IMG/VR virus record: IMGVR_UViG_3300031951_000083
Span: 22,340-86,339 of that record
DNA length: 64,000 nucleotides
DNA from: a virus
Reading direction: 5' to 3' (one strand)
A program made the position numbers and the translations under genes. The first letter of the stretch is position 1. The number at the start of each line of letters is the position of its first letter. The notes beneath the pieces were generated by a model. That model was not told where the DNA came from. It did no database searches and saw nothing but the letters and a program-made list of their open reading frames with translations. Of this stretch, positions 1 to 64,000 are shown piece by piece.

Positions 1-207
1 GTCATCCACTTCTTGTCCTGTAATCCTCATCAATTTTGCACCTTCGTGCTCAAAGTATTCTGGATTGATCACCACTCTAATGGTGTCCTGGTTTTCATTG
101 GGAATCCCCACAATGTCCACATAATTGGCACCTCTATCCCAGGCAGCTGTCAGAATTTCTATCAGCGCCCACACTGGGATTTTCTTTAATGTGATGTTAT
201 TTTCCAT
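1..207 (-). CDS. hypothetical protein, C-terminus cut by window edge
   Basis: An open frame on the minus strand starts with ATG at 207-205 and runs off the left edge without a stop. The visible 69 residues read MENNITLKKIPVWALIEILT and continue with a segment containing GANYVDIVGIPNENQDT. It resembles short hypothetical proteins of Bacteroidota phages that carry an ALIE..ga.YVDI pattern. No function is known. Its start overlaps the end of the next upstream gene by 11 nt, so the two are co-transcribed. Confidence 0.6.
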   Translation of the reverse strand, partial: MENNITLKKIPVWALIEILTAAWDRGANYVDIVGIPNENQDTIRVVINPEYFEHEGAKLMRITGQEVDD

Positions 208-487
208 TTCCTTTTATTTCGTCTTCCTCATCTGGTGTCACCAAATGTAACCATTTATTCAATGGACAAGCACAAGAAAGACATTTTGTTTTAGCTGAGA
301 GCGTACATCCACAATTTGTACAATGATCGTCCACCCTCAAGGTTTTGTAATTCTCTTTATTCTTGGAGTGGTGTTCACAAGCCTCACAAATTGCTAGCCT
401 CTCCTTGCTGGTTTTCTTGATCAGCTCCTTCAGTTCCTTCGGTGGAAGAAGATTGTTCCTCCAACCCTCGTAAATCTGAGAAATCAT
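197..487 (-). CDS. small zinc-ribbon protein
   Basis: This 96-aa protein carries two Cys pairs, CEAC near residue 34 and CTNCGC near residue 56, followed by CLSCACPLNKW. That spacing and the terminal CPLxKW motif match a widespread family of phage zinc-ribbon proteins of unknown role. The N-terminal third is basic (KELKELIKKTSKER). It overlaps genes on both sides in a leftward operon. A structural or DNA-binding role is possible but not shown. Confidence 0.65.
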   Translation of the reverse strand: MISQIYEGWRNNLLPPKELKELIKKTSKERLAICEACEHHSKNKENYKTLRVDDHCTNCGCTLSAKTKCLSCACPLNKWLHLVTPDEEDEIKGNGK

Positions 488-863
488 ATAATCTTGGTTT
501 TAAATCAACAATTGCGTCTGCTGCCAGTTTAAGCTTGAACTCTGCCATATACCTTCTGGCACCTGTCAAATTTGGATCTTGCAGCTTCTTTTCAAACAGA
601 GCTTTAATACTTTCCAGCTTTTCCAGCAACTTATGTGCCTTCTTCTCGTTGAAATAAAACTTTCCAAACCCACTGATTTCCAAGCTCTTACTTGTAGCCA
701 GCGCTTCATTTGCACTTTGAAACTGGTGATTGACAACAGCCTCAATGGTCTTCTCACTCACCATCATTTTGACAGCCATCTTCCTGATCAGGTAGTCCTT
801 CACAGAAAGATTTATGGGCTTATCCGTGAACAAGTCTGAGCTCAAGCGTAATGTCATGTTCAA
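384..863 (-). CDS. HU/IHF-like DNA-binding protein with acidic tail
   Basis: This 159-aa protein has, at about residues 20-72, a segment SVKDYLIRKMAVKM followed by ALATSKSLEISGFGKFYF. The pattern matches the helical N-terminus and first beta strand (..GDsVEL.GFGtF..) of HU/IHF histone-like proteins. The usual beta-arm half is absent and is replaced by a helical Lys-rich stretch and a Glu/Gln/Ser/Thr-rich acidic tail. A nucleoid-like DNA-bending or virion-DNA-binding role is inferred. The start at 863 overlaps the upstream gene by 44 nt. Confidence 0.55.
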   Translation of the reverse strand: MNMTLRLSSDLFTDKPINLSVKDYLIRKMAVKMMVSEKTIEAVVNHQFQSANEALATSKSLEISGFGKFYFNEKKAHKLLEKLESIKALFEKKLQDPNLTGARRYMAEFKLKLAADAIVDLKPRLYDFSDLRGLEEQSSSTEGTEGADQENQQGEASNL

Positions 864-1164
864 AGTTTAACAGGATTTGTGGATTCACCTTTATCTTAGA
901 AGCATCCTTCACCAACACTCCCATCCTCTTCAACTTAGAGATGAGATTGTTAATAGACGGATTGGTGGTTTTGTACTTCTCACAGAAATCTTTCCGAATG
1001 TTGGCATATGAAATGTTTCCTCTAACAGCTGTATAAGCCACCAATTCAATCTCTCTCCTTGTTAGCTTCAAATCATTTACAGCAGACAATACAGTGTAAT
1101 ACCTCTCAGCTAAGAGATAGTTGTCCACTTCTGCCTTTTTCAATTTCTGTAATATAATCTTCAT
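820..1164 (-). CDS. winged-helix protein, possible regulator or replication initiator
   Basis: This 114-aa protein has a central helix-turn-helix-like stretch (LTRREIELVAYTAVRG, then a second helix around SINNLISKLKRMGVLVK) resembling a winged helix. It is the first gene of the leftward operon and sits just behind a strong promoter at 1177-1207. Small winged-helix proteins in this position can be RepL-type initiators or transcription regulators; the sequence does not decide between them. Confidence 0.55.
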   Translation of the reverse strand: MKIILQKLKKAEVDNYLLAERYYTVLSAVNDLKLTRREIELVAYTAVRGNISYANIRKDFCEKYKTTNPSINNLISKLKRMGVLVKDASKIKVNPQILLNFEHDITLELRLVHG

Positions 1165-1176
1165 ATGTAATTCCTA

Positions 1177-1207
1177 CAAAAATAGACCTTATTATAACAC
1201 ATTCAAA
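1177..1207 (-). promoter_or_regulatory. Bacteroidota-type promoter for the leftward operon
   Basis: On the minus strand, TTTG (plus 1204-1207) is followed after exactly 19 nt by TATTTTTG (plus 1177-1184). This matches the Bacteroidota sigma-ABfr consensus TTTG-N19-TAnnTTTG. The ATG of the leftward gene lies only 12 nt downstream of the -7 box, so the leader is very short. Confidence 0.75.
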
Positions 1208-1388
1208 TACAATATTTTACCCAATTGCTATATTATGCACTTTTTCCATTCTATCAGGAGGAACAACAATCTGTTATCCATCCCCACCCAACCACCCCAA
1301 AGTTAAAGATCCTCCATAACACCATCCAAATATTTTTCCCATAACAATCCCCCAATAGTGAACAACCTTATATAAAACACTCCCCTCT

Positions 1389-1439
1389 GTCAGGCTATTC
1401 CCTGACAAACCTCCCCCCTGTGTCAGGCTACACCCTGAC
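1389..1439. repeat. two near-identical inverted repeats, operator-like
   Basis: GTCAGGCTATTCCCTGAC (1389-1406) and GTCAGGCTACACCCTGAC (1422-1439) are each palindromic (GTCAGG...CCTGAC) and differ only in three loop positions. Their starts are 33 bp apart, about three helical turns. This looks like a pair of dimer-binding operators or origin iterons. Confidence 0.65.
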
Positions 1440-1454
1440 ATTTCACGTGGAACA
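1439..1454. promoter_or_regulatory. parS-like palindrome
   Basis: CATTTCACGTGGAACA matches 14 of 16 positions of the bacterial parS form TGTTTCACGTGGAACA, including the whole CACGTG core and the entire right arm. It directly abuts the second inverted repeat. No ParB gene is visible in this window, so recruitment of host ParB or of a phage ParB encoded elsewhere is only an inference. Confidence 0.4.
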
Positions 1455-1575
1455 TTTCCATGGTAAAATCTTTTGTGTGAAAGGGGGAGGAGGGTACTTC
1501 CAACAGCAACCCCACGCATGATTTAGCGAGTTGGGGTAGCCTCCCCAATCATTAATCATTAAAATCAAAATCAAA

Positions 1576-1971
1576 ATGGCGTTAAATTACAAAAAGGTCG
1601 AGTACCAGGGGACTGGTGACTTCACATTCGAAGACATGGGAACAGTAGCTAGCAACTTCAAGGGTCATTCCTTGAGATTCACTAAGAAGAATCTCGCTAG
1701 TGACAAGCGTGTCACTCTGATTGCTAAGAAGGGTGATAAAGAATTCATCCTGCCTTGTAGTGAGCCACTTAGTAAGGTGATTCGCAAAGCTTTGGAAGGC
1801 GGCAAGAGTCAGCGTGATGTGTTAAGTGTCATTGCTAAGCTCAACGTGTTCCAGAGTGAAGATGGTGAGCGCTACTTCGTGATGCAACCTGCTGGTGACC
1901 AACTTGAAGCATTTGCTGTTGACAGCCTTGCTAAGAGTGAAGAACTCAGCTGGGAAGATGTTGCGTTCTAA
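1576..1971 (+). CDS. hypothetical protein, probably highly expressed early gene
   Basis: This 131-aa soluble protein is not recognised. It contains KKNLASDKRVTLIAKKGDKE and ends in an acidic SEELSWEDVAF segment. It is the first rightward gene after the divergent control region, is monocistronic, and is followed at once by a strong UUCG-capped terminator. An abundant early product is inferred from that arrangement. The ATG at 1576 follows an A-rich leader. Confidence 0.75.
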   Translation: MALNYKKVEYQGTGDFTFEDMGTVASNFKGHSLRFTKKNLASDKRVTLIAKKGDKEFILPCSEPLSKVIRKALEGGKSQRDVLSVIAKLNVFQSEDGERYFVMQPAGDQLEAFAVDSLAKSEELSWEDVAF

Positions 1972-1979
1972 GATTGTAA

Positions 1980-2008
1980 GAGAGCTCCTTCGGGGGCTCT
2001 CTTCTTCT
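1980..2008 (+). terminator. rho-independent terminator with UUCG loop
   Basis: Arms 1980-1988 and 1993-2001 form a 9-bp stem (GAGAGCTCC / GGGGCTCTC with one wobble) capped by TTCG and followed by a T-rich run. Confidence 0.85.
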
Positions 2009-2060
2009 TATATATAGGGTGGGTCATAAGACATCAGGGTGGGTTATTGAAAAAGTAAAC

Positions 2061-2120
2061 ATTTTGTTTAACGTTAAATAACTTTTTACGGGGTTTTTTG
2101 ATGTTGTCGTTAAACAAAAT
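2061..2120. repeat. 13-bp perfect inverted repeat in intergenic region
   Basis: ATTTTGTTTAACG (2061-2073) and CGTTAAACAAAAT (2108-2120) are exact inverted copies 34 bp apart, within the 274-nt gap between genes at 1971 and 2284. The gap also has a direct repeat AGGGTGGGT near 2016 and 2037. A regulator-binding site for the following gene is inferred; no gene is visible in the gap. Confidence 0.55.
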
Positions 2121-2283
2121 AATATACATGGAAAGCTCATTGTTATCAAATGTCATTGATAATCAATTAGTTATGAGAAAATTTGTGTGAGAGTGAGAGT
2201 TGTGGTAGATACCATCATGGATATAAAAGGCTTTTGTAAGAGCCACAAACAAACAAGAAATAACACGCAATAAATATAGCTTT

Positions 2284-2526
2284 ATGTACATCATCATTAA
2301 CAAAACCAAGCAAACTAGGTATTTACATGAAGATAGTTTTCCTAGTGCTGTATTAGATGAAATGTTAGACAATGGAGATAGAGTGATTGTTATTAGTCTA
2401 TACACTAATTTATTTAAAGTTCCCTTTATGGAGGAATTGAATGGTGTTAGACAATGGTGTTGGGAGAATTTTCCCTTGGATAGAGAAACATTGTTAAACT
2501 ATGGTATTAATTATAAGAACCTGTAA
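2284..2526 (+). CDS. hypothetical small protein
   Basis: This 80-aa protein of unknown function begins MYIIINKTKQTRYLHEDSF. It has no membrane segment and no recognised motif. Its stop codon lies inside the loop of the following terminator hairpin. Confidence 0.6.
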   Translation: MYIIINKTKQTRYLHEDSFPSAVLDEMLDNGDRVIVISLYTNLFKVPFMEELNGVRQWCWENFPLDRETLLNYGINYKNL

Positions 2527-2540
2527 CAGGGTTCTTTTTT
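2515..2540 (+). terminator. rho-independent terminator overlapping a stop codon
   Basis: AAGAACC and GGGTTCTT form a stem around CTGTAACA, followed by a T run to 2540. The TAA of the upstream gene (2524-2526) is in the loop. Confidence 0.75.
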
Positions 2541-2597
2541 CTTTTGTCCTTATTATCCCAATCTATAAAATGGCTGTATACAGCCGCTAACAACGTT

Positions 2598-2792
2598 ATG
2601 GAAAGATATGCATTAGTGTTAACAAGCAGTGGTTTTGTTGTGACACTGTACGAAACATGGTTTGAGAATCAGTCTATGGGCTCTGTTGTAGACACAAGCT
2701 CTAACAGACAAGCTCTGGAGGATGAAGCTGATCAACGCAATTATGAGCGTGAGCAGCAATTGGAATTTGATTTATATGACTATAACTTCTAA
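2598..2792 (+). CDS. hypothetical small acidic protein
   Basis: A 64-aa frame starts at ATG 2598 (MERYALVLTSSGFVV). The frame is open further upstream from a TTG at 2544, but that would begin in the T run of the terminator, so the ATG is preferred. The C-terminal half is rich in Asp/Glu/Gln. No function recognised. Confidence 0.5.
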   Translation: MERYALVLTSSGFVVTLYETWFENQSMGSVVDTSSNRQALEDEADQRNYEREQQLEFDLYDYNF

Positions 2793-2803
2793 ATCAATCA
2801 GTT

Positions 2804-3040
2804 ATGCAAACAATTCCAAAAATTGGACTGGTGAATGCTGTAGCTACACCACCAAGACCTGTAAATATGCTCACAATGATTATTAATGAGGAATTCCACA
2901 TGTCTTCACGACACATGATGATATATATGTGCGTGTATACAATGGAAGAGCTCATTTATTCACGTGCTGGGATAGCCAAAAGGCATCTCAAGGCATATGA
3001 TGCTGCTCTTGAGGAATTACAAGAACAAAGAGCCCATTAA
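2804..3040 (+). CDS. hypothetical small protein
   Basis: This 78-aa protein (MQTIPKIGLVNAVATPPRP...) is Met-rich in its centre and ends in a Glu/Gln-rich helix. No family recognised. Its TAA lies in the loop of the following terminator. Confidence 0.55.
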   Translation: MQTIPKIGLVNAVATPPRPVNMLTMIINEEFHMSSRHMMIYMCVYTMEELIYSRAGIAKRHLKAYDAALEELQEQRAH

Positions 3041-3052
3041 GGGCTCTTTTTG
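3027..3052 (+). terminator. rho-independent terminator overlapping a stop codon
   Basis: AGAGCCC and GGGCTCT pair across ATTAA, followed by TTTTTG. The stop codon at 3038-3040 is in the loop. Confidence 0.85.
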
Positions 3053-3059
3053 TTAATGC

Positions 3060-3430
3060 ACCATAACTCTTGTGGATATAAAGACTTCTTACAAAAAAGG
3101 TATCAAAGCGCAGAAGAGCGTACCTGTAATGTTCCTGTAAAATGGAGAGTAAGATGTGAAACCACCTGATTAATTATAAATCTGCAGCAGAATACAGATA
3201 CCTAGTAATAGGTCAACGGATTAGTTACTTAAGAGTGCTTAATTGCGAAGTAGAAACACTAATCATTTAATCAGCTCCTAAGGAAGAGCAGTTGTAATAG
3301 AACCCAACTGAGGTCGATGTTATCCTGATTTAGTTCAGGCTGTAGTGGACTCTACATGAGACTACATGAAATCATACTACTATTACAACTGAGTTGCAGA
3401 AGGGCAATTTATTGCTAAACTCAAAAACCA
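3060..3430 (+). ncRNA. structured noncoding RNA of about 370 nt, family unknown
   Basis: No coding frame is supportable here, but base-pairing is dense. AGGTA/TACCT pairs 3098-3102 with 3121-3125. ATCTG/CAGAT pairs 3180-3184 with 3195-3199, and ACCTA-GTAA-TAGGT (3200-3213) is capped by a GNRA tetraloop. GATTAGT/ACTAATC pairs 3219-3225 with 3258-3264. A perfect 12-bp helix joins 3289-3300 and 3380-3391, enclosing the CCTGA/TCAGG hairpin near 3324-3339, and GAGTT/AACTC follows. It lies behind a terminator and in front of a protein gene. It shares the words GAGCAGTT and TAGTTCAGG, in the same order, with the RNA at 10703-11232. Transcript ends are estimated. Confidence 0.6.
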
Positions 3431-3436
3431 ATCTAT

Positions 3437-3730
3437 ATGTCAGAAACTTTACCAAAAGTGTTCCTTGTTATCTATGACAATGGACTAAACCACGATGAAC
3501 ACCATCATTATGTTGAGAAAGTGTTTGCTACAGAAGAATCAGCTAGAGCATATGCTGAACAGAGAACAGAAGAAGCCAAGTTCAATCCTATGTCCAGAGA
3601 GGAATATTATGCTCAACAGGATGATGAGGATTGTACATCATATGAAGATTATCTTCTATATGAAGGAGGTGTTCACTTCATGTATTCTGACCAGAGCTGG
3701 ATTGTTGCACCAATGGATCTTCACCCATAA
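3437..3730 (+). CDS. hypothetical acidic protein
   Basis: This 97-aa protein is rich in Glu, Asp, Tyr and His (HDEHHHYVEKVFATEESARA). The frame begins after an A-rich leader behind the structured RNA. No family recognised. Confidence 0.6.
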   Translation: MSETLPKVFLVIYDNGLNHDEHHHYVEKVFATEESARAYAEQRTEEAKFNPMSREEYYAQQDDEDCTSYEDYLLYEGGVHFMYSDQSWIVAPMDLHP

Positions 3731-3748
3731 TCTAAAACGTCTACTAAC

Positions 3749-3886
3749 ATGTACGAATTTATCACCATGTACACTACGTTCAGAGTAACAGATGTGTACC
3801 CATCAGCACTCAATCCAACTTTTGATGCTGCTGTTGTCGTCTATCCTAATGGAATGCCATCACTTTTTTACATCTCTAAAAACTAA
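3749..3886 (+). CDS. hypothetical 45-aa protein
   Basis: A short frame (MYEFITMYTTFRVTDVYPSA..., ending FYISKN) fits exactly between two genes in the same orientation, with 4 nt to the next start. Its size and packing suggest it is real, but there is no homology evidence. Confidence 0.45.
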   Translation: MYEFITMYTTFRVTDVYPSALNPTFDAAVVVYPNGMPSLFYISKN

Positions 3887-3890
3887 CAAC

Positions 3891-4109
3891 GTGAAAAACA
3901 AAATCATTGGAGCAATTTCCTTACTAATCGCATTTGTTATTATGTTCACCTCACCAGTGATATATGATAACTATTTCAGTTATTTCCAACTGGAGAAAAC
4001 AGGTCAAGCAGGTTTGGTTGTAAGTCTCTCTCTTGCATTTGCAATTTACATCTTCGGTGGAATTGCATTTGAATTCCTCACCAAAAAACAAGACAATCAT
4101 GAAAGCTGA
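3891..4109 (+). CDS. small membrane protein with two TM helices
   Basis: A GTG start at 3891 gives a 72-aa protein. IIGAISLLIAFVIMFT and LVVSLSLAFAIYIFGGIAF are clear membrane helices joined by a short loop. The frame is open farther upstream, but the GTG directly after the preceding stop gives a hydrophobic N-terminus and is preferred. A role in the host envelope is inferred only from topology. It overlaps the next start by 11 nt. Confidence 0.6.
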   Translation: MKNKIIGAISLLIAFVIMFTSPVIYDNYFSYFQLEKTGQAGLVVSLSLAFAIYIFGGIAFEFLTKKQDNHES

Positions 4110-4398
4110 AAGAAAACGTATGGCTGCTCTGTTACAGAGAATGTTAGACCATGAAGAACTATTTAATGTAGGCTTGTGCATGTGGGCAGCAAGTATGGAA
4201 ACTGCTGGTTATTTTACAGCTAGAGAAGAATTTGATGTACGAGATTACATTGGCAGAAATAGACCTACAGAGAGATGGACTTATGATGCTCTGTTTTATC
4301 AGAATGGACCAGACAGTGTTTACTACTGGAAAACATTTGAACTGGGCCCAAGAAAGCGTTGGCTCAAGAAACATATTAAATCACTCCTAAAAGATTGA
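4099..4398 (+). CDS. GLC.W family paralogue 1 of 5
   Basis: This 99-aa protein is the first of five tandem paralogues. Shared features are an N-terminal helix (LLQRMLDHEELF), the signature GLCMWA at about residue 25, a middle YF..e....YI segment, then YYWKTFELGPRKRWLKKHI near the C-terminus. The start at 4099 (MKAERKR) overlaps the previous gene. The family is not recognised. The conserved Cys and Trp and the basic PR..W.KKHI tail point to one compact fold, possibly nucleic-acid or host-protein binding. Confidence 0.7.
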   Translation: MKAERKRMAALLQRMLDHEELFNVGLCMWAASMETAGYFTAREEFDVRDYIGRNRPTERWTYDALFYQNGPDSVYYWKTFELGPRKRWLKKHIKSLLKD

Positions 4399-4402
4399 TG
4401 AC

Positions 4403-4690
4403 ATGAGAACAGTATTAGAGCTATTAGAGGTGATGAATCAGAATCGTCACCTCTTTAGAGATGGATTGTGCCACTGGGCTCTTGATTTGTATGGATGTGA
4501 TCTGATTGATTCACAAGAGTATTTCCTCTTGAAGACATACATCAAGGATAACAAACCGTCAACGTTCTCTTCATGGAATGCCTTTTTCGGAATATCAGCA
4601 CCATTCTATTGGAAAAAAGGAGATCCAGAACCAAGAATCCAATGGTTATTACGTCACATTAAAAAGCTTGAACATGAGAAATATCGTTGA
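4403..4690 (+). CDS. GLC.W family paralogue 2 of 5
   Basis: This 95-aa protein has the same plan: LELLEVMNQNRHLF, then DGLCHWALDLY, then APFYWKKGDPEPRIQWLLRH. It starts 5 nt after copy 1 and overlaps copy 3 by 17 nt. Confidence 0.7.
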   Translation: MRTVLELLEVMNQNRHLFRDGLCHWALDLYGCDLIDSQEYFLLKTYIKDNKPSTFSSWNAFFGISAPFYWKKGDPEPRIQWLLRHIKKLEHEKYR

Positions 4691-4961
4691 ACTCTTAGAA
4701 CTTATGCTCGAAAACGAGCATAGGTTCTATCTTGGGTTGTGTACATGGGCGCAAACATTGCTTGTCTATAAAACAATCACGTTTGAGGAACACCAGCTTT
4801 TGAGCAAATTCATTCTTGACAATCCACCAAGCAAATGGAGTTTTGATAGAATATGGTATTGGCCTGGTGATAGTGATGGGTTTTATTGGGAATATGGAGA
4901 AATAGCTCCAAGAAGACGTTGGATCAAAAGGCACATCAATCTCCTCACCAAAAAGAAATAG
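4674..4961 (+). CDS. GLC.W family paralogue 3 of 5
   Basis: This 95-aa protein begins MRNIVELLELMLENEHRF, followed by LGLCTWAQ and the C-terminal EIAPRRRWIKRHINLL. The start at ATG 4674 is chosen by alignment to copies 2 and 5, which begin at the same position of the fold. Confidence 0.7.
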   Translation: MRNIVELLELMLENEHRFYLGLCTWAQTLLVYKTITFEEHQLLSKFILDNPPSKWSFDRIWYWPGDSDGFYWEYGEIAPRRRWIKRHINLLTKKK

Positions 4962-4963
4962 CC

Positions 4964-5284
4964 ATGGAAAAAGTTTATCTTGATAGTAAAAGAAATCTAC
5001 CTGTTCGTGAGCTGTTGAAAATGCTGCTTGAACGAAAGGATTTATTTTCCACTGGTTTATGTATGTGGGTGACAGAAATGTACTACCATGATTATTTCAC
5101 TTTGGATGAGAAATGGAAAGTGCATAGATATATTGATAGACATGAGCCCAAAAAGTTTGTGGATGAGATATATTTTTGGAAAAGAGGATCAATCAAGCCA
5201 CGAATCAACTGGATTAAAAAACACATTCAACTACTTGAAAATGAGAAAGTTAAGCGATCTACTAGAAGTAATACTTCAAAATAA
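4964..5284 (+). CDS. GLC.W family paralogue 4 of 5
   Basis: This 106-aa protein has an extra N-terminal 12 residues (MEKVYLDSKRNL), then RELLKMLLERKDLF, STGLCMWVTEMY and SIKPRINWIKKHIQLL. Its end overlaps copy 5 by 44 nt, so its basic C-terminus is read through the start of the next copy in another frame. Confidence 0.7.
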   Translation: MEKVYLDSKRNLPVRELLKMLLERKDLFSTGLCMWVTEMYYHDYFTLDEKWKVHRYIDRHEPKKFVDEIYFWKRGSIKPRINWIKKHIQLLENEKVKRSTRSNTSK

Positions 5285-5528
5285 AAAGTTCTTTGGAACT
5301 GGCTTATGTGGATTAATCATTCGACTTTATTATGCAAAAATCATCACAGCTGAAGAAGAAGACGCATTGCTTTGTTATATTGACGATCATGCACCAAAGA
5401 ATTTCTTCTATGATGTGTACAAAGATTTGCTTTGCAAGCCCAATTATTGGTATCCACTAGGTTGGTGGTGGCCAAGAGAACGTTGGATTAAGAAACATAT
5501 CAAAAAACTGTCAAAACAGGGGATGTAG
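5241..5528 (+). CDS. GLC.W family paralogue 5 of 5
   Basis: This 95-aa protein (MRKLSDLLEVILQNKKFF, GTGLCGLIIRLYY, WWPRERWIKKHIKKL) is the most diverged copy: the Trp of GLC.W is replaced by Ile. It ends the tandem block. Confidence 0.7.
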   Translation: MRKLSDLLEVILQNKKFFGTGLCGLIIRLYYAKIITAEEEDALLCYIDDHAPKNFFYDVYKDLLCKPNYWYPLGWWWPRERWIKKHIKKLSKQGM

Positions 5529-5538
5529 CAATCCACTA

Positions 5539-5606
5539 AATGGTGTGCCCAACGTTGGCGCAGATAATTGGGAGTAATTATGAAAGCACTCACACACCAT
5601 TTTTAA
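5539..5606 (+). terminator. structured terminator or small RNA
   Basis: AATGGTGTG (5539-5547) pairs with CACACCATT (5593-5601), followed by T's. The enclosed segment includes the palindrome CCAACGTTGG. It closes the GLC.W block. The long apical region leaves open a small structured RNA. Confidence 0.55.
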
Positions 5607-5629
5607 TCAAAAAATAAACTTTTATAATC

Positions 5630-6242
5630 ATGACAAAGTTACCACTACTTACCATCTTGCTAGAAAACAAAAATCATGTAGAGCAAGAAGCAGCGTTAGA
5701 GCTTTTGCGTAAAAAAGGTGTTCCTGTTTGGGGTAAATTTAAAATTTCCAGATGAAAATTATCCCTATATATGTTGGGATGGAAAACATTTGGTTCAAAC
5801 AAAAGGTCAACTGCATTATGATCGTACAGTGACATCCATTACAGAATTCATTTCATTGTTTACAACATCTGAGAAAACAGTGATTCTCAACGATCAATAT
5901 ACAGCTAAAATCAATTATGATGAAAAAGTTGTAGAAGTGGGTTGTCAGAAAATTGCTTTTGAAAAAGTCAAAGAGTTGTATGATGGAATAGTTAATAAAG
6001 AGATTCCATTAATAAAAGAAATGACATATGAAGAATGGATGACTTTTCTTCCACATCACTATGTTGAAAGTGCATTGAAATATGTAAGAAAAGATCCTAA
6101 TAAGTGTAAAAGTGGTGTTAAAACTTTACATGAAGCTTTGCATGGTGCATTTACATGGTGCGCAACAGAAGAAGGACATGACTATTGGTCTTCGTTGCAC
6201 AAAAAACTCACAACAGAGTATTACAATAAAACAAAATCATAA
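5630..6242 (+). pseudogene. VGC.-PFEK family gene with a single-base frameshift
   Basis: The frame from ATG 5630 encodes MTKLPLLTILLENKNHVEQE and LLRKKGVPVWGKFK, then stops at 5753. The remainder (FPDENYPYICW, VVEVGCQKIAFEKVKELYD and a C-terminal extension) continues in the +1 frame to 6242. Removing one A from the A4 run at 5741-5744 gives a continuous protein that aligns without gaps to the neighbour at 6643 (EQEAL..LLRK.GV....-FPD.EYPYIYW). This is either a natural frameshift mutation, a sequence error, or a programmed +1 shift. The C-terminal extension of about 75 aa (EEWMTFLPHHYVESALKYV) is not in the paralogues. Confidence 0.65.
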
Positions 6243-6253
6243 AATCAAACTAC

Positions 6254-6640
6254 ATGAAAAAGCGTTTACTACCAAGCGAGAATATCGCATTGTCTGTTAA
6301 GTCAGCAATTGCACAAAATGCAGTTATTAATTTCTTCAGAGCAAATCGCATTGAAGTTTATGAAGAAACCACCCAATTTGATCCTGAATATCCCTATTTG
6401 TATTGGGATGGTGAAGATTTGCATTTGTGTCAGACATCAGATTTTGATGATAAGAAAGTTGTTGACACTGTTGAGGAGTTTCTGGAGCTGTTCTTCAGCT
6501 ACTATCCATCATTGCAATTGAATGAAGAATATACAGCATACATTGATCCTAAAAAGGAAATAGTTACCATTGGCAGTGAGGAAATTCCTTTTGAAAAGAT
6601 CATGGAGCTTGCAAAAATTGTAGATAACACAAAATCGTAA
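6254..6640 (+). CDS. VGC.-PFEK family paralogue
   Basis: This 128-aa protein has the shared order: N-terminal helix (NAVINFFRANRIEVYEET), PEYPYLYWDG, a central helix (TVEEFLELFF), LNEEYTAYIDPKKEIVTIGS and the closing EEIPFEKIMELAKIV. Function unknown. The domain order is identical to the genes before and after it. Confidence 0.7.
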   Translation: MKKRLLPSENIALSVKSAIAQNAVINFFRANRIEVYEETTQFDPEYPYLYWDGEDLHLCQTSDFDDKKVVDTVEEFLELFFSYYPSLQLNEEYTAYIDPKKEIVTIGSEEIPFEKIMELAKIVDNTKS

Positions 6641-6642
6641 TT

Positions 6643-7026
6643 ATGAAGCTGAAAAAGCACTTGCCTGAATTCAGTATTGGATTTAATAATCCAAGCGCAA
6701 TTGAACAGGAAGCATTAGTGGACCTCTTACGCAAGTATGGGGTCTGCATTTATGCTGGCACAGAATTTCCTGATGATGAATATCCATACATCTATTGGAC
6801 TGGAACAAAGATTGTGCAAACAAAGTATGGTACTGGCAAATATAAAACTGTCTCAACCATTGCTGAATTTGTTGCATTCTTCTTGGAATCTCATTTACAG
6901 GAAATACAGCTTAATGAGGGTTACAAAGCTGTCATCAATTATGAGACTAAGACAGTTGTTGTGAACGGGGGAATGACTATTCCTTTTGAAAAGATTCTCG
7001 AACTAGAAAAAAACATCAATCAATAA
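6643..7026 (+). CDS. VGC.-PFEK family paralogue
   Basis: This 127-aa protein is the closest intact relative of the frameshifted gene: IEQEALVDLLRKYGVCIY, FPDDEYPYIYWTG, LNEGYKAVINYETK and IPFEKILELEKNI. It starts 3 nt after the previous stop. Function unknown. Confidence 0.7.
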   Translation: MKLKKHLPEFSIGFNNPSAIEQEALVDLLRKYGVCIYAGTEFPDDEYPYIYWTGTKIVQTKYGTGKYKTVSTIAEFVAFFLESHLQEIQLNEGYKAVINYETKTVVVNGGMTIPFEKILELEKNINQ

Positions 7027-7044
7027 TCTCAAAAACCACAAATC

Positions 7045-7431
7045 ATGAAAACGTTTAAAGTAGACGAAGCATTTATTAAAGAAGCATACAAAGTTGCAAA
7101 CAGAGAATGGAGAGAGAAACTGGAAGAACAATTTCCAGAGGCGTTTAAGAAGGAAACCTTCTTGGACAAAATTTACAAAACAGTGAATAAAGAGCCATAC
7201 GATCATTCAAAACAATACATTTTCATCCAAAATGGTTATCTGGCAGTGAGAATGCCTACTGCTAACAGAGAATGGTCTATGGAAAACTTCGCATTCATCA
7301 ACGATGTGTGTACCAAGTTTCCTGAAGCATATCCTGTTCATGGTAAGCAATATCTTAGTGAAGTTAACGATCACGAAAAGTACATGGATGGTGAAACCTA
7401 TCAGCTCGTAAACATCAAACATTACGTTTAA
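7045..7431 (+). CDS. hypothetical protein, shares a module with the gene at 8327
   Basis: This 128-aa protein starts MKTFKVDEAFIKEAYKVANR and EWREKLEEQFPEAFKKETF. The same module is found as the C-terminal part of the 263-aa protein at 8327 (MKTFEVSEKFIQEAYDSA, KFPEAIVKKPF). Function unknown. It is followed by a terminator. Confidence 0.65.
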   Translation: MKTFKVDEAFIKEAYKVANREWREKLEEQFPEAFKKETFLDKIYKTVNKEPYDHSKQYIFIQNGYLAVRMPTANREWSMENFAFINDVCTKFPEAYPVHGKQYLSEVNDHEKYMDGETYQLVNIKHYV

Positions 7432-7451
7432 CACAGCATTCAATAACAAAT

Positions 7452-7474
7452 AAAGGGCCTTCGAGCCCTTTTTA
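7452..7474 (+). terminator. rho-independent terminator
   Basis: AAAGGGC (7452-7458) pairs with GCCCTTT (7465-7471) across CTTCGA, followed by TTT. Confidence 0.85.
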
Positions 7475-7485
7475 AATTTCATTTT

Positions 7486-7989
7486 ATGGCAGTGTATGAA
7501 TCATTCAATAGTCTTAACAGTAAGACGTTAAAAGCAAATGATCAGCTCATTTTTAAAGGTGGAGTAGGATATGTAGAACATGCTTATATCATGTTCAATC
7601 GTTCAACAAACAATCGTATTGTATTTACCGCAATGGGATTAGATGCAGAAAAACTTGCATCAAAAGTATATGGTTATGGACATCATGGTGGTAGTTGGCC
7701 TACAGCAAAAAATCATGATTTTGAAGCACTCACCAGACTTGCACTTGTTGTATTTGCATTTGAAGAAGGTGCAGAATCTGTAAAATTGAAAATGCCTGAT
7801 GGTAAATGGGTGAATATAAATCGTAACAAATTCATCTTGAAGAATCCACCACCAACTTTTGATATTAGAGTGGGTACCTATGGTGCTAAATACAGTGGTA
7901 ATGAACTTCAGGTAGGTTGTCAGAAGATTCCTTTCAAGAAGGTAGAAGAGGTGTATAAGAAAATGCTTTCACTCAGAAAAACCAAATAA
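7486..7989 (+). CDS. hypothetical protein with C-terminal VGCQ-IPF module
   Basis: This 167-aa protein has an unrelated N-terminal domain (KGGVGYVEHAYIMFNRSTNN) joined to the C-terminal module ELQVGCQKIPFKKVEEVYKK shared with the genes at 5630, 6254, 6643 and 9185. It therefore looks like a domain swap within the family. Confidence 0.65.
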   Translation: MAVYESFNSLNSKTLKANDQLIFKGGVGYVEHAYIMFNRSTNNRIVFTAMGLDAEKLASKVYGYGHHGGSWPTAKNHDFEALTRLALVVFAFEEGAESVKLKMPDGKWVNINRNKFILKNPPPTFDIRVGTYGAKYSGNELQVGCQKIPFKKVEEVYKKMLSLRKTK

Positions 7990-7990
7990 C

Positions 7991-8302
7991 ATGTATCAAT
8001 GCATTAAAACTTTCACTGCAAGTAATGGTAGACAATATGTTAAAGACCAAGCAGTTAGCGTGTATGGATATAGAGAACTTTCCTCTCTAGAACAAAGAAA
8101 CTTCGTTATCATGCCTGAACGCAGATCAGATGATGATGATGATAGTGGTATTGGTAGTATCATTGATACGGCTGTAGCAGTTTCATCTCTGTTCAACACC
8201 TTCAGTAGTGGAGACAGTGGTGATGGCAGTTCATCTTCTGATACCTTTGGAGGATTCGATGGTGGTGATTCTGGAGGAGCAGGTGCATCTGGTGATTGGT
8301 AA
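7991..8302 (+). CDS. small protein with Asp run and Gly/Ser-rich tail
   Basis: This 103-aa protein has a beta-rich N-terminus (MYQCIKTFTASNGRQYVKDQ), a DDDDD run, a hydrophobic stretch IGSIIDTAVAVSSLFNTF, then a GGFDGGDSGGAGASGDW tail. Comparable Gly/Ser tails ending in Trp are seen on some membrane-associated bacterial proteins. Function unknown. Confidence 0.6.
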   Translation: MYQCIKTFTASNGRQYVKDQAVSVYGYRELSSLEQRNFVIMPERRSDDDDDSGIGSIIDTAVAVSSLFNTFSSGDSGDGSSSSDTFGGFDGGDSGGAGASGDW

Positions 8303-8326
8303 TTTTCTCATTCAAAAACCCAAATC

Positions 8327-9118
8327 ATGCAAAACAAATTCGTTGTAGGCGGTAAATATATCGCCAAAAGTAAGTCTGTTGGAGATCCTTTTGATGAATC
8401 TAACGTTTTACGTAGAGCAAGAGAAAAAGGTCAACCATTTCTCTACTTCAAAGGTATTGACAAAACACATGACGGAGAAAAAGTGCTCATTTTAACAGAA
8501 AAAATGGGTACAGGTGGAGATTTCTTTCTTCCTCAAGATGTAGAAGTGTATCTGGAAGTTGGGGAGAAATACACTCCAATTGACAAAACAGCTTATGGAC
8601 ATGAAGGACTTGAGCGATCTGAAAACTGGAAGGATGCTCAGAAATTAGACCAACCTTTTCTGTATTATGTTGAGACAGAAAAAGCACGTAATTTCCATGT
8701 GCTTTCTTATTTAGAAGAGAAGAAGTATGGAGACTATTTCATGATAGACGACATCATTCCTTACATTCCAGGAGCAGAAATTTTAGAATTCAACATTACA
8801 AAACCTCAAAAACCCAAAGAAGAAATGAAAACATTTGAAGTGAGTGAAAAATTCATTCAAGAAGCTTATGATTCAGCATGCAGTGAATGGAAACAAAAAA
8901 TCAAGGAGAAGTTTCCAGAAGCCATTGTAAAAAAGCCATTTAATTTTGATAAGTCTTGGACAGTTACAACAAGTAATCAAGGTGACAAACCAATTATAAT
9001 TGGTCAAGGTTGGGCACCTGATGGTAAAGAATTTGAGTGCTTGGTTGTGAATGATGGCTGGGAAATGAGAGTTTCAGAACACAGTGGTCGTCAAGTGATG
9101 GAATTCTTCAGAAAGTAA
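8327..9118 (+). CDS. three-module hypothetical protein
   Basis: This 263-aa protein shows two related N-terminal repeats (EKGQPFLYFKGID near residue 35 and KLDQPFLYYVETE near residue 110) followed by a module starting at about residue 167 that is homologous to the whole protein encoded at 7045. The internal duplication and the fusion show recent reshuffling in this accessory block. No biochemical function recognised. Confidence 0.65.
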   Translation: MQNKFVVGGKYIAKSKSVGDPFDESNVLRRAREKGQPFLYFKGIDKTHDGEKVLILTEKMGTGGDFFLPQDVEVYLEVGEKYTPIDKTAYGHEGLERSENWKDAQKLDQPFLYYVETEKARNFHVLSYLEEKKYGDYFMIDDIIPYIPGAEILEFNITKPQKPKEEMKTFEVSEKFIQEAYDSACSEWKQKIKEKFPEAIVKKPFNFDKSWTVTTSNQGDKPIIIGQGWAPDGKEFECLVVNDGWEMRVSEHSGRQVMEFFRK

Positions 9119-9128
9119 ATCAATTCAT

Positions 9129-9158
9129 GCTCCAGAGGAAATAACAATCCTCTGGAGC
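9129..9158. repeat. perfect 10-bp stem hairpin
   Basis: GCTCCAGAGG and CCTCTGGAGC pair across AAATAACAAT. There is no T run after it, so it may stabilise RNA or terminate weakly in either direction. Confidence 0.6.
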
Positions 9159-9184
9159 TATTCACATCAACAAAAGAAAATAAC

Positions 9185-9547
9185 ATGGAATACTCATTTG
9201 TAATTACAGAAAAGTATCAGTGGGAAACAATTGTCGCACTGGCAAAAGCTCAAGGAATTAAATTTTGTAACACTTACTTAGAAGAAGGATATGAACAATA
9301 TCCAACTTGTGTTCTCAACTTAGCAGTTCCTGAAATCTTTGGATCAAGAAGCACAACTTCTTACAAAACTGTCACTTTTGAAAGATTTCTGAAACTGATG
9401 GTTCAGACAAAAGTGGTTCAGATGCAACTCACAGATAATTACGAAGCAAAAATCATCACTAGTGAAAATGTGGTGAAGGTTGGTTGTCAAACTTTCTCAT
9501 TTGACAAGGTGAGAGAACTTGCTACTTTGGTAAAAGAACATATGTAG
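9185..9547 (+). CDS. VGC.-PFEK family member
   Basis: This 120-aa protein ends with LTDNYEAKIITSENVVKVGC and QTFSFDKVRELATLV, the signature of the 5630-7026 genes. Its N-terminal half is diverged (WETIVALAKAQGIKF). It is the last protein gene before the RNA island. Confidence 0.65.
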   Translation: MEYSFVITEKYQWETIVALAKAQGIKFCNTYLEEGYEQYPTCVLNLAVPEIFGSRSTTSYKTVTFERFLKLMVQTKVVQMQLTDNYEAKIITSENVVKVGCQTFSFDKVRELATLVKEHM

Positions 9548-9570
9548 ATTTGGGTTATGATGAGGAAGAA

Positions 9571-9600
9571 AACAGCCCTTGAAATATAGGGCTGTTTTTA
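9571..9600 (+). terminator. rho-independent terminator
   Basis: AACAGCCC (9571-9578) pairs with GGGCTGTT (9589-9596), followed by a T run. It separates the protein operon from the tmRNA gene. Confidence 0.85.
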
Positions 9601-9601
9601 T

Positions 9602-9609
9602 TATCTTTG
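9602..9609 (+). promoter_or_regulatory. -7 element of the tmRNA promoter
   Basis: TATCTTTG matches TAnnTTTG and lies 13 nt before the predicted tmRNA 5' end. The -33 box is less clear because it falls in the T run of the upstream terminator. Confidence 0.55.
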
Positions 9610-9622
9610 TCAAAAAGCATAT

Positions 9623-10022
9623 GGGCCCGTATTGGTTTTGACAGCAAAGGAGTGGGTATGTACACATGCAGAGAGATGATACTGTCTCTTAATACTGTAT
9701 CGAAAAACAAATGCTAAGACTCGTTCTCAGCGTGTAGCAGAAGGTGAAGCTATCCTGGCTTCTATCTTCCAGACTGAAGCAGTAGCTGCCTAAGTCCTAC
9801 GGGGTAGTTCATACCTGGCAACATAAACTGAACAAACTGTTTTCCTGGTTTTCTCAAAACTAGGTGGTGGAGCAGTCACAAACCAGTGACTCCAAAATCC
9901 TTACCGCACTCTTAGGATATAAGTGAGTGTTTACGGTGCAGCAGCAATGCAGTACTAAGCATGTGAGACGTTGTATGTACAAACTATTTGTTTGGACAAG
10001 GGTTCGACTCCCTTCGGGTCCA
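9623..10022 (+). ncRNA. ssrA: transfer-messenger RNA (tmRNA) with a 26-residue tag
   Basis: The 5' end GGGCCCG (9623-9629) pairs over 7 bp, with one G-U, with CGGGTCC (10015-10021); the discriminator A is 10022 and CCA is not encoded. The T arm AAGGG-TTCGACT-CCCTT precedes the 3' acceptor strand, and the 5' D-loop-like TTGGTTTTGACAGC is characteristic of tmRNA. Helix P2 is present as CACATGC (9663-9669) with GCATGTG (9959-9965). The tag frame most likely resumes at GCT 9713 and stops at TAA 9791, beginning AKTRSQRVAEG and ending FQTEAVAA. The AVAA end is the proteolysis signal expected of trans-translation. The tag is much longer than the usual 8-15 residues. It would release stalled ribosomes and mark products for degradation. 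The resume codon is inferred. Confidence 0.92.
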
Positions 10023-10048
10023 CTTAGTTGTTAGTAGATTGGTAACAA

Positions 10049-10085
10049 ACCCCACTGTATTTCTATACTGGTGGGGTAATTTTAA
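10049..10085 (+). terminator. tmRNA terminator
   Basis: ACCCCAC (10049-10055) pairs with GTGGGGT (10071-10077), followed by AATTTT. Confidence 0.7.
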
Positions 10086-10102
10086 ATCATTAATCAAAAG
10101 AT

Positions 10103-10306
10103 ATGACAAACAAAATTTGGCATAAAGTTGAAATAGCAACAGAAGATCAAAATGTTTCAATCTATCCTACAGAAGGATTTAATGGACTTGTTATTGAAGC
10201 AAAAGAAATGAATGATTCTCCAAGTCCAAGACTCTATCTCAACAGGAACGAAATGGAACTGTTGATATTGAAAATGAAAGAGATGATGGATTATGTAGAA
10301 TCTTAA
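10103..10306 (+). CDS. hypothetical small protein inside the RNA island
   Basis: This 67-aa protein (MTNKIWHKVEIATEDQNVSI, ending MKEMMDYVES) has no recognised family. It is the only protein gene between the tmRNA and the structured RNA segments, and its TAA directly abuts the first helix of the next RNA. Confidence 0.6.
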   Translation: MTNKIWHKVEIATEDQNVSIYPTEGFNGLVIEAKEMNDSPSPRLYLNRNEMELLILKMKEMMDYVES

Positions 10307-10423
10307 ATATCTATGGGTGTATGTGTTTATTGCGTTGGGCGATGCCCATAAATACAATTTCAACTGGGGTTTCTGGGAAACACGCAAACCAAGTGAATAG
10401 CCCACACAAAAGCCCATAGATAT
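10307..10423 (+). ncRNA. compact structured RNA, about 117 nt
   Basis: A closing 11-bp helix ATATCTATGGG (10307-10317) with CCCATAGATAT (10413-10423) encloses two further elements: GTGTTTAT/ATAAATAC around a GGGC-GAT-GCCC hairpin, and GGTTT/AAACC with a competing GTTT/AAAC pairing. The architecture is that of a multi-branch RNA. No Rfam family is recognised by eye. Confidence 0.55.
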
Positions 10424-10439
10424 ATAAGATAAGTTCTTT

Positions 10440-10626
10440 AAGATAAAAAACAGGGAAAGGATGATAGTGATGATGGATACAATTCCTGCTATTATTGCGC
10501 CCTGTTAAGTTCTTTGTAGTTGGTGTGGCTCGGTGGGGTTGTGTAAAAGCAAAACTACCTTGCAAGCCATGATTTAGTCTTTGCCTAAAAAGTAGGGAGA
10601 ATCCCCCTACCACCAACTACATTTTT
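10440..10626 (+). ncRNA. structured RNA segment with 3' terminator-like helix
   Basis: AACAGGG (10449-10455) pairs with CCCTGTT (10500-10506). GTAGTTGGTG (10516-10525) pairs perfectly with CACCAACTAC (10611-10620), followed by ATTTTT. Inside the second helix GTAGGG/CCCTAC forms another hairpin. No protein frame is convincing here. Confidence 0.5.
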
Positions 10627-10702
10627 AAGCGTGGAATGGCTACCAATTAGAAATAATTGTACGTGGTTAAAGCCTAATAATAAATCCAACCACGCTTTTT
10701 TA
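10627..10702 (+). ncRNA. small structured RNA with GAAA tetraloop and terminator
   Basis: AAGCGTGG (10627-10634) pairs with CCACGCTT (10690-10697), followed by a T run. Inside are GGCT/AGCC pairing and the hairpin CAATTA-GAAA-TAATTG (10644-10659), a 6-bp stem capped by a GNRA tetraloop. Confidence 0.55.
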
Positions 10703-11232
10703 AGTTCTTTAACAACTACTGATTGACTACAAACAATACTCTTGAGCAGTTATCAACGGCTGTAAATCCTAAATAGTTCAGGATGAATCTTAACCATGTC
10801 AGAGTAAGGAGAGTTATCTCACAGTTCTAAGATGTGAGTGGTTTGAGTCGATGTGGCAAGCGGTTACCCGAGGTAACTTAATCATGAATCAACATGAGCA
10901 ACGCTTACTACCCTACTTAGAAGGCAGTAGTTGTTATCTTCTATGTTGTCTGTGAATCACATTAAACAGTCAGTCGTTAAACATTGATACGACTTTAAAC
11001 AAAGAAGGTTACCCTGAATTGACAGGGTGTTAATTGATGTCCAAGAGCCTTAGCAAAGTTCGCAACTTTGGGTGAATCTGGAAATTAACGGAGTAATCCA
11101 CACGTGTTGTTCCCTTGAGCAAGGAATATAACAGAGCAGGTTAAAACTACTTAGGCATTATCCTGACAACACGAATGAGTGCTTCTACTTACCCTAGTCA
11201 GAAATGATGGGTGGAGTAGTTATTTTTTAATC
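10703..11232 (+). ncRNA. large ornate structured RNA, about 530 nt, GOLLD/ROOL-like candidate
   Basis: Many perfect helices occur without a coding frame: TACTCT/AGAGTA (10737-10742, 10801-10806), ATCCT/AGGAT around TAGTTC, CTCACA/TGTGAG (10818, 10833), GTTACC/GGTAAC (10863, 10872), ACCCTG/CAGGGT (11011, 11023), GTTAATT/AATTAAC (11029, 11083) enclosing CAAAGTT/AACTTTG, and CGTGTTGT/ACAACACG (11103, 11166). A final helix CTACT-ACCC / GGGT-AGTAG ends in TTTTTT at 11223-11228. Size, helix density and position next to phage tmRNA and tRNA genes recall the GOLLD and ROOL giant RNA classes. The family assignment is an inference. Confidence 0.6.
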
Positions 11233-11490
11233 TGATGAAAAATTTATCAAGATACACGTTGAAATCTACCAACGGTTAATTAGAAGGTTATAGTAATATA
11301 ACCCACAGGTGAGGATGTATGAGATAAGCCTCTGTTTACTGTGAGAAGTTCTCAGCAAGTAGTTAAAACGGATAAGTTCAAAGTCGTATCCCAAAGTACA
11401 GGTAATTAACTACGTGACCCTACTCTTACAGAATGAAATGCAACGTCATGAATTTGATGGCTGATTCTGTAAGACAAGAGGGTGCTAAAT
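11233..11490 (+). ncRNA. structured RNA segment before the tRNA-like gene
   Basis: GGTTATA-GTAA-TATAACC (11286-11303) is a GNRA-capped hairpin. CACAG/CTGTG follows, GTAGTTAA (11359-11366) pairs with TTAACTAC (11406-11413), and CTTACAGAAT (11425-11434) pairs over 10 bp with ATTCTGTAAG (11464-11473) inside ACCCT/AGGGT (11417, 11479). It may be a separate RNA or the 3' half of the preceding one. Confidence 0.5.
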
Positions 11491-11494
11491 AAAC

Positions 11495-11593
11495 AGTCAG
11501 GTGGCGGAACTGGCTAGACGCGCTATGATTCATCTCAAGTGTCTTGGAAAATGCATTGACCTTGACGTACAGGTTCGAATCCTGTCCTGACTA
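11495..11593 (+). tRNA. class II tRNA, Leu-like, anticodon unclear
   Basis: The acceptor stem AGTCAGG/CCTGACT is perfect over 7 bp (11495-11501, 11586-11592) with discriminator A at 11593. The D region TGGCGGAACTGGCTAGACGC is the tRNA-Leu form, and the T arm ACAGG-TTCGAAT-CCTGT is perfect. The anticodon arm is abnormal: a Leu-like 17-nt arm at 11523-11539 has mismatches in the stem and would place TCA at 34-36, while the only good Leu loop (CTCAAGT) is displaced. The variable region (about 29 nt, GTC..GAC) is longer than usual. Either the gene is decayed, it carries an insertion, or it folds in a non-standard way. Confidence 0.65.
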
Positions 11594-11607
11594 CTAAAAC
11601 AACAAAT

Positions 11608-11748
11608 ATGTTACCAACACAAAAGAACGCTTTGAGCTGGTACAATACTCACCTACAGATCATCAGAAAGTACGGTGAGCACAATAGCCCATTGGCTACC
11701 AAATACAAAACCTGGTGCTTTAAACACAGGTTATTACGTCATCATTAA
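11608..11748 (+). CDS. hypothetical 46-aa basic protein
   Basis: A short frame MLPTQKNALSWYNTHLQIIR ends in a His/Arg-rich LLRHH. It fills the gap between the tRNA-like gene and the next operon. Supported only by position and composition. Confidence 0.4.
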   Translation: MLPTQKNALSWYNTHLQIIRKYGEHNSPLATKYKTWCFKHRLLRHH

Positions 11749-11760
11749 ATCAAAAATCAA

Positions 11761-12102
11761 ATGAAATTACCTTTCTACAAGAAGGAGGGCAGATGGTATG
11801 CTGACCTTCCAGAGTACATTCATGCAGGTGGCACAGAAGCAGATTGTGAAATGGTTGCTGGTGCTGACACATGGTTAGACTTTCTTTCCAATAATGGAAC
11901 AAACATCACATTAGAGCTTGATCATCAGGAACCTTTGAGTAACAAGATTACAAGAATAGGTATTGATGACTTTGGTGCTACGTACATAGCACATGAATAC
12001 AATGAGGAAATTGTTAATCATGTCCTCTGGATATGTCCTGTGACACTCTTTGTGTTTGGGGAATACCCTGAAACCATTTATTTTCAAATCGTAAATGAAT
12101 AA
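11761..12102 (+). CDS. hypothetical protein resembling DUF6717
   Basis: This 113-aa protein opens with FYKKEGRWYADLPEYI and CEMVAGADTWLDFLS, matching the K.gRWY.DLP...MVaGAD pattern of the DUF6717 family. That family has no known biochemical role. It begins a tightly packed run of small genes. Confidence 0.6.
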   Translation: MKLPFYKKEGRWYADLPEYIHAGGTEADCEMVAGADTWLDFLSNNGTNITLELDHQEPLSNKITRIGIDDFGATYIAHEYNEEIVNHVLWICPVTLFVFGEYPETIYFQIVNE

Positions 12103-12104
12103 CC

Positions 12105-12311
12105 ATGACAATACATTACGCAGACATCATCATCTACTTCATAATTCTCATGTTCATCTGGTTCCTTTTTGATAATGAACGTGATAGTGAATTAGCAATA
12201 GTAATTAGCATAATATTCACTCTCATTTACATAGTGGTGTTTGCAATACTGCCATGTAATTGGGATGATATATTTCGCTACATTAAGAATGATGTAAAAT
12301 TTGTACCATGA
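12105..12311 (+). CDS. small membrane protein
   Basis: This 68-aa protein has two membrane helices (IIIYFIILMFIWFLF and IVISIIFTLIYIVVFAIL) joined by a short charged loop. It overlaps the next start by 4 nt. Function unknown. Confidence 0.6.
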   Translation: MTIHYADIIIYFIILMFIWFLFDNERDSELAIVISIIFTLIYIVVFAILPCNWDDIFRYIKNDVKFVP

Positions 12312-12694
12312 CACAGATAAAACCAACATACGTAACATTTGAGCAAGCTAAAAAGCTAAAAGAGAAAGAATTTAATGTACCTACACAATGGGCCTTTGAT
12401 TTAAAAGGACAAGATTATAAAGATGAGCATTGGGATATAGATTACAACTGTTGTACCTATAATTGTTATAGCAAACCAGAACAATGGCAAGTAGTAGAAT
12501 GGTTGAGAGTGGTACATGGTATTTGGGCCTATTGTGAAATAAACGGTGACAGATATTACTGTAAAGCTAAAAAGCTCAAATCTAATTGGAGGAGAGTAGT
12601 TAGTGGTGTTGTAGATAATGAAAATACTCTTTATAACACGCCACAAGAAGCTTACTCAGAAGCATTTGATTACGTACTAAACAACTTGATATGA
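12308..12694 (+). CDS. hypothetical protein, paralogue of the gene at 13427
   Basis: This 128-aa protein begins with a TYVTFEQAKKLKEKEFNVPT motif that recurs at 13427 (FVTHEQALALKKIGFNMPV), followed by a Trp-rich middle (W.V.EWLR) and a C-terminal EAYSEAFDYVLNNLI helix. The family is common among Bacteroidota phages; the function is unknown. Confidence 0.65.
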   Translation: MTQIKPTYVTFEQAKKLKEKEFNVPTQWAFDLKGQDYKDEHWDIDYNCCTYNCYSKPEQWQVVEWLRVVHGIWAYCEINGDRYYCKAKKLKSNWRRVVSGVVDNENTLYNTPQEAYSEAFDYVLNNLI

Positions 12695-12978
12695 AAAATA
12701 ATCATGAAGTAGTTTTTATAACTATTAATGTTTGGTATAAAACACAGAATTACGGTGAGGGTAAAAAAGTTAATTCTCATTTTCGAGCTTTTCATAACAT
12801 TGATGAAGCTATTACCTTTTTTAATTCCGAAAATAGTGCCTATAAAATTACAGCAGGTGTTACAATTAGAGGTAATTATTTCATGTATGGTTCTGGTAAT
12901 CAAGTTACCTTATTTGAAAAAGGGTTTTATGATAATGGTAAACCACTAAATTCAGATATGATTAAAAAGATGTTATGA
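12691..12978 (+). CDS. hypothetical protein
   Basis: This 95-aa beta-rich protein (NHEVVFITINVWYKTQNY) is not recognised. ATGA-type overlaps with both neighbours place it firmly in the operon. Confidence 0.6.
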   Translation: MKNNHEVVFITINVWYKTQNYGEGKKVNSHFRAFHNIDEAITFFNSENSAYKITAGVTIRGNYFMYGSGNQVTLFEKGFYDNGKPLNSDMIKKML

Positions 12979-13430
12979 CACAACAAGAAATACAAGAGCG
13001 TAGTGAGCAGATAGCTTTGATGCTTGGTTATGTAAATACAACTCCAGCAGACAAAGACTTTAACATATTTGAATATCCCACTAAATTCGGAGCGATACCA
13101 AAAATGATTGAAACCATGTCTATGAAGTTTCATTCAGACTGGAACTGGTTAATGGAAGCTGTTGAGTTCATAAAAGCAAATACAAGGTTGTCGGTAGATA
13201 GCAGTAATGCTAAAACAAACGAATACTTTATTGATGAATGGGAGTTTAAGGTAAAGTCGTATTACATAAAATTAATTCAATGGACAGAAAAAGGTTGGAG
13301 AATGATTGATAAAGATAATACAGACCTATTCATCTACTACGTTATAGGTGAAAATTGTAGTTCTGAAAAGGAAGCAGTCTTCTTAGCCGTATCTGATTTT
13401 GCTAAACTTTATAATGAAGGAAAACTATGA
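12975..13430 (+). CDS. hypothetical protein
   Basis: This 151-aa protein includes MSMKFHSDWNWLMEAVEFIK, a conserved pattern of Bacteroidota phage and prophage hypothetical proteins, and a C-terminal SSEKEAVFLAVSDFAKLYNE helix like that of its neighbours. Function unknown. Confidence 0.65.
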   Translation: MTQQEIQERSEQIALMLGYVNTTPADKDFNIFEYPTKFGAIPKMIETMSMKFHSDWNWLMEAVEFIKANTRLSVDSSNAKTNEYFIDEWEFKVKSYYIKLIQWTEKGWRMIDKDNTDLFIYYVIGENCSSEKEAVFLAVSDFAKLYNEGKL

Positions 13431-13813
13431 AACAAGAATTTGTAACACACGAACAAGCCTTAGCTCTTAAAAAAATAGGCTTCAATATGCCTGTTAATTG
13501 GTTTGTAAGTGTTGATGATGTTGATGAAATATGGGAGGGTGGAGAGTATAATTGGAATGGGTACACTGAAGACAAGAATATCTCACTACCACTCAAACAA
13601 CAAGTGTTTAGATGGTTTAGGAATAAATATAGGTTAACTGGTCTTATTGAAATAGGAACTCAAGAATACACTTATCAAATTTACGATAAACAAGGTATGA
13701 AAGAACTTGGTCTTGATCCTATAAAGTATAACGGCTCTTACGAAGAAGCAGAATTAGCTTGTATTAATAACCTTATTCAAATTATTAGCGATGATACTAG
13801 AGAACAATCTTAA
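13427..13813 (+). CDS. hypothetical protein, paralogue of the gene at 12308
   Basis: This 128-aa protein shares the N-terminal HEQALALKKIGFNMPV motif, a central W.V.D....W segment and the closing helix (YEEAELACINNLIQII) with the 12308 product. The two flank an unrelated pair, suggesting duplication within the operon. Confidence 0.65.
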   Translation: MKQEFVTHEQALALKKIGFNMPVNWFVSVDDVDEIWEGGEYNWNGYTEDKNISLPLKQQVFRWFRNKYRLTGLIEIGTQEYTYQIYDKQGMKELGLDPIKYNGSYEEAELACINNLIQIISDDTREQS

Positions 13814-13949
13814 ACCCGCTACGCATTTTATTGAGGTGTGGAAGCCAAGAACTTACTCAGATTGTATTTCACGCACATCTATTCATCCAATAGAATCATT
13901 AAGAATATACGATACAACCATTGCCATCTTTAAAATCAGAGCCAAATGA
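13791..13949 (+). CDS. hypothetical 52-aa protein
   Basis: A frame MILENNLKPATHFIEVWKPR overlaps the end of the previous gene by 23 nt and ends in an ATGA overlap with the next. The perfect junction with the following start supports a real gene. Confidence 0.5.
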   Translation: MILENNLKPATHFIEVWKPRTYSDCISRTSIHPIESLRIYDTTIAIFKIRAK

Positions 13950-14551
13950 AACCAACATACACACTACACAAACTACCACAAGGGTACGTACTTACTTCTG
14001 ATGAAAAAATAAAAGAAGGCAATTATTGTTTTTATGAACCAACATCAAATTTGCTTCAATATAATAATACTTCTTTTTTACTTAATGCAGATTTCAAAAA
14101 AGTAATATCTCAACAAGACCAATTCGACTTCTCCGCACTCTCTCCTGAAGACCAGAAAGAGATAGGATGGGTTGATGTTGAAGAGTTATACCCAGCAGGC
14201 AAAAGGGGAGCTATGTCAATACCTTCAAGAAAAGAATGCAATAACTATCTAAGGCAAGAGGGTTTCCGAAAAGCACAAGAACTTCTAGGAGGGTTTACTT
14301 TGGAGGATATAAAAACCGCATTTAAAGCTGGCGAAAAATACGGAAGTCAAGTTTCTACTAAAGGGAATATAGACGAATACATTCAATCTCTATCTCAACC
14401 TAAGTCATGGGAAGTAGAAGTGGAGATGGAAACCGTATATGAGGATAAATTAGAAGGTACTGAATTTATCCCACGTCCTGTCAGTAAACAACCCAAACTC
14501 ACTAACGGTAAAGTCAAAGTATTAAAAATCAATAAGTTATGGCAATCATAG
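13946..14551 (+). CDS. hypothetical protein of Bacteroidota phages
   Basis: This 201-aa protein has a beta-rich N-terminus with TSDEKIKEGNYCFYEPTSN, then DQFDFSALSPEDQKEIGWVD, a helix (EGFRKAQELLGGFTLEDIKT) and a C-terminal SWEVEVEME tail. This arrangement is frequent in Bacteroidota phage genomes. No activity known. Confidence 0.65.
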   Translation: MKPTYTLHKLPQGYVLTSDEKIKEGNYCFYEPTSNLLQYNNTSFLLNADFKKVISQQDQFDFSALSPEDQKEIGWVDVEELYPAGKRGAMSIPSRKECNNYLRQEGFRKAQELLGGFTLEDIKTAFKAGEKYGSQVSTKGNIDEYIQSLSQPKSWEVEVEMETVYEDKLEGTEFIPRPVSKQPKLTNGKVKVLKINKLWQS

Positions 14552-14796
14552 TTAAAACTAAAGAATCAGAAAACAAAACTGGAAAACCTTTTCCAAAATT
14601 GATGAAATCCAAAGATGGAAGAATAGTGTTTGCTACAGGAAAACATAATGGAGAAGATTGGGAAGTATTAAGAATAAGCGGATTTCCTGAAGGATGTAAT
14701 GGTACAATCAGTCAAAATTTTAAATTATTTCATAATGATTTTATTATGTATTCATTTTATGACTTTGAAGGACAACTTTTACTTGAAAATCAATAA
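14539..14796 (+). CDS. hypothetical protein
   Basis: This 85-aa protein (KTGKPFPKLMKSKDGRIVFA) overlaps the preceding gene by 13 nt. Not recognised. Confidence 0.6.
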   Translation: MAIIVKTKESENKTGKPFPKLMKSKDGRIVFATGKHNGEDWEVLRISGFPEGCNGTISQNFKLFHNDFIMYSFYDFEGQLLLENQ

Positions 14797-14799
14797 GTT

Positions 14800-15015
14800 A
14801 TGGTAGGAACAGTATTCACCAAGAAGGTTGAAAGACATGAAATGGGAACAGCAGGTAAGTCTATGGAACAGACATGGAAGGTAATTTCTCATCAGGGAGA
14901 TGATATTTACCTGTGTGTACGTATAGACAATACAGATGATCCCATGCTTGCAGCTAATCCTCAGAAACGAACATTTAAGGAGAAGGACATTCTCTCTCAC
15001 CTCAAAAAAGACTAA
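14800..15015 (+). CDS. hypothetical protein
   Basis: This 71-aa protein (MVGTVFTKKVERHEMGTAGK) looks like a small beta barrel. Not recognised. Confidence 0.6.
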   Translation: MVGTVFTKKVERHEMGTAGKSMEQTWKVISHQGDDIYLCVRIDNTDDPMLAANPQKRTFKEKDILSHLKKD

Positions 15016-15016
15016 C

Positions 15017-15523
15017 ATGTACTATCCAGTCGAATTGGTGCTTAAGAGCTATATGCCTAAGCAACTAGAACCTGGTATGTGGTTCATTAACAAACTGCAT
15101 CAGGGTACAATCAAAGAACAGGTTGAAATATGGGCACTTGAAAAGGTGCCTTTTGAGTCCCTAGAAGAGTTTGTTACAAAACATGGTGCACCTGTTGAGC
15201 CCTATCTCATCTATGATGAATTAATTGTAGCTGAACCAGAAGAAATTGGCTGGTGGGATGAAGGTGATCATGTGGATGAACTAAGAGACATCACTCTCAA
15301 AGACATCAATTACATTCTCAATGAATGGGATGGAGCTGTATATTTGGACATAGATGATGAAACTTTTGAAGAAGAAGATGAAATCAATCCAATCCTCTAT
15401 GACAACAAAGTCACTCTCGCCCTTCCTTATGAGGAAGAAGAGGAAGAAGAGGAAGAGGATGATGATGAAGGTCCTGAATTTGATGGAGCTGGATTCTCTC
15501 ATGAAGATAATATTACAGAATAA
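15017..15523 (+). CDS. acidic hypothetical protein
   Basis: The start at ATG 15017 (MYYPVELVLKSYMPKQ) gives 168 aa. The C-terminus is extremely acidic, with a run of Glu and Asp near residues 140-155. Acidic tails of this kind occur in DNA mimics and protein-recruiting proteins, but no family is recognised. Confidence 0.6.
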   Translation: MYYPVELVLKSYMPKQLEPGMWFINKLHQGTIKEQVEIWALEKVPFESLEEFVTKHGAPVEPYLIYDELIVAEPEEIGWWDEGDHVDELRDITLKDINYILNEWDGAVYLDIDDETFEEEDEINPILYDNKVTLALPYEEEEEEEEEDDDEGPEFDGAGFSHEDNITE

Positions 15524-15534
15524 ATCTAACATGT

Positions 15535-15903
15535 ATGATACAGCCAAACGAATTAAGGATTGGAAATTTAATCTATCTTGATGAAACATTGATTGAGGTA
15601 GATGTTCATGTATTGATTGATATTTTAATGGGTGTTGATGGGTTTTCCCCCATCCCAATAACACCTGAATTATTGGAGAGGGCGGGGTTGAAAAGAGATA
15701 GGGAAGGCTGGATTATATCGTATAGCTATAAAATATACGACCCGTTAGTTATTGGGGGAACAGGCTCTTATGTTAATGCAAACAGAAAAACATATTGCAT
15801 ATTGCATGATGATAAAATTATGCCTAAAGGGTTTCAATACCTCCACCAACTCCAAAACCTTTATTTCGCATTAACAGGCGAAGAACTAAACATTGAATTA
15901 TGA
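15535..15903 (+). CDS. IxPNELRIGN-type hypothetical protein
   Basis: This 122-aa protein starts MIQPNELRIGNLIYLDETLI, the hallmark of a large family of small Bacteroidota phage proteins. The C-terminus PKGFQYLHQLQNLYFALTGE is also typical (..yvHqLQNLyfaLtG.EL). Function unknown. Confidence 0.75.
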   Translation: MIQPNELRIGNLIYLDETLIEVDVHVLIDILMGVDGFSPIPITPELLERAGLKRDREGWIISYSYKIYDPLVIGGTGSYVNANRKTYCILHDDKIMPKGFQYLHQLQNLYFALTGEELNIEL

Positions 15904-16124
15904 CATTAAATCAAATTGGTATAGAAAGACTTCAACAGATTGAAGCTGAACGAGCAGTGTTATCAGATGATCCTCAATTTTGTGCATGGATGGAAGAGAT
16001 GCATGTAGGCAGACTTTATGTAGACAGAAGTGGCATTATCAGAGCAAATGAAATGATGCAACAGTATGTCACACCTAAGAGATTGACATTCAAGGACATA
16101 GTGAAAACCATTTTTAATTTCTAA
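15900..16124 (+). CDS. hypothetical protein
   Basis: This 74-aa protein (MTLNQIGIERLQQIEAERAV) overlaps the previous gene by 4 nt. Mostly helical. Not recognised. Confidence 0.6.
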   Translation: MTLNQIGIERLQQIEAERAVLSDDPQFCAWMEEMHVGRLYVDRSGIIRANEMMQQYVTPKRLTFKDIVKTIFNF

Positions 16125-16134
16125 ATCAAGTAAC

Positions 16135-16326
16135 ATGACGCTAGAACAAGCAGTAGAAAGCTTAAAGCAAGTGAAATCAGTAGAAGAATGGAACTCAAAA
16201 AGAGATTCTATTCGATCAAAAGTAATCAGAGAACAAGGTCCAAACGTTTGGGTGACAGAATATGTTCCCACAATTGACGGTAATGGTCTCATCGTAGAAG
16301 TTTTAGGACCAGACAAAGAATACTAA
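16135..16326 (+). CDS. hypothetical protein
   Basis: This 63-aa protein (MTLEQAVESLKQVKSVEEWN) is not recognised. Confidence 0.55.
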   Translation: MTLEQAVESLKQVKSVEEWNSKRDSIRSKVIREQGPNVWVTEYVPTIDGNGLIVEVLGPDKEY

Positions 16327-16356
16327 ATCATTCATCATTGTTTAAAACCAAACCTC

Positions 16357-16644
16357 ATGACAAAGAAAAGTCGTCTTACCAAGGAACAGGTGCAAGAGTT
16401 GAAAAATGTAATTCGTACAGGTGAACCCATCTGTTTTATTGCTGAAAGACTTGCACCAGTGTACAAAAAACCCGAAACATCATTTCGTGTAACATTGTAC
16501 AACTTAGCCAAGCGCACGTACAAGATAGCTGAATGGAAAGGTCCAAAGAGACGCAGCAGAAAAGCTGCATCTGTTGAATTGGAGATTTCAAAAGTTATCA
16601 CCAGAGTTGAAAAGCATAAGGATCACATCAGAATCTACCTTTAA
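16357..16644 (+). CDS. small basic helix-turn-helix-like protein
   Basis: This 95-aa protein opens KKSRLTKEQVQELKNVIRTG and continues with a second helix (FRVTLYNLAKRTYKIAEWKG) and a basic PKRRSRKA linker. The layout is that of a DNA-binding homeo/HTH-like domain; a regulatory role just before the replication block is inferred. Confidence 0.5.
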   Translation: MTKKSRLTKEQVQELKNVIRTGEPICFIAERLAPVYKKPETSFRVTLYNLAKRTYKIAEWKGPKRRSRKAASVELEISKVITRVEKHKDHIRIYL

Positions 16645-16666
16645 TCACATCCAAAACCTCATCACC

Positions 16667-16882
16667 ATGGCAGCTATATTAGTTTATCGCTCCTCTTGGA
16701 GCCAAGTTAAACCATTGGTTTACACAGACGATACAAACATTGATTCTGTCAATAGATTGGTTGATTCGATTTTCAAAACGAAGATGCGAACAGGTAGATT
16801 GGTTCGTAGTGGCAATAAAATGTACTACCAACCATCTGATGAGTACAAGAAATATGTTGTACGTTTTCGCAGAGTTAAGTAA
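16667..16882 (+). CDS. hypothetical small basic protein
   Basis: The start at ATG 16667 (MAAILVYRSSWSQVKPLVY) gives 71 aa, preferred over the longer open frame that overlaps the previous gene. Followed by a terminator. Confidence 0.55.
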   Translation: MAAILVYRSSWSQVKPLVYTDDTNIDSVNRLVDSIFKTKMRTGRLVRSGNKMYYQPSDEYKKYVVRFRRVK

Positions 16883-16890
16883 ATTTGTAG

Positions 16891-16918
16891 TGCCCTGCTC
16901 TCTATGAGAGTGGGGCAT
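16891..16918 (+). terminator. hairpin terminator
   Basis: TGCCC..GCTCTC pairs with GAGAG..GGGGCA, followed by TTT. Confidence 0.65.
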
Positions 16919-16932
16919 TTAAAACTTATTAC

Positions 16933-17133
16933 ATGGAAAAGACCTACAATTACGTGTTCCATTACAATCACTATACAGGATTGTGGAATGCCATCCCAAG
17001 AGAAAAGTATCAGGACTACTTTTCAAAGAAACATGTTCCTGGAGTATTAAAGTCTAGTGAAATGCCTACGTTGATTGAACTCATCAACAAAGGAGAAGAC
17101 TTTATTAAACGAGTTCCAAAAGAGAAGAAATGA
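16933..17133 (+). CDS. hypothetical protein upstream of DNA polymerase
   Basis: This 66-aa protein (MEKTYNYVFHYNHYTGLWNA) overlaps the DNA polymerase start by 4 nt, so it is translationally linked to it. Not recognised. Confidence 0.6.
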   Translation: MEKTYNYVFHYNHYTGLWNAIPREKYQDYFSKKHVPGVLKSSEMPTLIELINKGEDFIKRVPKEKK

Positions 17134-19088
17134 ATGTAATCATTTACGATATAGAAACACTCAAAGAGTTATTTCTTGTAGGTGCTTATGTACCAGAAGC
17201 AGATACATACTTTGAGTTTGAGGTGAGTAGGTACAATAATGATTTGGACAAGTTTGTAAAATTTACAGAATTGTTCAAAGACCGTTATTGGGTGGGCTAC
17301 AATAACCTACGATTTGACTCTCAAGTGATTGAGTGGGTATTGAGGAATTATGACTATTGGCATGATTTGTCAGGATTGGAAATCACTGGAAAGATTAGTC
17401 AGAAGGCTCAAGATGTAATCCATGATGCAAACTTTGATGTGTTCCCTGAATATAGAGAAAGTGACTTGACTCTCAAACAGTTAGATCTCTTCAAGATCAA
17501 TCACTACGATAATAAGAATCGTATGGTGAGCTTGAAAAGACTAGAGTTTGAGATGAACTTGGAGAACATTGAGGAAATGCCTATACATCATGATGCTGTA
17601 GACATGACACCTCAGGATATTCAAATCACCAAGGATTATTGTAGGAATGATGTGCACGCCACGTATCAGTTCTATAAGGTCACTACAGGAGAAACTGATC
17701 ATCCTCTGTATAAGCAAAACAACCAGATCGAACTTAGACTGGATATTGAGAAGGAGTTTGGAATTCCTTGCTTGAACTATTCAGATAGTAAGATTGGGGA
17801 TGAGATGATTAAGAAGTTCTACTGTGAGCAGAAGAAGATTGAGTATAAAGAGCTCCCAAAGAAGGGATTCTTCAGAAAATCTGTCAAGGTGAAACATTGC
17901 ATTGCTAACTATGTAGTATTTCAAACCCCTGAACTGAAAGAATTCCTCAAACGCATCAAAGGTATTGAGCTTGGTATGCAGGATGATTTCAAAGAAGAAC
18001 TGCATTTCTATGGGAATGTATATTCTTTCATGAAAGGTGGCTTGCACACAGAGAACAAACCTGAAATCTTTGAAGCTGATGATGAATATCTCATCATTGA
18101 TTGGGACGTGTCTAGTTACTATCCAGCCATCATCATCAATAATGAGCGCTATCCTTTCCATTTGGGTAAAGAATTCCTCCGTGGTTACAAGGAAATGTTT
18201 AATAGAAGATTGGAACTCAAGCCTTTAGCTAAGAAAGACAAGCGCATCAAGGGTATTGTTGGTGCACTGAAGCTTGCTGTAAACTCTGTTTATGGTAAAA
18301 GCTCAGACATGCAGTCCTGGATATATGACAGACAGCTCACTATGTTCACCACTATTACAGGGGAATTAAGCCTAATGATGCTTATTGAGGCATATGAACT
18401 TGCTGGTATTCATGTAATCAGTGCTAACACGGATGGTGTTACAATCAGAATTAAGAAGTCTCTGGTTGACAAAATGCATGAAATCAATAAGTGGTGGTGT
18501 GACCTTACAAAGTATGAACTAGAAAGAGCTGATTATCAAAAGATTATATTTTCCACTGTAAATGACTATCTTGCAATAAAAACAGATGGAGAAATCAAGA
18601 AGAAAGGCGATTTCCTCACGGATTTCGAGCTTCATAAGAACAAATCAGCAAGAATTGTACCTCTGGCTCTCGAACAATATTTTGTTCATAATATACCTGT
18701 TGACCATACTATTAAGTCTCATCTATCTATCTTTGACTTCTGCATAAGACAGAAAGCCAGCAGAGATTTTCATTATGAAGGTATTAATAGAGCAAGTGGT
18801 GAGAAAACAATCTACAATAAGCTAATTCGTTATTATGTATCAAATACAGGTGAGAAGCTTCTAAAGGTTAAGAATGAAGATAGTGATAGTGGTGCTGCGG
18901 ATATTTCTCAAGTGGAAGCTGGTGAATGGTTAGCAACAGTTTGTAATAAACTGAGCAAAGACCATCCTCTGGATAACATCAATTATGCCTATTACATAGA
19001 GCGTGCAGAGAAAATCATCAGCAAGATAGAATCTGGTGGTAAGAAACGTAAGGTGGTTGTAAATCCTAACCAGCTTTCTTTATTTTAA
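17130..19088 (+). CDS. family B DNA polymerase
   Basis: This 652-aa protein has the 3'-5' exonuclease motifs YDIETLKELF (D7, E9), YNNLRFD near residue 57 and YCRNDVHATY near 170. The polymerase motif A is DVSSYYP (D328), motif B KLAVNSVYGK (from K381), and motif C NTDG (D435). Motif C reads ANTDG instead of the common YGDTDS. The length is short for family B enzymes and is compatible with a compact phage replicative polymerase. It heads a replication block with helicases, primase and SSB candidate downstream. No terminal-protein or protein-primed hallmark was identified. Confidence 0.93.
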   Translation: MNVIIYDIETLKELFLVGAYVPEADTYFEFEVSRYNNDLDKFVKFTELFKDRYWVGYNNLRFDSQVIEWVLRNYDYWHDLSGLEITGKISQKAQDVIHDANFDVFPEYRESDLTLKQLDLFKINHYDNKNRMVSLKRLEFEMNLENIEEMPIHHDAVDMTPQDIQITKDYCRNDVHATYQFYKVTTGETDHPLYKQNNQIELRLDIEKEFGIPCLNYSDSKIGDEMIKKFYCEQKKIEYKELPKKGFFRKSVKVKHCIANYVVFQTPELKEFLKRIKGIELGMQDDFKEELHFYGNVYSFMKGGLHTENKPEIFEADDEYLIIDWDVSSYYPAIIINNERYPFHLGKEFLRGYKEMFNRRLELKPLAKKDKRIKGIVGALKLAVNSVYGKSSDMQSWIYDRQLTMFTTITGELSLMMLIEAYELAGIHVISANTDGVTIRIKKSLVDKMHEINKWWCDLTKYELERADYQKIIFSTVNDYLAIKTDGEIKKKGDFLTDFELHKNKSARIVPLALEQYFVHNIPVDHTIKSHLSIFDFCIRQKASRDFHYEGINRASGEKTIYNKLIRYYVSNTGEKLLKVKNEDSDSGAADISQVEAGEWLATVCNKLSKDHPLDNINYAYYIERAEKIISKIESGGKKRKVVVNPNQLSLF

Positions 19089-19092
19089 GCTT

Positions 19093-19311
19093 ATGGCACG
19101 TAAAGCACACCCTAGAGAAAGAGTGAAGAACGAGCTAGCTCTTGTTAGACAAAGAGGCATAACCTTTCCAAGCTATAATCCACTTCCTGTAAGAAAAGAT
19201 GAAGCTAACCAAGAAATCCTTAATCAGATGAAAAAGAAAGAGGAGAAAAGAAAGAGAGGTAAACGTAAATCTTTTTCCGTGTGGGAATATCGAAAAAACT
19301 TAACAACATGA
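19093..19311 (+). CDS. small basic protein
   Basis: This 72-aa protein is strongly basic (MARKAHPRERVKNELALVRQ, KKKEEKRKRGKRKS). It lies 4 nt behind the polymerase and overlaps the next gene by ATGA. Nucleic-acid binding is inferred from charge only. Confidence 0.6.
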   Translation: MARKAHPRERVKNELALVRQRGITFPSYNPLPVRKDEANQEILNQMKKKEEKRKRGKRKSFSVWEYRKNLTT

Positions 19312-19739
19312 AACTGAGTAAAGGAGATAGATTCAGAGACTACATGGGTAGTCTCTGTTTCATTAGCTACATCAAGGATGATGTAGTGAAGCTTACATTC
19401 ATACAAACTCCTTCATTTGTAGAAGTTTGGGATAAGAAAGAGTTCATTTCTGAAATCCAGGGCAACAGATTCTTCCAAGAGCCTAAGGTTGTCATTAACA
19501 GAAGAAACATACAAGATCATCTTGTTGAATATCAATTGAATATGATTGGTAAGACAACAGATGATATTAAGGATGATGAAGAATGGTATTACAATAACAC
19601 CATGACTGAAAAGCAACATGAGCTATTTAAAGCATACGCCATTCCCCTGTTGAAAAAGGTATTCAAATTCAATAAAGCTAAGGCTGAGCAGACATTTGAA
19701 TGGTTCAATCTGGCATACGGTCTTCGCATTAAAAACTAA
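19308..19739 (+). CDS. hypothetical protein of the replication block
   Basis: The start at ATG 19308 (MKLSKGDRFRDYMGSLCFIS) gives 143 aa, with a beta-rich N-terminal half and a helical C-terminus (FEWFNLAYGLRIKN). Not recognised. Confidence 0.65.
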   Translation: MKLSKGDRFRDYMGSLCFISYIKDDVVKLTFIQTPSFVEVWDKKEFISEIQGNRFFQEPKVVINRRNIQDHLVEYQLNMIGKTTDDIKDDEEWYYNNTMTEKQHELFKAYAIPLLKKVFKFNKAKAEQTFEWFNLAYGLRIKN

Positions 19740-19744
19740 CCCTT

Positions 19745-19897
19745 ATGTTCCCCTACATTTTTATTTCTGTCCTAGTAGCACTATGGGCATGGATGGCCTA
19801 TGAAATTAGTCGTGCGCCATTTCTTAATAAAAGTGATGAACCTCCTATCACTACTGAATGGCACGATGATGATTATTATCCAGACACAAAACCTTAA
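19745..19897 (+). CDS. small single-pass membrane protein
   Basis: A 50-aa frame MFPYIFISVLVALWAWMAYE has an N-terminal membrane helix followed by an acidic soluble tail (EWHDDDYYPDTKP). It is packed between two genes with gaps of 5 and 2 nt. Confidence 0.55.
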   Translation: MFPYIFISVLVALWAWMAYEISRAPFLNKSDEPPITTEWHDDDYYPDTKP

Positions 19898-19899
19898 CT

Positions 19900-20103
19900 A
19901 TGAAAAGACTAAAACCTTTCATTAATAACGAGGATTATGAGAGAGAACATCTTAAGGATGTAGTATATTTGCAGGCTCAGCAGGCTGAAGAAGAACAAAG
20001 AATAATGGCAGAGATTAACGAAGAAGAGCATAGATTGCCAGCAAAAGTTGAACTAGTAACCCCAGTAGTAGAACATGAAAAAACTAACAGCTTACCATTT
20101 TGA
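19900..20103 (+). CDS. small charged helical protein
   Basis: This 67-aa protein is dominated by Glu/Gln-rich helix (YLQAQQAEEEQRIMAEINEE). It overlaps the next gene by 29 nt. Not recognised. Confidence 0.55.
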   Translation: MKRLKPFINNEDYEREHLKDVVYLQAQQAEEEQRIMAEINEEEHRLPAKVELVTPVVEHEKTNSLPF

Positions 20104-20698
20104 GGAACTTATTAAGAAAGGATATTCTCTTGATTCATTGTTCCTCTTGAAGCTCATAGACGAGCAGTTTGACATTGCTCCCATGTGTGAATCAAGCATG
20201 AAGATCAAAGCAATGCATCAGAATTTGATCAGAAAAGGGCTCATTACAGAAACAGAAGACAAAATCACCACGCTTGGTAGAGAACTTCTGGTGTTCATTG
20301 ATACAAAGGAACCAAAGAAGATTGTCAAGAAGAAAGCTGACACTACAGAGTTTGAAGAATGGTGGAAAGTCTATCCAGGTACAGACACATTCACTCATAA
20401 TGGTAAAAAGTTCTCAGGCAACAGAGGTTTGAGACAGAATAAAGATGAATGCAGAATCAAATTCAACAAGATTTTGCTAGAAGGCGAATATACAGCCAAA
20501 GATCTCATTGATGCATTGCTATTTGATGTCAATCAGAAGAAAGAGAATTCTGTAAAGACATCTACAAACAAACTGAGCTACATGCAAAACAGTCTCACAT
20601 ATCTCAATCAGCGTAGCTATGAACCATTCATAGAGTTGATTAAAGAAGGGAACACTGTAGAAGAAGCTCCTAAAATTGTTGGAGGAACAGATATATGA
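20075..20698 (+). CDS. probable helicase-loader-like replication protein
   Basis: This 207-aa protein has an N-terminal winged-helix-like region (FEELIKKGYSLDSLFLLKLI) and a C-terminal domain FEEWWKVYPGTD, RGLRQNKDECRIKFNKIL and NKLSYMQNSLTYLNQRSYEP. This C-terminal pattern resembles replisome organiser/loader proteins of phages. It sits two genes before the DnaB-like helicase, which supports that role. Assignment is by pattern, not by a search. Confidence 0.5.
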   Translation: MKKLTAYHFEELIKKGYSLDSLFLLKLIDEQFDIAPMCESSMKIKAMHQNLIRKGLITETEDKITTLGRELLVFIDTKEPKKIVKKKADTTEFEEWWKVYPGTDTFTHNGKKFSGNRGLRQNKDECRIKFNKILLEGEYTAKDLIDALLFDVNQKKENSVKTSTNKLSYMQNSLTYLNQRSYEPFIELIKEGNTVEEAPKIVGGTDI

Positions 20699-20874
20699 CA
20701 CATGAACAACTTTCAGAATACGTTAGTGAACAAGTCGAGAAACATCCTAATCTGAAAACAGAGATTGAAGATTTTTACAATCTCTATTTAACTGAGATGG
20801 AAGAAGGTGGTAGTCCAGAAAACGAAAGACTGCTTTGTTACAACAGTATTGAAGAATTAATACAAGAACTATGA
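20695..20874 (+). CDS. small acidic protein
   Basis: A 59-aa frame MTHEQLSEYVSEQVEKHPNL is joined by ATGA overlaps to both neighbours, strong support for a real gene between the loader candidate and the helicase. Not recognised. Confidence 0.6.
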   Translation: MTHEQLSEYVSEQVEKHPNLKTEIEDFYNLYLTEMEEGGSPENERLLCYNSIEELIQEL

Positions 20875-21932
20875 GTTTTGAACTACTTAAACATGAAGTT
20901 GAACGAGGCTTAACTGGTAGAAATGGTGGTATTCCTATGGGATTTAACAGGTTGAATAGGTATATTGGTATCAGAAAGTCTTTGTATTTCCTTGTAGGTG
21001 GTTTAACAGGCTCAGGTAAAACTAGCTTCATTGATGATGCGTTTGTACTCAACCCTTTTGACTGGTTTATCGGTCAGAAGGAACAAAGTATCAAGTTACG
21101 CATCATATATCGTTCAATGGAGCGTTCCAGAACCTACAAACTAGCCAAGTGGGTGAGTAGGAAGATATTTCTAGACCATGGATTTATCATCCCCGTAAGC
21201 AAACTCTTGGGCTGGAACGATAAAATGACACCAGATGAGCATGATTTGTTCCTGATGTATGAGGACTATATGGGAATGATGGATGAGGTGATTACAATCA
21301 TTGATGGTCCAGAGAATGCTGTAGGTATTGCCAAGGAACTAAAAGCACATGCTTTGCAACATGGTAAGATTGAGCAAGTGGATGAGTTCAATAAGAGGTA
21401 TTTTCCTGAAAATGAAAATGAAATAACCATTGTTGTTATTGATCACGTTGGTCTATTGAAAACTACCAAGGACCAGACAACCAAGAAAATGGCTATTGAC
21501 AAAATGAGTGATGAGCTCAGATATGCCAGAGATTTCTATGGCTACACACCAGTAGTGGTTAGTCAGTTTAACCGTGAGATTTCAAATCCTATTCGTATCA
21601 AGAATGGTGATGTAGAGCCCCAGCTAGAAGATTTTGCAGATTCATCATCCACGCAGAACGATGCTGATATTGTGTTAGCATTGTTTGATCCTATGCGATA
21701 TAAGGTTGCTGATCCTTCAGGATATGAACTAGAGAAGCTCAAGGATGATTTTGGTGCAAAGTATTTCAGGAGCTTGAGGCTCATTAAGAATTCCTATGGA
21801 GAGGATGATGTGCGTATTGGTTTGGGCTTTATGGGCCAGATTGGTATGTTCAAGGAACTCCCAAGAAAAAGAGACATGACTGAGGACATCTATCAGTCAA
21901 TTTTAGACAAAACGTATTTCCTAAACAAGTAG
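20871..21932 (+). CDS. DnaB-like SF4 replicative helicase
   Basis: This 353-aa protein has Walker A GGLTGSGKT (43-51), Walker B IVVIDHVGLL (D191) and the following motif VVVSQFNREI. DSSSTQNDADIVLAL matches the conserved D/S..qdAD.V motif of RecA-fold DnaB helicases. The N-terminal DnaB collar domain is absent; the protein starts directly with the ATPase domain. It would unwind the fork together with the primase at 25779. Confidence 0.85.
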   Translation: MSFELLKHEVERGLTGRNGGIPMGFNRLNRYIGIRKSLYFLVGGLTGSGKTSFIDDAFVLNPFDWFIGQKEQSIKLRIIYRSMERSRTYKLAKWVSRKIFLDHGFIIPVSKLLGWNDKMTPDEHDLFLMYEDYMGMMDEVITIIDGPENAVGIAKELKAHALQHGKIEQVDEFNKRYFPENENEITIVVIDHVGLLKTTKDQTTKKMAIDKMSDELRYARDFYGYTPVVVSQFNREISNPIRIKNGDVEPQLEDFADSSSTQNDADIVLALFDPMRYKVADPSGYELEKLKDDFGAKYFRSLRLIKNSYGEDDVRIGLGFMGQIGMFKELPRKRDMTEDIYQSILDKTYFLNK

Positions 21933-21944
21933 ACAGTGTACACT

Positions 21945-22127
21945 ATGGAAGTTAAATTATTCTCCACAACTCCTCATGAGAAGGATGATATGTGGCAATT
22001 AGTGATTATCCCTACGATTTCTGTAGTGAGATGTAAATCAGAACGTTATACAGTGGTAAACTTTGAGTGGTTATTTTGGAACCTTTCAATCTTAATTCAT
22101 GACAAGAGAAGAGTACCTTCAACTTAG
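21945..22127 (+). CDS. hypothetical small protein
   Basis: A 60-aa frame from ATG 21945 (MEVKLFSTTPHEKDDMWQLV) overlaps the next gene by 29 nt. The frame is open to a GTG at 21936, so the start is uncertain. Confidence 0.5.
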   Translation: MEVKLFSTTPHEKDDMWQLVIIPTISVVRCKSERYTVVNFEWLFWNLSILIHDKRRVPST

Positions 22128-22371
22128 AAACGATGGTAATGGAGCTATGATTGTCTACAACTATTATGTAGAGAAGTTTGATCGTGAAAAGCATAAACCA
22201 TTTCTTTCATTCAATGAGTTGTTTATGTATCTAAACATGTGGACCTTCCATAAACCTGAAATTGCTGTAGCAATTCATGATTTATCACAATCTATTATTA
22301 ACAAGCTGGATAATAGATTTTCAGTGAGGCATTTGATGGACAAAGAAGGACATTACATAAAAAGTGTATGA
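22099..22371 (+). CDS. hypothetical protein
   Basis: This 90-aa mainly helical protein (MTREEYLQLRNDGNGAMIVY) is linked to the downstream SF2 helicase by an ATGA overlap. Not recognised. Confidence 0.6.
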   Translation: MTREEYLQLRNDGNGAMIVYNYYVEKFDREKHKPFLSFNELFMYLNMWTFHKPEIAVAIHDLSQSIINKLDNRFSVRHLMDKEGHYIKSV

Positions 22372-23450
22372 CATTAAGAGATCAACGGCAAAAAGAATTT
22401 GCTGAAACCTGGATAAGCAGTGGTAAACGAGGCATATTGTATCTATGTGCTAGATTTGGTAAGATCCGCACGAGCATCAATGCATTCAAGAAATTGAAGC
22501 CTAAAAGCATACTCATTGCCTATCCAGACAACAAGATCAGAGATTCCTGGAAAGCAGATTTTGAATATCTGAAGTATGATGATGATCATGATCATGTCAC
22601 ATACACTACACACCTTTCTATGCATAAGTATGTGGATGAGGTGTTTGATATTGTGGTGATTGATGAAATTCACTTACTGTCTGAAAATCAAATAGTTGCA
22701 GCACAGGACCTCCTGAAGAATAATCCCGTAGTGCTTGGCTTAACAGGCACCTTGTCCAAATGGACAGAAGAAACACTATTGCGAGAACTGGATTTACCAG
22801 TTGTTGCAGAATATCCCATTGAGCAAGCTATTGAGGAAGGTGTAATTACAGACTACGAAATCATTATTAGAACAGTTCCTTTGGACAACAGAGTTAAGAT
22901 GGACTTCAAAGGAAAGATTCGTACAGAGAAGCAGCAGTTTGATAATTACACCAAGGCAATCAATTACAACCAGATAGTTGGTAGGGAAACTATGTTTCTC
23001 AGACTTGCTAGAATGCGCATCATCCAAAACAGTATTGCTAAAAAGGAACTTACCAAAAGAATATTACAGCAACACAAAGATGATCGTATTCTTGTATTTT
23101 GTGGTGTGACAAAGATTGCTGATGAGTTGGGAATTCCTTCCTATCACAGCAAGGCTGGAGAGAAAGAAGTGTTTGACAAGTTTGCTGAAGGTGAAGGTAA
23201 TCACTTAGCAGTGGTGAAGATAGGTAACACAGGAGTTACCTATAAACCACTTAACATGGTGATTATCAACTACTTTGATAGTAATGCTGAAAATCTAGCA
23301 CAGAAGATCAATAGATGTATGGCTATGGAATACAACAATCCAGAGAAAAAAGCCATCATATATATCATCTGTACTAACGAGGAAGTTGAGCGAAACTGGT
23401 TGAAAAAAGCTCTTGCATTCTTCGATAAAGACAAAATCAGATTTGCCTAA
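22368..23450 (+). CDS. superfamily 2 DNA/RNA helicase
   Basis: This 360-aa protein has motif I in reduced form (LCARFGKIRTS), motif II VVIDEIHLL (DEIH, residues 99-102), motif III GLTGTLSKW, and C-terminal motifs ILVFCGVTKIAD and QKINRCMA (motif VI). The Walker A Gly-rich loop is ARFGK rather than G..GKT. Length and motif order fit compact phage DEAD/SNF2-type helicases that remodel forks or recombination intermediates. Confidence 0.85.
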   Translation: MTLRDQRQKEFAETWISSGKRGILYLCARFGKIRTSINAFKKLKPKSILIAYPDNKIRDSWKADFEYLKYDDDHDHVTYTTHLSMHKYVDEVFDIVVIDEIHLLSENQIVAAQDLLKNNPVVLGLTGTLSKWTEETLLRELDLPVVAEYPIEQAIEEGVITDYEIIIRTVPLDNRVKMDFKGKIRTEKQQFDNYTKAINYNQIVGRETMFLRLARMRIIQNSIAKKELTKRILQQHKDDRILVFCGVTKIADELGIPSYHSKAGEKEVFDKFAEGEGNHLAVVKIGNTGVTYKPLNMVIINYFDSNAENLAQKINRCMAMEYNNPEKKAIIYIICTNEEVERNWLKKALAFFDKDKIRFA

Positions 23451-23504
23451 ATCACTTGTATTTCGTATCTTTATCACACTAAACTACATAAATAAACAAG
23501 AAAA

Positions 23505-24176
23505 ATGGCAAGTAAATTAATCGGTATTGTGGGCCCAACTGGTACAGGTAAGTCCACAGCAATCAAGCATTTGAATCCAGAAGAAACGTACATCATTAAC
23601 GTAGCAAAGAAAGAATTACCTTTCAAAGGTTCTGAAAAACTGTATAACACAGAGAAGAAGAATTACAAAGAGGTAGATGATGCAAACGAAATCACACGCT
23701 TGTTGAAGACGCTTTCAGAAAAAGCTCCTCATATCAAGAATGTTGTAATTGAGGACAGTAACTACATCATGGGTTTCAATATGGTGGCAAAGGCTACAGA
23801 AACAGGTTTCACCAAGTTTAGCCTGATGGCAAAAGACATGGTGGATATGTTTAGAGAAGCTCGTAAGTTGCGTGATGATATTACAGTGTTCTATATCACT
23901 CACCCTGAAACTATTGAAGATGGTGGTGATATTGTGGGTTACAAAATCAAAACTGCAGGTAAGCTGATTGATAACCAAGTGTTATTGGAAGGTTTGCTTA
24001 CAGTGTGCTTGTACACACATGTTGAAGAGAACAAGGAAGGTGTTGTAAGTTACTATTTCGTAACCAACAGATTCAAGAAATATCCAGCTAAGAGTCCTGA
24101 TGGAATGTTTGCAGAGGTGAAGATTCCAAACAACCTGCAGCTGGTAGTAGACACAGTAAAAGAGTATTATTCATAA
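23505..24176 (+). CDS. Sak4-like P-loop ATPase
   Basis: This 223-aa protein starts KLIGIVGPTGTGKSTAIKHL (Walker A 10-18) and has the Walker B-like stretch NVVIEDSNYIMG and the sensor-like VFYITHPETIEDGG. The organisation matches AAA_24/Sak4-type phage nucleotide-binding proteins, which act with SSB in single-strand annealing recombination. The probable SSB two genes downstream supports this. Confidence 0.75.
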   Translation: MASKLIGIVGPTGTGKSTAIKHLNPEETYIINVAKKELPFKGSEKLYNTEKKNYKEVDDANEITRLLKTLSEKAPHIKNVVIEDSNYIMGFNMVAKATETGFTKFSLMAKDMVDMFREARKLRDDITVFYITHPETIEDGGDIVGYKIKTAGKLIDNQVLLEGLLTVCLYTHVEENKEGVVSYYFVTNRFKKYPAKSPDGMFAEVKIPNNLQLVVDTVKEYYS

Positions 24177-24188
24177 AACCAAAAAATT

Positions 24189-24470
24189 ATGCGTGACCAA
24201 GTGTATAATCCCGAAGGAGCTACATTAAGACAAAATCCTCTTACTATAGATGAAGCAGTACCATCAGGGTTACCAACCCTCACTGATCAAGAAGTGTTAC
24301 AGCAACACAATATATTCATTGAATTCTTGTCAGTGGGAGCAATGATTAGAATAGGATGTAAAACCATACCTTTTAGATCAGCAAAGGAAGCTATCGAAGA
24401 GCTGTATGCTTACGTAAACAATCCTAAGAGAGAAATCGAACGTTGGAAAAAAATCTTTAATAAACAATAA
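24189..24470 (+). CDS. small protein with an IGCKTIPF motif
   Basis: This 93-aa protein contains AMIRIGCKTIPFRSAKEAIE, which resembles the VGCQ-IPFEK module of the 5.6-9.5 kb accessory family. The rest is not recognised. It lies between the ATPase and the SSB candidate. Confidence 0.55.
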   Translation: MRDQVYNPEGATLRQNPLTIDEAVPSGLPTLTDQEVLQQHNIFIEFLSVGAMIRIGCKTIPFRSAKEAIEELYAYVNNPKREIERWKKIFNKQ

Positions 24471-24481
24471 AACAAAACAAA

Positions 24482-25345
24482 ATGAGCGGAATCTCAGGAG
24501 AAAAACGACAATCACTACCCGAAGTAAGTAAGAAAGTTGGCTTATTTGAAGCAAAAGTAATTGCTATCAACCCATCTGCAGAAGAGTACAAGGATATGAC
24601 AGGTGTGGATTTGCCAGCAGAAAGCAAGTTAACAGAGTATTTAGGCAAAAGCAAGGATGATAATACATTCTTGCGTGTTGATGTTTGGCTGCAGGAAATT
24701 AAGAATGGTGACAAGTTCAAGGTTACATTCTTCCTGGAAGACAAAGATCGTGAAAACAAAGATGGTACCAAGAAGCAGTATATCAATAACATTGGTAGCT
24801 GTACGTGGGCTGCTGACGAGAATGATTTACCTGAATGGTTTACGAAGCGTGAGTATCGTGTAGCCAAGATGGGTGAAGAAGATTTGTATAGCTTCCTCCG
24901 TGTATGGCTGGGTGAACTGGATTATGCTAAAGAAAGCACAGTGTTACAGCTTGAGTGGAAGAAACTGATGAAAGGTAATGTGAAGGATCTGAAGGATCAG
25001 GTTGATGGTGCGTATTCTGTAAATGTTGTTGCGTTAGCCACTGTATCTGTAAAAGAGAAAGATGGTGAAACCAAGGAATATCAGAGCATCTACAACAAGG
25101 CATTCCTTCCAGCCTATTATCTGAAGAACTTCCGTCTGGTTGATTACAATAGTGCCACTGTTCAAAGCGGTTTGCGTGCTAAGAAATCAAAAGACCTGAA
25201 GCCTCATGAGCGTTTTGTTCTGACTGTTACAGGTGAGTATGGTTGCAAAGACTATTATACTCTGCGTGATATTCAGGAATACAATGCAGATGATAATCTG
25301 GTAGCTTCTGATGCACCTCTGACAACAGATGGTGATGATTATTAA
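24482..25345 (+). CDS. probable single-stranded DNA-binding protein
   Basis: This 287-aa protein has a large central beta domain and an acidic C-terminal tail ending TTDGDDY, like SSB tails that recruit partners. It sits between a Sak4-like ATPase and the primase and is followed by a strong terminator, implying high expression. There is no clear OB-fold signature by eye, so the call rests on context, size and tail. Confidence 0.45.
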   Translation: MSGISGEKRQSLPEVSKKVGLFEAKVIAINPSAEEYKDMTGVDLPAESKLTEYLGKSKDDNTFLRVDVWLQEIKNGDKFKVTFFLEDKDRENKDGTKKQYINNIGSCTWAADENDLPEWFTKREYRVAKMGEEDLYSFLRVWLGELDYAKESTVLQLEWKKLMKGNVKDLKDQVDGAYSVNVVALATVSVKEKDGETKEYQSIYNKAFLPAYYLKNFRLVDYNSATVQSGLRAKKSKDLKPHERFVLTVTGEYGCKDYYTLRDIQEYNADDNLVASDAPLTTDGDDY

Positions 25346-25360
25346 ACAATAATTCTTAAC

Positions 25361-25393
25361 AAGCCCTCACTAGAAATGGTGGGGGCTTTTATT
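25361..25393 (+). terminator. rho-independent terminator
   Basis: AGCCCTCAC (25362-25370) pairs with GTGGGGGCT (25379-25387), followed by TTTTATTTTT. Confidence 0.85.
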
Positions 25394-25401
25394 TTTGCGT
25401 T

Positions 25402-25782
25402 ATGGTAACACTTACAGTTAGTGTAGGAGAGCTCATTGATAGATATAGCATCCTACACATCAAGAGTAAAAAAATCACAGATATAGACAAGCTTGGTAAA
25501 GTAGAAAATGAAAAACAAGCATTGTTACGACTTGTAAGTGATTATATAATCAATCCTGTTATGGGTGATTTGTATCAAGACTTGATTGGCGTAAACCTTC
25601 AGTTGTGGGATATAGAGGATAAGCTTCGTGATTTTGAAAGACAAGGCAAGTTTGATGAAGAGTTTGTTTCTTGTGCAAGATCAGTGTATATTCTCAATGA
25701 TCAGCGTCATCAGCTGAAGACAAAGATCAATCTAATGACAAATTCACCCAACGAGGTTAAACAATACACAGAATACAAATGA
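25402..25782 (+). CDS. DUF6165 family protein
   Basis: This 126-aa protein matches the DUF6165 pattern: VSVGELIDRYSILHIKSKKI, LWDIEDKLRDFE, FVSCARSVYILNDQRHQLK and a closing EVKQYTEY. In bacteria and phages this family is often near sugar-nucleotide or glycan genes; its activity is unknown. It is coupled to the primase by an ATGA overlap. Confidence 0.75.
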   Translation: MVTLTVSVGELIDRYSILHIKSKKITDIDKLGKVENEKQALLRLVSDYIINPVMGDLYQDLIGVNLQLWDIEDKLRDFERQGKFDEEFVSCARSVYILNDQRHQLKTKINLMTNSPNEVKQYTEYK

Positions 25783-26783
25783 TTACAGGAGAAATAAAGG
25801 TGAGACTCACACCTGAAGCGGTGCTTAAGAAAATATCAGAGTATGATATATTCAGATATTACATGCCAGATAAAACCTGGAAAGTGAATCAAGCTACGCT
25901 ATCTCCATTCAGAAACGAGAGAAACCCATCCTTCGTAATAGGTAACAAGAGAGGTTTTCTGTCATTCATAGACTTTGGTGACACCTCTAAAAAAGGTGAT
26001 TGTTTCACGTTCGTAAAGCTTTTGTTCAATCTACGTACCATGGATGATGTCCTGAAGATGATTGATAAAGATTTCGGACTAGGGTTTTCAAACAATACCT
26101 CCACTGAAAAGTATAAACAAATCGTCAAGGAGTACAAACAGCCTGAAGAGGTTGGTAAGCGCTACTCTCTTATACAAGTGGTTACACGCAAGTTTACAAA
26201 CGAAGAATTGGCATATTGGAACCAGTATTACCAGAGCCTTGATGATCTTAGAGCAAACAACATATATGCCATTAAGAAACTCTATCTCAATAGGCAGTTG
26301 TTTCATCTGAAGGACACAGAGCTCAGATTTGGTTATTTCTATGATGGACATTGGAAAATCTACCGCCCATTTGCTGATAAGAAAAGTAAATGGATCCCCA
26401 ACAATGTTCCTATTACAGCCATGGATGGTAAGGAAGATATCACTAATTGTAGCATAGCCATCATTAATAAGTCCAAGAAAGACTATATGGTGATGAAGAA
26501 AGTGTTCCCTTGCTGTTGTGCTGTCCAGAACGAAGGATTGGGTTGTTTCTCTGATGGTAATGTTGAATATCTAAAAGCAAACTCTGATAGACAGATACTG
26601 AGTTTTGATAGTGACGAAACTGGTGTAAAGAATTCTCTACAGATTACAGAACTCTTTGGTTTTGAATATACTAACGTCCCACGTAAGTATTTGTCTGAAG
26701 GTATCAAAGACTGGGCAGATCTTGCCAAGGCTCACGGACTAAAAGCTGTTGAGTTTCATCTGAAAGAAAAACAATTGATATGA
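25779..26783 (+). CDS. DnaG-like primase
   Basis: This 334-aa protein opens with a CHC2-like fold lacking most zinc ligands (TLSPFRNERNPSFVIGNKRG, SFIDFGDTSKKGDCFTFVKL). The C-terminal Toprim-like part has QNEG and the acidic pair LSFDSDETG, followed by a ...DWADLAKAHG helix. This fits a phage primase in which the zinc site has degenerated. It would prime for the family B polymerase with the helicase at 20871. Confidence 0.8.
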   Translation: MITGEIKVRLTPEAVLKKISEYDIFRYYMPDKTWKVNQATLSPFRNERNPSFVIGNKRGFLSFIDFGDTSKKGDCFTFVKLLFNLRTMDDVLKMIDKDFGLGFSNNTSTEKYKQIVKEYKQPEEVGKRYSLIQVVTRKFTNEELAYWNQYYQSLDDLRANNIYAIKKLYLNRQLFHLKDTELRFGYFYDGHWKIYRPFADKKSKWIPNNVPITAMDGKEDITNCSIAIINKSKKDYMVMKKVFPCCCAVQNEGLGCFSDGNVEYLKANSDRQILSFDSDETGVKNSLQITELFGFEYTNVPRKYLSEGIKDWADLAKAHGLKAVEFHLKEKQLI

Positions 26784-27004
26784 AGGACTTAGAAAATCTC
26801 AAGAAAGAAATCGGTTTCAACATTGAATGGTTGGAAACAAGTGAAGGAGATGTAATAGAATGCATCTCTATCGAGAATCTGGAAGGGGCACTTTCCAGAT
26901 TTTTTGGTAAAAGAATATCCCTCAATCCTGATCAAGAGGAATCGGTTGAGGAAGAGAAACCAAAGTTTAAACAGTTAGAAATGTTTCAAGATGGATTGGA
27001 GTAA
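26780..27004 (+). CDS. small acidic protein with PIP-like end
   Basis: This 74-aa protein ends KFKQLEMFQDGLE. The Q..(L/M)F ending resembles a clamp-binding motif but is not decisive. It overlaps both the primase and the UDG homologue. Confidence 0.55.
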   Translation: MKDLENLKKEIGFNIEWLETSEGDVIECISIENLEGALSRFFGKRISLNPDQEESVEEEKPKFKQLEMFQDGLE

Positions 27005-27713
27005 ATTCAGTGACAAGTTTGATGAGAGTTGGCATGATAAGGTGAGACCTTTTATTGAGAGCGAAGAGTGTGACAAGATTTATGAATTCCTCAAGAAGGA
27101 ATCTAAAAGAGGGAAGAAGATTGCTCCTCTATCTGCAAACACTTACAGAGCTTTCAAGGAAACATCTCTAACCAATCTCAAGGTGATATTGCTAGGCATG
27201 TGCCCCTATCACACAATGACTTATACAGGAGAATATGTAGCAGATGGTTTGCTCATGGGTTGTTCTGTAACAAACAGGATGCAGCCCTCTCTGGAACAGT
27301 TCTATGGAGCTATTGAAAGAGAACTCTATGATGGACTAGATCTCAAGCATTATAAAACTCCAGACGTAAGCTATCTAGCTTCCCAGGGTGTACTAATGCT
27401 TAACGCAGCTCTTACAACAGAAATCAATAAGGCAGGCTCACATATGGCTTTATGGGAACCTTTCACCAAGTATTTCTTTGAAGAGATGATTGCTACAGCA
27501 GGCGTACCTATTATATTTCTAGGTAAGGAAGCAGCAAAATATGAGAAGTATGTAGCACCTTTTACATGGTCATTTAAACTCAGTCACCCTGCATCAGCAG
27601 CTTACAAGAATACTGACTGGGATAGTGAAGGAGTGTTCAAGAAAGTAAACAACATTCTTAAACAGAACAACGGTTATGAAATTAGCTGGTTGTGCGAAGA
27701 AGCCCCGTTTTAA
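26991..27713 (+). CDS. ung: uracil-DNA glycosylase homologue, catalytic Asp replaced
   Basis: This 240-aa protein follows family 1 UDG order: VILLGMCPYH (family GQDPYH), then LLMGCSVTNRMQPSL, GVLMLNAALTTEINKAGSH, IFLGKEAAKYEKY and LSHPASAAY (family HPSP). In the first motif the water-activating Asp is Cys71 and the preceding Gln is Met. Ung activity should therefore be lost or changed. The homologue could serve as a DNA-binding or processivity-type factor, as poxvirus D4 does, or have another specificity. It is in the replication block; dUTPase is encoded at 39.4 kb. Confidence 0.8.
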   Translation: MDWSKFSDKFDESWHDKVRPFIESEECDKIYEFLKKESKRGKKIAPLSANTYRAFKETSLTNLKVILLGMCPYHTMTYTGEYVADGLLMGCSVTNRMQPSLEQFYGAIERELYDGLDLKHYKTPDVSYLASQGVLMLNAALTTEINKAGSHMALWEPFTKYFFEEMIATAGVPIIFLGKEAAKYEKYVAPFTWSFKLSHPASAAYKNTDWDSEGVFKKVNNILKQNNGYEISWLCEEAPF

Positions 27714-27715
27714 TT

Positions 27716-28030
27716 ATGCTAGTCAAAATTGAAGATCTGAAGATAGGTGATGAGATACTCATTGGTGCTAACAGTAATGTTATGCGTGCAAGAGTGATGA
27801 GAGATCCAAGACCAATGAAAACTCAACCTAGTTATGCAAATCCAGGTGAAACTTTCTACACATCACTCTTACTTGAAGTGATACTTGTAGCAAAAGTTTA
27901 CACATACAAATTTGCTAACAAAGTGCACACATATACAAAGAAGACATATATGTGCGAGGGTGAATACAATCATCAAAAGAGAGTGGATCTGAATCGTAAA
28001 AACATTTGGTTACTTGAAAAAAAAGTATAA
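27716..28030 (+). CDS. hypothetical small beta protein
   Basis: The start at ATG 27716 (MLVKIEDLKIGDEILIGANS) gives 104 aa. KIGDEILI is typical of small barrel domains. Not recognised further. Confidence 0.6.
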   Translation: MLVKIEDLKIGDEILIGANSNVMRARVMRDPRPMKTQPSYANPGETFYTSLLLEVILVAKVYTYKFANKVHTYTKKTYMCEGEYNHQKRVDLNRKNIWLLEKKV

Positions 28031-28033
28031 TAT

Positions 28034-28411
28034 ATGGAAATCAACGGTCTTAAAGTAGAAATTGGAGACTTTGTAATCATTGCTTGTGACAACCATTTAT
28101 ATTATGGTTGGGTTGCAGGAACAGGTGTTGGTAACAGCACATTGCAGTTTTACACAGTTCCAGTTGTTAATGCCACTGCAAAAAGTTATGAAGACTGGAA
28201 ACTAAATCTTGATACTACCACCTATTTGGGACGTAGATTCTCTAAAGGATTCACTGTCAAAAGTCTCTACAAAACCTACATAAACACAGTGGGTAATTGG
28301 AGAGTGATGGTGGTAAAAGAACCAGACCTACTGTTTGCAGATGAAGAAAAAAATGAAGCATACATTAAAGCAAAAGAAACATTAATCAAGTTAAATTTCC
28401 TCAAATCATGA
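28034..28411 (+). CDS. hypothetical small beta protein
   Basis: This 125-aa protein starts similarly to its neighbour (LKVEIGDFVIIACDNHLYYG), suggesting a related barrel. It overlaps the rIIA-like gene by 4 nt. Confidence 0.6.
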   Translation: MEINGLKVEIGDFVIIACDNHLYYGWVAGTGVGNSTLQFYTVPVVNATAKSYEDWKLNLDTTTYLGRRFSKGFTVKSLYKTYINTVGNWRVMVVKEPDLLFADEEKNEAYIKAKETLIKLNFLKS

Positions 28412-30741
28412 TTTTAGAAAAACAAACCGAAGCGTTAGTACATCAAGAAGGCGAAACACAGGAATCAATTAGCATGTCCCTAGACTTAGATTCTGCTCAG
28501 ATTTTGATGCAGATGTTAAGTAAGAATCTCTATTCAGATTCGATAGGCTCTACTATCCGTGAGTGTGCAAGTAATGCACTGGATAGTCACAGAAGAGCTG
28601 GTGTGGACGAACCAATTATTGTTTCCTTACAAAAAAACCAAGAGGACAACTTTGAGTTCTCTGTAGAAGATTTTGGTACTGGTTTAGATGCTGAAGACGT
28701 AAAGAATATTATCAGCAAATATGGTAAGTCTACCAAACGTAACAGTGCTAACGAGTTAGGTATGATGGGCTTAGGTTTCAAGGCACCATTAGCATATTCT
28801 TCCAGCTTCTACTTTGTGTGTCGTAAGGATGGTATGGAGCGCAAGTATATGATGTATGAAGGTGAAGATGTGAACACAATTGACCTTCTGTATGAAACTC
28901 CCACTACAGAACGCAATGGTGTGAAGGTGATTGTTCCTATTGATTACAGTGACCGTTACATATTCAGAAACAAGATCAGAGAGCAGCTTGCTTATTTTGA
29001 GAATGTTTACTTCAATGCAGAAGCTATTGATAATGATTTCTCTATTATTCGTAGTGAACATTTTCAATTTTCAGAACTGGCTAGTGATTCAAGCTTACAC
29101 ATCTGTTTGGATAATGTGTATTATCCTTTAGATTTCAATAAGCTGGAGATCTCTAGAATCTACATTCCTGTTGCACTTCGTTTCAGTCTTACAGATGGTA
29201 TCTATCCCACTCCAAACCGAGAGTCTATTAGATATACACAAGAAGCTAAAGACATCATTCTCAACAAGTTATCCTTGATGGCTAATTATTTTGTCGAAAA
29301 GTATAATGCCTCTGTGGAAAATTGTAAAGACGTTCCTACAATAGTTGATTATTTAACAAGTAGCTATCGTTATGTCAATCTATCAGAATCAAGGAGATAT
29401 GACATTAGTAATATAATGCAATATGCTAGTGTTAAGATGATTGTACCAAAGCTTGATGGTATAGAACTCTTTGATATAGAAAGACTTGGTAAGATTCAGG
29501 AGTATGTCTTAGATGAATATGCTCCTAAATTCTTTGTAGATGGTAAAAGAATAAGACAGGCCAAGCACTATTACAGACCTACAGCAATTAAGAGTCTTCC
29601 AGAGAGAGTTTACATCTACAGTGGGGATAAATTGCCTGGTATAATGAAAGACTATATCAAGCATCTTCAGAGGTCTTACACAAATGAAGCAATGATTGTC
29701 AAGAAGACAAAGGAATTTAAGCTTTACGGTAAAAAGTTTACAAGTGGTGAATATGATAACTATCACAGAATCATTGGATTAGGAGCATATCCTAAGCATC
29801 AATGGAGACAAGTTATCAAAGAGTTTCAGCACATTGTCAAGCTTCTCTCAGACAATTTTATTGATATAGATAAGCTGGAGATTCCTCAAGAGTTCATTGA
29901 TATGCGTAAAGCAATGAGAGCTCCTTCAGTTAGTCGTGTTAAGGTTACATCCTCAGGACAAACAGTAAGACGCACCAAGCTGAAAGGTGAGATGATCTGT
30001 AAAGTGGCTGAAGATTTGGAACGCTGGGTAGATGGTAAGAATTGTAAATGGGTGAGTAAGACTTTCCAGATGGAAAACTTCCACAAGAATAATTTTATCC
30101 TGGTGTATGGTAGTCAGGAGGAGGTTGAAAAGATGGACAAGTGGTACAAAGCTACAAAAGGAACAAGAGTTCGCTTTGCTGTTCTTAGTGATCGTGAGAT
30201 GAAAGTAGCAAAAGGAATCAATTTACATAACTTGATGTCATTCAGTAAATTTATGGAAGGAAAGAATAAGCCTTTTCAGAGAATAGCAACAGCCTGTCTA
30301 ATTGATAAACTGATGTATGAACACAGACACTTGTTCTCAGAAAAAAATGAACTCTGTAGCATTTCTAAAAGTTTACATGAGATGATTAATGGAATGGAGA
30401 GTTATAGAGATAAACATTTCAAAAACGTAAACGATGATGTTAGAAATATCATCATTGATTATGCTAAAGAAGTGAATGCTTTCGATCCTTCCATCTATGA
30501 TGACTGTAAAAAAGTGGAAGAAATTTCTAAGAAGTTTCCGTTTATTAACGTAATTTTAGGAGAGCTTCCACATTATAATTCTGAAAGAAAAAATGTTTTG
30601 TTGGCTGCATTAGTAGATCTCTTGAAGTATCATAAACATAGAATTAATTGGGAGAACTACAAAATTGTATTGAATGAAGATGCTCCTTTGCAAGAAACAT
30701 TAACAGAAGACACAATAGAAGTGTTAGAAAATCAAGATTAA
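28408..30741 (+). CDS. rIIA-like GHKL ATPase
   Basis: This 777-aa protein has an N-terminal GHKL ATPase domain: N-box STIRECASNALDSHRRAG, G1 box EDFGTGLD and G2 box LGMMGLGFKAPL. A long C-terminal part follows. This is the organisation of T4-type rIIA membrane-integrity proteins. The next gene is rIIB-like, as in the T4 rII locus. In T4 the pair protects against RexAB-type abortive infection. It is followed by a terminator. Confidence 0.8.
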   Translation: MILEKQTEALVHQEGETQESISMSLDLDSAQILMQMLSKNLYSDSIGSTIRECASNALDSHRRAGVDEPIIVSLQKNQEDNFEFSVEDFGTGLDAEDVKNIISKYGKSTKRNSANELGMMGLGFKAPLAYSSSFYFVCRKDGMERKYMMYEGEDVNTIDLLYETPTTERNGVKVIVPIDYSDRYIFRNKIREQLAYFENVYFNAEAIDNDFSIIRSEHFQFSELASDSSLHICLDNVYYPLDFNKLEISRIYIPVALRFSLTDGIYPTPNRESIRYTQEAKDIILNKLSLMANYFVEKYNASVENCKDVPTIVDYLTSSYRYVNLSESRRYDISNIMQYASVKMIVPKLDGIELFDIERLGKIQEYVLDEYAPKFFVDGKRIRQAKHYYRPTAIKSLPERVYIYSGDKLPGIMKDYIKHLQRSYTNEAMIVKKTKEFKLYGKKFTSGEYDNYHRIIGLGAYPKHQWRQVIKEFQHIVKLLSDNFIDIDKLEIPQEFIDMRKAMRAPSVSRVKVTSSGQTVRRTKLKGEMICKVAEDLERWVDGKNCKWVSKTFQMENFHKNNFILVYGSQEEVEKMDKWYKATKGTRVRFAVLSDREMKVAKGINLHNLMSFSKFMEGKNKPFQRIATACLIDKLMYEHRHLFSEKNELCSISKSLHEMINGMESYRDKHFKNVNDDVRNIIIDYAKEVNAFDPSIYDDCKKVEEISKKFPFINVILGELPHYNSERKNVLLAALVDLLKYHKHRINWENYKIVLNEDAPLQETLTEDTIEVLENQD

Positions 30742-30750
30742 TCACAAAAA

Positions 30751-30776
30751 AAGGGGGACTAGTTCCCCCTTCTTAA
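30751..30776 (+). terminator. rho-independent terminator
   Basis: AAGGGGGA and TTCCCCCTT form the stem around CTAG, followed by T's. Confidence 0.8.
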
Positions 30777-30788
30777 AAACCCAATCGT

Positions 30789-32171
30789 ATGAGTATTTTT
30801 AGTTTGAACTGGTTCAAGTCAAAAAGACAAAAGCAAATCCAAGAGTTACAAGAAGAACTGAAACTGAAACGCTTACAAGAAGAGCTATCAAAAACACAGG
30901 GACCTTCTGTTCCACCAGTAAGAGAAAGTGAAAAGCCTTACAAGAAAATCAAGTTGGTAAACAAGGTGTTAACAATTGTTCTTCAAGACGGTAGCATTTT
31001 GTCAAAAATGAAAGCTACTGAAGAAGATTTCAAAGAAGCAAGAGAAGCAACTTCTGAGAAACAACTTCTGGCTATTGTAGCAACTCCAGAACTTGTTGCT
31101 GAAAGACAGAAGCAAGAAGAGCAAGTGAGTAAAATGAAAGCCATTCAAAAAGGCATTGAGGTGTTAAAGAATACTAATGATTTCAGAGTGGAAGACAATG
31201 TTGTTTATCTGAAAGGAATCAACAGAAGCCTGCCTCAATTACTTGTGGAAGAATTCATTCGTATTGTAGACAGCCACGAAAATTGTCCTAATGGAGATTT
31301 GCAAGCAGCTTTAAATGAAGATGAAAAGTATCAATCGCTTAAGCGCTTCTTTATGTGGTGTTGCCTTAACCCACGTGCAGAGGTGGCAAATGAGCTATAT
31401 CGTTTCTTGACAGAGAACAGTTTCCGCATCACCAAGCAGGGCTTCTTTGTAGCATTGAGGAACGTAGTAACACTTCGTTCAGACAATGAGTTGGTTCAGT
31501 TTGTCAGCAATTCCTACAACAAGATTAAAGCTGTATGGAAAAAGAAGCCAGATGATTATTTTGTTATTCAGAACGAAAAGAATGAGTACGTTCTCACCAC
31601 TGTTAATAATCCCACTGGTGATAACAAGATGATCGGTAATCTTACACAGCTTTATTTGGACTTGCCAAACATGGCTGAGAACAGATTTACAGATGATTGG
31701 ACCAAGACTTTTGACATCAGAGTGGGCAGAGTGGTGAACATGCCTATGGAAGAATGTAATTGGAGCACACAGGATTGTGCTGCTGCAGGTTTACATTTCA
31801 CTGCTAATGAGATTCACTATGTAGGATGTGGTGACCAATCTGTTTTAGTCCTCATTAACCCAATGAAGGTGGTTGGTATTGGTCATTTTAAGGGTAGATG
31901 CTATGAGTATTTACCAATCATGACTGTTCCACGTGATGAAGCTACACAAATCTTGCATGATTTGGACTTTGACACACTGGAGCTGGATGAAGATTATGCT
32001 ATCCGTGAATTGGAAGACTTAGCTGAAAAAGCTAAAGCTGGTTTTGTAGCAGAAACTAGTAAACATTCATTCAATCTCCCTCATATTTCAACTGCAGAAA
32101 TTAACAACATTGTTCTGAAGCTTGATGATATAAAGAAAGAGATTAGCAAGAGAGTCGTTTCTTTGGACTAA
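30789..32171 (+). CDS. rIIB-like protein
   Basis: This 460-aa protein begins with a coiled-coil (KRQKQIQELQEELKLKRLQE). The C-terminal half contains CAAAGLHFTANEIHYVGCGD and VLVLINPMKVVGIGHF, the GLH.....y....vlvevnP.dVV pattern of phage rIIB proteins. It follows the rIIA-like gene, so a two-component protective system is likely. Confidence 0.75.
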   Translation: MSIFSLNWFKSKRQKQIQELQEELKLKRLQEELSKTQGPSVPPVRESEKPYKKIKLVNKVLTIVLQDGSILSKMKATEEDFKEAREATSEKQLLAIVATPELVAERQKQEEQVSKMKAIQKGIEVLKNTNDFRVEDNVVYLKGINRSLPQLLVEEFIRIVDSHENCPNGDLQAALNEDEKYQSLKRFFMWCCLNPRAEVANELYRFLTENSFRITKQGFFVALRNVVTLRSDNELVQFVSNSYNKIKAVWKKKPDDYFVIQNEKNEYVLTTVNNPTGDNKMIGNLTQLYLDLPNMAENRFTDDWTKTFDIRVGRVVNMPMEECNWSTQDCAAAGLHFTANEIHYVGCGDQSVLVLINPMKVVGIGHFKGRCYEYLPIMTVPRDEATQILHDLDFDTLELDEDYAIRELEDLAEKAKAGFVAETSKHSFNLPHISTAEINNIVLKLDDIKKEISKRVVSLD

Positions 32172-32182
32172 TTTAACTAGGG

Positions 32183-32225
32183 TTGTCACAAATTATAACA
32201 ATTCATTAACATATTTTTGTGACAA
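32183..32225 (+). promoter_or_regulatory. promoter with flanking inverted repeat
   Basis: TTGTCACAAA (32183-32192) and TTTGTGACAA (32216-32225) are exact inverted repeats. The right arm overlaps a -7 box TATTTTTG (32212-32219). A TTTGTGACA copy recurs at 32666. An autoregulated promoter for the endonuclease gene is inferred. Confidence 0.55.
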
Positions 32226-32254
32226 AATTGCGACAAGTTACATATATTTACTGC

Positions 32255-32659
32255 ATGAAAACATGTAGTAAATGTAAAATAGAAAAGTCTTTATCAGATT
32301 TCCATAATGTCAAGAATGGTAAGTTTGGTAAACATCATTATTGTAAAGATTGTATGTCTGCTCATAAAAAACAGACATACAATTACAATAATGCTTTCAA
32401 TCGTAGACTTCGCAAGTCTTATAACTTAACATTAGATGAACTAAAATCTATGCATCATTCACAGAATAAAAAATGTAAAATCTGTGGTGATGTTTATGAA
32501 GATGTTAGTAAACATGGCGGATTATATATTGATCATTGCCATTCATCTGGAAAAGTTAGAGGTCTTCTATGTGCAAAATGTAATCAATTACTAGGTGCAT
32601 GTAGAGATGATGTTGCAATTTTACAGTCAGCAATTGACTACTTAAATTCACAAAAATAG
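32255..32659 (+). CDS. recombination endonuclease VII family (HNH)
   Basis: Start at ATG 32255 gives 134 aa: MKTCSKCKIEKSLSDFH, CKDC, then KCKICGDVYED, LYIDHCHSSGKVRGLLC and KCNQLLGACRDD. The zinc Cys pairs and the DHCH..GKVRGLLC.KCN motif are those of the Endo VII family, which resolves branched DNA or acts as a freestanding homing nuclease. It has its own promoter and lies between operons, which favours a mobile cassette. Confidence 0.88.
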   Translation: MKTCSKCKIEKSLSDFHNVKNGKFGKHHYCKDCMSAHKKQTYNYNNAFNRRLRKSYNLTLDELKSMHHSQNKKCKICGDVYEDVSKHGGLYIDHCHSSGKVRGLLCAKCNQLLGACRDDVAILQSAIDYLNSQK

Positions 32660-32661
32660 AA

Positions 32662-32669
32662 TAAATTTG
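32662..32669 (+). promoter_or_regulatory. -7 element TAAATTTG
   Basis: A match to TAnnTTTG 25 nt before the HNH gene start. The following TTTGTGACA repeats the arm of the upstream inverted repeat. Confidence 0.5.
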
Positions 32670-32693
32670 TGACAGCCCTTTTTATTATAGCAT

Positions 32694-33086
32694 ATGAAAA
32701 CAAGAAAGAAACGAGTGTCTAAGCCTAGAGTGGTCCGCACTAGAAATGCTGGAACAATGACTGAAAGTGGATTTTGGTCATTCATACGCAGCGCTCTTAG
32801 GCAGAAAAGTAGATTTTGGAAACCTATATTACAAGCAAAGCTTGCAGCTCGTAGAGTCTATAAAGGACCCAATAAGAGACAAAAGTTTGAATATCAATGT
32901 AATGAATGTAAGAATTGGTTTCCAGAGAAGCATATTAACGTGGACCATATTGTTCCCGCAGGTAGTTTAAGTTGTTCAGCAGATCTTCCAGGATTTGTAG
33001 ATCGTCTATTCTGTGAACAGGACAATCTTCAAGTGATGTGTGAGAAATGCCATGACAAGAAAACGAAAGCAGAAAAAACCAAATAG
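32694..33086 (+). CDS. HNH endonuclease
   Basis: This 130-aa protein has YQCNECKNWFPEKHINVDHI and DNLQVMCEKCHDKKTKAEK, a zinc-stabilised HNH fold of the phage type. The N-terminus is very basic. Its tail KCHDKKTKAE is typical of phage HNH enzymes used in DNA processing or packaging; there is no packaging gene nearby. Confidence 0.85.
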   Translation: MKTRKKRVSKPRVVRTRNAGTMTESGFWSFIRSALRQKSRFWKPILQAKLAARRVYKGPNKRQKFEYQCNECKNWFPEKHINVDHIVPAGSLSCSADLPGFVDRLFCEQDNLQVMCEKCHDKKTKAEKTK

Positions 33087-33088
33087 TT

Positions 33089-33445
33089 ATGTATGGTAAT
33101 TTTGAACTAATCGTAGAGGGCAAAGAGCTCACCTACGTACTATCAGCACTCTTTGAACCAAAGACTAAGTCTTATCACATGCCATCTTTCATAGCCTATA
33201 GAGACTATGGAATGACATATGAGAAAGATATATTCTACTGGGACAATGATTCCTACCTACATGATACCTTTTACAAGAAAGTGATCATGCCATGGTACTT
33301 AAATCAAAAGATTGTTGATCCAGAGGAATTTGCTGAATTCATTGATAATGAAGGTGTTAGCATTAAGGATATTGGCTTAATTGCAGAAATGTTCCAAAAA
33401 GCTGATGAGTTAGGATTATTTTATGAACATCAAAAATCAAGCTAA
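33089..33445 (+). CDS. hypothetical protein
   Basis: This 118-aa protein (MYGNFELIVEGKELTYVLSA) has a helical acidic C-terminus. Not recognised. It abuts its neighbours. Confidence 0.6.
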   Translation: MYGNFELIVEGKELTYVLSALFEPKTKSYHMPSFIAYRDYGMTYEKDIFYWDNDSYLHDTFYKKVIMPWYLNQKIVDPEEFAEFIDNEGVSIKDIGLIAEMFQKADELGLFYEHQKSS

Positions 33446-33693
33446 TGGATAATAAAGAAGAGGTTAATCAAATAGTGATTAACAAAGAACCCTCATTTAC
33501 AGAGGTGTGGCATGAAGGATATATTGAATCCAAAGGAGAACGTCATTACTTCTGGCTTATTGATCCTCAGGGTACAGATCCTAGGGGGAATGAATATGCT
33601 CCAGAGGTTAGATGGTTCTTTGCCAGGGTGCCACGTGAAGTTAGAGTTATGTACAATTCAATTATCGAAGCATTTAAACAAACCAAAAAATGA
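33445..33693 (+). CDS. hypothetical protein
   Basis: This 82-aa protein contains RHYFWLIDPQGTDPRGNEY and EVRWFFARVPREVRVMY. Not recognised by name. It is translationally coupled on both sides, so it may be a partner of the PD-(D/E)XK nuclease. Confidence 0.6.
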   Translation: MDNKEEVNQIVINKEPSFTEVWHEGYIESKGERHYFWLIDPQGTDPRGNEYAPEVRWFFARVPREVRVMYNSIIEAFKQTKK

Positions 33694-34736
33694 TCACAGG
33701 AGAAGTAAAAACAGAAGCACTCTATCGTGCAAAAGCAATTGATAGCTCGTCCAGCTTGAAGGAATTCAGCATGGACAGAAAGAAGTATTACAAAAAGTAT
33801 ATCCTTGGTGAAAACATAGAGGATAAAGAGAATCAAGCAGCCACAATGGGCAAGATTGTAGAAACCTTACTGATGGAACCAGAGTTGTTTGACCAGAAGT
33901 TCTACATGTCAGCATGTATAAGTGCACCTACAGGATTGATGCTTGCATTTGTTGAAGCATTGTACAAGTTTACCAGAGAGGCTACAGATGAAGATGGTAA
34001 TGTTACCAGAAGCTTTGAGGAAATCTCTAAGGATGCATATGCAGAATCTGGTTTCAAAATCAAGTATGATGCAGTGATTGGTAAGTTTGCAGGATCTGAT
34101 GCAGAAATCTACTATAATGAAATCCGCAAGGTGAGAACCATGGGTCTTACAGTGGTGACAGCAGAAGATGTAAACACTGCAGAGAAGATTGTAGAAGAGC
34201 TGCGTAACAATCCTGTTACCAAGGATGTAGTGAATCTGGTGAGCAGTGCTAGATATACAGTGCACAATCAGCTTCAAGTGGAAGGTTATACACTGGACCA
34301 CCATGAGTTTAAAAGCATGATGGATAAGGTGGTTATTGACCATGAGGAAAAAACAGTGCAGGTATATGATCTTAAGTGCACATGGTCTGTAGAGAATTTC
34401 TTGGAAGAATACTATCTCTACCGCAGAGCATATATTCAAGCTTTATTGTATTACAAAGCTGCAATTCACTACATGAACAATACACCAGAGATCAGAGGCT
34501 ATCGTGTAGAACCTCCAAAGTTCATTGTTTGTGACAGTACAAACTATTACAATCCACTGATTTATACTCTCTCTGATAAAGATTTGGAGAATGCCTATAA
34601 CGGTTTCACTCATAAGAATAGGGAGTATAAAGGTGTAGCTACGCTTATTAAGGATTTACAATGGGCCATTGAAAACAACACATGGAACATATCTAGAGAA
34701 AATAGTATGAATAACGGATTGGTAAACATTATGTAA
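33690..34736 (+). CDS. PD-(D/E)XK exonuclease-like protein
   Basis: This 348-aa protein has KSMMDKVVIDHEEKTVQVYD followed by LKCTWSVENFLEEYYLYR and RAYIQALLYYKA. D..(V)...DLK and the downstream (R)..Y..Q...Y motif match RecE/Cas4-type PD-(D/E)XK nucleases (PF12684-like). A role in 5'-3' end resection with the Sak4-like ATPase and SSB candidate is inferred. Confidence 0.75.
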   Translation: MITGEVKTEALYRAKAIDSSSSLKEFSMDRKKYYKKYILGENIEDKENQAATMGKIVETLLMEPELFDQKFYMSACISAPTGLMLAFVEALYKFTREATDEDGNVTRSFEEISKDAYAESGFKIKYDAVIGKFAGSDAEIYYNEIRKVRTMGLTVVTAEDVNTAEKIVEELRNNPVTKDVVNLVSSARYTVHNQLQVEGYTLDHHEFKSMMDKVVIDHEEKTVQVYDLKCTWSVENFLEEYYLYRRAYIQALLYYKAAIHYMNNTPEIRGYRVEPPKFIVCDSTNYYNPLIYTLSDKDLENAYNGFTHKNREYKGVATLIKDLQWAIENNTWNISRENSMNNGLVNIM

Positions 34737-35290
34737 TGGATAGAAAGAAGACTATCACAAGTATATTCATGGTGCCCACCCTTGGTATTCCTAGGGTGGA
34801 CCTCATGGATAATGGTTTTATTAATGGCTATATAAAGGATGGCGGTAGAGATGTGCATTATGAAGGCTGCATCTATCTACTGTTCCAGCCTAAGAACCTT
34901 GATAAGTTCAGGGAATTTTTGGATAAGGAGTATGACAGAACCAAGGCAATCGTTGATGATTATGATTGTGAAGATGGATTTGTAGTGGTGGTGTATCAGC
35001 TTGATGATAAATACTCCAAAGATTTTGCATTGGTTAGACAAAGCAAGTATTCCAAAACTTCTCCTGCATTTCAAGCACTGTTCCCTAAAGTGATCAAGAT
35101 CAAAAAGAACGGTTTGCATAAGGATGAAGTCAGTTTGCAGTATCGTATCTTCAACAAGACAGAAGACTTGATTAAGTTTTGGGAAGAGAAACTTGACGTG
35201 ACATTTGATGATGATCAAGAGATCTGGTATAGCTTCGAGGAGGAGTATGAGATTTTAAACATTGAAAAAGCTAAACAGCATGTACAATGA
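34736..35290 (+). CDS. conserved hypothetical protein
   Basis: This 184-aa protein (TSIFMVPTLGIPRVDLMDNG) with an acidic C-terminus recurs next to nuclease and RNR genes in Bacteroidota phages, as I recall the family. No activity known. It overlaps the nuclease gene by 1 nt. Confidence 0.6.
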   Translation: MDRKKTITSIFMVPTLGIPRVDLMDNGFINGYIKDGGRDVHYEGCIYLLFQPKNLDKFREFLDKEYDRTKAIVDDYDCEDGFVVVVYQLDDKYSKDFALVRQSKYSKTSPAFQALFPKVIKIKKNGLHKDEVSLQYRIFNKTEDLIKFWEEKLDVTFDDDQEIWYSFEEEYEILNIEKAKQHVQ

Positions 35291-35522
35291 TGAACTTGTA
35301 AGTCGAATGACAGAAAAGTTTGGTGAAGAATCAATGGTAAAATTTGCCGAAATGGTATCTTTTATGCACGGTATTCTTCATCAGGAAGCTGTCAAAGAAG
35401 GTAGGGATGAACCTACAGAACACGATTTTGAACGTGATTGGTGGAAAAACAAATTTGAAGAACTTAATAAAAAGTACAATGAAGTCAATAGAAATGTTAG
35501 AAAAACACCCATATGCTACTGA
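35280..35522 (+). CDS. hypothetical small helical protein
   Basis: Start at ATG 35280 (MYNDELVSRMTEKFGEESMV) gives 80 aa. Overlaps both neighbours. Not recognised. Confidence 0.55.
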   Translation: MYNDELVSRMTEKFGEESMVKFAEMVSFMHGILHQEAVKEGRDEPTEHDFERDWWKNKFEELNKKYNEVNRNVRKTPICY

Positions 35523-35910
35523 GGTAATCAAAGCATGGTTTATGGGAGAAATGATCGAATCTTTCAAAGATAGAGATGTTCCTGAGGAGTTCAAGGAATA
35601 TATGCGTCAACAAGGCATATCTGATGAAGCGCTTTCTAAGGTGATTGATGCAAATCCTAGGCTACTATTTGATGTCTTTGATGATAACAAGTTAATTATC
35701 AATGTTGTAAAGAAAGAAGGAGGATTCCTCTGGAACATCAATGATGTATGGAGCATGGATCCTTATCATGACAACAGAAAAGAGGCTGAAACATGGGCCA
35801 TCAAAAGAGCATTTACATTATTAAATCACAGGCTTGAGCCAAAACTTTCAACAGATGATGAAGGATCCCATAGTACAACAGGTGTTGGAGAAATATGTCC
35901 AGCGGAGTGA
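35479..35910 (+). CDS. hypothetical protein
   Basis: Start at ATG 35479 (MKSIEMLEKHPYATEVIKAW) gives 143 aa. The middle contains YMRQQGISDEALSKVI and the end is Ser/Thr-rich. Not recognised. Confidence 0.55.
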   Translation: MKSIEMLEKHPYATEVIKAWFMGEMIESFKDRDVPEEFKEYMRQQGISDEALSKVIDANPRLLFDVFDDNKLIINVVKKEGGFLWNINDVWSMDPYHDNRKEAETWAIKRAFTLLNHRLEPKLSTDDEGSHSTTGVGEICPAE

Positions 35911-36109
35911 TGTAGGGATGCAGAAGTATGGCACCACATTAGGCCAGAATAACAAAGATAGTTATTTAAAACATCTTCAAGAGGAGCTAATGGATGCCAC
36001 TCTCTACATAGAGAAAGAAATGTCATTAAACAAGGAGATGAGAAGACTAGTTGACTTGTATTCCAATGATCAAGAATTGGGTGCAGCGATAAGGAAACTA
36101 GTTAGCTAG
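35855..36109 (+). CDS. MazG-like helical protein
   Basis: From ATG 35855, 84 aa: KDPIVQQVLEKYVQRSDVGM, then QKYGTTLGQNNKDSYLKHLQ and EELMDATLYIEKEM. The KYGTTL...YL.HLQEELMDA.lYiek pattern is common in phages and resembles all-alpha NTP pyrophosphohydrolases; the metal motif EELMDA is suggestive. The frame is open to a TTG at 35834. Confidence 0.5.
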   Translation: MMKDPIVQQVLEKYVQRSDVGMQKYGTTLGQNNKDSYLKHLQEELMDATLYIEKEMSLNKEMRRLVDLYSNDQELGAAIRKLVS

Positions 36110-36135
36110 AATTTTCTCATTGTCTTGGAAGTTAG

Positions 36136-36170
36136 AGGGCAGCGAGTTAAATTTGCTGCCCTTTATTTTT
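36136..36170 (+). terminator. rho-independent terminator
   Basis: AGGGCAGC (36136-36143) pairs with GCTGCCCT (36155-36162), followed by a T-rich run. Confidence 0.85.
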
Positions 36171-36191
36171 CATTTAAAAATCACCCTTATT

Positions 36192-38105
36192 ATGGATTTA
36201 GGATTGGACGTATTGAGCAAGTTGACTGTGTTTAGCAAGTATGCTAAATACATTCCAGAATTACAGAGAAGAGAGACCTGGGAAGAAATTATTACTAGGT
36301 ATCAGCAGATGATGATTAAGAAGTATCCTAAGATTGAAGAATCAATCATGCAGACTTCTAAGTTCATCCTTGACAAAAAAGTGTTACCTTCTATGCGTGC
36401 GTTGCAATTTGCTGGACCAGCAGCAGAAGTGAACAACTCAAGAATTTACAACTGTTGCTATCTACCTATTGATAGTGTACACAGTTTCAGTGAGACTATG
36501 TTCTTGCTGTTAGGTGGTACAGGTGTAGGCTATAGTGTTCAGAAACAACACGTTGCACAATTACCAGACATCAAAAAACCTGGAAAACAAAGAAATTACC
36601 TCATTGAGGACAGCATTATGGGATGGGCTGATGCTGTAAAAGTGTTGATGAAAGCCTATCTGGAAGGAAGCTTCATGCCTAAGTTTGACTTTAGAGCCAT
36701 TCGTAAGAAGGGTGCTAGATTGATTACGGCTGGTGGTAAAGCTCCTGGTCCAGAGCCCTTGAAGATTTGCTTAGTCCATGTACAAGCTATCTTAGACAGA
36801 AAGCAGGAAGGTGATAAACTTAGTCCTCTGGAATGTCATGATATTCTGTGCCACATTGCAAACAGTGTATTGGCTGGCGGTATTCGTAGAAGCGCTATGA
36901 TTAGTCTGTTCAGTCATGATGATGAAGAAATGATCACATGTAAGTATGATAATTGGTGGGAGACTAACGAACAGCGTGGTAGAGCAAACAATTCTGCTGT
37001 GTTGTTGAGAGGTTCTGTAGGTAAGGAGGAATTTGATGCCCTCTGGAAGCGAATTGAAGCTTCTGGTAGCGGTGAGCCTGGTATTTATTGGACCAACAAT
37101 CTGGACTGGGGAACCAATCCATGTTGTGAGATTGCCCTTAGACCTTATCAGTTCTGTAACTTGTGTGAGGTGAATGTATCAGACATCGTTAGTCAGGAAG
37201 ACCTGAATGACCGTGTAACAGCTGCTGCATTCTTTGGTACATTACAGGCTGGCTTTACAGACTTCCATTACCTCAGACCTATTTGGCAGAAAACCACTCA
37301 AAAGGATGCTCTGTTAGGCATTGGTATGACAGGTATTGGTAGTGGTGAAATCCTGAAATACAATCTGGAAGCTGCAGCCCATGTAGCAAAACTCACAAAC
37401 TCTATAGTGAGTGAGATGATTGGCATCAACGAAGCTGCTCGTGTAACATGTATTAAGCCTTCTGGTACCACATCATTGGTGCTGGGCACAGCTAGTGGTA
37501 TTCATGCATGGCATAATAACTACTATCTGCGTACAGTGCGCTTTGGTAAGAATGAAGACATTGCAAGCTATCTGATTGTAAATCATCCAGAACTCGTTGA
37601 AGATGATGTACGTAGACCTCATGATACCATTTGTGTACGCATCCCTGTGAAGGCTCCTGAAGGATCAATCTTCAGAACAGAAACAGCAATTGACACTCTG
37701 GAACGTGTAAAGAAATTTGCAACCGAGTGGATTAAGGCTGGTCATAACACAGGTGACAATACACACAACGTATCTGCTACAATTTCTATTGATTCTAAAA
37801 GAACTGTAGGAACTGGTAAGTTTGATATGATGGGTAATGAAACTACAACTACTATAAACGAATGGGAAGTTGTAGGAGAATGGATGTGGAACAATCGTGA
37901 GTATTACAATGGTTTGAGTGTGCTACCTTATGATAACGGATCTTATACTCAGGCTCCTTTTGAAGACATCTCAAGAGGGGAATATGAAAAGCGTGTTCAG
38001 ACATTGAAGCTAGTTGACTTAACCAAAGTGATTGAGTTGGATGATACAGTGGAGTTTGGTCAAGTGGCAGCATGTGCTGGTGGCGCTTGTGAAATTAATA
38101 TCTAA
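36192..38105 (+). CDS. nrdJ: class II (B12-dependent) ribonucleoside-triphosphate reductase
   Basis: Start at ATG 36192 (MDLGLDVLSK) gives 637 aa; the upstream open frame would start inside a terminator. Family landmarks are MRALQFAGPAAEVNN, FLLLGGTGVGYSVQ, GGIRRSAMISLFS, the radical-site NPCCEIAL (C and E two residues apart), KPSGTTSLVLGTASGIH and the C-terminal redox pair ACAGGACEI (C-x4-C). These are the features of monomeric adenosylcobalamin-dependent RTPR, so dNTP synthesis needs host B12 and works with or without oxygen. Confidence 0.92.
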   Translation: MDLGLDVLSKLTVFSKYAKYIPELQRRETWEEIITRYQQMMIKKYPKIEESIMQTSKFILDKKVLPSMRALQFAGPAAEVNNSRIYNCCYLPIDSVHSFSETMFLLLGGTGVGYSVQKQHVAQLPDIKKPGKQRNYLIEDSIMGWADAVKVLMKAYLEGSFMPKFDFRAIRKKGARLITAGGKAPGPEPLKICLVHVQAILDRKQEGDKLSPLECHDILCHIANSVLAGGIRRSAMISLFSHDDEEMITCKYDNWWETNEQRGRANNSAVLLRGSVGKEEFDALWKRIEASGSGEPGIYWTNNLDWGTNPCCEIALRPYQFCNLCEVNVSDIVSQEDLNDRVTAAAFFGTLQAGFTDFHYLRPIWQKTTQKDALLGIGMTGIGSGEILKYNLEAAAHVAKLTNSIVSEMIGINEAARVTCIKPSGTTSLVLGTASGIHAWHNNYYLRTVRFGKNEDIASYLIVNHPELVEDDVRRPHDTICVRIPVKAPEGSIFRTETAIDTLERVKKFATEWIKAGHNTGDNTHNVSATISIDSKRTVGTGKFDMMGNETTTTINEWEVVGEWMWNNREYYNGLSVLPYDNGSYTQAPFEDISRGEYEKRVQTLKLVDLTKVIELDDTVEFGQVAACAGGACEINI

Positions 38106-38272
38106 TGAAAAAAGAATTCATAGAAGGCGTGCATTATTATCTTGAAGGTGGAAGAGTGGTGTTCACAGAAAAATACCATTTAGAAAGAGGTAGCTGTTGT
38201 GGAAACAAATGTAGACATTGTCCATACACTCCTAAACACATCAAGGGAAATAAGGAACGTGAAAAGAGATGA
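38105..38272 (+). CDS. DUF5522 Cys-rich protein
   Basis: A 55-aa frame starts on the last base of the RNR stop codon. HYYLEGGRVVFTEKYHLERG is followed by SCCGNKCRHCPY, the conserved DUF5522 signature (VFT..YHL.RG.CCG..CRHCPY). The four Cys suggest metal or Fe-S binding. Coupling to the RNR suggests a role in its redox or cofactor supply (inference). Confidence 0.75.
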   Translation: MKKEFIEGVHYYLEGGRVVFTEKYHLERGSCCGNKCRHCPYTPKHIKGNKEREKR

Positions 38273-38298
38273 TTTTGGTTTTTGATTTATGGTTAATG

Positions 38299-38331
38299 AG
38301 CCCTGGTGTTTCTACATTGGGGCTTCTTTTT
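38299..38331 (+). terminator. rho-independent terminator
   Basis: GAGCCC pairs with GGGGCTTC across a 14-nt loop, followed by TTTTTT. Confidence 0.65.
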
Positions 38332-38345
38332 TATGGTCTTTTTTC

Positions 38346-38376
38346 ATTGAAAAGTCCTCTTAATTTTGTAAATTTG
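38346..38376 (+). promoter_or_regulatory. recA promoter
   Basis: ATTG (38346-38349) is followed after 19 nt by TAAATTTG (38369-38376), matching the Bacteroidota consensus. The recA ATG is 20 nt downstream of the -7 box. Confidence 0.65.
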
Positions 38377-38396
38377 TAGACAATAAATATCAAATA

Positions 38397-39434
38397 ATGG
38401 CTAAAGCAAAACAAGAAACAGCCGAAGGAAAAAGTAAGTTCCAAGAGGCAATGGAAAAATTAAATAAGGCTTATGGTGTAGGTAGTGTACTTGCACTTGA
38501 TAGTAAGCCTGGTGGTGATTATGATATAATCAGCACAGGATCAATTGGTTTTGACTACATTACATTGGGTGTAGGTGGTTTTGTAAAAGGTAAGCTGTAC
38601 GAACTCATGGGATGGGAAGGTACAGGTAAGTCCACCATCTGTGGTCACGCTGCTGCAGAATGTCAAAAGAAAGGTGGTACAGTGTTATATATTGACGGTG
38701 AACATGCTGTTGATAAGAAATACTTCCAAGCATTGGGTGTAGACACTACAAAGATGTTGATTGCTCAGCCAAGTTGCGGTGAAGAAGGTTTCAATATTGC
38801 CATGGAAATGATTCAAACAGGAGAGATTGACTTGGTGATTATTGATTCAGATAGCTCACTTATTCCTAAGAAGGTGTTAGATGGTGATGTGGGTGACAGT
38901 GCTATTGGTAAGAAAGCTGTATTGAACAGCAACGCCTATCCAAAGCTCAAAACTGCTGCTGCTAATAACAAAGTTTGTGTGATTGTTATCAGTCAGTATC
39001 GTGAGAAGATTGGTGTAATGTTTGGCAATCCTACAACAACACAAGGTGGACATGCTCTGAAGTTCTATTCAGATGTTCGTATTGAGGTGAGTAGATCATT
39101 GGCTAAAGAAGGTGATGTCACTTATGGTAATCTCACCAAGGTGAAAGCCACAAAGAATAAGATGAGTCCTCCGTATAGAATGGCAAGCTTTGAGATTGTG
39201 TATGGTGAGGGTATTGATAAGGTGGGCGAAGTGTTGGAGCTCATGAATGAATATGAGATTGGTAGAAAGTATGGCAAAACCATGACCTTCAAAGAGACCA
39301 AATATGACCTGGAAGAGTTCAAGAAAATGCTCATTGACAATCCAGAGTTCTATGAAGAGGTGGTAAAAGAAATTCTTAACAAAATCAAATTAAAAGATGG
39401 CGAAGAAGTTAGTAATCAAGTTCAAGAAGATTGA
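38397..39434 (+). CDS. recA: RecA/UvsX-type recombinase
   Basis: This 345-aa protein has Walker A GWEGTGKST (72-80), LYIDGEHAVDKKYFQALGVD, Walker B LVIIDSDSSLI, VIVISQYREKIGVMFGNPTT and GGHALKFYSDVRIEV. It is close to bacterial RecA in size and motifs. It has its own promoter and overlaps dUTPase by 38 nt. It would catalyse strand exchange in recombination-dependent replication. Confidence 0.95.
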   Translation: MAKAKQETAEGKSKFQEAMEKLNKAYGVGSVLALDSKPGGDYDIISTGSIGFDYITLGVGGFVKGKLYELMGWEGTGKSTICGHAAAECQKKGGTVLYIDGEHAVDKKYFQALGVDTTKMLIAQPSCGEEGFNIAMEMIQTGEIDLVIIDSDSSLIPKKVLDGDVGDSAIGKKAVLNSNAYPKLKTAAANNKVCVIVISQYREKIGVMFGNPTTTQGGHALKFYSDVRIEVSRSLAKEGDVTYGNLTKVKATKNKMSPPYRMASFEIVYGEGIDKVGEVLELMNEYEIGRKYGKTMTFKETKYDLEEFKKMLIDNPEFYEEVVKEILNKIKLKDGEEVSNQVQED

Positions 39435-39843
39435 TGAGCAGAGCAAGCTCCCCGTAAAGGGGAGTGCTCATGCTGCATGTTATGATGTACATGCACGTGA
39501 AATCCTAGTGGAATATCCAAACAAAATGACTGTCAAGCTGGGATTCAGCACAGAAATCCCTGTTGGGTACAAAGGACTAGTTTTACCTCGTAGTGGCATT
39601 TCAAAAACCAATTGGGTGTTAGCTAACTCCATGGGTGTAATTGATGCTGACTATCGTGGTGAATGGATGATGGTGTTCAGATGTTTGGGTGAAATGATGG
39701 AGTCTCCTATACCTTTTGGTGTTGGTGACAGATGTGGTCAAATCTACTTTGAAAAGGTCCAAGACTTTGATATTGAGGAAGTTGAAGAGCTCTCCTCTAC
39801 AGAACGTGGTGAGGGTGGGTTTGGTAGTACGGGAGTAAAATAA
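39397..39843 (+). CDS. dut: trimeric dUTPase
   Basis: All five motifs are present in 148 aa: AACYDVHA, LPRSGISKT, GVIDADYRGEW, RCGQIYFE and RGEGGFGSTG. It hydrolyses dUTP to dUMP. Together with the UDG homologue lacking its catalytic Asp, uracil handling in this phage may rest mainly on pool control. Confidence 0.93.
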   Translation: MAKKLVIKFKKIDEQSKLPVKGSAHAACYDVHAREILVEYPNKMTVKLGFSTEIPVGYKGLVLPRSGISKTNWVLANSMGVIDADYRGEWMMVFRCLGEMMESPIPFGVGDRCGQIYFEKVQDFDIEEVEELSSTERGEGGFGSTGVK

Positions 39844-39850
39844 CATCTCT

Positions 39851-40045
39851 ATGTCAGAAGGCTCTGAAAAAGAATACACATTAGTGGTAGAAATGCAACA
39901 GGACATTGAAGCCTTGTTTGAAGAAGGAGATAAAATGGACAAACGCAAGAAGCGACTGTACGAGGAGTGGAAAGACAAGATAAACGCTCTGATCACAAAG
40001 CATAATGACAGAGTGGGTTTTAAATGTTATTCAAAAATCAAATGA
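39851..40045 (+). CDS. small helical protein
   Basis: This 64-aa coiled, charged protein (LVVEMQQDIEALFEEGDKMD) is not recognised. Confidence 0.55.
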   Translation: MSEGSEKEYTLVVEMQQDIEALFEEGDKMDKRKKRLYEEWKDKINALITKHNDRVGFKCYSKIK

Positions 40046-40404
40046 TGAACGCACAAGAGTTAATGACAATTAAGGGTTACCAGAGAGAGTTTGAAGAAAA
40101 GTATGGCAAGAAGCTAATCATAGATTGGAACAGTATGAAAGGTGTAAGACGAAGTAAAGGTAACAACACCCCTACAGCACAAGAACTACTAGACCAAGCT
40201 CTTGTTAAATATAGCGCCTCCTTAGATGTTATCAAAAGTGGTTGTAGATTGTTTATGAACAGTCACGAGAACGAAAGATTAGCTATTGAGGACTTCTGTA
40301 AGAATATTGCACACCATCAAATCAATTATGGTAAAGCTGCCAAGCTTATCAATAGAGATAGATCTATCATCTACTACTATGAAAAACGAGTGCAAAACGT
40401 GTAA
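40042..40404 (+). CDS. hypothetical protein with C-terminal HTH-like end
   Basis: Start at ATG 40042 (ATGA overlap) gives 120 aa. The end NYGKAAKLINRDRSIIYYYE resembles the DNA-recognition helix region of DnaA domain IV-type HTHs (..g..lgRDhStvly..). A DNA-binding role is inferred. Confidence 0.5.
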   Translation: MMNAQELMTIKGYQREFEEKYGKKLIIDWNSMKGVRRSKGNNTPTAQELLDQALVKYSASLDVIKSGCRLFMNSHENERLAIEDFCKNIAHHQINYGKAAKLINRDRSIIYYYEKRVQNV

Positions 40405-40822
40405 AGCTAAATGTGAAGGAGAATATTGCTTCAGGCACAAACCTAGAAAGCCTATTCCTAAATCTCGTGCGGAGAATAAATCCCCTATTCTCCGCAAAAA
40501 TGCGAAGAAAATGTCCAGTTTATTTACTAAAAAACTGGACAATTCTTCTCATAACTCATTGAAAATGAATGAGTTTTTCATGACTATCTGGAACAAGAAA
40601 CCACATAGGTCAGAGATAAGTGGCATCTCTCTAGGAAAAGAGCCTTTGACAATATTCTTCCATCACATTTTGCCCAAAGAAAAATATCCTCAAGCTTGTT
40701 TCGATGAGGAAAATATTATACTTTTGACATGGGAAGAACATGATCAAGTGGAGATGGACATCTACAGGTATGATAAGATCAATGAACAACGTAATTATTT
40801 AAAAACCAAATACAATTTGTAA
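40379..40822 (+). CDS. HNH/NinG-like zinc protein
   Basis: Start at ATG 40379 gives 147 aa: MKNECKTCKAKCEGEYCFRH, a basic KPRKPIPKSRAENKS linker, then FFHHILPKEKYPQACFDEEN and IILLTWEEHDQVE. The HHI..K..yp....d..NIi.L...eHdq layout is HNH-like, as in NinG-type recombination proteins. Overlaps the previous gene by 26 nt. Confidence 0.6.
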   Translation: MKNECKTCKAKCEGEYCFRHKPRKPIPKSRAENKSPILRKNAKKMSSLFTKKLDNSSHNSLKMNEFFMTIWNKKPHRSEISGISLGKEPLTIFFHHILPKEKYPQACFDEENIILLTWEEHDQVEMDIYRYDKINEQRNYLKTKYNL

Positions 40823-40823
40823 C

Positions 40824-41069
40824 ATGGAAGACATGACAACAAGACCTATGACATTTGGAGAAATGTTGGTAGGTGTAGATTTCAATCCCTCAGGAGACCC
40901 AAAGGTGAATAGAGTAAAACAGCTCTGTGCAGAACTGGCAGACATTGTTCAAGATAATCTTACATCTAAAGGACACTCTCAATTAAGTGTAGGTATTCAT
41001 CAAAATGCTTTCTCAGAAATCCTGAATGCTCAAATGAACATTGTAAAAGCAATCACTTTTAAATATTAA
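40824..41069 (+). CDS. small helical protein, possible Acb2-like fold
   Basis: This 81-aa protein reads MTFGEMLVGVDFNPSGDPKV, KQLCAELADIVQDNL and a C-terminal AFSEILNAQMNIVKAITFKY. Two-helix proteins with this kind of ending occur among the Acb2/DUF7681-type anti-CBASS sponges, but the match is by impression only. Confidence 0.45.
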   Translation: MEDMTTRPMTFGEMLVGVDFNPSGDPKVNRVKQLCAELADIVQDNLTSKGHSQLSVGIHQNAFSEILNAQMNIVKAITFKY

Positions 41070-41072
41070 TCA

Positions 41073-41345
41073 ATGAACCTGTTTTTTTATACAAGAACCG
41101 TAGAAGACAAAACTTTCAAAGACAGTTTTAATGTAAACAAGGTGATTCGTACCGTGCAAAACGAAGATGGATCAGCCTTAGTATTGTTAGATGATCTTCA
41201 TGAACGTGCTCATGAGATTCCTGATATGCATCCTAAAACAAGAGCAATTATAGGAACTAAGCGTGTAAAGGATGTGTTCCAGAGTGAAATCACATTGTCT
41301 AAAGAAGACTACGCTAGATTGTCAAACCTTACAAATATCCAATAA
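41073..41345 (+). CDS. hypothetical protein
   Basis: This 90-aa protein (DDLHERAHEIPDMHPKTRAI) recurs in phages without a known role. It is directly upstream of the GroES-like gene. Confidence 0.55.
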   Translation: MNLFFYTRTVEDKTFKDSFNVNKVIRTVQNEDGSALVLLDDLHERAHEIPDMHPKTRAIIGTKRVKDVFQSEITLSKEDYARLSNLTNIQ

Positions 41346-41347
41346 TC

Positions 41348-41641
41348 ATGGAGTTTAAGAAACTGCTGGGCAATCGTGTATATCTTGAGATGCCCAAGAA
41401 AGAAGAAGAAAGTAAGCTGATCGTTGATGAGAACACCAAGGAAGCCCTGAAGAAGGAATTGCTGGGTAAAATGTCACGATTGAAAGTGTATGCTGTAGGT
41501 GATCTGGTAACCTCGTTTGCTGCTGGTGATGAAGTGCTGGTTGATCCTGAGGCATTAGCCAGAAAAGCCACAATCATCCCTCTGTCAAAAGAACGTGAGG
41601 TGTTATTGGTGTCACCATTTGATATTGTACATGTCTGGTAA
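41348..41641 (+). CDS. GroES-like co-chaperonin
   Basis: This 97-aa protein follows the chaperonin-10 plan: LLGNRVYLEMPKKEEESKL, a mobile-loop region, KMSRLKVYAVGDLVTSFAAG and GDEVLVDPEALARKATIIPL, closing with LVSPFDIVHVW. By analogy with T4 Gp31 it may replace host GroES in folding the capsid protein. The hydrophobic IVL-type mobile-loop motif is not obvious. Confidence 0.65.
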   Translation: MEFKKLLGNRVYLEMPKKEEESKLIVDENTKEALKKELLGKMSRLKVYAVGDLVTSFAAGDEVLVDPEALARKATIIPLSKEREVLLVSPFDIVHVW

Positions 41642-42398
41642 TTTACCTTTCATAAGCTGTAAGATGATCACTTATGGTAGGGTGGAAACGCTTGAGGAGA
41701 GCTTGAACGCTTTCCTCAAGCAGGACTATCCTGCAGATAAGTGTGAGCTTGTGATAGTGAATGACTATCCGTTACAGAAGCTTAGGTTTGATCACCCACA
41801 GGTTAGAATCCATAATACAGAATTCACCTTCTCCACCATTGGTCAGAAGGAGAATTATGCTACAGACATCTGTAGAGGGGATATTATCTGTCAATGGGAT
41901 GATGATGATGTAGCTATGCCATGGCATTTACAGAATGTAGCCAAGTATTTCAAAGATGGTGTGAACATCATGCATTGGAATCCTGGTGTGTTCTTTAATG
42001 GGGATAGCATCACTGATGTTACATGGATAGGCAATTCTGGTATTGTATTCAGGAAGTCTGCATGGGAAGCTATAGGTGGTCACCCTGATGAGAACGCTGG
42101 GTATGACATGACCTTTATACAAAATCTACATGCCCATGGTGGGCTATTGTTTGCCACTCCTCCAAAGCATGAAGCAAGTTGGTTTTACATGTGGGGCGGA
42201 CGTAGTTATCACATGTCTGGTCAGGGACACGATACTCCTAATAGACCTAATGCAATTCAGAGACACAGTGCATATATTGAAAATCTAAGACAACAAGGAA
42301 AAATTCCTACAGGGGAAGTGCAACTTGTTCCTAGATGGAAACATGATTATGTACAAATGCTTAAAGACTATGTTTCTAAACATCATCACACCGTGTAG
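41631..42398 (+). CDS. family 2-like glycosyltransferase
   Basis: Start at ATG 41631 gives 255 aa. ISCKMITYGRVETLEESLNA, ELVIVNDYPLQ and the acidic metal site QWDDDDVAMPWHLQ identify a GT-A fold. It overlaps the GroES-like gene by 11 nt and the next transferase by 29 nt. The sugar and acceptor are unknown; modification of DNA, virion or host glycans are all possible. Confidence 0.8.
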   Translation: MSGNLPFISCKMITYGRVETLEESLNAFLKQDYPADKCELVIVNDYPLQKLRFDHPQVRIHNTEFTFSTIGQKENYATDICRGDIICQWDDDDVAMPWHLQNVAKYFKDGVNIMHWNPGVFFNGDSITDVTWIGNSGIVFRKSAWEAIGGHPDENAGYDMTFIQNLHAHGGLLFATPPKHEASWFYMWGGRSYHMSGQGHDTPNRPNAIQRHSAYIENLRQQGKIPTGEVQLVPRWKHDYVQMLKDYVSKHHHTV

Positions 42399-42903
42399 TA
42401 GGCCAGAGAACCTACAGAAGATTGCACAGAGTATCAATATTCCAAAGGAATGGTATAGATGGATTGTTGTGTTTGACGCAGAAACAGTTCCAGACATCAA
42501 CATTGATGCTGAATTGTACGCTATCAAGGATTCAAAGAGTACCTCTGGTAATGCCCAAAGGAACTACGGATTGGACCAAGTTACATCTGGTCATGTATAT
42601 TTCAATGATGATGATACCACACTTCATCCAGAGCTATGGGATAGCATAAAGGACCTGGACAATGATTTCATATCATTCAGACAAGTGTGGAAGTCTGGTG
42701 CATTGAGACTCACAGGATTTAACGTCAGCCTAAATAACATTGATTCTCACAACTTCATTACGTCCAATTGCCTAATAGGTGATACACGCTGGGTGTTGGA
42801 TAGATATGATGCTGATGGATTATTTGCATACGAGTGCAGACAGAAAAGCAAAACATACAGGTACATAGACAGAATACTATCTGTGTACAATTCACTGAAA
42901 TAA
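42370..42903 (+). CDS. GT-A glycosyltransferase-like protein
   Basis: Start at ATG 42370 gives 177 aa: MFLNIITPCSRPENLQKIAQ, STSGNAQRNYGLDQ and YFNDDDTTLHPELWDS. The N-D-D-D motif and the GNAQRN.GL segment match short GT2-type transferases of cyanophage and Bacteroidota phage. It ends the rightward block. Confidence 0.75.
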   Translation: MFLNIITPCSRPENLQKIAQSINIPKEWYRWIVVFDAETVPDINIDAELYAIKDSKSTSGNAQRNYGLDQVTSGHVYFNDDDTTLHPELWDSIKDLDNDFISFRQVWKSGALRLTGFNVSLNNIDSHNFITSNCLIGDTRWVLDRYDADGLFAYECRQKSKTYRYIDRILSVYNSLK

Positions 42904-42933
42904 AAAACCCACCAAACGGTGGGTTTCTTTTTA
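42902..42933. terminator. bidirectional terminator between converging blocks
   Basis: AAACCCACC (42905-42913) pairs with GGTGGGTTT (42918-42926) across AAAC. A T run follows on the plus strand and A's precede, so it serves both directions. Confidence 0.9.
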
Positions 42934-43071
42934 TCACTTAGATAAGCGTTTCTGTTTCATAGGCCACATCTTACTTTTCAAACGAAGCTTTGTATCAGCT
43001 TCCTTCATATAGTTATCCTTGGGCCTAGGATTCTTAACTTTAGGAGCCTTTCTAGGTTTTCCTGATTTCAT
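42934..43071 (-). CDS. 45-aa basic protein
   Basis: MKSGKPRKAPKVKNPRPKDN and a C-terminal KSKMWPMKQKRLSK; about one third Lys/Arg. It is the most distal member of the basic-protein group 42.9-45.3 kb. Confidence 0.6.
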   Translation of the reverse strand: MKSGKPRKAPKVKNPRPKDNYMKEADTKLRLKSKMWPMKQKRLSK

Positions 43072-43075
43072 GGTA

Positions 43076-43222
43076 TTACTTTTTTGTTCTACCAGCTTTC
43101 TTCAAACCAGCTACCTTTACGTTCTTACCTGTCTGATTCTTACCAATAGTTCTCTTAGCGCTATTGTAAGAGCCCAGTTTCAAAGAAACTGCAGATGATT
43201 TTGGAGCAGATGCTTTTTTCAT
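43076..43222 (-). CDS. 48-aa basic protein
   Basis: MKKASAPKSSAVSLKLGSYN, ending KVAGLKKAGRTKK. Lys/Gly/Ser-rich like its neighbours. A DNA-condensing or internal virion role is inferred from charge and late-region position. Confidence 0.6.
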   Translation of the reverse strand: MKKASAPKSSAVSLKLGSYNSAKRTIGKNQTGKNVKVAGLKKAGRTKK

Positions 43223-43237
43223 TGTATAGGGATTTAA

Positions 43238-43762
43238 TTATTTACAACCATATTTACACTTCTTCATTTTGCTGCCTGATCTAGACTGAGGCATTAGGCT
43301 AGATAAGTTCTTCTGGAGGAACTCTTTACCACGTTGTTTACGTGTAGCACGCTCTACCATTCTAGAACCTACTTTTGTAGCTTTGTCAGGATTTTTTGCA
43401 GCAAGACGACCTAAGCGTTTCATTTGACCAGCACGTAAACCTACCTTCATAGGGGCAGCTGTACCAGCTTGAGCCTTCTTAACCTTTACACCCTTCTTAG
43501 CGATAACACCACGACCTTTAAGAATGTCAGCCTTGGTAATCTTACCATCCTTATTCAGGTCAGGGAAAGATTTGCCACCACTCTTCATTTTCTTAGGAGC
43601 AGCTTTTTTAGCCATGGCCTTTCTACCTTTTTCAAGGTCTTTAGCTATTTCATCTGTACGTTTGTTCAGTTTGGATTCTTTCATGAGCTTACCACTCATT
43701 TCTCCACGAACATATCCTTTAGGGACACCAGCACCACGTTGTGCTTTTTTCATTGTTGCCAT
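43238..43762 (-). CDS. basic protein with KKAQ.G motifs and an EF-hand-like loop
   Basis: Start at 43762 (MATMKKAQRGAGVPKGYVRG) gives 174 aa. A second KVKKAQAGTAAP occurs mid-protein. Between them DLNKDGKITKAD is a canonical calcium EF-hand/dockerin loop (D1, N3, D5, G6, I8, D12). The C-terminus is Arg/Lys-rich and ends MKKCKYGCK. A virion-internal protein that may be proteolytically matured is inferred. Confidence 0.65.
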   Translation of the reverse strand: MATMKKAQRGAGVPKGYVRGEMSGKLMKESKLNKRTDEIAKDLEKGRKAMAKKAAPKKMKSGGKSFPDLNKDGKITKADILKGRGVIAKKGVKVKKAQAGTAAPMKVGLRAGQMKRLGRLAAKNPDKATKVGSRMVERATRKQRGKEFLQKNLSSLMPQSRSGSKMKKCKYGCK

Positions 43763-43781
43763 TGTTGTATAAGTTTTTGAA

Positions 43782-44234
43782 TTAGCAATTCCATTTACGA
43801 AGACTCTTATTGATTCTGCTATTTGGATCGTTGGCAGTCTTTGCACTCGTGAGGCGCTTCTTCATGCCAGACATTCTAGCACAGAATGACTTTCTACGAT
43901 TAGCAGCTTTGCTACCCTTTTTCAGTTTAGAAGGCTTTGTGGTAACAGCAGTCTTCAATTTGCTACCAGGATTTTGTCTTCTGTAGGATGCAACACCTTT
44001 AGCATTTAATCCTCCAGATGGATTCTTACCTTCCTTCCTTTGCCAGGCTGGTGTCTTACCACCATTCTTCAATGTAGAACCTGAATACACCCCACGCTTT
44101 TTGATCAATGGACCATCAGGAACAGGAGTGATTGCACCCTTTACAGAGGTGATAGTGTCGCCCTTCTTTGCCTTACGAGGCATAGAATTGCGCATTCTAA
44201 CATCAGACTTAAGAACTTTTTTTAGTGTAGCCAT
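43782..44234 (-). CDS. DUF6321 family protein
   Basis: This 150-aa basic protein contains TPAWQRKEGKNPSGGLNAKG, SYRRQNPGSKLKTAVTTKPS, RRKSFCARMSGMKKRLTSA and PNSRINKSLRKWNC, the conserved DUF6321 sequence found in many large phages. The role is unknown. The start could also be 44243, 9 nt upstream. Confidence 0.8.
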   Translation of the reverse strand: MATLKKVLKSDVRMRNSMPRKAKKGDTITSVKGAITPVPDGPLIKKRGVYSGSTLKNGGKTPAWQRKEGKNPSGGLNAKGVASYRRQNPGSKLKTAVTTKPSKLKKGSKAANRRKSFCARMSGMKKRLTSAKTANDPNSRINKSLRKWNC

Positions 44235-44424
44235 CTCTTCCAAAAGTTACGTTACTCTTCACCACTATATCCTTGTGAGTGAACTGCCACATTTCTCCTG
44301 TATCATTGATGATGATTGTGTATATCGTATTGCTTTCATGACCGTAGTCTGTAACCAACCATATAACACCATCACCTTTGGGAGTTGAAACATCCACTCG
44401 ATTCTGTGGTTCAAAGATAACCAT
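44209..44424 (-). CDS. hypothetical protein
   Basis: This 71-aa beta-rich protein (VSTPKGDGVIWLVTDYGHES, TGEMWQFTHKDIVV) is overlapped by genes on both sides. The sequence suggests an SH3-like barrel. Not recognised. Confidence 0.6.
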   Translation of the reverse strand: MVIFEPQNRVDVSTPKGDGVIWLVTDYGHESNTIYTIIINDTGEMWQFTHKDIVVKSNVTFGRDGYTKKSS

Positions 44425-44801
44425 TATTTCTTTTTCATCTTTTTCAAGGTCTGAGCCAAACGTGCACGCTGACCTAATTTACCAGGTTTCTTTGCAGCAG
44501 CTGCAAGTTTAGCAGCAGGGATTGGCTTACCAGGTTTAGCACCAAGTTGTTTACGCAGTGCACCAGGTTTTTTAATAGCCTTTTGAATCCACTTACCACC
44601 TTCAGCCTTAGTCAGTTTACCACCCTTTTTCATTTTGGTAGCACCTTGTTCTTTATTAGGAGTAAGACTAACCTTAGTCTTAACATTCTTAGGAGGTAGA
44701 TTCATCTCTTGCACCTTGGTCCAAGCACCGTCTGGATTAACTGGACCAACACGTTTAGAAGAAGCCTTTAAGCCAGCTTGGGCTTTCTTAACTTTTGCCA
44801 T
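44424..44801 (-). CDS. basic protein with KKAQAG motif
   Basis: Start at 44801 (MAKVKKAQAGLKASSKRVGP) gives 125 aa, with MKKGGKLTKAEGGKWIQKAI and a Lys/Ala/Gly/Pro-rich, histone-H1-like C-terminus (PAAKLAAAAKKPGKLGQRAR). DNA compaction in the head is inferred. Confidence 0.65.
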   Translation of the reverse strand: MAKVKKAQAGLKASSKRVGPVNPDGAWTKVQEMNLPPKNVKTKVSLTPNKEQGATKMKKGGKLTKAEGGKWIQKAIKKPGALRKQLGAKPGKPIPAAKLAAAAKKPGKLGQRARLAQTLKKMKKK

Positions 44802-44802
44802 C

Positions 44803-45276
44803 TTATTTCTTTTTAGAGGATGCTTTAATCTTGCGCTCTTGTTTGAGCATCTGTGCAGTGGGTTTCTTACCACTACCTTTGTTCGCACGGATGTTGTCCC
44901 ACAAACCACGTTGTGAGTAGCTTCCATCAGCACGTTTGAGCATTTGCTTTCCAGCTTTAGCTTTCTTCATTTTGCCACCAGAGCGTTGCTTCTCAAGCTT
45001 AGAACCTTTAGGAATGTCAGCAGCACTCTTGCCCACCATTCTTCCCACGTTAGGAAGAGCTTGGTAAACCTTCTCAGCTTTGCTTGACCTACCCATATAG
45101 TCCTTCAACTGTTTCATTTGACTATCAGTCAACTGACCAGTTTCATTTCTGATAGCGCCACTTTTCTTAACAAAGGTGTTACTCATTTTGCCCATACCTC
45201 TTTTCTGATGAGCAAGGGCAGACAGCTCTCTTTTGGAGAGCGTGTCACCACCTTGAGCTTTTTTAATTCTTGCCAT
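44803..45276 (-). CDS. basic protein with KKAQGG motif
   Basis: Start at 45276 (MARIKKAQGGDTLSKRELSA) gives 157 aa. SGGKMKKAKAGKQMLKRADG and a Lys-rich end repeat the composition of its neighbours. It separates from the next gene by 1 nt. Confidence 0.65.
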   Translation of the reverse strand: MARIKKAQGGDTLSKRELSALAHQKRGMGKMSNTFVKKSGAIRNETGQLTDSQMKQLKDYMGRSSKAEKVYQALPNVGRMVGKSAADIPKGSKLEKQRSGGKMKKAKAGKQMLKRADGSYSQRGLWDNIRANKGSGKKPTAQMLKQERKIKASSKKK

Positions 45277-45277
45277 A

Positions 45278-45514
45278 TTACAAACTTGCTTTGTTCTCTT
45301 GAGGAACTTCTTTAACAATATCAGCTTCTACAGCTCTTGCTAACACTCTTTCAACAGCATCATTCGCCTCGCTAGCCATTAGGATTCTACCTGCTTCTGG
45401 TGTATTCAGAATAGCACGAAAAGCGTTTAACATCAGACCAAATTCAGAACCTGTCAGTTCAAACTTGTCTTCAGGATTCCATGTGTAACGAGCATTAGGA
45501 TTGTACGTTGCCAT
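45278..45514 (-). CDS. hypothetical protein, first gene of the basic-protein operon
   Basis: This 78-aa protein (MATYNPNARYTWNPEDKFEL, GLMLNAFRAILNTPEAGRIL) is mainly helical and, unlike the following genes, not strongly basic. It lies behind a well-formed promoter. Confidence 0.65.
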   Translation of the reverse strand: MATYNPNARYTWNPEDKFELTGSEFGLMLNAFRAILNTPEAGRILMASEANDAVERVLARAVEADIVKEVPQENKASL

Positions 45515-45535
45515 TATATAATTTTTTGGTTACCA

Positions 45536-45567
45536 CAAATTTATGTTGTAACAACCATTAGTCCAAA
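45536..45567 (-). promoter_or_regulatory. late-region promoter
   Basis: On the minus strand TTTG (plus 45564-45567), 20 nt, TAAATTTG (plus 45536-45543). The -33 box lies within the end of the upstream gene. It drives the basic-protein operon. Confidence 0.75.
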
Positions 45568-45842
45568 TTTATTTCAAAGGTCACTGTACTGGAAGTCTTG
45601 ATGCTTTTTGATAAGTCAAGTCTTATTCCAAACATGTTGTGAAACTTCAACAGTTCCTCAAGAATCAACTGTGTATACTTGGGAACTGATGGGGCCACTC
45701 TGAAATGATATGAGTGAGGTTTTTTCGTAATCTCCATGGAGCAAAGTTCATCAACTGAATCTATCACTCCTTCAAGATGAGAGAAATAAGCGAGCTCATT
45801 GTCTGCCATCACTTGAGGAAAAAACTTCTTACTGATTGTCAT
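45558..45842 (-). CDS. hypothetical protein
   Basis: This 94-aa protein (PSVPKYTQLILEELLKFHNM) is joined by a 1-nt overlap to the ferritin-like gene. Not recognised. Confidence 0.6.
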   Translation of the reverse strand: MTISKKFFPQVMADNELAYFSHLEGVIDSVDELCSMEITKKPHSYHFRVAPSVPKYTQLILEELLKFHNMFGIRLDLSKSIKTSSTVTFEINLD

Positions 45843-46255
45843 TAGGACAGAGTTAAGAGATATTTAGTTTTCGCAGCTTCGCCACTCAGAGCATCAGCCA
45901 GGTTAGAGATGTCATGATAGCCATTAGACTCGGCAAAGCTTTTCAGACTAGATGCAAAGCCCATCAAAGAACTTACAACAGCATCAGCACTTGCTGTATC
46001 AGAACATTGTTCTATTTTGAATGCCTTAGGACGCTTGCCTGTATAGCCCATGAGTTTCTCAATCACACCATCTTTGAAATCATGCACATAATCATACAGA
46101 CCACCAAGAGCTTGGTGTTCTGCATAACTAGTTGTAGTCCAATGCAATAAGTGTAATTGTTCATGAAAATAGGTGAGCTTACCAGCAATACCTTCTAAGG
46201 TCATTTCACCTGCACCACCCTCTAACATTTGAGAAGGAAATAATGATTTTGCCAT
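45842..46255 (-). CDS. ferritin-like / DUF5856 protein
   Basis: This 137-aa helical protein reads IAGKLTYFHEQLHLLHWTTT, SYAEHQALGGLYDYVHDFKD and IEKLMGYTGKRP. The spaced His/Glu residues in H..LHL.HW....aeH.al...Yd...d.kD.i.E.lmG match Dps/ferritin-like phage proteins (DUF5856). Metal binding or a structural use of the fold is possible. Confidence 0.7.
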   Translation of the reverse strand: MAKSLFPSQMLEGGAGEMTLEGIAGKLTYFHEQLHLLHWTTTSYAEHQALGGLYDYVHDFKDGVIEKLMGYTGKRPKAFKIEQCSDTASADAVVSSLMGFASSLKSFAESNGYHDISNLADALSGEAAKTKYLLTLS

Positions 46256-46296
46256 TTGATTTTATATTATACTGTTGTTATAGTGGCAGCAGTTGA

Positions 46297-46887
46297 TTAG
46301 TTGTATAACACTTGCCAACCTTTACTAATAAGACTATCAGCATGATCTATCCCCTGTTGACTAGGTGCAGCATTTGTACCACCTGATAAATCTACATATC
46401 CATTCTCTACACCACTACCATCTAACCACATCAAGACATCATCTACACATTCTTGTGTAAGAGCATTTTGGCCAAGATTAACATGGTTTAAAAATTGTTC
46501 AAGTAAAATTACTGATGTAATGTTATTGTTACTACTAAGATCAATGGATATAAGATTGGGAAATATGGATAAGTCTATAACTCCTGATAATTGACACTGA
46601 TCCATATCTAATACTAGTAAACTAGCAAGTGCTGAGATGTCAGGATAACCAGCTGAGAAATCGCTGTCATCAAGACGTAACACTTCAATAGCTGTAGATC
46701 CTGATAGATTAATAGATGTTAAACAGTTTTGGTTACCAATAATTGAATTTTGGTCACTCACATCTACTAAAAGTAGATTTGTAAGTCCAGATAAGTTAAC
46801 AGATGTAAGTGAGTTCCAATCTGCATAGAAGTTTACTAACCCTGTTAAGTTTTGCAAACCTGTTATTGATGTTATTCTTGCTGCCAT
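46297..46887 (-). CDS. leucine-rich-repeat protein
   Basis: This 196-aa protein is built of LRR-like units: LTSVNLSGLTNLLLVDVSD, LTSINLSGSTAIEVLRLDD, LISIDLSSNNNITSVIL. A C-terminal SKGWQVLYN cap follows. In the late region it probably serves as a virion decoration or adhesion protein. Confidence 0.75.
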   Translation of the reverse strand: MAARITSITGLQNLTGLVNFYADWNSLTSVNLSGLTNLLLVDVSDQNSIIGNQNCLTSINLSGSTAIEVLRLDDSDFSAGYPDISALASLLVLDMDQCQLSGVIDLSIFPNLISIDLSSNNNITSVILLEQFLNHVNLGQNALTQECVDDVLMWLDGSGVENGYVDLSGGTNAAPSQQGIDHADSLISKGWQVLYN

Positions 46888-46898
46888 TTTTAATAAGT

Positions 46899-47297
46899 TT
46901 AGTCGTTGCCAGGAAACTCAATTTCTGTTACAGATGCGATATTATCAAAGCAAACTCTAACAGTGTACTGCTGATCTTCTTGAGGATAGTAATGTGACAC
47001 TTCATGAAATTCACCAATTTCTGAATCAGAATATGTTGTACCATCCCCCCAATCAACAGTGAAGTTGATAGGTCCTGTAGTGGTAAAGTTAAAAGTAAAC
47101 CATGTATCACCCGTTGTGTTTACAACAAACTCAATACAGTTTGCAGGTAGAGGTTCATAATTGCAACATTCATTTGCTGGAATCTCTTTCCAATTACCCA
47201 CCTTTGGCTTGAATCTCTGAAGAATCAAGCTACCAGGAATAACACGTCTTGTACCATCATAACGGACGTACGCTTTTAATTTATTATTAGTTGCCAT
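46899..47297 (-). CDS. modular virion protein with PKD-like domain
   Basis: This 132-aa protein has an N-terminal module (KAYVRYDGTRRVIPGSLILQ, PKVGNWKEIPANECC) shared with the next gene, fused to a PKD-like beta domain (NFTVDWGDGTTYSDSEIGE). A decoration or receptor-contact protein is inferred. Confidence 0.65.
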   Translation of the reverse strand: MATNNKLKAYVRYDGTRRVIPGSLILQRFKPKVGNWKEIPANECCNYEPLPANCIEFVVNTTGDTWFTFNFTTTGPINFTVDWGDGTTYSDSEIGEFHEVSHYYPQEDQQYTVRVCFDNIASVTEIEFPGND

Positions 47298-47307
47298 GTG
47301 TTATGTT

Positions 47308-47523
47308 TTAACCGATAGGAGCCTCGGTGGTTGTGGTTGTTGTTGTTGGTGCCACAGTTGTTGTTGTGGTAGTTGTAGGATTGCAGCACTCATACGCTGG
47401 AATTTCCACCCACTTACCTACCTTGGGCTTCTTTCTTCTCAGAATAAGGCTACCTGCAACTATTCTTCCGCTTCCATCGAAACGGACATAAGCTTTTAAA
47501 GGACGTTTATCAATGCTTCCCAT
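47308..47523 (-). CDS. modular protein with poly-Thr tail
   Basis: This 71-aa protein has the same N-terminal module (LKAYVRFDGSGRIVAGSLIL, PKVGKWVEIPAYECC), ending in a Thr-rich tail PTTTTTTTVAPTTTTTTT. The Thr run is a plausible O-glycosylation region. Confidence 0.65.
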   Translation of the reverse strand: MGSIDKRPLKAYVRFDGSGRIVAGSLILRRKKPKVGKWVEIPAYECCNPTTTTTTTVAPTTTTTTTEAPIG

Positions 47524-47541
47524 TTTAAAAAAGTTAAAGGG

Positions 47542-48558
47542 TTAATAGTTAAGGTTGTATTTTTGACTAAGTTTTTTCAGTTCGTTTGCGTAATACCATG
47601 TACATTTAACTTGAGCTTTCTCATCGTTCAATACAGCTTCCAGATGTGCATCCTTTGTAGGATCACCACTCTGGTGGTATTTAGCTTTGTAGAAGTAGTT
47701 TATACCATCCATGTTGGTACCTACTACACCTGCATTATGAAGGATCGGATGAGTTTCTAGCTTGGTGATTGGGTCAGGGGCCCAAGAGAAGCCCATTTCT
47801 GGAATCACTTCCACTTGTTTCTCTCTCACCCAAAGATTCCACAGGACAGCCCACATATCAGCACACCAACTTTGGAAACCTTTGTCTTCGCTTTGGAAAT
47901 ATTCCTTATTGATTCTCTGTAAGTAGGATCTGATCAGAATACAATCATTCATCACCTTGTTCCAAAAAGCTGCGTCAATGTTCTTCAGGAGATATTGAGC
48001 TCCTCCAGAATGGTCATTGTTTGCTTCAGCTTCTTGTCTGCTGATACCAATTACACTACCAATCTCAGCTAGGATGTCTCGTGTTTTATATTCTTCCAGT
48101 TTATCAGGAAGAACATCGTTCACCTTGCTGTCAAAGTATTTAGCGTTGATGTAGCTATTCGTATCAGACAGATAACAAACATCGTTTTCTACAAACTGTT
48201 GAATATCAAAATGTTCTGTAAAAATAACATCTGAATCACAGTAGAGGATAGCACTATTGCTAAGTTCAGGATGCTCCTTCCAATGTCTCCATAAAGTGTA
48301 TGGTCTAAGCACTGGAATATAGATTCCTAATAAGGAACTTACATCATGTTCATCTTTATAGAAGTGAAACTGTGCTTCTGGATAGAGATCAACTATCTGT
48401 TGCCATTTAGGATTCTGAGTTCTGTAATTGGGAGTGAACACCAGCACAATTGCTTTATCGCTCTCTCCTCTGTTTTTCAAACTCTCCAACCAAAGATGAA
48501 CTTGCCATGTATAGTAGTTATCATCTGGTTGGACGCAGACATACTTAAGATCCTTCAT
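47542..48558 (-). CDS. glycosyltransferase-like protein
   Basis: This 338-aa protein begins LKYVCVQPDDNYYTWQVHLW and carries the DxD site ILYCDSDVIFTEHFD at about residue 105. The rest resembles nucleotide-diphospho-sugar transferases that act on proteins. Its position between virion genes suggests virion or host-surface glycosylation. Confidence 0.65.
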   Translation of the reverse strand: MKDLKYVCVQPDDNYYTWQVHLWLESLKNRGESDKAIVLVFTPNYRTQNPKWQQIVDLYPEAQFHFYKDEHDVSSLLGIYIPVLRPYTLWRHWKEHPELSNSAILYCDSDVIFTEHFDIQQFVENDVCYLSDTNSYINAKYFDSKVNDVLPDKLEEYKTRDILAEIGSVIGISRQEAEANNDHSGGAQYLLKNIDAAFWNKVMNDCILIRSYLQRINKEYFQSEDKGFQSWCADMWAVLWNLWVREKQVEVIPEMGFSWAPDPITKLETHPILHNAGVVGTNMDGINYFYKAKYHQSGDPTKDAHLEAVLNDEKAQVKCTWYYANELKKLSQKYNLNY

Positions 48559-48583
48559 ATGTAGTTTTGTTGGTTTGTGCTAA

Positions 48584-48727
48584 TTATGGAGCTGCAGTGG
48601 TTGTGGTGGTAGTAGTAGTTGGAGTCAACTTACTTACCAATCCAATCAACTGCTCAAGCTGTTTGGAGATGTTCCAAAGGAGCTGGGACTGTGGGTCCTG
48701 ACTTAACGGTCTTGAAGGGATTGCCAT
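48584..48727 (-). CDS. 47-aa protein with MAIPSR leader and poly-Thr tail
   Basis: MAIPSRPLSQDPQSQLLWNI, SKQLEQLIGLVSKLTPT, then eight Thr and AAP. The first 28 residues parallel the start of the gene at 48739 (MAIPSRQIGWGPQENLLWEI), so it is a partial duplicate with a Thr tail. Confidence 0.6.
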   Translation of the reverse strand: MAIPSRPLSQDPQSQLLWNISKQLEQLIGLVSKLTPTTTTTTTTAAP

Positions 48728-48738
48728 GTTATAAAAAT

Positions 48739-49560
48739 TTATGCGATTCTATTCACTGTAAAAATTACTCCTGGAGATTGTGGTATTGTACTACCTACAG
48801 GAGGTATGCTTGTTATAGCTGTTTTTCCTTGATTACTAGTCCATTTCAATGCCACTACATCATTAGCGGAAAGTGCTAAGAAAAGATTCACTGTCATGAG
48901 AGTGGCTCCTGGTGTACCACCATGGATAGTGGGAGTGGTAATATAACTAGCTGATTTAGAAACATTGTTTCCATTTACAGCAAACCACACTATAGCATCC
49001 TCAACATCATTACTAAAGTTTTCAAACTGAATGCTAAATTGTAGATTGTATGTTCCAGCGTTCACAATTGTTACATCTCCTGTCAGAGGATTGAGTGTCA
49101 CACCATTTGAAAGATCTGTTTGATCTAGAAGCACCTGTTTAGGCACACCAGCAGCAGTGAGTTGTGCTTGAGCAACGTCACTACCAATACTATGGTTAGA
49201 TCCACCAGAACTAGCTACACCTCTAGTGATTCCTGTAAATGTATTTCCAGATATTCCTGTGTATGCTATGATTTCTGTACCAATTCTTATATATCCAGGA
49301 GCATAGAATCCTGCTGTACTTGCCACTTGAATTGGACTAGTAGTATTGGAGTTCATCCCAGCTGTAAGAGTGGTGGCGCTATCAAATATGAAAGCTCCAT
49401 GATAAGCATCAGCTAATGTACCAGCAGGACCTGGAGGACCTTGAGGACCTGGAATACCCACATTACAAAGCTGACAACCAAGCTTTTCTAGTTGCTTGTT
49501 GATTTCCCACAGGAGATTTTCTTGTGGGCCCCAGCCTATCTGTCGTGAAGGTATAGCCAT
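48739..49560 (-). CDS. collagen-like virion protein with C1q/TNF-like head
   Basis: Start at 49560 gives 273 aa. A helical leader MAIPSRQIGWGPQENLLWEI is followed by a short collagen segment (GIPGPQGPPGPAG) and a beta-rich C-terminus with GTYNLQFSIQFENFS and LALSANDVVALKW, typical of trimeric C1q/TNF-like jelly rolls. A trimeric surface or tail fibre protein is likely. Confidence 0.75.
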   Translation of the reverse strand: MAIPSRQIGWGPQENLLWEINKQLEKLGCQLCNVGIPGPQGPPGPAGTLADAYHGAFIFDSATTLTAGMNSNTTSPIQVASTAGFYAPGYIRIGTEIIAYTGISGNTFTGITRGVASSGGSNHSIGSDVAQAQLTAAGVPKQVLLDQTDLSNGVTLNPLTGDVTIVNAGTYNLQFSIQFENFSNDVEDAIVWFAVNGNNVSKSASYITTPTIHGGTPGATLMTVNLFLALSANDVVALKWTSNQGKTAITSIPPVGSTIPQSPGVIFTVNRIA

Positions 49561-49565
49561 GTCTA

Positions 49566-49596
49566 CAAAATTAATTTTCAATTCGCAAATTACAAA
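49566..49596 (-). promoter_or_regulatory. late-region promoter
   Basis: On the minus strand TTTG (plus 49593-49596), 19 nt, TAATTTTG (plus 49566-49573), 5 nt before the ATG at 49560. Nearly leaderless. Confidence 0.75.
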
Positions 49597-49650
49597 GAGC
49601 TCTAACGAAATAGGTTAACCAATGTCGTTAAATCAGTATAACAAACTTTG

Positions 49651-49743
49651 TTATTTTCCTTGCCCTCTGTACTTACTTACATGCTTATCCTTTGGACCAG
49701 AAGATTTCTTTGCCTTCCCGCCTTTGCGTTTTCCAAAGGTCAT
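49651..49743 (-). CDS. 30-aa basic peptide
   Basis: MTFGKRKGGKAKKSSGPKDK and a VSKYRGQGK end; strongly basic like the 43-45 kb group. It lies 13 nt after the preceding gene. Tentative because of length. Confidence 0.45.
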   Translation of the reverse strand: MTFGKRKGGKAKKSSGPKDKHVSKYRGQGK

Positions 49744-49756
49744 TTTGTTATTAGTG

Positions 49757-49981
49757 TTATTCCCCTTTGCCATTCTTAGATTCTTTTACTTTGAGTTTGA
49801 GACGAGAGATTTCAGCTTCAGCTGCATCTTTAGAGTCAGCTACAAAGACTTCATGTTTAGTTACAACTCTACATGAAACAGGACCTGTAAGACGTACTAC
49901 GTTCTTACCGTCATGTAAAAGTACCCACTTGTTGTCTACAACAGTGTCTTTGGTACCAAATGAATTAGTTTGTACGTACAT
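49757..49981 (-). CDS. hypothetical protein
   Basis: This 74-aa protein has a small beta domain (KWVLLHDGKNVVRLTGPVSC) and a charged C-terminal helix (AEAEISRLKLKVKESKNG). Not recognised. Confidence 0.6.
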   Translation of the reverse strand: MYVQTNSFGTKDTVVDNKWVLLHDGKNVVRLTGPVSCRVVTKHEVFVADSKDAAEAEISRLKLKVKESKNGKGE

Positions 49982-49984
49982 AAG

Positions 49985-51025
49985 TTATGGTTGAGTGTAT
50001 GTAACAGTGGCTCCTCTATCAATAAGGATACCTATCAGAGTAAGAGCATTTTGAGTTGGTTCAGGTAAGTTTTCCAAAAACAGTTCACCTACCCAAGTTG
50101 TAGTGCCGTTAGTACCATCAAGATCAATCAACAACTGTAATAACTCTTCAACGTTGTCCCAATTGATGTTTGGACTATTGTCAAAACTGATACTAAAAGG
50201 CATTTGTTTAGCTCCAACTGGTAGCACTAGATTAGTAATACCAGGAAAGAACCTAAGATCACCATTTTCATAGATGAAAGTAGTATTAGATATATCAAGT
50301 GTATCTAAAGCAAAACCAAATGAAAAGTTAGCTAAGAACATTTCTTTGATGGTACAAGCTGGTGTGATAAAACTGTTAAGGTCACTTTGTCCACTGTTAC
50401 CGTAGAAATCAAGACTTTCTATAGTAACACCAGCAGGAAAAGCATTACTTAAATCTGTATTAACATCAAGTATAGAAGTGTTGTAGTTTATGTCACTAAT
50501 CCTAACTAAACCTTCACCTCTCACTTTAGGGAAACAACCGTTAAACTCAAAATAACCTTGTACACCACCGTCATTAATACCTACGTACTGAACGTTAGGA
50601 GAAAAGGTTATCCATTCTAAAGAAGTGCAATCATAGATACTGATACCACTGTCATCATAACCATCTGTGCTAACATACTTTGTACCGTTAATGATGATTT
50701 CTTTGATATTAGGAGTAATCCCCTCATAAGCATCAACTCTGATGTTTATCTCAGTAAGCTCTATGTCAGGAGTTAAATTGACAGGACCACTGACAGGTGT
50801 AATAAAACCATCTGCGTTGTAAAAGATATACTGACCAGCGTTTGTACAACTGATTTCAACTCGTTCCTGAAAAGATCCTCCTTCACCAGGAATGATCTGA
50901 ACACTGGGTTGTGTAGAACTAGTTATTCCAGAAGATTTTAGAACGTCTAGCATAGTTCTACGTACTTCAGGTCGTCTGAAGAACTTTGAAATAGTATCTC
51001 CTAAATAAGATGCAAGGTTAATCAT
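49985..51025 (-). CDS. virion protein with LRR-like repeats
   Basis: This 346-aa protein has an N-terminal helical leader (MINLASYLGDTISKFFRRPE), a middle beta domain, and repeats with LRR character (ESLDFYGNSGQSDLN, IKEMFLANFSFGFALDTLDI). The C-terminal end ALTLIGILIDRGATVTYTQP resembles that of the LRR protein at 46297. Probably an adhesin or decoration protein. Confidence 0.6.
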   Translation of the reverse strand: MINLASYLGDTISKFFRRPEVRRTMLDVLKSSGITSSTQPSVQIIPGEGGSFQERVEISCTNAGQYIFYNADGFITPVSGPVNLTPDIELTEINIRVDAYEGITPNIKEIIINGTKYVSTDGYDDSGISIYDCTSLEWITFSPNVQYVGINDGGVQGYFEFNGCFPKVRGEGLVRISDINYNTSILDVNTDLSNAFPAGVTIESLDFYGNSGQSDLNSFITPACTIKEMFLANFSFGFALDTLDISNTTFIYENGDLRFFPGITNLVLPVGAKQMPFSISFDNSPNINWDNVEELLQLLIDLDGTNGTTTWVGELFLENLPEPTQNALTLIGILIDRGATVTYTQP

Positions 51026-51041
51026 TGTGTAAAATTAAGAA

Positions 51042-51581
51042 TTATTTACTAAATTGATTGAGAACGTGAGCAATACGTTTTGAAATAGTGTGTTTATTAG
51101 CCTGATATAGCTTCATGTCTAGGGAATTACTGATAAAGCACACTTCGATTAGAATGTTTTCTGCATTAGGTCTCATCCAAGCAAGTGATTTTCTAGCAGT
51201 GAGAGTTTCAGGTTTCACACCTCTATCTCTAAATCCTAAAGCAGAAAATACACTCAAAAGAGCTCTCGCAAGTTTTTTCTCAAAGTCAGATGCTACTGTA
51301 GGAATAATTACTTCACTACCTCTAGCTTCAGGATTGCCAGCAGCATTCCAATGAATATCTACCAGAATGTCCTTATCACTGAACTTTCCTCTCAACCAAG
51401 CAAGGGTTTGGGATAATGCGTTACGGTTATCGTCAGTTAAAGCATTGATACCCAACGCCTTAAGTTCAACAATAATGAGATCTCTCAGCTCAATAGCCAA
51501 GTCTCTCTCAATATAGCCGTTACCTGATGCACCAGGGTCTGTACCACCGTGACCAGCAGATATGATGATTTTTCTAGCCAT
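51042..51581 (-). CDS. N-acetylmuramoyl-L-alanine amidase (endolysin)
   Basis: Start at 51581 gives 179 aa. MARKIIISAGHGGTDPGASG carries the first Zn ligand (H11), ERDLAIEL the Glu ligand (E25), VDIHWNAA the second His (H77), and ENILIEVCFISN the catalytic Glu. This is the Amidase_3 family. It cuts the peptide from N-acetylmuramic acid for host lysis. The gene overlaps the holin candidate by 8 nt. No signal peptide, so export depends on a holin. Confidence 0.92.
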   Translation of the reverse strand: MARKIIISAGHGGTDPGASGNGYIERDLAIELRDLIIVELKALGINALTDDNRNALSQTLAWLRGKFSDKDILVDIHWNAAGNPEARGSEVIIPTVASDFEKKLARALLSVFSALGFRDRGVKPETLTARKSLAWMRPNAENILIEVCFISNSLDMKLYQANKHTISKRIAHVLNQFSK

Positions 51582-51789
51582 TTTCTTCAGGATTTTCTGT
51601 AAAGAAGTTAGAAATGAATTTACCCAACACTGACACAATACTGATAGTTACACCTATTTTAGGATGATCATTTAAAACAGCAAAGCCAGCAGCAACGCTA
51701 CCAGCAGCAAACAAACTATCTCCAAATACCCTCACTCTCTTAGGAGTGGGTGCAAAGTAGTATTTCCATCCAAATTTTGTCTTTGCCAT
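51574..51789 (-). CDS. holin candidate
   Basis: This 71-aa protein has a basic N-terminus (MAKTKFGWKYYFAPTPKRVR) and two weakly hydrophobic helices (SLFAAGSVAAGFAVL, IGVTISIVSVLGKFI). Direct overlap with the amidase gene supports a holin. Confidence 0.6.
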   Translation of the reverse strand: MAKTKFGWKYYFAPTPKRVRVFGDSLFAAGSVAAGFAVLNDHPKIGVTISIVSVLGKFISNFFTENPEENG

Positions 51790-51791
51790 GA

Positions 51792-52403
51792 CTATCTGAA
51801 TTTAATTTTCCAGTAAGAGCCCACTCCATATACAACTTGACCATTTGTTTGAAGTCCTACTGACCCTGTAAAAATTTGGTCTTTTTTGTTTTTGAACAGA
51901 AGTCCAGCTCTAACCTGATTGATTATATTAGTTTGCGAACCTGTAACATCTCCTCCTACGTATAGCTGATTAACGGGTTTTGGTGGAACAAGGATGTATT
52001 CCTTAATTGTGCGAGATTTCACTTGAGTTTCGTATTTCCTACTTACAATAAGGTTCTTTTGCACTGTGTCAATCACTTTCACATAACCATTACTGTCAAT
52101 AGGAATTGAATCCTTTTGAACATTCTTTGCTAAAAGCATAGCTACAGCCTCTTGATATTGGAGCACTAAACCAGCATAATTGCTATCTGGAAGGTAGATG
52201 AGAGAATCTTTAGAACTCATCTTGATAGTGTTAATCACCTGAGGTTTAGTATATATCACACTGTCATGCACCACCCATACAGTGTCACGAACAATTGTAG
52301 GAATAGGCTTCTCTACAGGCTTCTCTGAACATCTTTGTACAAAAAGGATGGCCACAAGAAATAGCACCAAAAGATTTACCAAATTACTTACAACAAACTT
52401 CAT
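51792..52403 (-). CDS. spanin-like envelope protein
   Basis: This 203-aa protein has an N-terminal membrane helix (LVNLLVLFLVAILFVQRCSE), a periplasmic helical middle (QYQEAVAMLLAKNV) and a C-terminal segment of alternating beta strands (QLYVGGDVTGSQTNII, VVYGVGSYWKIKFR) like an outer-membrane hairpin. Next to holin and amidase genes, it could span both membranes as a one-protein spanin. Confidence 0.5.
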   Translation of the reverse strand: MKFVVSNLVNLLVLFLVAILFVQRCSEKPVEKPIPTIVRDTVWVVHDSVIYTKPQVINTIKMSSKDSLIYLPDSNYAGLVLQYQEAVAMLLAKNVQKDSIPIDSNGYVKVIDTVQKNLIVSRKYETQVKSRTIKEYILVPPKPVNQLYVGGDVTGSQTNIINQVRAGLLFKNKKDQIFTGSVGLQTNGQVVYGVGSYWKIKFR

Positions 52404-52408
52404 GTTGG

Positions 52409-52726
52409 TTATTTTACATTAGAATAGACAGAAACTGCATACTGAATTATTGTTGCAACTGCAACAATGATAGCAATAGTCCAAGTAACCTTTCTCTTAA
52501 ACTCTTCTTGTTTCTCCACTTTCTTTTCCAGCTCTTTGATCTTGTCTTTCAACACATCAATATCATTGACAAATCCTCCAGTTTTAGTGAGAGGGTTTCC
52601 CAAGATAGCGTCTACAACCTGAGTGAGCTTTGTGTCTATGGAGCCAATCTTTTCCTCCATATCAAACAGACGCTGATCCATGCTCTTTAATTCTTGTTTT
52701 ACTTGTTCTTCAAAAATGTTTTCCAT
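52409..52726 (-). CDS. coiled-coil membrane protein, second holin/antiholin candidate
   Basis: Start at 52726 (MENIFEEQVKQELKSMDQRL) gives 105 aa. A long coiled coil (VLKDKIKELEKKVEKQEEFK) is followed by one C-terminal helix (WTIAIIVAVATIIQYAV). The layout matches XhlA-like hemolysin/holin proteins. Confidence 0.6.
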   Translation of the reverse strand: MENIFEEQVKQELKSMDQRLFDMEEKIGSIDTKLTQVVDAILGNPLTKTGGFVNDIDVLKDKIKELEKKVEKQEEFKRKVTWTIAIIVAVATIIQYAVSVYSNVK

Positions 52727-52757
52727 GTTAAACACATAACAGTAGGGATTAAAAAAT

Positions 52758-52800
52758 AAAACACGCTATCTCCCAACTCAGGGGGGAAACACGTGTTATA
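52758..52800. repeat. hairpin upstream of the divergent gene pair
   Basis: AACACG and CGTGTT pair around an inner CTCCC/GGGGG-type stem. It lies in the 160-nt gap between the leftward lysis group and the rightward glycosyltransferase, and may insulate the two. Confidence 0.5.
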
Positions 52801-52849
52801 TAGTTAAAATAAAATGAATAGGACTTAAGCCCGCAAGGTAAAAAATACA

Positions 52850-52881
52850 TTTGAAACTACCAAATTTTTTTTCTAATTTCG
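52850..52881 (+). promoter_or_regulatory. promoter of the two-domain glycosyltransferase
   Basis: TTTG (52850-52853), 20 nt, TAATTTCG (52874-52881); the ATG at 52887 is 5 nt downstream, so the mRNA is nearly leaderless. It gives this gene expression independent of the surrounding late operons. Confidence 0.65.
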
Positions 52882-52886
52882 TGACT

Positions 52887-54959
52887 ATGAAAATACTGTA
52901 CGTAGCACCTCATTTATCTACAGGAGGTATGCCAGCATTTCTACTTAAAAGGATCAAGGTCCTACAAAAATACACAGATGTAGACATTCATGTTGTAGAA
53001 TATGACAATCACAGTGACCATTTTATCGTACAGAAGAGTCAAATTAAGAATCGCATAGCCAAGTTCTGGACATTGGGTGAGGATAAAATGGAGCTCATAG
53101 ACATTATCAGAAGCAACAATATTGATATTGTGCACATAGAGGAGATGGTGGAGGATGGCTATAACAACTGGTCTGAGCAGGTGAGAGAAGGAATCTATGC
53201 ACCAGACAGAACATGGAGGGTGATAGAAACCTGCCACAACATTGTGTTCAAACCAGACATTGAGAAGCGCTACCAACCAGATGCATATGCATTCTGTACC
53301 CCATACCACCTGAAGACATTTGTAAACATGCCTTCTCCTAAGTATGTAATCCAACATCCTATAGAAAAAAGGAAGATGAAACCTGTTCCAATTGATTTTG
53401 GACCAGGGAAACACGTGTTAAATGTTGGATTATGGACTCCTGGCAAGAACCAGAAAGAAGCTGTAGAGCTGGCCAAACAAATGCCAGATGTACATTTTCA
53501 CTTTGTAGGAAACCAGGCTGATAACTTTGAACACTACTGGGGTCCTATTATGAAAGATGTTCCTCCGAATGTACATGTGTGGGGAGAGAGAATTGATGTA
53601 GGAAGCTTTATGGCAGGCTGTGATTTGTTTATGTTCAACAGTGTTTTTGAATGTAACCCGTTGGTAATCAGAGAGATAATTGGTTTTGGTAAGCCCATCA
53701 TTGCTAGGAACCTGCATCAGTATGATGGCATGTTCGATGACTATATTGTTGAACTAGATCCTACCAGATTGAAAGAACAGGTGTATGAGCAATTGAGCAA
53801 CCCTAAGACATATGACATTCCTGAGAATCAGGAGGAAGAATTTGCCAAAGCTCACATCAGTATGTACACAAGTACATTAATGGCTCCAAAACAAGTTGAT
53901 GAATACATCACCATCACTAATCATTTTGTACATGGACCATTTATTGAAATCAAAGGTAGATCTAAATCAAAGTTCCGTGTAGAGTTTTATGATGAACAGA
54001 ACGTCTGTCAATACAGCACGGTTATAGGTGTGCAGCACTGGGCAAAGGTGAATAGACAATGGTACACCAAGTGGACTATAAAAGTGTGGAAGGATGATAG
54101 TATATACTACCAGTATACACTAAACTATACAGATAAGCGTGTCTATATTGCATTAGATAGTAAATCCTTAGGAGACAGCATTGCATGGATGCCTTATGTG
54201 CTAGAGTTTAAGAAGAAGCATAATTGTCATGTGATTGTCAGTACGTTTAAGAACTTTCTGTTTAAAGATGCATATCCAGAGCTTGAATTTGTAGAGCCAG
54301 GTGCTCCCGTAAATAACATCTTTGGTAACTATACAATTGGCTGGTTCTATAATCCTGACAAAGAACCAGAACTTTGTAACACTATTCCTTTACAGAAAGC
54401 TGCATCTAACATCTTAGGTCTTGAATATCAAGAGATTAAAGCAAGACTTGCATACAATCCTGATGTACAAAAGAGAAAGCTTGTTACCATTGCCACCAAC
54501 TCTACAGCTGGTTGTAAGTTCTGGACCAAGGAAGGTTGGCAAGAGGTGATTAACTATCTGGTGGAACAGGGATATGAAGTGGTGAATGTTTCTCTGGAGG
54601 ACAATCCGTTCAACAATTGTGATCAATTATATGACAGATCCCTAGAGAAAGTTATGGATAAGATTGCAGAGAGTGAGTTCTTTATTGGGTTAAGTTCAGG
54701 ACTCAGCTGGCTAGCTTGGGCTATGGAGAAACCTGTTATTATGATTGCAAATTTCACACAACCTAATCATGAATTTTATTGCATGCGTCCAGTGAAGACA
54801 GATGTGTGTAATGGCTGTTGGAACAAACCACAATATAGATTTGATCCAGGAGATTGGAATTGGTGTCCTCTGTACAAGAATACAGACAGAATGCATGAGT
54901 GTCAGAAATCAATTACAGCAGAAATGGTATATAAAGAAATAAAAAAAGCAGGCTATTGA
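52887..54959 (+). CDS. two-domain glycosyltransferase, heptosyltransferase-like with Cys finger
   Basis: Start at ATG 52887 gives 690 aa. The N-terminal half is GT4-like (MKILYVAPHLSTGGMPAFLL, HVLNVGLWTPGKNQKEAVEL, FNSVFECNPLVIREIIGFGK). The C-terminal half is GT9/heptosyltransferase-like (YIALDSKSLGDSIAWMPYVL, FFIGLSSGLSWLAWAMEKPV) and ends in a four-Cys segment DVCNGCWNKPQYRFDPGDWN, WCPLYKN, HECQKSIT. This C-terminal part closely resembles autotransporter O-heptosyltransferases (BAHT/TibC type) with their metal finger. It stands alone on the plus strand with its own promoter, like a phage moron, and may glycosylate virion or host surface proteins. Confidence 0.75.
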   Translation: MKILYVAPHLSTGGMPAFLLKRIKVLQKYTDVDIHVVEYDNHSDHFIVQKSQIKNRIAKFWTLGEDKMELIDIIRSNNIDIVHIEEMVEDGYNNWSEQVREGIYAPDRTWRVIETCHNIVFKPDIEKRYQPDAYAFCTPYHLKTFVNMPSPKYVIQHPIEKRKMKPVPIDFGPGKHVLNVGLWTPGKNQKEAVELAKQMPDVHFHFVGNQADNFEHYWGPIMKDVPPNVHVWGERIDVGSFMAGCDLFMFNSVFECNPLVIREIIGFGKPIIARNLHQYDGMFDDYIVELDPTRLKEQVYEQLSNPKTYDIPENQEEEFAKAHISMYTSTLMAPKQVDEYITITNHFVHGPFIEIKGRSKSKFRVEFYDEQNVCQYSTVIGVQHWAKVNRQWYTKWTIKVWKDDSIYYQYTLNYTDKRVYIALDSKSLGDSIAWMPYVLEFKKKHNCHVIVSTFKNFLFKDAYPELEFVEPGAPVNNIFGNYTIGWFYNPDKEPELCNTIPLQKAASNILGLEYQEIKARLAYNPDVQKRKLVTIATNSTAGCKFWTKEGWQEVINYLVEQGYEVVNVSLEDNPFNNCDQLYDRSLEKVMDKIAESEFFIGLSSGLSWLAWAMEKPVIMIANFTQPNHEFYCMRPVKTDVCNGCWNKPQYRFDPGDWNWCPLYKNTDRMHECQKSITAEMVYKEIKKAGY

Positions 54960-54968
54960 GCCTGCTTT
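54945..54968. terminator. bidirectional terminator overlapping two stop codons
   Basis: AAAGCAGGCT and AGCCTGCTTT form a perfect 10-bp stem with loop ATTG. The TGA of the rightward gene and the TAG of the leftward gene both fall within it, and the two genes overlap by 7 nt tail to tail. Confidence 0.9.
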
Positions 54969-55306
54969 AATTCTTCGTTCAGTTCAATGATATAGTTGCA
55001 AAGAACGCCCCACTTCATTTTTGTAAACAGAGATTTCAATTTCTCAAAGTCACTGTCTTCAAGTTCAAGAGTGGCTTCTGTTGCAAGAAACTCATCTGAA
55101 GGCTCTTGTTTTTCATCCTTGATGGTAAACTTGTCTTTGAAAGCGTCAATCTTCTCAAGAAGTCTAAGACGTTTCATCATTTCATCAATGTCATAACCAC
55201 CTTGTTCAGGACTATTCACCGCCATTCTTAGAAGAGCATGAGTGGTAAGAACTGTAGGAACACCGTTAATTTCTTCCTTGACCACTTTCAAGTTGATTGA
55301 TTTCAT
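54953..55306 (-). CDS. hypothetical late protein
   Basis: This 117-aa helical protein (MKSINLKVVKEEINGVPTVL, DEMMKRLRLLEKIDAF) is acidic in its second half. It could be a small tail or assembly protein. Not recognised. Confidence 0.6.
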   Translation of the reverse strand: MKSINLKVVKEEINGVPTVLTTHALLRMAVNSPEQGGYDIDEMMKRLRLLEKIDAFKDKFTIKDEKQEPSDEFLATEATLELEDSDFEKLKSLFTKMKWGVLCNYIIELNEELKQAQ

Positions 55307-55325
55307 ACGTTTTGAAGATTTAACT

Positions 55326-55333
55326 CAAAGATA
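55326..55333 (-). promoter_or_regulatory. -7 element TATCTTTG
   Basis: On the minus strand TATCTTTG lies 19 nt before the ATG at 55306. The -33 box is weak. Confidence 0.5.
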
Positions 55334-55341
55334 GGTAATTT

Positions 55342-55653
55342 TTAAATTGGTTCACATTCTCCAGCATAAATAATTTCCATACCACTACCAGTGATCGAAC
55401 CTGTTTTACAACAAATTACATTTTCCAAACCTACAGGAAGACCACTATCATCTACACTTGTACCATCACAACTGATGTAAGATAGAAAGTTTCTGTCATC
55501 TTTTACAGAGATTTTGTAAAGAGAACAAGGACCTGAAGGAGGAGCTAATGTTGTAGTGGATGTGGTTGTAACTGGATCTTTCTGTCCTTTAAGGATAAGA
55601 TACACCAGTACAACACATGCAATTGCTACAATAATGACAAAAAGTGTGTTCAT
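55342..55653 (-). CDS. membrane-anchored protein with Thr-rich linker
   Basis: This 103-aa protein has an N-terminal helix (TLFVIIVAIACVVLVYLIL), then PVTTTSTTTLAPPSGPCS and a Cys-containing domain (SYISCDGTSVDDSGLP, VICCKTGS). The Thr-rich linker repeats the theme at 47308 and 48584. Confidence 0.65.
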   Translation of the reverse strand: MNTLFVIIVAIACVVLVYLILKGQKDPVTTTSTTTLAPPSGPCSLYKISVKDDRNFLSYISCDGTSVDDSGLPVGLENVICCKTGSITGSGMEIIYAGECEPI

Positions 55654-55670
55654 ATTTATTTGATTTTAGA

Positions 55671-55678
55671 CAAAGGTA
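55671..55678 (-). promoter_or_regulatory. -7 element TACCTTTG
   Basis: On the minus strand TACCTTTG lies 17 nt before the ATG at 55653. The -33 box is unclear. Confidence 0.45.
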
Positions 55679-55705
55679 GCTAATTTTATCAAGAGTTAAA
55701 GGTTT

Positions 55706-56524
55706 TTAACAACCGTATCCATTAAGGTTAATTGTTCCATCAGTAGAAGAAGAAATACACACATCCGTTACGCTAATAGGATCTGATGGTCCAACAAATG
55801 TCTGACCACTACCTGTTGTATTTCCAGAAGAAATTGTGACAGTAACATTAATTACACCAATGTTTAGTGTAGTAACATCAACAGTAAAAGTTACAGTTGA
55901 TGTAGCAGGTGATTGTAACGTAACATCTGCTGTTACATAATAATCGCTTAGGTCTAAATAGAAAGAACCTTGAAGGTTTGTCACTGTATTTCCACAAACT
56001 CCAGTGGCATTTATTGTTGCAGCATAAGTACCTGACGCACTATCATAGAATGTCCAATTATTCACCGTAAACCAATTTGGTGTACCCCCAATCACAACAA
56101 CAAAATATATTCCAGAAGAGCTACCTCCAACTTGAAATAATGTAGAAGGTGTAAATATTTGTGTACCTGCTGTAAAAGATCCGTTCCAATAGATAGTTGA
56201 TGTAGGTGCTCCAGCGTAGCTCGAACATGCTGATCCACTAGAGGTCCATCCTTCCAGTCTAACTTTTGCAGATGAATAGTAAAATGTCGCAGAGTTTTGA
56301 AAATTAGCTTTCAGATTACTCTTTACAACTAATTGATTACTAGCCTTTGCAGCAAATGGAGAATATGCTGTATCTAAACTAACATACGTACTAGCTTCAC
56401 TCTTAGTGATAGACTTTGTACCAGAAGGAATAGTTGTAAGCTGCTGAAACAAACCAAGTGTTACAGCATCTTTCAAATTATCTAAAGATACAGTTTGATT
56501 ATTAGCTATGTCAACATATCCCAT
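55706..56524 (-). CDS. beta-rich virion protein
   Basis: This 272-aa protein opens MGYVDIANNQTVSLDNLKDA, contains ITKSEASTYVSLDTAYSPFA (a pattern frequent in Bacteroidota phage tail proteins) and is otherwise Ser/Thr/Gly-rich beta sequence. It follows the tail fibre gene, so a tail tip or receptor protein is likely. Confidence 0.65.
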   Translation of the reverse strand: MGYVDIANNQTVSLDNLKDAVTLGLFQQLTTIPSGTKSITKSEASTYVSLDTAYSPFAAKASNQLVVKSNLKANFQNSATFYYSSAKVRLEGWTSSGSACSSYAGAPTSTIYWNGSFTAGTQIFTPSTLFQVGGSSSGIYFVVVIGGTPNWFTVNNWTFYDSASGTYAATINATGVCGNTVTNLQGSFYLDLSDYYVTADVTLQSPATSTVTFTVDVTTLNIGVINVTVTISSGNTTGSGQTFVGPSDPISVTDVCISSSTDGTINLNGYGC

Positions 56525-56533
56525 GTCACAAAG

Positions 56534-59500
56534 TTAAGCATTTCTGTAATTATCCAACTCTTTTTCTAACTCCTCAATTCTTTGTTCCAACATAGCAATC
56601 TTATATGTATGCACAGTTGTGTAATCAACTTTTAATAAATTATCAGATCCTTCATATACAGCATATGGGAGGATATTTTGTACATGCTGCGCACCATATC
56701 CCCATTTAGTTGAACCATCTGGAAGGAAAATGTAATTAATAGCAGCAATTCCGTCTGCACTATTCAATGTAGAAAAAACACTTTTTTGGCGTAAGTCGGA
56801 TGATTCAAAGAATGATGTGGCTGTAATGGAGGATTGAGCAGTTATTGCTCCACTTGTTGCAATTCTAAGTCTCTCTGAATCATTCACATTTAACACAAGT
56901 GGATGATTAGTATATGAACCAAGCCAAACTTCATTTTGCCTTACACTACCCCCACCCCAAGCCGCAATACCAAACCCAATTTCTGCACCGCCTGTTGTTC
57001 TTGCGATTGCGTTAAAGCCTGCGTAGTTGAAAGAGTTCCCTGTTGCATTGTTTTGAGAAGTTATCAATGTTCCACTTCCTTGGTCTACTCTTACATGAAG
57101 ATTAAATGCAGGCGATGTGCCTATTCCCACATTACCGTTTTCATTTATCATCATTCGAGTAATAGAGCCAACTCCATAGTTATTCGTTGTGGCAAAATAC
57201 ATTCGTGTACCATATGAACCCGAACCTTGCGAATAAATACCTGCTTGAGCTGAGCCTGCTGATGCACCCCCTGCACTAAAAGTTATACCTGTTGCGAATC
57301 CATTCGTAGCTTGTCCGCTTAAATAGATACCGTAAGGAGAAGTGCCAGGAGTAGTTGAATTAAATGAATTTTCATAACTAACATCTAATGCTGAATATGG
57401 TGTAGTGTTTAAAATGCCTACATTTCCATTTGGAACTATTGTAAGCGCATTTATAGGTAGAGTGCCGCCATGATTGTTTACAACAAATCTTAACCAAGTG
57501 CCTGTAGTTGAATTGAACGAATTGCCACCTTGTATATACGAAAGAAATGTACTAGTTCCATAGGACATTATATTTTCAAAAAGTGGCGAAGCAAAAGTTC
57601 CACTTGAAACATTTGGCTTATAAATAGTAGAATTACTACCTAATAATAATGTATTTGTGAAAGTGACTACACCTGAATTTGCAATAGTTAGTCTTGTGGA
57701 ATAGTCAGTCATAAATTCAAGACTGCTTCCATTGATACTTAGTTTCTGATAGCTACCAACAAAAGTGTTATCTACACCGTGAATAGTAGAACCTCCGTTA
57801 CCAAAAGAGCCGCCATTATCTATTCTTAATCCAAATGATGAACCACCAAATGCAGCAGTTGTACCATTAGATAAATTAGATGCATGAAGCCTATAAGAAG
57901 GAGTCCCTGTACCAATGCCCAAATTACCATCAAGCATTGTATATCTCATAACAGAAGAAACCCTTTGAACTCTAAAACCGTTAGTAACACCACTCATCCC
58001 TACTATAAGTATATCTGCATCTGCAGAATTTGCCGCAGTTATACCTACAGTATGAGCCGTTGAAGTAACACCAAAAGCTGCCGTACCATTTACATGTAAT
58101 GTATTACCAGGACTTGCAATACCAATACCTACGTTGCCATTTGGGAAAACAGTATTCAAATTACTTCTATACCATGTTTGAATTACCGCACCTGCTTGAC
58201 TTCTCAATTCCATTCTTCCATCAACAGCATTGTCAACAGATAGGTAATAACCATCCACATTATTTGACTGCATTAAATGAAGCAATGGAGTGCCAATACC
58301 ACCACTTGCTATAAAGCGTGAATTTCCTTGTGCTGTTACCGATGATGAAAACGTAGCTGCGCCTGTGGTTGCAATCGTCAGTCTTTTTGTAGCTGAACCA
58401 CCTGCAGCGAAGAATATTTCACCTTCAGAAAATAGTCCAAATGAATAATCTGTACTACTACCACCGATGATATAGTTATATGTTGAAACAATACCCCTTT
58501 GAGCAGAAGCCGTATTGAAACCTAAATAGGTATTTTGCATTGTTGTTATTCCCGTCAACGTTCCACCACTCAAAGGTAGATATGCTCCCAATGAAGACGT
58601 TGTGGCATATGTATTGGAATCTACAGAACCATCTGCTTTCAAGAATTGTGTTGATGTACCACCTGATTTTATAAATGAGTTTGCTGTAAAATTACCACCT
58701 CCAGATAAAGTGGCTATTTGGCTAGCACCATCATAAAAAGCAAAACCTTGACCAAACGCAGAACGAATAATTAAACCTCCAAGAGCACTATCTCTTTGTA
58801 TTCCTACACTCTGGTTTAAGTTTCCATTACCTATTAAAATTCTTTGACTGGGCTGGTCTATGTCAATATTCATTTGACTACCAAAGTTTATAGGAGCTGA
58901 TATTCTAACCCCCATAATACCGTCACTAGACATAATGTTTAGTGTATTTCGTACTGTCACAGCACCAGTAACTGTACCACCACTCAAAGGAAGATATCCT
59001 GTACTATCAAATACCCAAGCACTACCATTATATCTAAGATTACCTACAGATAGAGTTGGTAAAGCTGCTCCTCTTAAGCCAACAACAGTGGTTGAAAGGC
59101 TGTTTGGAGATGAGTTTACATCTCCTGTCAAAGCGCCACCTTTTATCACCCAAGCCGAACCATTATCAAAATACTCTATTCCATTATCTGTAGCATAGTA
59201 GTTTCTACCATTTGTACCAGCAGCTGGTCTAGCTGATAAAATACCAAATTGAATTCTTGTATCAAAAGCAGTGTTCCAATTGGTTGAAGAAGATATAAAT
59301 GAATCTCCAATAGCAGATCCGTTCCATACACCAGTTGTAATTGTACCAAGAGTGGTAATGGAAGATTGACCAATATAAGTTGATGCAATATCAATTGTAG
59401 TACCACCAGTTACAGCGATTCTATTTAATGTTCCTGTAACAGATGTAATATAACCAGCACCATTGGTAAGCTGATTTGTATTCGTAGGAATAGTGATAAC

Positions 59501-60508
59501 ACCTGTAGTACTGTTGTACGCACCACTACCTGCAACAAATGATAAAGCTGCTCTAGCCCGTGCATCTGTGAAAAACAGTTGAGAAGGTCTACCAGGAATA
59601 GTTCCCGCACCTTCAGATATATCACCAGTCACTAAATTTATAGCTCCTGTATATCCATTTACAGAAACAACAGAATCTGTGTTATCCACCTTTCCCCAAA
59701 CAGTACCGTTACTAATTACCCAGTCACCAACCTGCCATTCTGTAATACCATCAATATTTGTATTACCAGGAACATTAACGATGTAGTATTTACCTTTATT
59801 TCCAACTGCGGTTGGTATAGTGGGAGTATTTGTACTTGCATTCCAAAAGTCAACAAATACAACACCACCCATTAATCCATTAATCTGGTTTTGTAACTTA
59901 CCAAAAGCAGCCAAAAGTGAATCAGTTGCTAATACAGTTCCACCAGTGACATTCAATCCTGTAAGAGGAGTGTTAAGTACTCTGTTTTCTGTAAAATATA
60001 AAAAGCCTGGATTTTCTGCAACAGCAGCTGTATCTAATGTCTGCCAACTTTTATCTCCTCTCCAATATTGAGTGGTAGTACCTGCAGCAATTGCAGGTTC
60101 TTTACCATTAAATGTTGACCAATCAGCAGAACTTAACAAGCCTCTGTTCAAACTGCTTGCTGTAGGAATGTTAAAAGTATGTACACTGCCTACAGAAGAA
60201 ATGCCAAAATCAGTTCCTGTTGATCCTGTTGCAAATGTTTGAGAACTAGCAGTTAGCCCATTCAATGAAGCAATTGCTGCAGTGGAAAATTCTACAAGAT
60301 TACCATCTGCTATACCATCTCTAAACCAATACAACTTACCTACACCACCATCAATAATGTGTACAAATCTTGTTTGTACACGAAGAGCTGATGGGATGCT
60401 AGATAGGGCTTCCACAATAGATGAATATGGACCAGCATAACTATCCACCAACACTGGGTTAACAGGTTGTATTCCAAAAGGTAATTGTAAGCCTGGTACT
60501 AATGGCAT
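56534..60508 (-). CDS. tail fibre with C-terminal S74 intramolecular chaperone
   Basis: This 1324-aa protein has an N-terminal attachment region (MPLVPGLQLPFGIQPVNPVL), phage-fibre repeats (LNGLTASSQTFATGSTGTDF, LLSSADWSTFNGKEPAIAAG), many GNVGIGT..P...LHV units and a C-terminal Peptidase S74 chaperone of endosialidase. The self-cleavage dyad is S1237-D1238 with K1242 (SDLRQKSVFS), followed by GYGAQHVQNILPYAV and a coiled-coil end. It probably trimerises, cuts off its chaperone and contacts the host. Confidence 0.92.
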   Translation of the reverse strand: MPLVPGLQLPFGIQPVNPVLVDSYAGPYSSIVEALSSIPSALRVQTRFVHIIDGGVGKLYWFRDGIADGNLVEFSTAAIASLNGLTASSQTFATGSTGTDFGISSVGSVHTFNIPTASSLNRGLLSSADWSTFNGKEPAIAAGTTTQYWRGDKSWQTLDTAAVAENPGFLYFTENRVLNTPLTGLNVTGGTVLATDSLLAAFGKLQNQINGLMGGVVFVDFWNASTNTPTIPTAVGNKGKYYIVNVPGNTNIDGITEWQVGDWVISNGTVWGKVDNTDSVVSVNGYTGAINLVTGDISEGAGTIPGRPSQLFFTDARARAALSFVAGSGAYNSTTGVITIPTNTNQLTNGAGYITSVTGTLNRIAVTGGTTIDIASTYIGQSSITTLGTITTGVWNGSAIGDSFISSSTNWNTAFDTRIQFGILSARPAAGTNGRNYYATDNGIEYFDNGSAWVIKGGALTGDVNSSPNSLSTTVVGLRGAALPTLSVGNLRYNGSAWVFDSTGYLPLSGGTVTGAVTVRNTLNIMSSDGIMGVRISAPINFGSQMNIDIDQPSQRILIGNGNLNQSVGIQRDSALGGLIIRSAFGQGFAFYDGASQIATLSGGGNFTANSFIKSGGTSTQFLKADGSVDSNTYATTSSLGAYLPLSGGTLTGITTMQNTYLGFNTASAQRGIVSTYNYIIGGSSTDYSFGLFSEGEIFFAAGGSATKRLTIATTGAATFSSSVTAQGNSRFIASGGIGTPLLHLMQSNNVDGYYLSVDNAVDGRMELRSQAGAVIQTWYRSNLNTVFPNGNVGIGIASPGNTLHVNGTAAFGVTSTAHTVGITAANSADADILIVGMSGVTNGFRVQRVSSVMRYTMLDGNLGIGTGTPSYRLHASNLSNGTTAAFGGSSFGLRIDNGGSFGNGGSTIHGVDNTFVGSYQKLSINGSSLEFMTDYSTRLTIANSGVVTFTNTLLLGSNSTIYKPNVSSGTFASPLFENIMSYGTSTFLSYIQGGNSFNSTTGTWLRFVVNNHGGTLPINALTIVPNGNVGILNTTPYSALDVSYENSFNSTTPGTSPYGIYLSGQATNGFATGITFSAGGASAGSAQAGIYSQGSGSYGTRMYFATTNNYGVGSITRMMINENGNVGIGTSPAFNLHVRVDQGSGTLITSQNNATGNSFNYAGFNAIARTTGGAEIGFGIAAWGGGSVRQNEVWLGSYTNHPLVLNVNDSERLRIATSGAITAQSSITATSFFESSDLRQKSVFSTLNSADGIAAINYIFLPDGSTKWGYGAQHVQNILPYAVYEGSDNLLKVDYTTVHTYKIAMLEQRIEELEKELDNYRNA

Positions 60509-60518
60509 CTTTTATATA

Positions 60519-62252
60519 TTAAGTTGTGGTTATTTGATGTCTATGGTTGGATGAATATGGTGATCCAATGGTCATTTCATAAACATTGTACAACACGTTC
60601 ACACCACCACCATTTTGAACATTGAATTGACTTAGAATATATGAAGCAGTAATATTAGCATTCAAAGCATCTAAGTCAATTACTTGAGTGATTGATTTAA
60701 CAACTGGAACTGTTGCAGGCATAGCTGCAACAAATTTCACCAACGTACTACCTGTATTAAGGATGAATGGATTTGAACCATCTGTAAAAATAAATGATGA
60801 TAGAGCTCTCACTTCTGCAGAGTTTGTAACAGAAGCAGCAACTGGACCATAGAATATAATGTTGCGGAATATAATACCGTAAACAGAATTTGCAAATGAT
60901 CCTGTAGTTGCATTGTAAGCATCATACACTAACACTCTATATGTTACAGATGTTATATTGTTGGCTGTAGACTGTGCATCTGGTAAAGATGTAAAGCTAC
61001 CACCAGCAGCTCCTAAGGACACAACACTTCCTAGGTTTGTATATCCACCACCATTTACAGAAACTTGAAACTGATAACCACTAATTGGTACCAAAGAAGA
61101 GTTTCTGGAGGTAGAACCTTGAAGTGTAGAAGATGTATTACCAATCTCTCTCTTAGTATTTGTTTCAATTGCAGGATATGCAAAAGCAACAGCAGGAGCA
61201 GAGAAACTGATACTTGGAGCCACATAAGATTGAGGTGTAACATTGAAAGTTGCAGTTGATGAAGCACCAGCTGTATCAGTTACAACATATTGATACTGAT
61301 ATGCTAAGACGTTGTTACCTGCAGCGTTTGTAGCTCCTGAGAATGGAATAGGGTCTGTGAAAGCATGTGTAAAGCTTGACGGAGTGATTGTGCTTGTACT
61401 CAAAACTGTCCAAGTAACATCACCCTGTCTTCTGTAGGAAAGAACAGCACTTGCCACAGTCGCACCAATAGAGTTGATTGTGTAAGAGAAGTTCAATATG
61501 TTGCTGATGGCAGTTTGATTAAACTGAACTACAGTTGGAGAAGACAAACTTACAGTTGGATTAAGTGGTTCTCTAGCAATCAGATTCATCACTTCTTCAG
61601 AAGTTAATCCTGCTGATGGAATGATGTCTCCATTTCCATATCTACCAAGAGTCTTTATACCACTCAAGCTTACAAGAATATTATCTACAAATAAATTTCC
61701 TACAGTGGAACCCGATGTACCCGAACTACCTGCAGAACCATCTGTTCCAGACGTTCCTGAGCTACCTGCAGATCCAGTTTCTCCTGAACTACCTGAACTA
61801 CCACTTGATCCGCTAGTACCGTCAGTTCCTGAACTTCCGCTAGATCCTGATGTTCCTGATGAACCACTAGATCCTGAGGAGCCAGAACTTCCACTAGAAC
61901 CAGAGGTAGCAGAAGCACCAGACGCAAAGAAAGCTTCAATTTTCTCAAAAGCTTCTTGGACTGTATCACCTGTATTGATCTTTGTGTAAATGAGGTTTCC
62001 TCCCTCATAAAACACACAGTTAGAATCTAGAATAATAGGACATGCATCTCCACCACAAAGAACTGGTGTAGGAGACACGCATGTTGAGCAAGTGTTATTA
62101 AATGAGTATAGCCTTGAGAGAAAGGATGATCCTTGTGTCTCAGGGCTAGTCTCTAAGGGTACGTTTGGGATAATAACTGGTTCAGGTGTACTACATGCAC
62201 CAGAAACTCCTGACGTACCATCATAGTTCAATATGGATGGTAATACGTTCAT
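60519..62252 (-). CDS. collagen-like virion protein
   Basis: This 577-aa protein has a Cys-containing head (CSTCVSPTPVLCGGDACPII), a YTKINTGDTVQEAFEKIEAF helix shared with the next gene, a G-x-x repeat of Gly/Ser/Thr near residues 93-180, and a beta-rich tail with Ig-like strands. The G-x-x repeat predicts a triple helix; a long fibre or head fibre is likely. Confidence 0.8.
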   Translation of the reverse strand: MNVLPSILNYDGTSGVSGACSTPEPVIIPNVPLETSPETQGSSFLSRLYSFNNTCSTCVSPTPVLCGGDACPIILDSNCVFYEGGNLIYTKINTGDTVQEAFEKIEAFFASGASATSGSSGSSGSSGSSGSSGTSGSSGSSGTDGTSGSSGSSGSSGETGSAGSSGTSGTDGSAGSSGTSGSTVGNLFVDNILVSLSGIKTLGRYGNGDIIPSAGLTSEEVMNLIAREPLNPTVSLSSPTVVQFNQTAISNILNFSYTINSIGATVASAVLSYRRQGDVTWTVLSTSTITPSSFTHAFTDPIPFSGATNAAGNNVLAYQYQYVVTDTAGASSTATFNVTPQSYVAPSISFSAPAVAFAYPAIETNTKREIGNTSSTLQGSTSRNSSLVPISGYQFQVSVNGGGYTNLGSVVSLGAAGGSFTSLPDAQSTANNITSVTYRVLVYDAYNATTGSFANSVYGIIFRNIIFYGPVAASVTNSAEVRALSSFIFTDGSNPFILNTGSTLVKFVAAMPATVPVVKSITQVIDLDALNANITASYILSQFNVQNGGGVNVLYNVYEMTIGSPYSSNHRHQITTT

Positions 62253-62260
62253 TTCAATGA

Positions 62261-62656
62261 TTAATGTACGATTTTCAATACATCATCTGTACGATAAACT
62301 TGACCAACAAGCAAACCATTAGTAATAGCGTCATTGTTGTCTAGATACTCAGGAGCACCTGTGTAGTCTACAGATAGGAGAATTCTCCAGTCAAGTGCGC
62401 CCGTACCAGTAGTTTGTGCGTAGTATAAATTGGTTGCACCACCTGTTCGTGTATAAAGTTGGCCAAGATATATGGCTGCAGCAGTGGGGGCACCTGTTCC
62501 AGATTTGGGAACGAGGTTGTCATTAATCTTACCAAGAGCAACCTCCAGAGAATCAAGAGGATTTACGTCAATATTGGTAAGGTATTCACCATTGTAAAGA
62601 ACACATACAGCATTCTCATAAGTGGCGCAAGTTGGGCAAATTGAAGCAGTACGCAT
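62261..62656 (-). CDS. virion protein related to the head of the collagen-like protein
   Basis: This 131-aa protein has ICPTCATYENAVCVLYNGEY, LTNIDVNPLDSLEVALGKIN, then a beta segment. The Cys pairs and the helix after YNGEYLTNI parallel the head of the 577-aa neighbour, suggesting both attach to the same virion site. Confidence 0.65.
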   Translation of the reverse strand: MRTASICPTCATYENAVCVLYNGEYLTNIDVNPLDSLEVALGKINDNLVPKSGTGAPTAAAIYLGQLYTRTGGATNLYYAQTTGTGALDWRILLSVDYTGAPEYLDNNDAITNGLLVGQVYRTDDVLKIVH

Positions 62657-62661
62657 GTTTG

Positions 62662-62692
62662 CGAAATTAATTGTTAGTGATGTATTTTCAAT
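62662..62692 (-). promoter_or_regulatory. late-region promoter
   Basis: On the minus strand ATTG, 19 nt, TAATTTCG (plus 62662-62669), 5 nt before the ATG at 62656. The -7 variant TAATTTCG is the same as at 52874. Confidence 0.6.
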
Positions 62693-62726
62693 GAGTTATG
62701 AATAAAAAGCTGACATAATATAGCTA

Positions 62727-64000
62727 TCATCGCCTGCTTTCTTTCTGTATTGTAACGTCAAATTCCTTAGCAAATTCAGCATCTATGATAGCTCCATAAG
62801 TGAACAGTGACTTAGTGACAGGGAACATCTTACCCAAATTCTTAATGGGTTGTGCTTTCTTCCTCACCTGCTCAGGAGTGAGTTCAGGATTAGACGTATC
62901 TATTCCTGTCATTTCCATAGTGATATGACTGATGAATCTAGAAATGTCACCAAAGATACCCATGGCTGGGAAGGCAGAACCACTCAAAATCTTCTGAAAC
63001 TCAGCAGGATTGTAGAAGAATGATAATTCACCAATGAACTTGTCAATCACTCTTTGGGCATATCTGTGGAAGTTCTTGTCAGCTCTATCATCATCATCGT
63101 CAGGCGCTGCAAATCCAAGAGCAAACATGGCACCAAACATAGACAGGAGGATTGTAAGTTCCTTGATCTGATTTCTAAGATTGGTTCTAATCATGTCAAT
63201 AAAGTCCTCTCTGCTCATCTCCAATGGTTTGCCTGTACGTTTCTCGTATTGTTCAGCAAACTCCTCGTACATCTTGTCCAGCTTTGCAAGACCATCATCA
63301 TTTACAGATAGAACATCAGTGATGTCTTTAGCAGTCTTGACAATATTCAAAGAGAGAAACATTGCAAAGAGTCTGATTCTACCAATGTCATACTTCTCAC
63401 CAGTTGTCAATCCATCATCTCCAATTTCTACAGAGAAATCATCACTCACCTTTCTGAACTCACCAAAGCGTGTGTCTACCAGTTTAGGGATCCAGTTCTT
63501 GAATATCATCATGGACTTGGTCCAGATGTTCATTCCCATACGGTTTATGTCAGCATCAGCCAGGTTACCTGTAGCATTTCTGGAAATACGTCTGGTCAAA
63601 TTGGTCAGACGCTGTAATTCCTGAATATTTGATAGGTCAAGACCAGGGATTACAAGCTTACCGTTCTCCAGTTTTTTGATAGAATTGATTGATCTGGTCC
63701 TCTTGAGCTCATCAATTTCAGCTTCAATCTTGGGGCCCAGCTCTCTATATCTGCTTGCAGATGCATATCTATCCTTATACTTGTTCTTGACAAACTCACG
63801 GATGCTCACAATCTTACCATCTTCCACCATCATGTTATCTAACAGGGTAAGGAATATGGATTTCTCAATGTGCTGTTCTGGCTGTCTCATGAACACCATC
63901 AGCATATCAGAGAAATTTGCTCTAGTGAGCGTGGTTAAACCAGCCTCCTGAAGCTTGTCATATGTAGGATCATCTTTGAGAGGCATAAAGTTGTTGATCA
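62727..64000 (-). CDS. large virion-associated protein, N-terminus outside the window
   Basis: The frame stays open from 62727 to the right edge; codons upstream of the Met at 63986 (..INNF) contain no stop, so this is most likely the C-terminal 420+ residues of a larger protein. It is helical and charged (EIDELKRTRSINSIKKLENG), with one hydrophobic stretch (ELTILLSMFGAMFALGFAAP) followed by DDDDDR, and ends PIKNLGKMFPVTKSLFTYGA. The pattern recalls C-terminal domains of large polyvalent phage proteins that are injected or internal; this is an impression, not a match. Confidence 0.65.
   Translation of the reverse strand, partial: INNFMPLKDDPTYDKLQEAGLTTLTRANFSDMLMVFMRQPEQHIEKSIFLTLLDNMMVEDGKIVSIREFVKNKYKDRYASASRYRELGPKIEAEIDELKRTRSINSIKKLENGKLVIPGLDLSNIQELQRLTNLTRRISRNATGNLADADINRMGMNIWTKSMMIFKNWIPKLVDTRFGEFRKVSDDFSVEIGDDGLTTGEKYDIGRIRLFAMFLSLNIVKTAKDITDVLSVNDDGLAKLDKMYEEFAEQYEKRTGKPLEMSREDFIDMIRTNLRNQIKELTILLSMFGAMFALGFAAPDDDDDRADKNFHRYAQRVIDKFIGELSFFYNPAEFQKILSGSAFPAMGIFGDISRFISHITMEMTGIDTSNPELTPEQVRKKAQPIKNLGKMFPVTKSLFTYGAIIDAEFAKEFDVTIQKESRR

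What the first reader, a model, noticed from the sequence alone, without database searches (positions are those of the whole stretch)
9550..11600. Two-kilobase RNA island: tmRNA, five structured segments and a tRNA-like gene
Apart from two short protein genes, about 2 kb of a very dense phage genome is given to RNA. A tmRNA at 9623-10022 is followed by structured segments (10307-10423, 10440-10626, 10627-10702, 10703-11232, 11233-11490), several ending in terminator-like helices, and then a class II tRNA-like gene. The perfect long-range helices and GNRA-capped hairpins (10644-10659, 11286-11303) are seen directly. The view that they form one functional RNA module acting on host translation or on RNA particles is inference.
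Basis: partly seen in the sequence, partly recalled or inferred. Interest (0 to 1): 0.85.

Follow-up and report, generated by a model that had tools for sequence, protein, structure and literature searches.

The report
Phage RNA frames with hypervariable inserts
This phage carries a two-kilobase block of structured RNAs from previously undescribed families, found in hundreds of environmental phage fragments, in which fixed folds (one a tRNA without an anticodon arm, one a kissing-loop fold) hold a middle part that differs in almost every copy; what they do is unknown, but one member sits in a cultured phage where it can be tested.

Summary
The RNA island is real and belongs to something much larger. 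Rfam recognises only the tmRNA (9623-10025) and, weakly, a tRNA (11495-11593). The other 1.2 kb matches no Rfam family, even at E<=10. Comparative searches resolve it into recurring phage RNA modules. (1) The "tRNA-like gene" has a fixed acceptor/D/T frame (AGTCAGG...CCTGACTA). Its anticodon arm is replaced by a hypervariable insert: 183 unique copies in 120 loci, 161 insert families. Acceptor changes are mostly compensated. (2) 10972-11228 and 11233-11490 are two tandem relatives of a kissing-loop RNA (>120 contig stretches, also with hypervariable inserts). Its loop-loop pairing covaries; a prediction test succeeded in 5 of 6 variants. (3) 10710-10936 is a third module, shared with two other contigs. 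(4) boxA-like antitermination motifs precede modules, about 8-fold enriched. Two cassettes are precisely missing in the nearest relative, with junctions at boxA repeats. A complete member lies unrecognised in cultured Cellulophaga phage phi14:2. Most likely these are non-coding RNAs transcribed like rRNA/tRNA operons and processed at tRNA-like boundaries, with a common frame for a common partner and variable inserts under diversifying selection. Function is unproven. I found no description in Rfam or the searched literature.

The parts
9579..9609 (+). Promoter-like TTG-N20-TATCTTTG (Bacteroidota type TTG...TAnnTTTG) just upstream of the tmRNA
   Evidence: read directly; TATCTTTG at 9602-9609; consensus from general knowledge; same TATCTTTG then boxA order seen upstream of arrays in other loci
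9623..10025 (+). tmRNA with G3-U70 alanine identity pair (read directly); tag AKTRSQRVAEGEAILASIFQTEAVAA
   Evidence: Rfam RF00023 78.5 bits; ARAGORN
10103..10306 (+). ORF of 67 aa
   Evidence: the ORF listing; relative at 71% nt identity in L008
10308..10422 (+). Cassette 1: long-range helix TATCTATGGG/CCCATAGATA, fold z -3.2
   Evidence: identical in L002
10430..10440 (+). boxA-like TAAGTTCTTTA
10440..10505 (+). Cassette 2 (ACAGGG/CCCTGT), precisely absent from L002 with the junction at the boxA repeat; fold z -5.3
10506..10516 (+). boxA-like TAAGTTCTTTG
10516..10620 (+). Cassette 3: outer helix GTAGTTGGTG/CACCAACTAC kept in L002 with a different interior
10627..10701 (+). Cassette 4: AAGCGTGG/CCACGCTT plus U-run (terminator-like), GAAA hairpin 10644-10659; absent from L002
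10701..10711 (+). boxA-like TAAGTTCTTTA(ACA)
10710..10936 (+). Domain X, closed by TAACAACTACTG/CAGTAGTTGTTA (12/12 pairs); homologues in L002 and L320, where it also follows a boxA
10972..11228 (+). Kissing-loop RNA 1 (type A core) ending in an intrinsic-terminator-like hairpin 11185-11219 plus U-run 11223-11228
10972..10994 (+). P0 hairpin AGTCGT[TAAACATTGAT]ACGACT; loop AAACATTGA found in 48 of 50 type A elements, stem covaries
11090..11099 (+). GNRA hairpin GGA[GUAA]UCC
11104..11184 (+). Core: P1 11104-11109/11167-11172, P2 11110-11113/11123-11126, hypervariable insert 11128-11165, kissing loop GAGCA 11117-11121 with UGCUU 11180-11184
11233..11490 (+). Kissing-loop RNA 2 (diverged type A): GUAA hairpin 11286-11303; P1' 11304-11308/11339-11343; loop UGAGA 11320-11324 with UCUCA 11350-11354; P4 11359-11365/11407-11413; P5 hairpin 11416-11434/11464-11484
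   Evidence: homologue in L280 with compensatory changes; coordinates; fold z -2.9
11495..11593 (+). tRNA-like RNA: acceptor AGTCAGG/CCTGACT-A73, tRNA-Leu-like D arm, T arm CAGGTTCGAATCCTG; hypervariable insert (about 11521-11568) in place of anticodon and variable arms

Best explanation
The island is an array of phage-encoded structured RNA cassettes belonging to at least three new families. Two of them share one design: an invariant folded frame holding an insert that differs in nearly every copy. The tRNA-like frame keeps the acceptor stem, D arm and T arm but not the anticodon arm. The kissing-loop frame keeps P1, P2, a GNRA hairpin (type A) and a GAGAA:UUCUC loop-loop pairing. Proposed mechanism: (a) inferred from motifs: the array is transcribed from a Bacteroidota housekeeping promoter, and boxA-like elements recruit NusB/S10-type antitermination, as in rRNA operons, so that long untranslated RNA is not lost to termination; (b) inferred from 2-5 nt spacings: host RNase P and RNase Z cut at the tRNA-like frames and release the RNAs between them; (c) inferred: the constant frame docks each RNA on one common partner, for the tRNA-like RNAs most plausibly host tRNA-handling machinery (processing and CCA-adding enzymes, possibly leucyl-tRNA synthetase, which does not read the anticodon); (d) inferred: the insert is the specificity or escape surface, diversified in an arms race and exchanged between phages as cassettes. 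The frames, their covariation, insert hypervariability, cassette gain and loss, and boxA enrichment are shown. Steps a-d are inference.
For: tRNA-like frame: 183 unique copies in 120 loci, D stem formed in 171 of 183 although the D arm was not in the search pattern, 161 insert families of which 145 singletons. U8, A14, G18 and the TTCRANT loop are conserved while positions beyond the D arm are not. Acceptor prediction test: scanning only for a changed 3' base, the Watson-Crick partner was found in the far 5' half in 13 of 19 scored copies (8 of 9 where the 3' base became C or T; some copies are near-identical), and three more short copies visibly carry AGTTAGG. Anticodon-stem pairing is close to shuffled (mean 2.88 against 2.75 of 5 pairs), and ARAGORN calls only 49 of 198 as tRNA, with scattered anticodons. 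Kissing-loop frame: the exact 24-mer hits over 120 stretches; the two-block element is found 147 times against 0 in reversed sequence. Type B pairs 97.7% of cells against 96.4% shuffled and 39-61% slid; type A has 70 double-change cells against 21.9 shuffled. Loop prediction: GAUAA gave UUAUC twice and GAGCA gave UGCUC three times as predicted; window and L002 agree. Cassettes. boxA: 56 sense hits (0.249/kb) against 7 antisense (0.031/kb), 0.034/kb in coding, 1-4 hits for permuted motifs. Spacing: tRNA-like to type B exactly 4 nt in 8 cases; type B to next tRNA-like 15-19 nt past GAGG, i.e. directly after its hairpin, in 22 of 82.
Against: No transcript data were available. L336/L340 (one independent case) has GAGGA with AACUC, leaving only 3 loop-loop pairs. 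Six of 19 scored acceptor variants are uncompensated, five of them C-A. D-plus-insert regions do not fold better than shuffles on average (z -0.14), so many inserts may lack a strong fold of their own. Insert ends pair only slightly more than chance (8.69 against 8.25, sd 0.17). Antisense matches of inserts to their own locus are not enriched (30 against 36.5 expected), so no target is visible. Charging, CCA addition and processing were not tested. The promoter and boxA assignments rest on consensus similarity.
Confidence: 0.45

Rival explanations
1. The kissing-loop RNAs are a further class of large ornate phage RNA working like GOLLD or ROOL: they self-assemble into RNA-only particles, and the GAGAA:UUCUC pairing is between molecules. 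The tRNA-like RNAs are cargo or neighbours.
For: Same setting as GOLLD and ROOL (phages, near tRNA islands; GOLLD with a conserved and a less conserved region; RNA-only cages; PMC12286853). Covarying loop-loop pairing and GNRA hairpins.
Against: No Rfam match to GOLLD or ROOL. Type B RNAs are only about 75-125 nt, far smaller than 659 nt ROOL or over 800 nt GOLLD. It does not explain why tRNA-like frames share the hypervariable-insert design. Covariation cannot tell intra- from intermolecular pairing.
Confidence: 0.25
2. The array is a set of selfish or mobile RNA cassettes: the frames are conserved because recombination uses them, and inserts vary because only the ends matter.
For: Precise absence of two cassettes at boxA repeats in L002; identical inserts with different flanks in different contigs; 8-bp terminal inverted repeat TAGTCAGG/CCTGACTA read directly in many copies.
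Against: Compensatory acceptor and loop-loop changes preserve RNA pairing rather than DNA sequence. tRNA tertiary-contact positions are conserved in the tRNA-like frame. No recombinase linked to the array was looked for.
Confidence: 0.12
3. The kissing-loop RNAs are cis-acting elements of mRNAs (leader, attenuator or processing signal) rather than independent RNAs.
For: Several type A elements lie right after a gene stop and before another ORF; phi4:1 and phi17:2 keep only the 3' hairpin downstream of a similar upstream sequence as in phi14:2.
Against: Type B elements sit between tRNA-like and tRNA genes with very short spacers, with no mRNA to control. Window RNA 1 ends in a terminator.
Confidence: 0.1
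4. The tRNA-like genes are ordinary or decaying tRNAs.
For: Rfam tRNA model matches many; D and T arms are tRNA-Leu-like; some copies have a plausible anticodon arm.
Against: Acceptor, D and T arms are near-invariant while the anticodon region is unconstrained in length (inserts 16-140 nt) and sequence; decay would hit all arms. The same insert families recur in different contigs with compensatory-looking changes.
Confidence: 0.04

Closest known systems
GOLLD and ROOL (large ornate phage/prophage RNAs)
   Same: Phage-encoded, structured, near tRNA genes, function unknown; GOLLD has a conserved and a less conserved region (PMC12286853)
   Different: No covariance-model match; different conserved sequences (GTGTTGTTCCCTTGAGAAAGGAAT, AAACATTGA, GACCCTACTC...GAGGGTGC); type B is much shorter; a second frame is tRNA-like
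tmRNA (tRNA-like domain)
   Same: tRNA acceptor, T and D elements without an anticodon arm, carrying another RNA in its place; a real tmRNA sits in the same island
   Different: Much shorter (median 97 nt), no G3-U70 pair (U3-A70), no conserved tag ORF, insert not conserved
tRNA-Leu (class II tRNA)
   Same: D arm GGTGGCGGAATTGGTAGACGC and discriminator A73 (from general knowledge)
   Different: Anticodon arm and variable arm replaced by unrelated inserts in most copies
Bacterial Y RNAs (YrlA type)
   Same: tRNA-mimicking module joined to another RNA part (from general knowledge; not read here)
   Different: No Rfam match; insert here differs in almost every copy; no Ro60 protein was searched for
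boxA antitermination leaders of rRNA operons
   Same: GTTCTTTRA motif after a TAnnTTTG promoter, upstream of untranslated RNA (consensus from general knowledge)
   Different: Here upstream of phage RNA arrays rather than rRNA; in the window it recurs before individual cassettes

Membership tests
tmRNA (9623-10025) | Covariance-model match above gathering score and decodable tag | tested here: met
   78.5 bits against gathering 47; tag found
tRNA (11495-11593) | Covariance-model match above gathering score | tested here: met
   36.1 bits against 29
tRNA (11495-11593) | Anticodon stem-loop of 5 bp and 7 nt | tested here: not met
   ARAGORN makes no call in the window; across the family anticodon-stem pairing is near shuffled level and 149 of 198 are not called
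GOLLD / ROOL / OLE | Match to the Rfam covariance model | tested here: not met
   no match in the window island at E<=10, nor in type A/B loci at gathering or E<=1
GOLLD / ROOL | Homo-oligomeric RNA cage | not testable with these tools
   needs biochemistry or cryo-EM
GOLLD / ROOL | Phage location near tRNA genes | tested here: met
tRNA-Leu identity | Charging by leucyl-tRNA synthetase | not testable with these tools
   A73 and D arm are compatible; aminoacylation assay needed
tmRNA-like (for the tRNA-like RNAs) | G3-U70 alanine identity pair | tested here: not met
   position 3 is U and 70 is A in nearly all copies
Bacterial Y RNA (YrlA) | Rfam match; Ro60 partner | tested here: inconclusive
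   no Rfam match; Ro60 protein not searched
boxA antitermination element | Motif enrichment on the sense strand upstream of untranslated RNA | tested here: met
   0.249/kb sense against 0.031/kb antisense and 0.034/kb coding; NusB/S10 binding not tested

The most novel reading that the evidence does not exclude
Phages of Bacteroidota carry a diversifying RNA repertoire: arrays of non-coding RNAs made on a few invariant frames (a tRNA without an anticodon arm, and a kissing-loop fold), each with a different insert. Transcribed like rRNA and cut like tRNA, they work as interchangeable effectors or decoys against host machinery, in the way a constant antibody frame carries variable loops.
Probability: 0.35. 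Interest if true: 0.96.

Novelty: categorically new. Interest (0 to 1): 0.9.

Why it matters
If the reading is right, a constant frame plus hypervariable insert is a new way for a virus to build a repertoire of RNA effectors. It also makes the old question of what large phage RNAs near tRNA genes do testable, because a complete copy lies in a cultured phage with a laboratory host.

Tried and rejected
Rfam at E<=10: nothing beyond tmRNA and tRNA. DNA similarity of the whole island to cultured phages: none. Antisense role of tRNA-like inserts against their own locus: not enriched. Closing helix across the insert as a general rule: only marginal. Standard anticodon arm: not present in general. 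The Pseudoalteromonas phage HM1 hit is chance: 20 nt, no second half. Host distribution: the T-half pattern gives only 13 stretches in 84,980 species genomes, mostly Bacteroidota MAG contigs; the kissing-loop 23-mer gives 0 in 297 genomes of the phylum of a Flavobacterium MAG. A TAAGTTCTTTA search over the whole window, two mismatches allowed, was near chance (57 against 44 expected); the boxA reading rests on the three near-exact copies and on the cross-locus enrichment. A first block search failed because of fuzzy-match counting and was replaced. Literature searches found no description, but only open-licence papers could be searched.

Full report
What is in the window. The window is 64 kb of an 86,339-base IMG/VR virus record. 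The phage encodes a DNA polymerase, RIIA/RIIB-like proteins and a ribonucleotide reductase. One of its proteins (47542-48558) is closest, at 33%, to a protein of Chryseobacterium phage MA9V-3, and its tmRNA is preceded by a TTG-N20-TATCTTTG promoter of the Bacteroidota type, so a Bacteroidota host is likely (inference). Between 9600 and 11600 Rfam recognises only a tmRNA and a weak tRNA. All other segments fold better than dinucleotide shuffles, z from -2.4 to -5.3.

The nearest relative shows cassettes. L002 is 99.9% identical over 9550-10439, then lacks exactly 10440-10505 and about 10630-10702. The first junction falls at the repeated TAAGTTCTTT, the second in the shared TTTTTAAG that leads into it. 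In the cassette between them the outer helix GTAGTTGGTG/CACCAACTAC is kept while the interior is replaced. The first 330 nt of the large RNA are 94% identical, with paired changes such as ATCCT/AGGAT to ACCCT/AGGGT.

The tRNA-like gene opens a large family. Its 3' end recurred in polymerase-related contigs. In 183 unique copies from 120 loci the acceptor, a tRNA-Leu-like D arm that was not in the pattern, and the T arm are nearly invariant. The region between is 16-140 nt and falls into 161 families, 145 of them singletons. No cultured phage among 50,697 has the whole frame.

Acceptor test. I scanned for copies with a changed base at one 3' acceptor position and then read the 5' half. All four copies with C had G, four of five with T had A (three of these four are near-identical), and five of ten scored copies with A had T, plus three very short copies that visibly carry AGTTAGG but lay outside the scoring distance. 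So the stem is kept at the RNA level, though not always.

The large RNAs are a second family. Window 11090-11200 matched loci that had been fetched for other reasons. The element has a hairpin (P2) inside a helix (P1, GTGTTG/CAACAC), a hypervariable insert, and a second part. Type B ends in the hairpin GAGGACTTCTCATCCTC. Type A is longer: P0 hairpin with loop AAACATTGA, GNRA hairpin, core, AATGAGTTCTCAGCAAGTAGTT, insert, AACTACGTGACCCTACTC, insert, GAGGGTGCTAAA.

Kissing loop. GAGAA in the P2 loop is complementary to UUCUC in the second part. From the window (GAGCA:UGCUU), L002 (GGGCA:UGCC) and L102 I predicted compensation and scanned for first-loop variants only. Both GAUAA copies (L102, seen before, and L335, new) have UUAUC, and all three GAGCA copies have UGCUC. 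One case, found in two related contigs (GAGGA with AACUC), fails. Pair counts agree: type B; type A, where the GNRA stem alone carries 66 of 70 double changes against 21.9 in shuffles for the whole structure.

Two copies in tandem. Window 10972-11228 is a type A core ending in a terminator, and 11233-11490 is a diverged copy. L280 has the same tandem with compensatory changes (GGTTAT/ATAACC to GATTAT/ATAATC, CACAG/CTGTG to CATAG/CTATG, GAGG/CCTC to GGGA/TCCC). L320 carries domain X (window 10710-10936) between a boxA and a type B RNA, itself followed by a tRNA-like RNA.

Expression signals. GTTCTTT[AG]A, the boxA-like motif, is about eight times denser on the sense strand of array regions than on the antisense strand or in coding sequence, and permuted motifs give 1-4 hits against 56 (overlapping contigs were not removed). 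It often follows TATCTTTG. Spacers of a few nucleotides between tRNA-like and type B units suggest one precursor cut at the tRNA-like frames. This is inference.

A cultured member. Cellulophaga phage phi14:2 (KC821624, Crassvirales) carries a complete type A RNA within 2908-3363 with P2 TCAC/GTGG and a GUGA tetraloop. Its record shows three minus-strand hypothetical ORFs there. Phages phi4:1 and phi17:2 keep only the last hairpin.

What stays open. There is no transcript, processing or binding data; the partner of the frames and the role of the inserts are unknown. Inserts do not target their own locus by antisense and do not fold unusually well on average. Novelty rests on Rfam 15 and open-licence papers only.

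Noticed in passing
L341:990-1445 (KC821624.1 2908-3363): Cultured Cellulophaga phage phi14:2 has a complete type A RNA; the annotated gp007-gp009 on the minus strand there are probably spurious.
   Followed up: yes
L343:2520-2600 and L344:2520-2600: Cellulophaga phages phi4:1 and phi17:2 keep only the 3' hairpin of the type A RNA, downstream of a similar gene end as in phi14:2.
   Followed up: partly
L044, L048, L050, L052, L072, L180, L254: Relatives carry tmRNAs, several with quite different tag peptides (e.g. VELSTMDFEGLMAFVGGELEIAA).
   Followed up: no
L123, L131, L161, L197, L203 (tRNA-like inserts): Several inserts contain a second T-arm-like sequence such as TTGGTTCGATCCCAA, as if a tRNA piece were nested inside the frame.
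   Followed up: no
L131 4305-8363 and L180 4017-12853: Dense arrays of ordinary tRNA genes interleaved with tRNA-like RNAs.
   Followed up: no
L355, L361, L367; L259, L364, L369: Minimal tRNA-like RNAs of about 53-64 nt with almost no insert, which may be the simplest form of the frame.
   Followed up: no
L211 6860-6882: The T-half pattern also occurs in Hymenobacter montanus, an isolate genome; prophage or ordinary tRNA not decided.
   Followed up: no
window 45319-45841 and 55197-55705: Other gaps of about 500 nt without an ORF of 60 aa or more on the + strand (or 120 aa on the - strand), not examined for RNA.
   Followed up: no
L225:1208-1240 (-): Sub-threshold Rfam match to DUF805b RNA (29.4 bits, gathering 35.6) some 300 nt downstream of a type A core.
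   Followed up: no
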